A DNA stretch of 20,159 nucleotides from IMG/VR virus record IMGVR_UViG_3300037349_000340, positions 1-20,159 of that record; one strand, given 5' to 3'. Source of the stretch: a virus. This document shows, one piece after another, positions 1 to 20,159 of this stretch. The number at the start of each line of letters is the position of its first letter. Position 1 is the first letter of the stretch. The notes beneath the pieces are model-generated. The model was given only the letters and a program-made list of their open reading frames with translations, was not told where the DNA came from and did no database searches. Both the position numbers and the translations under genes were made by a program.

Positions 1-11
1 TGGCTTCGCTC

Positions 12-260
12 TCAGTGAATGATTGTCTTCCCAGACGCTATCAGGTGACCAGTCAGCTTGGTTGGTATCAACGATGATCCGCAACTCCCTCCAATCACTC
101 TTTGGTAGGCTGGCTGCGAAAGGGAGAAGACGGGCGAAAGGTCTGACCCCACCAGGCCGAGTGTCGCTGTCTTTGGCGTAGTTCCTGGACAGGACTGACC
201 GCGCACGGCTCCGACTGCCAACACCATGACTACAAAACCGATAAGACTCCATCGCCTCAA
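12..260 (-). CDS. Small exported protein with Sec signal peptide
   Basis: I do not recognise this 82-aa product. From the TTG at 258-260 it begins with two arginines, then a hydrophobic stretch (about residues 5-18), then a likely signal peptidase I site near Val-Arg-Gly before Gln-Ser-Cys. This reads as a secreted protein with a mature part of about 62 residues and two cysteines (QSCPG and GGSCG). I chose TTG because GAGAGGTG sits 4-5 bases upstream and the start falls just after the stop of the preceding lipoprotein gene (271). The open frame runs back to 302, but that longer start overlaps the upstream gene and has no good ribosome site. It is the last of three consecutive exported-protein genes. 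Function unknown: it could be a surface or envelope-modifying protein. Confidence 0.6.
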   Translation of the reverse strand: MRRWSLIGFVVMVLAVGAVRGQSCPGTTPKTATLGLVGSDLSPVFSLSQPAYQRVIGGSCGSSLIPTKLTGHLIASGKTIIH

Positions 261-270
261 TCGACACCTC

Positions 271-651
271 TCACTGCTTCGGATACCACTTGAGTGCAAC
301 ACTCGTTCCGCTCGCTGTTACCGTTCCACTCCATGAAGCCGTCAATATGACGACATTCAATCCCGGAGCATTAACGGTGTCCTCCATCGTGCAGCTTGCT
401 GGTCCAGTCGGAAGAGTAACCGTGTACTCGGTCACCCCCGGACCCAGTGTCACCGTGTCCTGACCGGCACATTGCAGCAGGTACCCACTGATGCACGGAG
501 CCGTCCCGCACACTGCCGCGCCTGGGTTACCATCCGCAATGCTTGATAACGTGACCGTCCCCGTTGTCGGCGGCGGCGGCGGAGGGGGAGGCGGATTCTT
601 ACATCCAGACAAAAGGAGCGCCAGAAGCGCTCCCTTGGCTATCGTTTTCAC
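271..651 (-). CDS. Lipoprotein with polyproline linker
   Basis: This 126-aa protein starts with a textbook lipoprotein signal: a lysine near the N-terminus, a Leu/Ala-rich core, and a lipobox Leu-Leu-Ser-Gly-Cys with Cys17 as the acylated residue. Lys-Asn and nine consecutive prolines (about residues 20-28) follow, probably a stiff spacer holding the rest away from the membrane. The remainder (about 30-126) is Thr/Val/Gly-rich with four more cysteines and looks beta-sheet forming. By lipoprotein sorting rules it should be anchored in the host envelope after processing by lipoprotein signal peptidase. Phage lipoproteins of this kind sometimes block superinfection, but nothing here proves that role. 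It lies 6 bases after the upstream exported gene, in the same transcription unit. Confidence 0.75.
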   Translation of the reverse strand: MKTIAKGALLALLLSGCKNPPPPPPPPPTTGTVTLSSIADGNPGAAVCGTAPCISGYLLQCAGQDTVTLGPGVTEYTVTLPTGPASCTMEDTVNAPGLNVVILTASWSGTVTASGTSVALKWYPKQ

Positions 652-657
652 TGGGAG

Positions 658-1176
658 CTAATCCCCAATCTGCGCTGTCAGAGGCTCTTCTTCCGTCAGT
701 CCCGGCGTCCACATCAACCATCCTCGCCCGGCATCCGGAGCTACCACCAACTCAGCAACCACGGTCGGAGTCGAAGTAAAGGTCGGCGCATTCACCAGAA
801 GGTTCTGAACAGATATCGAGTTTCCCCCGCTCCCGCTGTTAACCGTGCTCGTCACCAGAAGAGACCCCGCCGTCGCCCCGTAGTAGGCCGTTTGCGCCTG
901 AACCGTGTGAGAGGTAAAGACCGCCCAGTTATCCGTGGACGGTATTGAAAACAGGAAGCTGGTTCCCACTCCGGCGACCGTCCCAAGTACTACGGCAGGC
1001 GACGGTGTTGAATCGATAATTTCTGTGCCAACGATGCAATTCGCCGTCGTTCCGGAGGGGCAAATCTGTCCCGCCGTCACGCCGCTGCCTGGAGCCACTG
1101 TTCCCTGCAAGTGCTGCCCTGCGCACATCGCCAACGATGTGAACAATACGACTGCTGCCAACGCGATCTTTCTCAT
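658..1176 (-). CDS. Exported protein, possible tail or surface component
   Basis: A 172-aa product with an N-terminal signal peptide: Arg-Lys at positions 2-3, a hydrophobic core to about residue 17, and a probable cleavage around Cys-Ala-Gly before Gln. It is not a good lipobox because Met precedes the Cys. The mature part is Gly/Ser/Thr/Val-rich with a motif SGGNSISVQNLLVNAP (about residues 116-131), typical of beta-rich phage fibre or secreted proteins. The ATG at 1174-1176 has AAAGGAAAG 4 bases upstream. It is followed by the lipoprotein and the small exported gene, so three exported proteins are co-transcribed. A similar SGG...QDIYLELVNP segment is readable in the broken gene at 2622-2848, suggesting related domains. 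Function not known. Confidence 0.65.
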   Translation of the reverse strand: MRKIALAAVVLFTSLAMCAGQHLQGTVAPGSGVTAGQICPSGTTANCIVGTEIIDSTPSPAVVLGTVAGVGTSFLFSIPSTDNWAVFTSHTVQAQTAYYGATAGSLLVTSTVNSGSGGNSISVQNLLVNAPTFTSTPTVVAELVVAPDAGRGWLMWTPGLTEEEPLTAQIGD

Positions 1177-1195
1177 CGATCTTTCCTTTCAAAAC

Positions 1196-1711
1196 CTAAA
1201 CAACGATTACCGCTACACCAATTGTGTCCGCCAGTGTTCCGGCCATCCATAGTTCAGAACTACGGATTGAGTTCCATTGCGGCTGTCCAATATTGTCGCT
1301 TCCACGAGTAGTAAGCACTTCAAACGCGGTTCCGCCTCCAGTTTTCGTGACGGTATTGTCTGAGCCAAACCATATCGCGGCACTCGCGATTACCTGGAAC
1401 CTCACGACAGCACAAACGATATCCAGCATAATGATCGTGCCGTTGGGCCATGCCGAGAGCTTCGCGTTGCCTTCCGACTCGCACAACAGAGTAGTACCAC
1501 CACTGGGAATTTGACTCACCAGCAGAATGTTGGCCCCGGCTGAACCGGCTCCCAAAATTATCCGGTCTCCAACCTGGTACTTGGCGCTGTTCGCTACCTG
1601 AACTTTCGCCAGTTGTCCTTCCGCCGGGACCACAAACGCGGCAGTCGTAACATCTCCAACAAGCGGTTGTGCGTTACCGGTAAGCGCCACAACGCCCCAG
1701 CTACGAATCAT
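1196..1711 (-). CDS. Hypothetical protein, likely virion-associated
   Basis: A 171-aa protein with no recognised family. It is rich in Val, Ala, Gly and Thr with alternating hydrophobic residues, giving a beta-sandwich feel (for example VALTGNAQPLVGDVTTAAF near the start and TIGVAVIVV at the end). No signal peptide or membrane helix is convincing, although the C-terminus is hydrophobic. The start at 1711 overlaps the previous gene by four bases (ATGA), which suggests translational coupling. Its position after neck/tail-type genes and before exported proteins is compatible with a minor virion or head/tail decoration protein, but this is inferred from position and composition only. Confidence 0.6.
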   Translation of the reverse strand: MIRSWGVVALTGNAQPLVGDVTTAAFVVPAEGQLAKVQVANSAKYQVGDRIILGAGSAGANILLVSQIPSGGTTLLCESEGNAKLSAWPNGTIIMLDIVCAVVRFQVIASAAIWFGSDNTVTKTGGGTAFEVLTTRGSDNIGQPQWNSIRSSELWMAGTLADTIGVAVIVV

Positions 1712-1908
1712 TCCTTCCCATCCTTCCTGACGCAGTTCCCAGGCTTAACTACTTTCGCGTTAAATTCTCCATCCCAGCGACTTCCGTATCCGCGAAGATC
1801 ATATTCATCGCAACGAGGAATAGCCGTCGTTTCAACTAGGTCTGGATTCCCCGAAGGGAACCGCTCCTGCCGCAACGCCTTCATCTCGCCGCCCTTCTCT
1901 TTTTTCAC
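1708..1908 (-). CDS. Small hypothetical protein
   Basis: A 66-aa protein of mixed charge from the GTG at 1906-1908, starting VKKEKGGEMKAL and ending CVRKDGKE. I chose this start because GGAGG lies 6 bases upstream and immediately follows the stop of the upstream zinc-binding gene (1922). The open frame continues back to 2094, but that extension would lie inside the better-supported gene at 1922-2194 and looks like a shadow. An internal ATG at 1884 is a possible alternative. Its stop overlaps the next start by four bases (ATGA). No family recognised. Two cysteines and no membrane segment are seen. Confidence 0.55.
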   Translation of the reverse strand: MKKEKGGEMKALRQERFPSGNPDLVETTAIPRCDEYDLRGYGSRWDGEFNAKVVKPGNCVRKDGKE

Positions 1909-1921
1909 CGTCAACCTCCGC

Positions 1922-2194
1922 TCACCACTTTGCTTGATCGTAATTGGCCGCATGATTCGACACACCGTACTGCTTCTCCAATTGCCGCATGTGAGCCAAA
2001 CTCCTGATGTGGACCGGCCTACCGTTGAGGTGAGTCGTGGTAAAGTCCCACAAATTTTTAGCTGGATTCGGAGTCCCGCCTGCCCACTCAGCACAACCAG
2101 TGCAGTACCACTTTCCGCCGACCAGCTTGAACTTCCCGCCTTTGTACCCTTCGGCGGTGTGTTGTGGGCACTCCGGATTGGAGCAAAGTGTCAT
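1922..2194 (-). CDS. Small zinc-binding-type protein (Cys4)
   Basis: A 90-aa protein with two cysteine pairs: Cys4-x4-Cys9 near the N-terminus and Cys31-x2-Cys34 (WYCTGC) after a Gly/Lys-rich hairpin. This is the layout of a zinc ribbon. The C-terminal half (THLNGRPVHIRSLAHMRQLE, about residues 54-73) is helical and basic, so nucleic-acid binding is possible. It starts at 2194 with an ATGA overlap with the upstream membrane protein. Phages often carry such small zinc-ribbon proteins of unknown role. The ribbon is seen in the sequence; any function is inference. Confidence 0.65.
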   Translation of the reverse strand: MTLCSNPECPQHTAEGYKGGKFKLVGGKWYCTGCAEWAGGTPNPAKNLWDFTTTHLNGRPVHIRSLAHMRQLEKQYGVSNHAANYDQAKW

Positions 2195-2454
2195 GCTTGT
2201 GTCGGAGGCAGCGGACTCTGCTTCAGGAGAGCCAGCACTGGGATAATCGCTCCAGCCAACGCGACGACCCCTAAATGCTCCATCCCCGATACGGTGAAGG
2301 AAAATGAAGATGGGCTGACAAGGATCGCACCGAGCGAGGTTACCGCACCGCCGATCCCTGCTGCGATGAGGCTATGAAGCCATGGACGCCACCCTCCACT
2401 TGGGGCCTGGACTCCACTGGCTGGCGCTGTTGGTGTTACAGGTGGTGTTCTCAT
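2191..2454 (-). CDS. Two-helix membrane protein, holin candidate
   Basis: An 87-aa protein with a Pro/Thr-rich N-terminus and two likely membrane helices: about residues 26-45 (HSLIAAGIGGAVTSLGAILV) and about 58-77 (HLGVVALAGAIIPVLALLK). It ends in a short Pro-rich tail. Size and topology match small two-helix holins, which open the inner membrane at the end of infection. There is no endolysin gene beside it to confirm a lysis cassette. The ATG at 2454 is preferred over the in-frame upstream TTG at 2472 because AAAGGAAAC lies about 6 bases before it. It overlaps the next gene by ATGA. A generic small membrane protein is the alternative. Confidence 0.6.
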   Translation of the reverse strand: MRTPPVTPTAPASGVQAPSGGWRPWLHSLIAAGIGGAVTSLGAILVSPSSFSFTVSGMEHLGVVALAGAIIPVLALLKQSPLPPTQA

Positions 2455-2514
2455 TTTTGGGTTTCCTTTCAAATCATTATCCGGCCACTGCCGGGGACGC
2501 GCTACAGAAATCTC

Positions 2515-2613
2515 TTATCCTTCAACTGTGCGCGATCCCCTGAAATGTGGCGTTCCGTTCATACTCATCACGTCTCCAGCACGAAGACGACTCGTGCTAT
2601 CGATCGCATCCAT
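2515..2613 (-). CDS. Possible 32-aa micro-gene
   Basis: A short frame (MDAIDSTSRLRAG at the N-terminus, SRTVEG at the C-terminus) starting at the ATG at 2611-2613. GAGAGG lies only 4 bases upstream, directly after the stop codon of the broken exported gene (2622), as expected for the next cistron in this compact genome. The frame is open further upstream, but that part is arginine-rich and looks like an antisense or off-frame shadow. No domain is visible. It may be real, or part of a decayed region between the neck gene and the holin candidate. Confidence 0.35.
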   Translation of the reverse strand: MDAIDSTSRLRAGDVMSMNGTPHFRGSRTVEG

Positions 2614-2621
2614 TGCGCCTC

Positions 2622-2848
2622 TCAGTGCGGGTTGACCAATTCGAGATAAATATCCTGAATTGTGGCGCTGACTCCTCCTGAATAGTTGTTTACCAATTGG
2701 AGCGCTAAATGTTGTATGTTGCATTTGCCCACACAACTCCGTTCGTATCCTGCAACGTCGCCGTCGTCGTTGTCGTCTGGCCAAAGCCCGCTACTGCCGC
2801 CAATAGTACACAGGGTACAATTGCCGAATTAATCGTGATTTTGTGCAT
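2622..2848 (-). pseudogene. Frameshifted small exported protein
   Basis: Starting at ATG 2846-2848 there is a signal peptide (KIT, then a hydrophobic core, with cleavage probably after Ala-Gly-Phe-Gly before Gln-Thr). A Thr run and the segment TATLQDTNGVVWANATYNI follow, then a TAG at 2705-2707. If one T is added to the TTT just before that stop (AAA at 2707-2709 on the plus strand), the frame continues with LALQLVNNYSGG, then VSATIQDIYLELVNPH, to a TGA at 2622-2624. That gives 75 residues of plausible secreted protein. The region beyond the stop is otherwise unexplained. Either the gene lost one base, or the short 47-aa form (2705-2848) is the true product. Its start overlaps the end of the neck/tail gene by 20 bases. 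Confidence 0.45.
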
Positions 2849-3830
2849 ATATCGATCCGAATCCCCCTGGGAACAGGTTTTCATCACCGCCTCCGTAATC
2901 CCACGTCACATCACGCTGGTCGATGTCGTTGTCCTTTTGTTCCATCTCTTCAATTCGCTGGTTAAATTCCAGCTTCTTGTCCCGCGCAATAGTGATAGCC
3001 GACTGCGCATCGTAGTAGGTGTTCTGCTTTGGTCTCCAGTAAAGAGCCTGCACCGTAGCACCCAGCACGATGCAGTCTGAGTCGATGAAGGCTACCGGCG
3101 AGTCGGTATCCAACTGCATGTCCGGCGGCTGCGTATACGCCTCGTACGGAAATACCTGTTGCTGGAAGGGGCTTGGCCACACCTCGATCTGGTACTGGCC
3201 GGACGGTGTTGGAGGCCGCGTCACGAAATGCGTTGACCATCCGTTAAATGTCCGCCATGTGTCCCATGTGTTAATGCACTCGACCGGCAGAGCATTCACG
3301 ATCATCGGCCATCCCATCATCTGGTTGACCGCCCACAGCATCCTCTTTATGTTCGCGTCCAGAGCAAAGTAAGCCTGGAGAATCAGATATCCGCTGGTCG
3401 TCGTTGGACCCGCGAACGGGAAATCTACTACCAGATGGGTAGGATCGGTGACCTGAAGGATTGTCTGATACGGATAGGTGAAGTTGATTCTGAACTGCTG
3501 CCCCACCAAAGCATTCGTCCAGTTGGTCCCGAATCCCGTAACGATCCTGCTGCCGTTCGTTACCGAACAGGTACCAGTGGTGTAGGGCTGGCCGACACTG
3601 ATCTGACCCCTGATCTTCAACCCGTACCATGAGCGCTTGTCAAGAATCGCCCGGTAGATGTTGTTGATCATCCGGCCCGCCGTCATCGGATCGAGGCTCG
3701 GATTCCATCCGCACACCTCGCGAAGCATCTGGCCGAAGTTTAGCTGAGTGACGTATGCCTGATTGAACGGGCTTGAGCCTTGCTGGTTCGGGAACTGCGG
3801 ATTGGAGGGAACAACTGGAGGACCCGGCAC
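2829..3830 (-). CDS. Probable phage neck/tail structural protein
   Basis: A 333-aa protein beginning at GTG 3828-3830, with GGAGG 5 bases upstream. The N-terminus is Pro/Gln/Asn-rich. Residues about 83-150 hold the pattern TGTCSVTNGSRIVTGFGTNW, followed by VGQQFRI and a beta-rich stretch ending YLILQAYF. This kind of repeat-like beta unit is frequent in phage tail and neck proteins. The C-terminal third is charged and helical (EFNQRIEEMEQKDNDIDQRD, about 288-307) and ends Gly-rich. The gene lies downstream of the capsid block, where neck or adaptor proteins commonly sit. Exact role (head completion, adaptor or tail tubular protein) is not determined; virion structure is likely. Confidence 0.6.
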   Translation of the reverse strand: MPGPPVVPSNPQFPNQQGSSPFNQAYVTQLNFGQMLREVCGWNPSLDPMTAGRMINNIYRAILDKRSWYGLKIRGQISVGQPYTTGTCSVTNGSRIVTGFGTNWTNALVGQQFRINFTYPYQTILQVTDPTHLVVDFPFAGPTTTSGYLILQAYFALDANIKRMLWAVNQMMGWPMIVNALPVECINTWDTWRTFNGWSTHFVTRPPTPSGQYQIEVWPSPFQQQVFPYEAYTQPPDMQLDTDSPVAFIDSDCIVLGATVQALYWRPKQNTYYDAQSAITIARDKKLEFNQRIEEMEQKDNDIDQRDVTWDYGGGDENLFPGGFGSIYAQNHD

Positions 3831-3833
3831 GGG

Positions 3834-3977
3834 CTACCTCCGCGAGCGAGACTTGCCGCCGCGCTTTCCGGTGAACTTTGCCGTACGTCCAGAAGCGCCC
3901 TTGCCGGACTTGATCCGGTCCATCATCTTCATCGCGCGTCCGCTTCCCGGAGAAGGATCATGTTCTCTCTTTGGCAT
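3834..3977 (-). CDS. Small highly basic protein, 47 aa
   Basis: A short gene starting at ATG 3975-3977, with GGAAGTGAG just upstream, and ending TAG three bases before the next start. Roughly a third of its residues are Lys or Arg. The C-terminus is dominated by glycine and basic residues (RTAKFTGKRGGKSRSRR). No hydrophobic core is evident, so it is probably unstructured and able to bind nucleic acid. A role with packaged DNA is possible but unproven. Tight spacing on both sides (3 bases to each neighbour) and the ribosome site argue that it is a real gene. Confidence 0.65.
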   Translation of the reverse strand: MPKREHDPSPGSGRAMKMMDRIKSGKGASGRTAKFTGKRGGKSRSRR

Positions 3978-3980
3978 ATC

Positions 3981-4328
3981 TCACTTCCAGTGTTTGACCA
4001 CCATGTCCGCAATCAGAGTGCCGATCACCGCGATTGCGCTGCCTATGCTCGCAATCAACGCTCCGCGTGCAAAGGAGCGGGACTTGTTGATGTCGTCCGC
4101 TACTCCGTTTACTTTCGTCTCGATGAGGATCATTCGGCCCTCGCCGCGTTCCAGCCTTACCGTGATCGCCGGTTCGCCGTTGCCAAAGTAGATGTCATTA
4201 AACATCTTCCCGATGTGACGTTTGATGTCCTCGGTGAACTCCGGATTGTGTTCGGGCATCGTGTGTAGCCCGCCTCTACCCCGATTGGATTCTTTGTTCT
4301 CATCGTCGGAACCAGTTCCCTCATGCAT
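3981..4328 (-). CDS. C-terminally anchored membrane protein
   Basis: A 115-aa protein with a hydrophilic N-terminal part and a single membrane helix near the C-terminus (about residues 89-110, LIASIGSAIAVIGTLIADMV), ending HWK. The middle is charged (MFNDIYFGNG, then VRLERGEGRMILIETKVNGV). The layout recalls haemolysin XhlA-type or similar phage membrane proteins that assist lysis, but I see no diagnostic motif. The start is uncertain: ATG 4328 has a poor ribosome site, and ATG 4259 (MPEHNPEF) sits about 10 bases after GAGGCGGG. It ends 3 bases before the basic 47-aa gene. Confidence 0.55.
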   Translation of the reverse strand: MHEGTGSDDENKESNRGRGGLHTMPEHNPEFTEDIKRHIGKMFNDIYFGNGEPAITVRLERGEGRMILIETKVNGVADDINKSRSFARGALIASIGSAIAVIGTLIADMVVKHWK

Positions 4329-4345
4329 CTGAGTCTCGTCCCTTT

Positions 4346-4624
4346 TTACCGCGACTTCATCCTAATACCCTTCTTGCGCATCAACCGCTCTACCTTGCCT
4401 CGATTCCTAGCCGGTATGACCCGTTCATTTTTGTGAAGAATAGCTGGCCCTGTTTTCCTTACTCGGCCCCCTGTTCTATATTGCACGGGCGCTATCCGTT
4501 CGTCTGCCGCACGGTCCTGAAGGTCTCTGCCGCTTGACATAAGACTCTGCCCCGCCGCCTTCAGGCCGCTCTTCCAGCCTGAATCTCTTTTATTCGTGCT
4601 CGTGTCGCTTGAATCATCCGGCAT
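4346..4624 (-). CDS. Phage protein with GPAILHKNERVIPA motif
   Basis: A 92-aa basic protein from ATG 4622-4624. Its C-terminal half carries RTGGRVRKTGPAILHKNERV followed by IPARNR (about residues 53-78), a motif I recognise from many phage proteins near tail or head genes (GG-x-V-x-x-TGPA-x-x-HKGE-x-V-P). Its function is not established. The N-terminal half is polar with little predicted structure. I chose this start because the upstream part of the open frame covers a transcription terminator (4634-4669). GGTGAAG lies about 3 bases before the ATG, a weak site. It is the first gene after that terminator, so it is expressed by read-through or from a promoter I could not identify. Confidence 0.6.
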   Translation of the reverse strand: MPDDSSDTSTNKRDSGWKSGLKAAGQSLMSSGRDLQDRAADERIAPVQYRTGGRVRKTGPAILHKNERVIPARNRGKVERLMRKKGIRMKSR

Positions 4625-4633
4625 CGCTTCACC

Positions 4634-4669
4634 AAACAAAAGGGCGGCTCTAAGCAACAGCAGCCGCCC
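4634..4669 (-). terminator. Rho-independent terminator after capsid block
   Basis: On the minus strand an 8-bp perfect GC-rich stem (GGGCGGCT paired with AGCCGCCC) with a 12-nt loop is followed directly by TTTTGTTT. It starts 22 bases after the stop of the structural gene at 4692 and before the start at 4624. Stem strength, position and T-tract fit an intrinsic terminator closing the capsid transcription unit. Confidence 0.85.
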
Positions 4670-4691
4670 CCGATTGAACTGCGGATACTGA

Positions 4692-5036
4692 CTACGACGT
4701 TCCGACAACCAGCAGGTTGAAGGTGTATGCAGCAAGGTTCGTCGTCCCTCCGACTTCTACCAGAGGACCGGTACCCGCTGAGTCCTCGAACACCTGGAGC
4801 TTGCTCGTAGCCGGATTCCAGACCGGCTTGTAGCCGCCCTCTCCTCCGACCGGGATGACGTAGGCAATCTTTCCCAAACCGACGTTGCCGGTGCTTTCCG
4901 TCGTCCCGCCGATACCTTGCAACAGATACCCGCCAGGCTGGTAGTCGGAGATCGCGGGTTGAAGCTGAACATGCTCCAGCCGCTTCCTCGACCATACATC
5001 ATCGCCGTCAGGCTCTTTGGTGACTGAAAATGCCAT
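4692..5036 (-). CDS. Probable small virion protein next to capsid gene
   Basis: A 114-aa protein starting at ATG 5036 with a strong GGGAGGCGAAGG just upstream, which predicts high expression. It is Gly/Val/Thr-rich with beta-strand character and no signal or membrane helix. Features include YQPGGYLLQGIGGT (about residues 33-46) and a C-terminal TFNLLVVGTS. Being second after the major capsid gene and last before a terminator, it could be a head decoration or head-tail joining protein. The position and strong ribosome site are seen; the role is inferred. Confidence 0.65.
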   Translation of the reverse strand: MAFSVTKEPDGDDVWSRKRLEHVQLQPAISDYQPGGYLLQGIGGTTESTGNVGLGKIAYVIPVGGEGGYKPVWNPATSKLQVFEDSAGTGPLVEVGGTTNLAAYTFNLLVVGTS

Positions 5037-5048
5037 CCTTCGCCTCCC

Positions 5049-5678
5049 TTAGATGATGTCGCAGTTGACCAGCACATTGCAGAGGCCGCTTGCAACTGCG
5101 GTGATCTGCCACGCGAATGGCCTGCCGTTGAAGAATACGGTTGAACCCTGGCTCTGGAACGCGCCTGCGTTTCCGTAGATAGGTGCCTGCAACGCTGCAC
5201 CTGACTGCGGTCCATAAGCGCCTGCCAGCGGCCCGCCGACCTGGATCAACCCTTGGCCGCCCAGCAACTGCGCGAGGGTGGCGTTGGGCAGAGAGACCGT
5301 GTTCGGCATCCAGTAGCCTGCGGTGTCGGAGTAGTTGCCCGCTCCCGCGAAGCCTTCGGACTTGATGCCGCTGACGGTGGTGTAGGTCTGGTCCGTCCAG
5401 TAGACCGGAGCCGGAGCGCCTGCCGCCTGCCAGTTAGCGAGCGTTGTGGCCGAGGTGCTCAGGTACTGCACCAGCATGTAAATGCCAGGTGATCCGTTCG
5501 GATTGCTGGCCGTGGGCGTCCCGGTTGCGTACCCGAAGTAGCGCTGACCGAGGACCTGATTCTCACCAATGCCAGCGTAGGCCGGAATGACCCCAATCCC
5601 CTGGCTCGGGTTGTAGAGGTAGGTGGTAACTACCCCGGTGTCGATCTGGAGGAGCTGATTGCTTGGATTCAGAAACAT
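5049..5678 (-). CDS. Probable virion protein downstream of capsid gene
   Basis: A 209-aa protein starting at ATG 5678, with a GGGGAGAGAG purine run upstream. Composition is rich in Gly, Ala, Tyr, Gln and Asn with low charge, typical of beta-rich structural proteins. Examples are YNPSQGIGVIPAYAGIGENQ (about residues 22-41) and PLAGAYGPQSGAALQAPIYG (about 150-169). It ends CNVLVNCDII with two cysteines. It lies 24 bases after the major capsid gene and 12 bases before the next gene, so it is co-expressed with both. A head decoration or capsid-associated protein is the most likely role, but no family was recognised. Confidence 0.65.
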   Translation of the reverse strand: MFLNPSNQLLQIDTGVVTTYLYNPSQGIGVIPAYAGIGENQVLGQRYFGYATGTPTASNPNGSPGIYMLVQYLSTSATTLANWQAAGAPAPVYWTDQTYTTVSGIKSEGFAGAGNYSDTAGYWMPNTVSLPNATLAQLLGGQGLIQVGGPLAGAYGPQSGAALQAPIYGNAGAFQSQGSTVFFNGRPFAWQITAVASGLCNVLVNCDII

Positions 5679-5702
5679 GGTGTCGTCTCTCTCCCCTCTC
5701 CC

Positions 5703-6689
5703 TTACAGGCTCTGGTAAACCAGCCTGAACATCAGGCGGGGTGCGGACACGATGAGGTTTCCGGCAAACAGATACTGTCCGGCCACGTCGTCGGTATTTT
5801 GAGCTTCCTTCCATCCCGTAAACCCGAACTGGTACTTCGGGATGTCGGAGACGTAAAGGTAGATGTACGACGTGTTGAGACCGTACATCGTGTAGTTTCC
5901 AGCGAGGACCGGGAGGTACTGGTCCACCACAACCTGCGCTCCGTTCCAGAAGAACGAACGGAACCCAACGTGAACATCCGAGGTCTCGTCGTTGAAGCGC
6001 TGTTGCGGTTGCAGCTTGCTCCAGAAGGCATCCCAGACCGGCTGCGTCGTGCACAGCATGTCCGGCTTTTCCATGCCGAACCACGCTGCTCCGTAGGCCG
6101 TCTGCACTGAAGCGAGCGAGAAGGCCGCCGGATTTGCGTAGTAGGCATTGATGCCATTGTTTGCGCCGGTCGCGATGTCGGTGCGGGTGATGCCGCCGTA
6201 CATCGCGTAGTTCGTGCCGTCGTCAATGGCGGCAGTGAAGCCGTCAAGGTCGATGGTTGCATTCAGCGATGCTCCAATCGTTGGGGTGTCGCCGCCGTCG
6301 CCATACAGGTTCACACCCAGCAGCTTCGCCATCTTGCCCGAAGCGTTGATCAACTTCGAGCCGATGAAGCTCATCGCCGCTTCCGGCCCACGATTCAGAA
6401 TCTGATCCTGACCGTAGATGGAAACGTTGACGTAGTAGTTCTTGACGCGGAACTGGAGGGTGGTATCGGTCTGGACGGCTGAGGTGTCGAACGCCTGTCC
6501 GCGCTGGTACGCTCCGCCTTTAAGCTCGGCGTACATGATGTTGTGCATGATCGTGCGGCCACCCGTAAACTCGAACCGCCTCTTGCTCTTCAACCGCGTG
6601 AGCACCGGGCTGTTCTTGTAAACGTTGTCCGTCAGGTACGGGACGATCATGTCGTTCGTCTTGCCGCTTAAATCATTCCAGGTGAGCAA
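5703..6689 (-). CDS. Major capsid protein
   Basis: A 328-aa protein that would form the phage head shell. The assignment rests on its size, its place directly after a scaffold-like gene and two genes after the portal, and its sequence. The N-terminus (LTWNDLSGKTNDMIVPYLTD, then NSPVLTRLKSKRR) and the long Gly/Asn/Tyr-rich body match the HK97-fold capsid proteins I know from uncultured phages. The frame opens at TTG 6687-6689, with GGAGGAG 8-10 bases upstream. The next ATG, 13 codons later (6650), has no clear ribosome site and would remove conserved-looking residues. A TTG start for the most abundant virion protein is unusual. No delta domain or protease cleavage site is obvious; a separate scaffold gene precedes it. 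Confidence 0.82.
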   Translation of the reverse strand: MLTWNDLSGKTNDMIVPYLTDNVYKNSPVLTRLKSKRRFEFTGGRTIMHNIMYAELKGGAYQRGQAFDTSAVQTDTTLQFRVKNYYVNVSIYGQDQILNRGPEAAMSFIGSKLINASGKMAKLLGVNLYGDGGDTPTIGASLNATIDLDGFTAAIDDGTNYAMYGGITRTDIATGANNGINAYYANPAAFSLASVQTAYGAAWFGMEKPDMLCTTQPVWDAFWSKLQPQQRFNDETSDVHVGFRSFFWNGAQVVVDQYLPVLAGNYTMYGLNTSYIYLYVSDIPKYQFGFTGWKEAQNTDDVAGQYLFAGNLIVSAPRLMFRLVYQSL

Positions 6690-6791
6690 GTTTTATGCTC
6701 CTCCGCCCGCAATCCGGGCCAGTGATTTTTACTGCTACTGCATCACTGATCCATCGGACTCGGCCTTACCTGGCTTTCCGATTGACCATTC

Positions 6792-6820
6792 CCAGCGGCT
6801 CCGCTTTACGCTTCCGCTGG
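6792..6820. other. Hairpin between scaffold and capsid genes
   Basis: A 7-bp inverted repeat (CCAGCGG paired with CCGCTGG) with a 15-nt loop lies in the 154-base gap (6690-6843) between the scaffold-like gene and the capsid gene. There is no T-tract, so it is not a typical terminator. It could act as an mRNA processing or stability element that raises capsid over scaffold expression. No other gene is seen in this gap. Confidence 0.35.
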
Positions 6821-6843
6821 CACTGCCTTTGATACCGGTACTA

Positions 6844-7761
6844 CTAAAACTTGCCTTCCGTCCGCAGATCAGAGGCGGCCTTCTTCGCCGCTTCACCTAC
6901 CAGGCTGGCAATATCGCCTTCCTGTTCCTTGCTGCGGTCCAGCATCATCTTCAAAGCACCCTTGGGGGCGTCCGGTTGCGGGATGTAATCTTCACCGCTG
7001 CCCGTCTCTCCACGTTGCGCATGTACGCGCTTCCGGACTTCCTCCTCGATCTTCTGTTCCCGCTCCTTCTCGGCTCTCACGGGAGCCAGAAAGTCGGTCT
7101 CGACTTCCAGCGCATCGAACTTGCCCTTGTCGCCCATCAGTTTGAACAACTCGTCGCGCTTTTCCTTGTCGAACGGCTTGCCGGTCTCTTTCTCGTAGTG
7201 CATGGCAACCGTGGTAACCGCTGCCGAAAATCCTGCGACCATCGGAATGGTCTTGGTGTTGAAGTCTGTCTCGCGCGCCGTCCACTGCTCTTTGAAGGTC
7301 TGCTCGGCAATCTTCTTCGACTCGGCCTGTACCAGAGCTTCGTACTCTTCCTTGCTCGCCCCGCCCGCCGCCTTGATGATCTCGCGTACCTTCGCTTCAA
7401 CTTCTTCCGGCTTCATGTCATGTCCTCCGACCGCTGCCTTTGCAGCTTCTGCGAGTTTGGCTTCAAGTTCGGTCTTCTGCTTCGACCACAACTCTTCGCC
7501 GTCGTCCCCGATGATGCCCTTCTCCACCAGCGAGTCATAGATCGGGACGTTCTTCTCAGCCCAGGCTTCCAGTTCCTCTTTGCGACTCTTGGCCGCTTCG
7601 AAGTCCTTTTCCTTGGCCTTGAACTCGTTCAGGTGACGACTGTAGTCGTCCTGCCGGAGCCATCCTTCTTTCAGTTCAGGATGCTTTGCGAGTGTGCTGT
7701 CAAAGAGCTTGCGTTCTTCCCCACTGAGGGACGCCAATGTTTCTTCAAACGTTTTCGGCAT
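6844..7761 (-). CDS. Probable capsid scaffolding protein
   Basis: A 305-aa protein that is highly charged and helical, rich in Glu, Lys and Ala. Long coiled-coil-prone segments are visible (LNEFKAKEKDFEAAKSRKEE at about residues 44-63, and EREQKIEEEVRKRVHAQRGE at about 233-252). The order portal, small genes, acidic helical protein, major capsid protein is the usual place of the scaffold, which guides procapsid assembly and then leaves. No Ser-His protease motif is seen, so it is a scaffold rather than a protease fusion. ATG 7761 has AAGGAG 5 bases upstream. The complementary strand is open over much of this gene, an artefact of its Lys/Glu-rich codons. Confidence 0.72.
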   Translation of the reverse strand: MPKTFEETLASLSGEERKLFDSTLAKHPELKEGWLRQDDYSRHLNEFKAKEKDFEAAKSRKEELEAWAEKNVPIYDSLVEKGIIGDDGEELWSKQKTELEAKLAEAAKAAVGGHDMKPEEVEAKVREIIKAAGGASKEEYEALVQAESKKIAEQTFKEQWTARETDFNTKTIPMVAGFSAAVTTVAMHYEKETGKPFDKEKRDELFKLMGDKGKFDALEVETDFLAPVRAEKEREQKIEEEVRKRVHAQRGETGSGEDYIPQPDAPKGALKMMLDRSKEQEGDIASLVGEAAKKAASDLRTEGKF

Positions 7762-7825
7762 CGTTGCTCCTTCCGTGCTTCCCTTGCGGGTTCCGTCACG
7801 GCTCCGGTGCGGTACGGTTCAGTTA

Positions 7826-8164
7826 TTACCCTGGCATCGGTCCCGGTACTGGAGGAGATGGCATTTGTGGTGCCCCTGCTCCCGGTCCCGGCGGTGCCTG
7901 CATTCCCTTGGACTCCGGACCCTGCTTCTGTGCCATCGCCACACCCATCTTCAGAATCGCGATGGCCCGCTTTGCATACTCCATGAAGGTCGGGTCCTGC
8001 ACCCCCATGAGAATCTTTTCAACCGTTCCGGTCGCTACTTCTGCCGGACTCTTGTCGGCTCCCTGCATCGCTGATCCGATGCCTGGTCCGAAATTTGGAC
8101 CTCCCGGTGGACCCATCTGGGCCTGCGCCTGCGGCGGTACCGGTGGTCTATCCATTGGCGGCAT
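7826..8164 (-). CDS. Pro/Gly-rich protein between portal and scaffold
   Basis: A 112-aa protein with Pro/Gly/Met/Gln-rich, probably disordered ends (PPQAQAQMGPPGGPNFGPGI near the N-terminus, GAGAPQMPSPPVPGPMPG at the C-terminus). A short helical core lies at about residues 39-80 (SPAEVATGTVEKILMG, then FMEYAKRAIAILKMGVAMAQ). Similar Pro/Gly-rich proteins often lie between portal and scaffold in phages and may be virion or assembly components; no function is known to me. Its ATG overlaps the stop of the upstream gene by one base (TAATG), indicating coupled translation. Confidence 0.65.
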   Translation of the reverse strand: MPPMDRPPVPPQAQAQMGPPGGPNFGPGIGSAMQGADKSPAEVATGTVEKILMGVQDPTFMEYAKRAIAILKMGVAMAQKQGPESKGMQAPPGPGAGAPQMPSPPVPGPMPG

Positions 8165-8370
8165 TAAAACTCCGAGTTGCCGACCTGCGTCTTGCCGGTC
8201 TTCCGGTTCACTGACGTGCCCATTGGCTCGACCGTCGCCATGTCGCCTTCGTCAATGAACGTCCCAACCTGCTGAAATTCGCCCTTCTTGAGCGACGGTG
8301 ACTTGGACGGGTCGTAGTGACCGCCCACGTCAATCGGGCTGCTCATTCCGGTCTTTTTGTCTCTCGCCAT
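8164..8370 (-). CDS. Small hypothetical head-region protein
   Basis: A 68-aa hydrophilic protein (start MARDKKTGMSSPIDVGGHYD). There is no membrane helix and no cysteine. ATG 8370 has GGGAG 5 bases upstream. It is the first full gene of the capsid block and follows the two hairpins at 8399-8444. The stop overlaps the next start (TAATG). Glycine-, serine- and lysine-rich turns suggest a small extended protein. No family recognised. Confidence 0.65.
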   Translation of the reverse strand: MARDKKTGMSSPIDVGGHYDPSKSPSLKKGEFQQVGTFIDEGDMATVEPMGTSVNRKTGKTQVGNSEF

Positions 8371-8398
8371 GGAAACTCCCTGCTGCTGATTTCTGAAA

Positions 8399-8418
8399 GG
8401 GGAGGATTACTCCTCCCC
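8399..8418 (-). other. Strong hairpin upstream of capsid block
   Basis: A perfect 8-bp GC-rich stem (GGGGAGGA paired with TCCTCCCC) with a 4-nt loop, followed on the minus strand by only TTTC. It lies 28 bases before the start codon at 8370. The T-tract is too short for a convincing terminator. It may be an attenuator or a 5' mRNA-stabilising stem. Confidence 0.6.
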
Positions 8419-8426
8419 CTCAAACA

Positions 8427-8444
8427 GCGCCGTTTAACCGGCGC
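8427..8444 (-). other. Second hairpin in the leader region
   Basis: A 6-bp stem, GCGCCG paired with CGGCGC, around a 6-nt loop. It lies directly between the 12-codon ORF (ending 8451) and the stronger hairpin at 8399-8418. The spacing to the leader ORF is short enough that a ribosome at its stop would cover this stem. That is the geometry of an attenuation or coupling device, but there is no direct evidence. Confidence 0.5.
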
Positions 8445-8450
8445 GCGATA

Positions 8451-8489
8451 CTACCGCTTCTTGCCACGATGCTTTTTGCGGTTGACCAT
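8451..8489 (-). CDS. 12-codon basic leader ORF
   Basis: ATG 8487-8489 begins MVNRKKHRGKKR and stops with TAG at 8451-8453. GGAAAGGAG lies 7 bases upstream, one of the best ribosome sites in the window. Eight of the twelve residues are Lys, Arg or His. It could be a translated leader controlling the downstream hairpins and capsid genes, or a tiny DNA-binding peptide. A ribosome site this good before such a short frame would be unlikely by chance, but translation is not proven. Confidence 0.45.
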   Translation of the reverse strand: MVNRKKHRGKKR

Positions 8490-8618
8490 TGGTGGTCTCC
8501 TTTCCGGGTATATCGCCCTGGGTTATTTTCCAACGATGCAACCTTTCGATTGTCGTCGGGCGTCCTCTCAACGCCATACAATCAGCGATTCCCGGAAAGT
8601 CCGGGAGTCTTGTGACTG

Positions 8619-8658
8619 ACAAAAAGAAAGCCACGTCAGGATTTCTCCCTTAGTGGCT
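8619..8658 (-). terminator. Rho-independent terminator after portal unit
   Basis: On the minus strand AGCCAC pairs with GTGGCT around an 18-nt loop that can form a small inner stem (AGG with CCT). It is followed by TTCTTTTTGTC. It lies 100 bases after the last gene of the packaging-portal unit (stop 8758) and well before the capsid block, so it separates the two transcription units. Confidence 0.75.
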
Positions 8659-8660
8659 GT

Positions 8661-8691
8661 ACAACCCACCCCGGCATGGCCGGAAGGTTGT
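8661..8691. other. Compound hairpin next to the terminator
   Basis: ACAACC (8661-8666) pairs with GGTTGT (8686-8691). Inside, CCGGC pairs with GCCGG around ATG. On the minus strand it comes immediately before the terminator stem at 8629-8658, giving a tandem hairpin. It may protect the 3' end of the portal mRNA or be the remains of a second terminator; there is no T-tract of its own. Confidence 0.5.
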
Positions 8692-8757
8692 TCTCTGCCT
8701 TTCACTAGAATGATTGTTAGACCTCGACCGAAATTCGCGCAACAGAAATCGACATCG

Positions 8758-8934
8758 CTACTTAATTTTTTTCTTCGTCTCCTGCATAATCCCCACCACT
8801 CCGCCATTTTCAGCGAAGTGGATCGTTACCGAACCCGCAGCATTCGCGGTCCTCGCACGCTGTAAGGCAGAGAGAATCAGCGGTAGGTCATCACTCTCAA
8901 ACTTGGTCGTTTGCTGTTTATCAGGAGGGTTCAC
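8758..8934 (-). CDS. Small hypothetical protein after portal, 58 aa
   Basis: This gene begins with GTG 8932-8934, whose last two bases form part of the portal TGA stop (GTGA), so translation is probably coupled to the portal. The product begins VNPPDKQQTTKFESDDLP, continues with a helix (LILSALQRARTANAAG) and a strand (SVTIHFAENGGVVGIM), and ends with a lysine-rich tail (ETKKKIK). The balanced amino-acid composition and tight coupling support a real gene. No family recognised. It is the last gene before the terminator at 8619-8658. Confidence 0.65.
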   Translation of the reverse strand: MNPPDKQQTTKFESDDLPLILSALQRARTANAAGSVTIHFAENGGVVGIMQETKKKIK

Positions 8935-10793
8935 TTATGTCCTCCGTGCTGCTGCCCCGGCTTTACTCCGGCGGCGGCCATCGCCATCGCTATCTGCTTT
9001 GCTTCTTCTGCAAGCTCGTCCTCGATCTGGGCCACATCCACATTCCAGTCCAGCAGCCGATAGAGTCCCTTGCGCGACATATCTCTGTTCTTGCGCAACG
9101 CGAATCCAACCTGCATCCGATCCTGTCGCTGCACATTCAGCAGTGTGCCCTTGTCGCATGTGAACTTCCAGCGGCGGACAAAAGCCTCTGACTTCACTCC
9201 GTCCGGGATCAGAACACCCGGCTTGTCGTCCATATCTTCTTTGGTCAGGCCCTTCGGACCGAGAAGCTCCATGCGGTGTTCGGCGGTGTAGAACTGCAAA
9301 CCCGTCTGCGTCCATATGGTTCCCACGTCGTTCACAAAGTCTTCGAGGTTGCGACCCATGAACCGAATCGGCGTGGTCTTTGAAAATGTGAGGCGGTCCA
9401 TCGTGTCCGCGCCCGGTACCTGCTTCTTCCCCGCTGCGGAGTCGGCTGCATCTCCGGCAGAAAACCGTCGCATCGACCGCAAAATCATTTCGTAGGACGG
9501 CAGAGTGTAGCTGCCGATGTTTGGCGGCTGGCTCCACGATGGCGGAGATGGCGCGTTGGGGCTGTAGGTGATCTTGAGGTTTGGCTTTGAAGAGTCAATA
9601 GCCTTCATCGCCTCCGGGTGGATCGCGCTCTTCGACGCCATCAGTGCCGGATTAACTGCCTTCTTGATGCACTGGAGAACACCAGCCATGATCTGGTTGA
9701 GGATGTCCTGAAGAGTCATCCAAGGCTTCACGACGCTCATCGCGTATTCCTGCCACGGCACGCCGTAAAGAGCCAGCAGTGAGAACGGGAACTTGCGGTG
9801 GTAGTAAGGGTTCGGCTCGTCGTAGAGAGTGATTCCGTTTGAGCGTACGATCAGCCGACCGCGCGGGTAGATTAGCTCTCCCGGTTTGACCTGGTAGCTC
9901 CATGGCTGACCATGCGGCCCCATCATGATGATGTTTCTTGACTCGTTCCGCGCGGCGTCCTTCATCCAGAACTCACGCACCTCAGCGCCAGGGTAGACGC
10001 TCTGTGGCCGCTGATTCTTCTCAACTCCCATCATCCTCGCCATACCCGCCGAAAGAATCGGGTAGAACTGAGGCTCGACCTGAGCCGACTGATGGAGAGA
10101 TGCCGTGTACTTGGCTCCCTGCTCCTCCGGAGTCACCATCTTTCCCATGCGAGGGTAGGCACGTCGTATCCATTCCAGCGTCCGGCGGCGGCGGTAGATC
10201 ACCATCTCGTCGTCCTGGATATCGTCACTGTCAATTCCCAGACGCATGATCGACTTAGGAGAGCAGTGTTCGAAGCTGATATCTCCGTCTGACGGGTCTC
10301 CCGAATAACCCTTCGCGAACGGGTTCCACCAGATTTTTGCCGGAGCGGTCGTCAGCATTCCGAACATCGTGCAGAACGCCAGACGCCGTTGGAATTTTCC
10401 CTGCTTCGCCCAACCCCGACCGAGAGAATTCAGGATCGATTGCGTCTTCGAGTAATCGCCGCTGCCGCCGAAGTCCTCAATCTGGAACATTGGCTTTACG
10501 TCAGTGAGCAGGCCGATGCCTTCCCAGAACATCGACATGAACTCGTTCGACACCGGCTTTGCCCGGTAGGACGGCATTGCCTCTTTCCATTGCAGTCCGG
10601 AAAGATAGTCCAGAGCCGCCGATATCTCTTTTATCTCGGGAACCTCGTTTAGCTTGGACGCTCCCTCGTCGTAGGCTGCGTCAACAAACTGACCCATCCT
10701 GGAGTTGTAGTCAGACAGGAGGCGCTGTTGCGCATCGTCGCCATTGTTTTCCCGCGTGTGCGGGATCAGTTCAGGGTATCCGGCCAGAGCCAT
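8931..10793 (-). CDS. Portal protein
   Basis: A 620-aa protein placed between the terminase and the capsid genes. The portal is the dodecameric ring at one head vertex through which DNA is pumped and the tail attaches. Size fits the larger portal families. The sequence shows the typical mix: a helical acidic N-terminus (LLSDYNSRMGQFVDAAYDEG), a beta-rich body with many Trp and Tyr (PYYHRKFPFSLLALYGVPWQ, about residues 322-341), and a helical region with IKKAVNPALMASKSAIHPEA (about 377-396). The tail is Glu/Ala-rich with a Gly/His end (GQQHGGHK). I recognise this general pattern from portals of uncultured phages. ATG 10793 follows GGGAGAAG. Its C-terminal stop overlaps the following small gene (GTGA). 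Confidence 0.82.
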   Translation of the reverse strand: MALAGYPELIPHTRENNGDDAQQRLLSDYNSRMGQFVDAAYDEGASKLNEVPEIKEISAALDYLSGLQWKEAMPSYRAKPVSNEFMSMFWEGIGLLTDVKPMFQIEDFGGSGDYSKTQSILNSLGRGWAKQGKFQRRLAFCTMFGMLTTAPAKIWWNPFAKGYSGDPSDGDISFEHCSPKSIMRLGIDSDDIQDDEMVIYRRRRTLEWIRRAYPRMGKMVTPEEQGAKYTASLHQSAQVEPQFYPILSAGMARMMGVEKNQRPQSVYPGAEVREFWMKDAARNESRNIIMMGPHGQPWSYQVKPGELIYPRGRLIVRSNGITLYDEPNPYYHRKFPFSLLALYGVPWQEYAMSVVKPWMTLQDILNQIMAGVLQCIKKAVNPALMASKSAIHPEAMKAIDSSKPNLKITYSPNAPSPPSWSQPPNIGSYTLPSYEMILRSMRRFSAGDAADSAAGKKQVPGADTMDRLTFSKTTPIRFMGRNLEDFVNDVGTIWTQTGLQFYTAEHRMELLGPKGLTKEDMDDKPGVLIPDGVKSEAFVRRWKFTCDKGTLLNVQRQDRMQVGFALRKNRDMSRKGLYRLLDWNVDVAQIEDELAEEAKQIAMAMAAAGVKPGQQHGGHK

Positions 10794-10808
10794 GAGGCAA
10801 TCTTCTCC

Positions 10809-11435
10809 CTAGAACCAGGCATTCTCAAGGGCATTTTTCACGGCCCGTGAGAGCCATACCGAAAGTGGCAACCCCTCGGCTCGTGCCCGGTCCACTGCAA
10901 AAGGGTACTGGTCGGCCAGATCGACTACGGTCTTGCCTACGGAAATACCCTCGAATGCCTTCAGGTCTTTGGTCGCATCTTCCGCCATTTTTTTCGCTTC
11001 GGCAATCTCGGAGTACATCGAGAAAATCATTCCTACCAGATGACTGCCGTTCTTCGGCCTCGACGGGAGATGCTGGGACATTCTCTGCACATCGCTGTCC
11101 GAAAGAATCATCGTTTCTCCCTCAGCCAGAACCGCAAGCTGACCGGAGAGAGTTGCGTCCATCTTGTCACCATACCGGTTTTGAAGAGCATTCATCACCG
11201 GCACCGGCACCGAGACGTTGACGCTGGTGTGATTGCGCTGCGGTGCTGGCTTCTGCTTCTCCTGAGCAAAATCTACCGTGGGTCCGGCGTCCAGAAAGTC
11301 CGAGTGATCTCCCCATGAGTGCTTTTCCGGAAACTTGCTGCACGCCAGCTTTCCGTTATCGGCTAATACCTCGTTCAGGTCTCCGGTTTGCTTCTTGCAG
11401 TTTGGGCATGAGTAACCCGTTCTAATCGTCGCCAT
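10809..11435 (-). CDS. Zinc-finger protein between SprT-like and portal
   Basis: A 208-aa protein. Residues about 9-12 form CPNC, followed by a Cys (LACSKF) and His residues (KHSWGDHSDF) that could complete a zinc site. A basic Pro/Gln linker comes next, then a domain with a predicted strand-helix pattern (VNVSVPVPVMNALQNRYGDK). A helical C-terminus ends SVWLSRAVKNALENAWF. I chose ATG 11435 because GGAGG lies 6 bases upstream, in the 13-base gap after the SprT-like gene; an upstream in-frame start at 11471 would overlap that gene. No family recognised. Its place between terminase and portal suggests a packaging or head-assembly accessory or a late regulator. That is inference. Confidence 0.6.
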   Translation of the reverse strand: MATIRTGYSCPNCKKQTGDLNEVLADNGKLACSKFPEKHSWGDHSDFLDAGPTVDFAQEKQKPAPQRNHTSVNVSVPVPVMNALQNRYGDKMDATLSGQLAVLAEGETMILSDSDVQRMSQHLPSRPKNGSHLVGMIFSMYSEIAEAKKMAEDATKDLKAFEGISVGKTVVDLADQYPFAVDRARAEGLPLSVWLSRAVKNALENAWF

Positions 11436-11448
11436 CACTTTCCTCCGT

Positions 11449-11835
11449 TTACCATAGATCGTTAAACACACCCTTTATCGCAAACTCCAATTGAGCCTCC
11501 TGCCACAGTCCTTCATGGCTAAAATACGCTTGCTCCCCATCGATAAACCCACGCGCATGGTTCATCTCGTGTAGAAGGAAGAATTCGATAAGCGCTGGGC
11601 AGTCTTCAAATTGTGGGTTAACCACAATGTACGGACCTCGGCAGTTGCGCTTTCCGCCTGGACAAGGAAGATATCCATGAGCGTGTAGTGAGGCGACCGT
11701 CCCATTGACCGTCCTCTTCCACAACACCGGCACTTCCGGCATCCATAAGACCGGAATCGATGGAAGCTTTCCTTCGAAGTGTGCAGTGTTTAGCTTGCGG
11801 TATAGCCTGTCTAGGTTCACCGTGCGCAGTCTCAT
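11449..11835 (-). CDS. SprT-like zinc metalloprotease
   Basis: A 128-aa protein with the SprT/Spartan-type active site: HEMNH at residues 89-93 (HExxH, with His89 and His93 as zinc ligands and Glu90 as catalyst) and a third ligand His107 in FSHEGLWQEAQ, matching the H-x-x-x-W/F pattern of SprT proteins. The N-terminal part (LYRKLNTAHFEGKLP, residues 11-25) also matches the family, where the strand-helix unit begins near a Phe-x-x-x-L-P segment. Spartan enzymes degrade proteins crosslinked to DNA. Bacterial and phage SprT roles are less clear. The ATG directly abuts the terminase stop (TAAATG), so it is translationally linked to the packaging motor. Possible tasks are clearing protein roadblocks from DNA or processing a virion protein. 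Confidence 0.78.
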   Translation of the reverse strand: MRLRTVNLDRLYRKLNTAHFEGKLPSIPVLWMPEVPVLWKRTVNGTVASLHAHGYLPCPGGKRNCRGPYIVVNPQFEDCPALIEFFLLHEMNHARGFIDGEQAYFSHEGLWQEAQLEFAIKGVFNDLW

Positions 11836-14010
11836 TTAACAGTACTTCCAGTAGTCAGGATTATTTGCAAGGTCTTCCTGCTCTTCATCAAACTCCTGCA
11901 TCATCTGCGGAGTGATATCTTCGACCGGCACCCCTTTGTCAAAGTGCAGGCGGTGGGCAGCGCTTTTCTCTTTGTCGTGAACTTCGCTGAACTCCGTGTT
12001 GTAAAAGTCTCCTGGAACCTTACGGCGAGTTCCGACAAGAGTGGTGAAGGCCGCCGCACCGGACAATCTTTGCACCGATGATCCAGGGTGAATCTTTGAC
12101 AGTCTCTCCGCCTCTCCCCACGTGTCGAACCCCTCCGGCTCTCCGACTCTGGTACCGAACCTATCCATCACCATATAGCGGTCGCGGTCCTCGCTCTTCT
12201 TCTGTGACTTACCTTCCTGCCGTGCTCGTATCTCCCCCTCGTGTCCGCAGAACAGGGCTATCAGCAGAGCGTCTACCATGTCGTCGTGCGACCCTTTACC
12301 GCGTGCTCCCTCCTCTGTGTAGTCGTTGAACTCATCCATCGTCCATTTGTCGTTGATGATGATGGTGTCTTCGAGGAACGCCGCTGACATACTGGCCATC
12401 AAGGAGTCTGTTGACTTCGAGGTGGACAGCCATCCGGAGATATCAGTGATGAAATTCTTGATTCGGTCCAGACGCTTGAACCGATAGATGTTTTCATATT
12501 CGTACTCGCGCATCAGCTTGAAGTTAGTTCCTTCTCCGTAGGAATTAACCTCGACTGCCGCCAGCGCTTCGTTGTACCACACTCCGACCGAATAGCAGAT
12601 ACCGGCTAGTGCGGATGGATTGATGAGTCCATGCCAGCACGCTACCTGTTCGTCACGTTCGAATGGTCCTTCACTGATTCTTACAACCTGAATGCAGGAA
12701 TAGTCCCCACCCTCATTGCCCAGCCCGACATCCACTCCCATGCTGTAACGTGCGCCTTTAACTGGCCGCTTCCAGACGTGGAACCGGTTGTTATTGTTGC
12801 AGGGATACGGTACGTCCCCGCTGCTGTTGAAAGGTTTAAGGTGCAGCTTTTCCTTGCCCAGCGTTGTATCGTACTCGATCTCTCCTACCTCAGTCGGATT
12901 CCGTGTCAGCTTTGAGAACCGATGGATGATGTGCCGGGGGAAAGCTGTTATGGCCGAACTCTGAAAAGACTCCTCCGGCTCTGCGGTATATTCCTGTGAA
13001 AACATTGCGTCGTCGCCATCTGTAGCAATGAATTCCTCCTTACGCTTCCTCATCCAATTGAACGTCTCGTTGCGGATCAGGAAGCTCTCCTTCACAAGCA
13101 CGCGCTCACGCATCTGAGTCTCATCTTCGTTGAGCACAAACACTTCAGTCTTGAGGATCGGTAAGGAGTACGTCTGCGACCGCCGGTAGAAGGGAATAAA
13201 GATCGGGTGCCAGTCAACCTCGCCGCGCTCGGCCCGCCGCCACAGGTTGTGCCAGAAGTCGTTCCTGCCGTTGGCGGTAGATTCCATCACGTAGAAACCG
13301 TCCGGCGTGTTGAAGGTTGGGAACAGCGACTTCGAAAGCTGAGACCCGTTCTGCCAGAAGGCCAACTCGGACAGGAGAGCGCAGTTGAAGGTATCGCCGC
13401 GACCGGCTCCGGATGGCTTGTTCGCGTTCTCCCAGTTGATGATCGTCTTCAGACCAGGACGGGTCGCGCGAAGCCGTTCGTCCTTCTCATCGAACTCAAT
13501 GATCTCGTTCGTCTGGAAGGTCTTCTGCCGGGGCTTCATCCACCACGGGATAAAGTCCAGGGCTGAACTATACATCGAGAACATCTTGTTCTTCTGCTTG
13601 TCGTCCTTGCCAACCATGATCGATCCTACGTGGTGAGCGAAGACGGTCTTCTGGAAGAACTCAGCGACGTTATAGGTGGTCGATCCCATCTGCCGTGCCT
13701 TGAGCACCAGCGCTCGTACCCGCCCATAAGTTTTCTCCAGCCTGCGATATTCCTCGAACAGGATTTCCTGACTGTCGAAGAACGGGTAGAGACCCTTGAA
13801 CCCTTCTTTCTCGTCACGGTAGGCGAAGTAGTTGGAGATGAAGTATCGAGTATCTGTCATGCAGTGCAGATACTCTTCGTCGATGAACTCGTTGTCGGCT
13901 GCGCTTAGGTGTTCCCTTGCCTCAGATTCATCCCCACCATATTTCTGCAAATGAAAGTCTAGATCGGTGAGTATTTCAGCCAAATAGGGGTTTTGCCTTG
14001 TAATGGCCAT
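11836..14010 (-). CDS. terL: Terminase large subunit
   Basis: A 724-aa packaging motor. The N-terminal ATPase shows a Walker A variant KARQMGSTT (about residues 104-112). The Walker B region ALLSELAFW (about 211-219) has the catalytic Glu215, but Ser214 stands where Asp usually is. The coupling motif ESTANG is at about 243-248. The C-terminal RNase H-like nuclease shows GVDVG with Asp427, Glu487 in AAVEVNS, and HDDMVDAL (Asp576/577 and Asp580), which would hold two metal ions for cutting the concatemer. Beyond about residue 590 there is an extra charged tail of some 130 residues, ending WKYC, longer than in most relatives. ATG 14010 has a weak GGTGA upstream. It follows the probable small subunit and abuts the SprT-like gene. 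Confidence 0.95.
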   Translation of the reverse strand: MAITRQNPYLAEILTDLDFHLQKYGGDESEAREHLSAADNEFIDEEYLHCMTDTRYFISNYFAYRDEKEGFKGLYPFFDSQEILFEEYRRLEKTYGRVRALVLKARQMGSTTYNVAEFFQKTVFAHHVGSIMVGKDDKQKNKMFSMYSSALDFIPWWMKPRQKTFQTNEIIEFDEKDERLRATRPGLKTIINWENANKPSGAGRGDTFNCALLSELAFWQNGSQLSKSLFPTFNTPDGFYVMESTANGRNDFWHNLWRRAERGEVDWHPIFIPFYRRSQTYSLPILKTEVFVLNEDETQMRERVLVKESFLIRNETFNWMRKRKEEFIATDGDDAMFSQEYTAEPEESFQSSAITAFPRHIIHRFSKLTRNPTEVGEIEYDTTLGKEKLHLKPFNSSGDVPYPCNNNNRFHVWKRPVKGARYSMGVDVGLGNEGGDYSCIQVVRISEGPFERDEQVACWHGLINPSALAGICYSVGVWYNEALAAVEVNSYGEGTNFKLMREYEYENIYRFKRLDRIKNFITDISGWLSTSKSTDSLMASMSAAFLEDTIIINDKWTMDEFNDYTEEGARGKGSHDDMVDALLIALFCGHEGEIRARQEGKSQKKSEDRDRYMVMDRFGTRVGEPEGFDTWGEAERLSKIHPGSSVQRLSGAAAFTTLVGTRRKVPGDFYNTEFSEVHDKEKSAAHRLHFDKGVPVEDITPQMMQEFDEEQEDLANNPDYWKYC

Positions 14011-14034
14011 TAATCACCGTGCGTTATATGGTGG

Positions 14035-14652
14035 CTACTCTTCATCGCTTCCCTCCCCGTTAAACCCATCCTCATCGTCTCCCTCGTCGCCGCGCGTATC
14101 AAGGTGCTCAGGAACTCCGGCCACCTTCGGAGGCAGAGCGTTGTACTCGCGTGCCTTTTCCCGTAGACGAGCGAGACGCTCTTCATTGGTCTCCGTGCTG
14201 GCGCTGATTGCCGCTACCTGGGTGGTCTGCTGGATATTCTGTGCTACCAGCGGACCCTTTGGCTGAAGTCCGATGATCAGGTCCTTTACCAGACGCTGCG
14301 CTTCCAGCCGCGTCGTCTTGTCCGGCATCCTTGTGACTCGCGTCTTTCCGGTTTTATCGTTCTTCACTTCTACAAGTTCGGTCGCCTCAAGCAGACCTTC
14401 AAGGGACTGCTTTGCTTTGGGGAGAGCAGAACGAACGAAGTCCCGGATGGCGTAGTCCATCTCAATCTGTTCGTTTGAAGCCCGATACTGCTCAACCATC
14501 CGCAGCGAACGAAGGGCAACGTACACGGGTATCTTCTCTGACTCGGCCACAGCTTTGGCGCGAGCCTCCAGAGAGCCTCCCACTGTTTCCGCGCGCAGCC
14601 AGCGCATTAGATGTTCTGCGCTGAGACTCGTTCCTTTGGCCTGTGCTGCCAT
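14035..14652 (-). CDS. Probable terminase small subunit
   Basis: A 205-aa helical protein directly upstream of the large terminase (24-base gap), the usual place of the small subunit that recognises the packaging site. The N-terminal half contains helices (LSAEHLMRWLRAETVGGSLE, then SEKIPVYVALRSLRMVEQYR) that could form a DNA-binding fold. The middle has LEGLLEATELVEV and TRLEAQRLVKDLIIGL, and the C-terminus is very acidic (GDEGDDEDGF). No classic helix-turn-helix can be proved by eye, so the call rests mostly on position, size and helix content. The ATG at 14650-14652 overlaps the upstream stop (TGATG); GTG at 14655 is an alternative. Confidence 0.55.
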   Translation of the reverse strand: MAAQAKGTSLSAEHLMRWLRAETVGGSLEARAKAVAESEKIPVYVALRSLRMVEQYRASNEQIEMDYAIRDFVRSALPKAKQSLEGLLEATELVEVKNDKTGKTRVTRMPDKTTRLEAQRLVKDLIIGLQPKGPLVAQNIQQTTQVAAISASTETNEERLARLREKAREYNALPPKVAGVPEHLDTRGDEGDDEDGFNGEGSDEE

Positions 14653-15068
14653 CACGCCTCTTCGCGAATAAGTTCCATTAGACGTTGGTACCCCTCTCGG
14701 ATAAGCTCATCGAGCCTTTCTTTTGGAGTATCCGCGCAGACTCGCTCTTTACCAATATCCAATATTGAACCGTTTTGTACGTGTCCCTTTGGCCCTCCTG
14801 GAATATTCACGTACCACGCCCCCTTTTCTGTGAAGACGATCCACTGCCCGCAATACTCTGGCTTTGTATCGATAGGTAGTTCAACCACATCTTCACCCAA
14901 TAGTGCGTACGTGTGCACTCCACCGTACATTCCCTTCCAACCTGTAAACCATGGCTCTCCAATTCTTTTTTGTGATGAACCTGGGCACAGTTCTTCTACT
15001 AACTCGATGTTCAAAGGTGGCGTTGCACGTATTAAGTACTCTTCGATTTCACTAATCGTAGCTCTCAT
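14652..15068 (-). CDS. Hypothetical protein upstream of terminase
   Basis: A 138-aa protein with helical ends and a compact, beta-rich middle containing many Gly, Trp and Tyr (IGEPWFTGWKGMYGGVHTYA, about residues 36-55; KGAWYVNIPGGPKGH, about 82-96). The C-terminus is helical (DELIREGYQRLMELIREEA). It has three cysteines, not in a clear metal site. ATG 15068 has GGAGGAAG close upstream and overlaps the preceding stop (ATGA). It overlaps the next gene by one base (TGATG), so it belongs to the packaging transcription unit. No family recognised. Confidence 0.6.
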   Translation of the reverse strand: MRATISEIEEYLIRATPPLNIELVEELCPGSSQKRIGEPWFTGWKGMYGGVHTYALLGEDVVELPIDTKPEYCGQWIVFTEKGAWYVNIPGGPKGHVQNGSILDIGKERVCADTPKERLDELIREGYQRLMELIREEA

Positions 15069-15541
15069 GCTTCCTCCACAACGGCTGGCTGTGGTCCTTC
15101 GTCTTCTTCCGGCTCAATCCCGCTGGCCCGCATCTCCTCCCGCGCCTGGGCCGCCATCATCTCCTGATCATCCTGCTCCAGAAGGGCTTTGTCCGTATCC
15201 TCTGGCTTGGCGTCCTCTGGCGGGACGGTACGGTAGGTAGACAGGTCTCGGGTGGGGAAGGGTGGCATCGTTCCAGCGCGACCGAGAGGTGGGACTGGTG
15301 GAGGCGTCTCAATCTGCCCCGGGCTACCCTGCGTGATCGACCGCATGTAAGCGATCTCTGCCTGAAGCATACCGGCTACGTTTGCCGCTCCCTTGACCGC
15401 CACTGCCAGTTCTTTGGCCGCCGCGCTCAGGTCCTTCAGCACGGTCCATACGCGGTAGATGGCGCGGCAAAGGAAGTATCCTGCTACCAATAGCAGGGCT
15501 GTGGCCAACCCGGTGACAAGAACGATATCCAGCGTGGTCAT
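15065..15541 (-). CDS. Single-helix membrane protein with acidic tail
   Basis: A 158-aa protein with one N-terminal membrane helix (about residues 6-27, IVLVTGLATALLLVAGYFLC). A helical coiled-coil-like segment follows (VLKDLSAAAKELAVAVKGAA), then a Pro-rich, acidic and probably disordered C-terminus (PPPVPPLGRAG, ending EEDEGPQPAVVEEA). It would be inner-membrane anchored with its tail inside the cell. It could be a spanin-like, holin-accessory or scaffold-type membrane factor. No diagnostic residue is seen. The ATGA overlaps on both sides indicate coupling with neighbours. Confidence 0.6.
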   Translation of the reverse strand: MTTLDIVLVTGLATALLLVAGYFLCRAIYRVWTVLKDLSAAAKELAVAVKGAANVAGMLQAEIAYMRSITQGSPGQIETPPPVPPLGRAGTMPPFPTRDLSTYRTVPPEDAKPEDTDKALLEQDDQEMMAAQAREEMRASGIEPEEDEGPQPAVVEEA

Positions 15542-15783
15542 GCTTTCGCGAGTTCTTTCTTCTGTTCCTCAACAGGGGGGCGAACCGACTCAGGAGATGC
15601 CAGCGAATGCACACGCTCCTCGATCTTGTACGAACACCCTGTCTCCTTGTTGAAACAAGTAAAGCGAATCGATTCCACTCCGCGACGGCTCTTCATAACC
15701 TCGCGCTTCATCACCTCGCCGCAAGTGCAGCAGATGTGATCTCCGGCCATCAGGGGCGAGAAGTCAGGTACGGTTTTCTGCAT
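15538..15783 (-). CDS. Zinc-ribbon protein
   Basis: An 81-aa protein with a Cys4 site: CCTC (Cys18-x2-Cys21) and CFNKETGC (Cys43-x6-Cys50), the two knuckles of a zinc ribbon separated by a basic hairpin (KREVMKSRRG). The C-terminal part is Glu/Pro/Lys-rich and probably flexible. ATG 15783 has GGAGA 9 bases upstream, and the reading frame overlaps the deformylase end by 34 bases. An internal ATG at 15750 overlaps the deformylase stop as TGATG but lacks a ribosome site. Zinc ribbons of this kind bind nucleic acid or proteins. The function here is unknown. Confidence 0.6.
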   Translation of the reverse strand: MQKTVPDFSPLMAGDHICCTCGEVMKREVMKSRRGVESIRFTCFNKETGCSYKIEERVHSLASPESVRPPVEEQKKELAKA

Positions 15784-16307
15784 TGATTTGTTCTCCAGTG
15801 TTCGAAGGATTTCATTACTTCCGCTCGCGGCTTCTCTGCGATCCGGTCTACAAAAAATGTTCCCGTCAGGTGATCGAGTTCATGCTGTGCGACACGCGCG
15901 TCCATACCACGCAAGCGAAGCAGCGATTCAGATTCAGGGTCGATACTGGAACCGCACCGAAGGTGGATGTGTTCCAGTCTGGGGACGATGTGGCTACCAT
16001 TGCCAACCGGGGGAAGACTAAGGCACGCCTCAAACTGCTTTATCTCGTACCCGTAGGCTTGCACCACGATGGGATTGACGACATCAATCACCTTACCGCT
16101 GTCGGTACGCATAACGAAAAACTGCCGGAACACGCCTATCTGCGGGGCCGCCAGACCTATCCCATTGTGGTTCTTCATAACTTCCGTCATGAATGTGCTC
16201 AATGGAGAAAGAAGATCATATTCGTCAGAAGCAACAGGAGGACATTCGACGTTGATCATCTTCGGTCCGTAGCAGAGTATTGAAGCGCGAGTTGGGATAT
16301 CGAACAT
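15750..16307 (-). CDS. def: Peptide deformylase (phage-encoded)
   Basis: A 185-aa protein with all three deformylase motifs: GIGLAAPQ (residues 49-56, Gln56), EACLS (93-97, Cys95 metal ligand, with Ala in place of the usual Gly) and HELDHLTG (142-149; His142 and His146 bind the metal and Glu143 is the catalyst). The N-terminal segment ILCYGPKMINVECPPV fits the ILxYG...PV start of the family, so ATG 16307 is likely the true start. The enzyme removes the formyl group from the first Met of new proteins in the cytoplasm. Deformylases are known from marine phages such as cyanophages and Vibrio phages. The first motif and HExxH are intact, so activity is expected. It starts 3 bases after the preceding stop and overlaps the zinc-ribbon gene. 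Confidence 0.93.
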   Translation of the reverse strand: MFDIPTRASILCYGPKMINVECPPVASDEYDLLSPLSTFMTEVMKNHNGIGLAAPQIGVFRQFFVMRTDSGKVIDVVNPIVVQAYGYEIKQFEACLSLPPVGNGSHIVPRLEHIHLRCGSSIDPESESLLRLRGMDARVAQHELDHLTGTFFVDRIAEKPRAEVMKSFEHWRTNQCRKPYLTSRP

Positions 16308-16310
16308 GCG

Positions 16311-16802
16311 CTACCTCGGAATAATGATTCCGGCGTTCTTGCGCGCGTGTTCGGCCTTGGCCATCACCTCGACACATTCCGGAACGGGCTGTCTTCCAAC
16401 ATTGCTGAGACGATCATTGTCTTCTCTGATCCAGTTCGGGATGATGGCTTTATGTGTCTCGCACATCACCATTGGCTTGCAGTCGCAGCCAAGCCAGGTA
16501 TTCAGGCGGCGTTGAGCCTCCTTCGTCCAGTCCGACCCCTCCTTCCAGATAGGAGCAAAGGCGTAGTCAGCGAGCGCCAGCACGCCATCTTCGCGTAGTC
16601 CTACTGCCCTCCCGGAGATGACAAACCCTTCGCCGGGAGCCTGGTTGAGGACAACGAGAAATGCTGTGCTCTTCCAGATACGCTTGCTTCCGACCGGCGT
16701 CTTCGGCTTTTCAGGCTCAACGATAATCGGAGCCTCAGTCTCAACACGCTCCTGACCGCGCCGGTCAATGACGGTGAATCCCGGATCAGAGGGAGACTTC
16801 AT
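16311..16802 (-). CDS. Hypothetical protein with Cys/His cluster
   Basis: A 163-aa protein from ATG 16802, with GGAG 6 bases upstream. The N-terminal part is polar and Pro-rich. A middle beta-rich region contains RIWKSTAFLVVLNQAPGEGF and SGRAVGLREDGVLALADYAF. It continues with WLGCDCKPMVMCETHK, in which Cys-x-Cys and Cys-x-x-His could hold zinc, and then a helical C-terminus ending NAGIIIPR. It ends 3 bases before the deformylase start and overlaps the small upstream gene by 17 bases. No family recognised. Location next to the deformylase may mean co-expression only. Confidence 0.55.
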   Translation of the reverse strand: MKSPSDPGFTVIDRRGQERVETEAPIIVEPEKPKTPVGSKRIWKSTAFLVVLNQAPGEGFVISGRAVGLREDGVLALADYAFAPIWKEGSDWTKEAQRRLNTWLGCDCKPMVMCETHKAIIPNWIREDNDRLSNVGRQPVPECVEVMAKAEHARKNAGIIIPR

Positions 16803-16968
16803 AGTCGTCTCCGTTACCGCGCACAATCTCACCATCGCGCATACAGTAGGCGACCACTATGCGGTCTTTCTTCTTGCCGTCTGCATTTTTAAGTCCGAGT
16901 ACCACACGTCCGGATACTTCCACCCGGTCAACCTCTATTGGAGTCCCGCTACTTATCGTCAGCTTCAA
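16786..16968 (-). CDS. Small hypothetical protein, 60 aa
   Basis: A 60-aa beta-rich, basic-acidic protein (LTISSGTPIEVDRVEVSGRV, then LGLKNADGKKKDRIVVAYCM). It reads like a small Sm-like or barrel-type fold, but this is only a visual impression. The frame opens at TTG 16966-16968, which overlaps the upstream stop (TTGA). AAGGGGAAAG lies just upstream. One cysteine. No family recognised. Confidence 0.5.
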   Translation of the reverse strand: MKLTISSGTPIEVDRVEVSGRVVLGLKNADGKKKDRIVVAYCMRDGEIVRGNGDDYEVSL

Positions 16969-17255
16969 TTCGCTTTCCCCTTCGTAGCATCAATTGCCTG
17001 CTTGATCCGTCCTTCTTCTTCGCGTTCCCGTTTCTCGTTTTCCTCTGCATCGACTCGTAAGCGAATCAGATGCTTCAAGGTCTCTTCAGCCATTCTCGCC
17101 GCACCGACCGCCCATGGAAGATTTGGCACCGAACGATACAGTTCGAATCCGCGCGGACCATCGACAATGATCATTACGTTCGACCCCGGTCTCATGGCAA
17201 TAAACTGCATTGCAGAAGTTACGAAATCAGACCACGCCTGCTCCTCTGGTGTCAT
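16965..17255 (-). CDS. Small hypothetical protein
   Basis: A 96-aa protein starting at ATG 17253-17255, which overlaps the upstream stop as TAATG and has AGGAAG upstream. An earlier in-frame start at 17309 would overlap the previous gene by 55 bases and is not favoured. The protein contains a possible alpha-beta unit (SNVMIIVDGPRGFELYR, about residues 25-41) followed by a long charged helix rich in Glu, Arg and Lys (EENEKREREEEGRIKQAIDA). The shape suggests a coiled-coil-containing DNA- or protein-binding factor. No family recognised. Confidence 0.55.
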   Translation of the reverse strand: MTPEEQAWSDFVTSAMQFIAMRPGSNVMIIVDGPRGFELYRSVPNLPWAVGAARMAEETLKHLIRLRVDAEENEKREREEEGRIKQAIDATKGKAN

Positions 17256-17512
17256 TAGTTGGGCTTCCTGTCCTCGTGGATGATTATCTTCTGCCCCCGC
17301 TCCGTACATTCAACACGCGGTCTGCAAATGCACTGCGACGTGAATTCATGCGATCCAAACACCATCAGGTCTCCGTCCCTCCTGAAGGGTACGACGTGAC
17401 TCTCTATGTGGTCTTCAATGGGAGCATCGTCACCCTCTTCGACCAGGTAGATCGTCTTCTCTTTGGTATCTGAGAAGGCTACTACCCATCCCGCTGGTGT
17501 GCTGCTCTGCAT
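17255..17512 (-). CDS. Small hypothetical protein with Cys motif
   Basis: An 85-aa protein. The N-terminal two thirds are beta-rich (GWVVAFSDTKEKTIYLVEEG, about residues 8-27; RDGDLMVFGSHEF, about 45-57), then CICRPRVEC gives three cysteines that might bind metal. Its start at 17512 lies 6 bases after the protease stop (17519) with only a weak ribosome site. It is therefore probably co-translated with the protease. Function unknown. Confidence 0.5.
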   Translation of the reverse strand: MQSSTPAGWVVAFSDTKEKTIYLVEEGDDAPIEDHIESHVVPFRRDGDLMVFGSHEFTSQCICRPRVECTERGQKIIIHEDRKPN

Positions 17513-17518
17513 GGATAA

Positions 17519-18406
17519 CTACCAGGGCTTACCCAGATGGATCATCCATGCGTCGTTGACAAATGGTCCGGTCGCCGGGTCCGATCCGGCGACAAAGGCA
17601 TAAGGCATCCAGTAGCACCCTCCATCGCTCCTGCCTGGAGACGAAATTCCCATCGGCCAGATATCCGGCGTCCCCCATGAGTTTTGAATCAGGAACCCAC
17701 CTTTGTTTCCGTCCGGGAATTCAAGGGTGTCATCATAATCCATCGCGTGCTGCGCGTGCCCACCCATGAATTGTTCGGTCGCAAGATTCGGTACCGGCAT
17801 GAACCCCGATTGGCTCCACGTCCCTTCGAAGCTGGTGTAGACGTTGATCCCGAATCCGAACGAGTATCCGGATGCGATGCACAGCTTCATAGCTGTGATA
17901 TCCGGCAAAAAATGGTACGCGCCACCCTTGTAGACCAGTCCGTCCGCGTACTGCGCTTCAGTCGGAGGAGTTGAGTACTGTGAATCGGAGTATGGCATCT
18001 GCGAATTGAGGCAGACACCCTTCTGGTTGAGGGTGATGAATGTTTGGTGGATCGATGATCCGGCGTCCTGACCGAGGTCTCCGTCCGCAATCAGGTTGCA
18101 CAGGTACGCGAACTCAGCCGAAGCCACAAAATCCCCAGCGGCCACCGACTTGTTATTTTCGTAGGCAAATTGCGCCCGGTAAAGGAGGTCACGAACCTCA
18201 GCTTTCAACTGACCGGTGCACGATCCCTCTTTACCCTGGTTGCGAATCACTCCCATGTATTTAGACGTTGCGGCTTTGACCGGTGGAACGTATCCAGGAG
18301 CCGCTTTCAGCGCGAGGAGCCTACGCGCCGGATGATGAGGGTTGTCGGGAAAGCGTCCATACCGCCTTCCCGCCGGAGACACGGGGAGAAACGAGGTTAC
18401 CATCAT
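17519..18406 (-). CDS. Papain-like (C1 family) cysteine protease
   Basis: A 295-aa protein with the papain set in the right order and spacing: RNQGKEGSCTGQ (about residues 55-66; oxyanion Gln57, catalytic Cys63), GGHAQHAMDYDD (215-226, catalytic His217) and FLIQNSWGTP (238-247, catalytic Asn242). Family members usually have Trp after the catalytic Cys; here it is Thr, so the active site is slightly altered. There is no signal peptide. About 50 residues precede the core (Arg/Pro-rich, HHPARRLLAL) and could be a short propeptide. Cytoplasmic synthesis is expected unless release by lysis or packaging occurs. C1 proteases are rare in phages. It follows the Tat lipoprotein by 9 bases. ATG 18406 or 18403 both follow AAGGTG closely. 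Confidence 0.85.
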   Translation of the reverse strand: MMVTSFLPVSPAGRRYGRFPDNPHHPARRLLALKAAPGYVPPVKAATSKYMGVIRNQGKEGSCTGQLKAEVRDLLYRAQFAYENNKSVAAGDFVASAEFAYLCNLIADGDLGQDAGSSIHQTFITLNQKGVCLNSQMPYSDSQYSTPPTEAQYADGLVYKGGAYHFLPDITAMKLCIASGYSFGFGINVYTSFEGTWSQSGFMPVPNLATEQFMGGHAQHAMDYDDTLEFPDGNKGGFLIQNSWGTPDIWPMGISSPGRSDGGCYWMPYAFVAGSDPATGPFVNDAWMIHLGKPW

Positions 18407-18415
18407 TCACCTTTT

Positions 18416-18940
18416 CTAATCGATGCGAGCGCCGGACGGAGACAGGCCGTTCCATACGTGGCGGAAGTCGGACGCCTTCATGGGCGGGTTCGCCATCTTG
18501 GTCATGCTTCCCAGCTTTGGAGAACGCTCTTTAACAGCGCTGGTATTGACCGGGGCATTCTGCTGGAACAGACTGATGATCGACTCGATAGTTGACACAG
18601 CCAGCGAGATAAGGCTGAGGACATTTGACGGAATTCCCGGCAATGCCGCAATGAAGTTCAGAATATCGGTCAGAGCGTTGATGATCTCAGTTGCTGCGGT
18701 ACCCGGCGTCCACCCCTTGATGTCAGTCACGGCCTGCTGAAACAGAGCCTGGGCGCTTGTCGCTAGTGCGGACATGCCGAGAAAGTTTAGAAGGTTTACC
18801 ACGCCGACCCCGACCGTGCTGACCAGCGATGCAAGGGTACTTTGGTTGATGATCGATGAAATCGTTTTGCATCCGGTCATCGTTACAACGCTCAGAATGG
18901 TCAGTGCCAGACTGGACTTCAAAAATCCACGACGATTCAT
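18416..18940 (-). CDS. Tat-type lipoprotein
   Basis: A 174-aa protein beginning NRRGFLKSS, a twin-arginine (Tat) motif, followed by a hydrophobic stretch and a lipobox-like Thr-Met-Thr-Gly-Cys with Cys24. The mature part to about residue 135 is a series of hydrophobic, Leu/Ile/Val/Ala-rich amphipathic helices with Gly-Pro turns (for example VGVVNLLNFLGMSALATSAQ and LNFIAALPGIPSNVLSLISL). The tail is basic and polar. It would be exported folded and anchored by lipid at the outer face of the inner membrane or sorted to the outer membrane. The hydrophobic helix series could insert in membranes. ATG 18940 has AAAGGAAAGAG upstream. It comes directly before the C1 protease. No family recognised. 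Confidence 0.72.
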   Translation of the reverse strand: MNRRGFLKSSLALTILSVVTMTGCKTISSIINQSTLASLVSTVGVGVVNLLNFLGMSALATSAQALFQQAVTDIKGWTPGTAATEIINALTDILNFIAALPGIPSNVLSLISLAVSTIESIISLFQQNAPVNTSAVKERSPKLGSMTKMANPPMKASDFRHVWNGLSPSGARID

Positions 18941-19038
18941 TCTCTCTTTCCTTTCACAGGGAAGGGTTCGCGATTCACGATACTACGAAAGACACCGTTT
19001 GCCAAAATCGTTGCCTGCGACGGAAGTTGTACGCCCTG

Positions 19039-19209
19039 TTACCGTGGACAAACAGCAAGAGATTGTTGGAGAGCCGCGAGTGCCTCTTTTCTGAACTCGC
19101 TGCCTCTCCAGTTCTCAATGGACTGACCGCGCTCCAGTGCCAAGTCGTTACCGCTGACCACATCCCGTAGAGCCTTAACCAACTGCTCATGACTGGCCCG
19201 TAGTTTCAC
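19039..19209 (-). CDS. Small hypothetical protein, 56 aa
   Basis: A short gene starting at GTG 19207-19209 (another GTG is at 19215). It lies 10 bases after the upstream stop. The product is a good alpha-helical protein (ASHEQLVKALRDVVSG, then SEFRKEALAALQQSLAVCPR) with hydrophobic heptad spacing. The amino-acid composition looks natural and the frame is embedded between genes, but no family is recognised and no strong ribosome site is seen. A competing 71-aa frame on the same strand (18975-19190) is Trp/Arg-rich and improbable. The 98 bases between this gene and the lipoprotein (18941-19038) hold no other gene. Confidence 0.5.
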   Translation of the reverse strand: MKLRASHEQLVKALRDVVSGNDLALERGQSIENWRGSEFRKEALAALQQSLAVCPR

Positions 19210-19219
19210 GCGCACAAGT

Positions 19220-19699
19220 CTAAAGCATGGTGCGCCGATTCTTCTTACAACTTTTATTTTTGATTTTGCAGCCGTTGTAGCTGAGGATTCGCTCGTGCCA
19301 CACGGTCAGGTCCCGGCGGTCGGGAGGGCACGAGTCCTGAGGTACTGACTCATCCACGATCGTGAGCGGAACGTGGAATCCAGGCTTAAGGCCGGTGAGT
19401 GTGACCTTGCCGCCGTCCACCCTGAGGATCCGCTCGTAGTCGCAGCCGGAGCGAAAGCGGGAGTTCCAGACGCAGACGCGAATCGCGCTGAACAGTTTGT
19501 TCTCGCCACACTTGCAGGCAACGAGGTTCATCGGCCCCCACTGCCGTACCGGCGCAACCGATGAGTCGAACACATGCCGATGCTCCGGATCTTTGTAGAG
19601 CGGCATCAGCTTCATCCTCACCGCCGCCCTCAACAGTGCGCGGGTGAAGCGGGAGGAACGATAACGGCTCTGAGGCGGCCAGATGTCAGCGGGTAGCAT
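19220..19699 (-). CDS. Hypothetical basic, Cys-containing protein
   Basis: A 159-aa protein. The basic N-terminal part (RYRSSRFTRALLRAAVRMKL) is followed by a Cys pair in VACKCGENKL, then VCVW and SGCDY, and a beta-rich part (LRVDGGKVTLTGLKPGFHVP). The lysine-rich tail ends KSCKKNRRTML. Several cysteines may bind zinc. ATG 19699 follows GGGAGG 6 bases upstream and overlaps the previous gene by 14 bases. No family recognised; the high basic content suggests nucleic-acid binding. Confidence 0.55.
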   Translation of the reverse strand: MLPADIWPPQSRYRSSRFTRALLRAAVRMKLMPLYKDPEHRHVFDSSVAPVRQWGPMNLVACKCGENKLFSAIRVCVWNSRFRSGCDYERILRVDGGKVTLTGLKPGFHVPLTIVDESVPQDSCPPDRRDLTVWHERILSYNGCKIKNKSCKKNRRTML

Positions 19700-19847
19700 T
19701 TTGTACCTCCCGAATAAGTGCGCCCAACTTACACATCTGGCATGGCGGCGTTTGCCCGATGTACTTCAGGAATTTGCATGTACAGTTCTGCCGCTGGAGC
19801 TGTCTCACTAACTCCGCCAACATCTTCCCCTTTATTGCGTTCGCCAT
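19686..19847 (-). CDS. Small zinc-knuckle-type protein, 53 aa
   Basis: A short gene (start MANAIKGKMLAELVRQL) with four cysteines, Cys22-x-Cys24 and Cys36-x2-Cys39 (NCTCKFLKYI, PPCQMCK), which would make a compact zinc site flanked by two helices. ATG 19845-19847 directly follows the upstream stop (TAGATG) and GGGAGGAGATAG, the strongest ribosome site of the cluster. Its end overlaps the next gene by 14 bases. No family recognised; zinc-dependent binding is inferred from the Cys spacing. Confidence 0.65.
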   Translation of the reverse strand: MANAIKGKMLAELVRQLQRQNCTCKFLKYIGQTPPCQMCKLGALIREVQNATR

Positions 19848-20030
19848 CTATCTCCTCCCAATCAAAGCCATCACCGCCCACACAATCCACTTCACCGCAT
19901 ACCAGGTAGCCCATGCTGAGGCGTAAATCATCGCCACCGCCAGCAGGCCCCGGAAGATTGAGCCGTCTTCACCGCGTCCGCGTCGATCTCGCATCCGGGT
20001 GGGCATCAGCTTGCCAACATGTTGGCCCAT
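19848..20030 (-). CDS. Small membrane protein, 60 aa
   Basis: The protein has a basic N-terminus (about residues 1-17, rich in Arg) and a Trp-rich hydrophobic C-terminus of 25-30 residues (GLLAVAMIYASAWATWYAVK, then WIVWAVMALIG). This gives one long or two short membrane helices and a positive-inside N-terminus. It ends IGRR. The ATG at 20028-20030 is preferred over upstream GTGs (20042, 20045) because GGAGG lies 5 bases before it; the preceding stop overlaps it (TGATG). It could be a small holin or a membrane toxin-like peptide. Confidence 0.6.
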   Translation of the reverse strand: MGQHVGKLMPTRMRDRRGRGEDGSIFRGLLAVAMIYASAWATWYAVKWIVWAVMALIGRR

Positions 20031-20155
20031 CAGTCCCTCCACCACGGCGGAATGTACGGCCCGGATTCCAATTCCTCATCCGCTTCCCTGATACACGCAT
20101 CGCACGGGCCGATCATGCCGATGTTCTGGTCGAATCGGTGTTTGCGGTGCCACAT
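20030..20155 (-). CDS. Small Cys/His protein at the window edge
   Basis: A 41-aa reading frame from ATG 20153-20155 (MWHRKHRFDQN) to TGA 20030-20032, with CDAC and several His residues that could bind zinc, and an end rich in Trp and Pro (YIPPWWRD). The window ends 4 bases upstream, so the true start and ribosome site cannot be seen and the gene may be longer. The stop overlaps the next start (TGATG), which supports it. No family recognised. Confidence 0.5.
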   Translation of the reverse strand: MWHRKHRFDQNIGMIGPCDACIREADEELESGPYIPPWWRD

Positions 20156-20159
20156 CGTT

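What the first reader, a model, noticed from the sequence alone, without database searches (positions are those of the whole stretch)
17519..18940. Papain-like cysteine protease paired with a Tat lipoprotein in a phage
The C1 protease (Cys63, His217, Asn242, Gln57 all visible) sits 9 bases after a gene whose N-terminus combines a twin-arginine motif with a lipobox. C1 proteases are rare in phages, and Tat-routed lipoproteins are also unusual there. The pair could be an exported-effector module: the lipoprotein might be a membrane-inserting or receptor-blocking protein, and the protease might cleave a host or virion protein. The protease has no signal peptide, so it probably acts inside the cell or in the virion. 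This is the best candidate for an undescribed system in the window.
Basis: partly seen in the sequence, partly recalled or inferred. Interest (0 to 1): 0.75.

Follow-up and report, generated by a model that had tools for sequence, protein, structure and literature searches.

The report
Phage lipoprotein-protease pair near lysis genes
Many soil and peat viruses of bacteria carry a membrane-anchored helical protein encoded beside a papain-type protein-cutting enzyme, often next to the genes that burst the host cell, so the pair may be an undescribed helper for getting out of the cell.

Summary
The window (an IMG/VR virus fragment) encodes a 174-aa Tat-type lipoprotein and, 9 bases later in the same frame, a 295-aa papain-like protease whose only significant PDB relative is xylellain (profile E=1.3e-24); Gln57, Cys63, His217 and Asn242 are invariant in 13 relatives.

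Adjacency is conserved. Of 13 distinct protease loci, 10 carry a homologous lipoprotein within about 2 kb. That lipoprotein family (no Pfam, PHROG, NCBIfam or fold match) also neighbours a second, much larger papain-fold family (model best matches xylellain; Cys and His invariant in 48, Asn lost). The two protease families were never seen in one contig and replace each other in the same slot. Of 11 lipoprotein loci found without protease seeds, 8 have a papain-like neighbour.

The commonest neighbours are peptidoglycan hydrolases (22 of 40 loci) and small holin-like membrane proteins. So I favour a late envelope-disruption (lysis) accessory over an exported effector. Against this: this window shows no endolysin, some copies sit near recombinase genes, Tat is replaceable by Sec or lost, and the lipoprotein can be swapped. 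Function is inferred, not tested. Xylellain-type phage proteases were already reported; the lipoprotein partner and lysis linkage appear new.

The parts
18416..18940 (-). Lipoprotein gene, 174 aa: Tat-type signal with lipobox, predicted helical bundle, C-terminal FRHVWN motif (family motif Y/FxxxWN)
   Evidence: ORF; family homology (leave-one-out E=3.4e-18); AF2 model pLDDT 70 with helices 33-53, 57-75, 84-98, 105-127, 156-166
18869..18940 (-). Signal sequence MNRRGFLKSSLALTILSVVTMTGC (RRxFLK, lipobox, Cys24)
   Evidence: sequence; Pfam TAT_signal E=0.0059, below cut-off; Cys24 invariant in the 14-row family alignment A6
18407..18415 (-). 9-base gap AAAAGGTGA with Shine-Dalgarno; suggests a two-gene transcription and translation unit
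   Evidence: sequence
17519..18406 (-). Papain-like (C1, xylellain-type) cysteine protease, 295 aa, no signal peptide
   Evidence: phmmer/hmmsearch to 3ois E=4.6e-16 / 1.3e-24; 13-member alignment A4
18257..18406 (-). N-terminal conserved segment (SPAGRRYGRFPDNPHHPAR...), residues 1-50, upstream of the catalytic domain, possibly pro-region-like
   Evidence: invariant L7, S10, G13, R15, G17, D21, N22, P26 in A4; pro-region role inferred
18218..18220 (-). Catalytic Cys63 codon
   Evidence: aligned with the xylellain active-site Cys; 13/13
18236..18238 (-). Oxyanion-hole Gln57 codon
   Evidence: 6 residues before Cys63 as in papain; 13/13
17756..17758 (-). Catalytic His217 codon
   Evidence: GGHA motif; 13/13
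17681..17683 (-). Catalytic Asn242 codon (NSWG)
   Evidence: 13/13

Best explanation
The pair is a portable two-gene phage module that acts on the host cell envelope late in infection, as an accessory of the lysis cassette. Proposed mechanism: the lipoprotein is exported (Tat or Sec), lipidated and anchored in a host membrane (inferred from signal and lipobox). The papain-like protease, which has no signal, accumulates folded in the cytoplasm and reaches the periplasm when the holin opens the inner membrane, together with the endolysin (inferred). There it cuts envelope proteins that endolysin and holin leave intact (for example outer-membrane anchors or a surface layer), so that the cell breaks open; the lipoprotein takes the place that an o-spanin lipoprotein has in other cassettes. 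Shown: conserved co-localisation, papain homology and catalytic residues, lipoprotein signals, neighbouring endolysins and holin-like genes in relatives. Inferred: timing, localisation, substrate, and any cooperation between the two proteins.
For: Adjacency: a lipoprotein homolog lies 51 b to 2 kb from the protease, once per contig of 11-143 kb, in 8 contigs (product of per-contig probabilities about 1e-12). Lysis neighbourhood: among 40 loci with the module or one half of it, 22 have a peptidoglycan hydrolase within 4 kb (SleB 9, GH108 8, GH24 4, M15 1), and about 20 have small holin-like membrane proteins. Whole-contig Pfam searches put the endolysin within 5 kb of the protease in 6 of 7 distinct phages (expected 1.1, P about 5e-5). 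Two papain-fold families fill the same slot next to the same lipoprotein family, never both in one contig: L006/L007 versus L052, window/L005 versus L019. Holin-like segments are fused in frame to the lipoprotein (L041, L044). A crude scan found no i-spanin-like ORF near these modules, and Kongari et al. report about 13% spanin-less genomes and that lipoproteins are rare in phages (PMC6139136).
Against: The window itself has no recognised endolysin; its holin-like gene (2191-2472) is about 15 kb away. L005, L006 and L007 also lack a detected endolysin; L006/L007/L052 sit among methyltransferase, regulator-like and (L006/L007) serine-recombinase-like genes, a moron-like position. The lipoprotein occurs without either protease family (L021, L025, L028), many family-B proteases lack this lipoprotein, and some lipoproteins have no signal (MCK start in L004, L045, L081). 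The host, and whether it has an outer membrane, is unknown. No activity or expression timing was tested.
Confidence: 0.4

Rival explanations
1. Superinfection exclusion or lysogenic-conversion moron: the membrane-anchored helical lipoprotein blocks entry of other phages at the envelope, and the protease cleaves an incoming-phage or receptor protein.
For: Portable cassette found in different genome positions; in L006/L007 near serine-recombinase-like and methyltransferase genes; known Sie proteins such as Ltp and Llp are lipoproteins (own knowledge); lipoprotein diversifies fast (about 20% identity) while the protease stays above 56%.
Against: Most loci are lysis cassettes; no fold match to any PDB protein; a signal-less protease is hard to place in exclusion; no PADLOC match for the window proteins.
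Confidence: 0.22
2. Exported-effector pair: the lipoprotein carries the folded protease through Tat as a hitchhiker, and the protease then modifies host or neighbour-cell surface proteins.
For: Tat exports folded proteins and known partners hitchhike (own knowledge); most lipoprotein homologs have RR motifs; the genes are 9 bases apart here.
Against: Sec-type lipoproteins in L005, L008, L014, L041 and L043 and signal-less ones in L004, L045 and L081 beside equally intact proteases; a sister protease with an unrelated lipoprotein in L032; order reversed or separated in L012 and L013.
Confidence: 0.1
3. Protease plus inhibitor or immunity protein: the membrane lipoprotein restrains the protease until lysis.
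For: Linked adjacent genes; papain-like enzymes commonly have helical pro-domains or inhibitors (own knowledge).
Against: L019 and L032 carry 99% identical sister proteases with different lipoproteins; lipoprotein occurs without either protease; one lipoprotein family serves two divergent protease families; opposite compartments predicted.
Confidence: 0.08
4. Virion or capsid-maturation protease that happens to lie beside a lipoprotein.
For: In the window and L005 the pair lies upstream of the terminase-portal-capsid block, and no other maturation protease was recognised there.
Against: Not linked to capsid genes in other phages; swaps with a divergent papain family; xylellain-type C1 enzymes are not known prohead proteases (own knowledge).
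Confidence: 0.07

Closest known systems
Xylellain (3ois), xylellain-type C1A peptidases, including those noted in Caudoviricetes and Mimiviridae (PMC10380794)
   Same: Homologous over the catalytic domain (E=1.3e-24), same Gln/Cys/His/Asn, no classical cathepsin propeptide
   Different: Apparently phage-specific clade (one short MAG contig found in 84,980 genomes), own conserved N-terminal segment, conserved lipoprotein partner, lysis neighbourhood
phrog_19005-like phage proteins (here called family B; annotated 'cysteine protease and beta' in MW202816)
   Same: Papain fold with xylellain as best match, same slot beside the same lipoprotein family and endolysins
   Different: Catalytic Asn lost (I/V-T/S-W-G), Asn in the Gln position, no alignable full-length identity (hhalign probability 3%)
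Two-component and unimolecular spanins (PMC6139136)
   Same: Phage lipoprotein near holin and endolysin
   Different: About 150 aa mature helical bundle, no C-terminal TM segment, no i-spanin partner found nearby; a protease instead; Tat signal in most members
Baculovirus V-CATH with chitinase (abstract of PMC9965964)
   Same: A virus-encoded papain-family protease proposed to act at host break-up beside a glycan-degrading enzyme
   Different: Analogy of logic only; different subfamily, host and localisation
Superinfection-exclusion lipoproteins (Ltp, Llp)
   Same: Small phage lipoproteins, helical in Ltp (own knowledge)
   Different: No sequence or fold match; paired with a protease

Membership tests
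Papain family C1A, xylellain type | Sequence homology over the catalytic domain | tested here: met
   3ois E=4.6e-16, profile 1.3e-24
Papain family C1A, xylellain type | Catalytic Cys-His-Asn plus oxyanion Gln | tested here: met
   13/13 sequences
Papain family C1A, xylellain type | Passes the curated Pfam Peptidase_C1 model (supporting, not defining) | tested here: inconclusive
   No Pfam match at E<=0.1 although distant phage relatives pass; divergence rather than absence of homology, given
Papain family C1A, xylellain type | Peptidase activity | not testable with these tools
   needs an assay with a Cys63-Ala control
Tat-exported lipoprotein | Twin-arginine motif and lipobox | tested here: met
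   MNRRGFLK...TMTGC; most homologs alike
Tat-exported lipoprotein | Passes the Pfam TAT_signal cut-off | tested here: inconclusive
   17 vs 22.7 bits, E=0.0059; the model is 21 positions long, so a weak test
Tat-exported lipoprotein | Actual export and lipidation | not testable with these tools
   needs fractionation or globomycin assay
Spanin (o- or u-spanin) | Lipoprotein encoded in a holin-endolysin cassette | tested here: inconclusive
   22 of 40 loci near a peptidoglycan hydrolase, not in this window
Spanin (o- or u-spanin) | Linked i-spanin, or C-terminal TM segment (u-spanin) | tested here: not met
   no i-spanin-like ORF by a crude scan; the window protein ends in a soluble-looking helix
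Anti-phage defence system | Match to a known defence family | tested here: not met
   PADLOC no match for either window protein
Superinfection-exclusion lipoprotein | Blocks infection by related phages | not testable with these tools
   phenotype

The most novel reading that the evidence does not exclude
Phages lacking spanins have replaced the membrane-fusion step of lysis by proteolysis: an exported helical lipoprotein plus a papain-type protease released with the endolysin dismantles the outer envelope. It would be a further route to outer-envelope disruption, assembled repeatedly from two papain families and exchangeable lipoproteins.
Probability: 0.22. Interest if true: 0.82.

Novelty: new variant of a known kind. 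Interest (0 to 1): 0.6.

Why it matters
About 13% of the phage genomes surveyed for spanins have none recognisable, and how those break the outer membrane is an open question (PMC6139136). A conserved lipoprotein-protease pair in lysis cassettes gives a concrete, testable candidate. It also puts names on two unannotated gene families, one with at least 233 IMG/VR loci, and shows that papain-type enzymes are common in uncultured phages although almost absent from isolates.

Tried and rejected
Direct Pfam/PHROG/NCBIfam/PADLOC naming: nothing for either window protein beyond the sub-threshold TAT_signal match. Lipoprotein scan with the window sequence alone: no relative, too divergent; it worked only with alignments. 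Folding the two ORFs as one read-through chain to test a complex: the joint alignment was wrong, so it was abandoned. Profile-profile comparison of the two protease families: not significant; structure comparison settled the fold instead. Lipoprotein fold search: no significant match in PDB or BFVD. Nucleotide search of isolates with the window's right end: nothing. L008 and L014 lipoproteins are not significant homologs in leave-one-out and were not counted. Inhibitor pair rejected as leading idea because of lipoprotein swapping (L019 vs L032).

Full report
OBSERVATION. The window is a 20,159-base virus record. On the minus strand a 174-aa ORF (18416-18940) is followed after 9 bases, in the same frame, by a 295-aa ORF (17519-18406). 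The first starts MNRRGFLKSSLALTILSVVTMTGC, a twin-arginine signal with a lipobox, although Pfam TAT_signal scores it below its cut-off. The second has no Pfam, PHROG or NCBIfam match, but in the PDB it matches xylellain, a C1 cysteine protease, at E=4.6e-16 alone and 1.3e-24 as a profile. Gln57, Cys63, His217 and Asn242 are the catalytic positions, invariant in 13 relatives.

RELATIVES. Two viral scans and one genome scan found 14 loci encoding the protease at 56-75% identity, L008-L010 being one phage and L015 a short MAG contig; with the window there are 13 distinct loci. Among 50,697 isolate phage records only three hold distant relatives. The lipoprotein is much more divergent (about 20% identity), but a profile of the others finds the window copy at E=3.4e-18, and homologs in L003, L004, L005, L006, L007, L011, L012, L013 and L015 are likewise recovered when left out. 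So 10 of 13 loci have it. L008 and L014 have a different short lipoprotein there, and L002 ends too close to tell. In whole contigs each has one lipoprotein and one protease, 51-2036 bases apart. Both genes show far more synonymous than nonsynonymous change.

A SECOND PAPAIN FAMILY. Scanning with the lipoprotein brought in L019, where the next gene is a 260-aa protein of phrog_19005. That family (B) is abundant: 233 IMG/VR loci. Its AlphaFold2 model (pLDDT 93) has xylellain as best PDB match (E=1.6e-8, probability 1.00), and its profile hits the same entry at E=0.0018. Cys68 and His193 are invariant in 48; the Asn of NSWG is replaced by I/V and the Gln by Asn. Sixteen of 79 family-B loci (about 13 distinct) carry a homolog of our lipoprotein, mostly next door. 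A second lipoprotein scan gave more loci, all of the new ones with a family-B neighbour. Counting only lipoprotein loci found without a protease seed, 8 of 11 have a papain-like neighbour (L019, L115, L118, L121, L122, L125, L126, L127 yes; L021, L025, L028 no). Families A and B never share a contig and replace each other in the same place: L006/L007 (lipoprotein-A) versus L052 (lipoprotein-B) with the same flanking genes, and window/L005 (lipoprotein-A upstream of the terminase block) versus L019 (lipoprotein-B-terminase). L032 has a protease 99% identical to that of L019 but an unrelated lipoprotein in front, so the pairing is not strictly specific.

NEIGHBOURHOOD. Clustering of neighbours in 40 loci shows cell-wall hydrolases as the commonest recognisable genes: SleB-type 9, GH108 8, GH24 4, M15 1, together 22 loci, plus several families of small holin-like membrane proteins in about 20. 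In whole contigs with a Pfam-detected endolysin it lies within 5 kb of the protease in 6 of 7 distinct phages, where 1.1 are expected (P about 5e-5; phages are related, so this is approximate). In L041 and L044 a holin-like segment is fused in frame before the lipoprotein. Exceptions are real: the window, L005, L006 and L007 have no recognised endolysin.

LIPOPROTEIN. The model is an all-helical bundle with a C-terminal helix carrying the family motif Y/FxxxWN (pLDDT 70), without significant match in PDB or BFVD. Most members have Tat signals, some Sec signals, and a group (L004, L045, L081, L126) has no signal and starts MCK. Tat is therefore usual but not essential.

INTERPRETATION. The most economical reading is a late envelope-disruption accessory of lysis cassettes: exported lipoprotein in the envelope, cytoplasmic protease set free with the endolysin. 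Spanin surveys find lipoproteins rare in phages and about 13% of genomes without spanins (PMC6139136); a crude scan found no i-spanin-like ORF near these modules. The steps of localisation, timing and substrate are inferred. Superinfection exclusion is the main rival, because the cassette is portable and sometimes sits near recombinases. A dedicated hitchhiking effector pair is weakened by Sec and signal-less members and by lipoprotein swapping. The same swapping argues against a protease-inhibitor pair.

NOVELTY. Xylellain-type peptidases in tailed phages were already noted as horizontal transfers (PMC10380794). I found no report of the lipoprotein family, its link with two papain families, or the lysis neighbourhood, but only an open-access library was searched.

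Noticed in passing
window 658-1176, 271-651, 12-302 (minus); L004 3036-5081; L025 353-3031; L028 1613-4099: Tail-fibre-like or neighbouring proteins of these phages begin with Sec signal peptides or lipoboxes, odd for virion proteins; the 822-aa (median) family recurs in 8 of 40 loci.
   Followed up: partly
L041 2059-2814; L044 4786-5589; L032 3080-3994; L100 2980-3642: Holin-like membrane segment fused in frame to a downstream lipoprotein, in two cases to this family and in two to unrelated lipoproteins.
   Followed up: partly
L004 6870-7403; L045 4919-5416; L081 808-1305; L126 4479-4973: Signal-less versions of the lipoprotein that start Met-Cys-Lys, keeping the lipobox Cys as residue 2.
   Followed up: no
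L005 2497-2808; L126 3390-3671: Acyl carrier protein gene beside the module in two distant phages; in L126 next to the signal-less form. L005 also has a second Tat lipoprotein (2208-2573).
   Followed up: partly
L030-L111 (family B): Papain-fold family with at least 233 IMG/VR loci and no assigned function (phrog_19005), often directly beside lysozymes (L040, L085, L090, L111).
   Followed up: yes
L012 6813-7361; L115 1509-2072: Second predicted papain-superfamily (YiiX/NlpC-like by eye) enzyme between protease and lipoprotein.
   Followed up: no
window 15750-16307 (minus); L005 5832-6428: Phage peptide deformylase (Pfam E=6.7e-28 in the window) downstream of the pair, similar gene in L005.
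   Followed up: no
window 2191-2472 (minus): Small membrane protein resembling the holin-like protein next to the lipoprotein in L025, L028, L045, L118 and L127, but 15 kb from the pair here.
   Followed up: partly
L003 4965-5345; L004 7403-7666; L115 2682-2939; L118; L081: An 85-126 aa protein family of unknown function recurring beside the lipoprotein.
   Followed up: no
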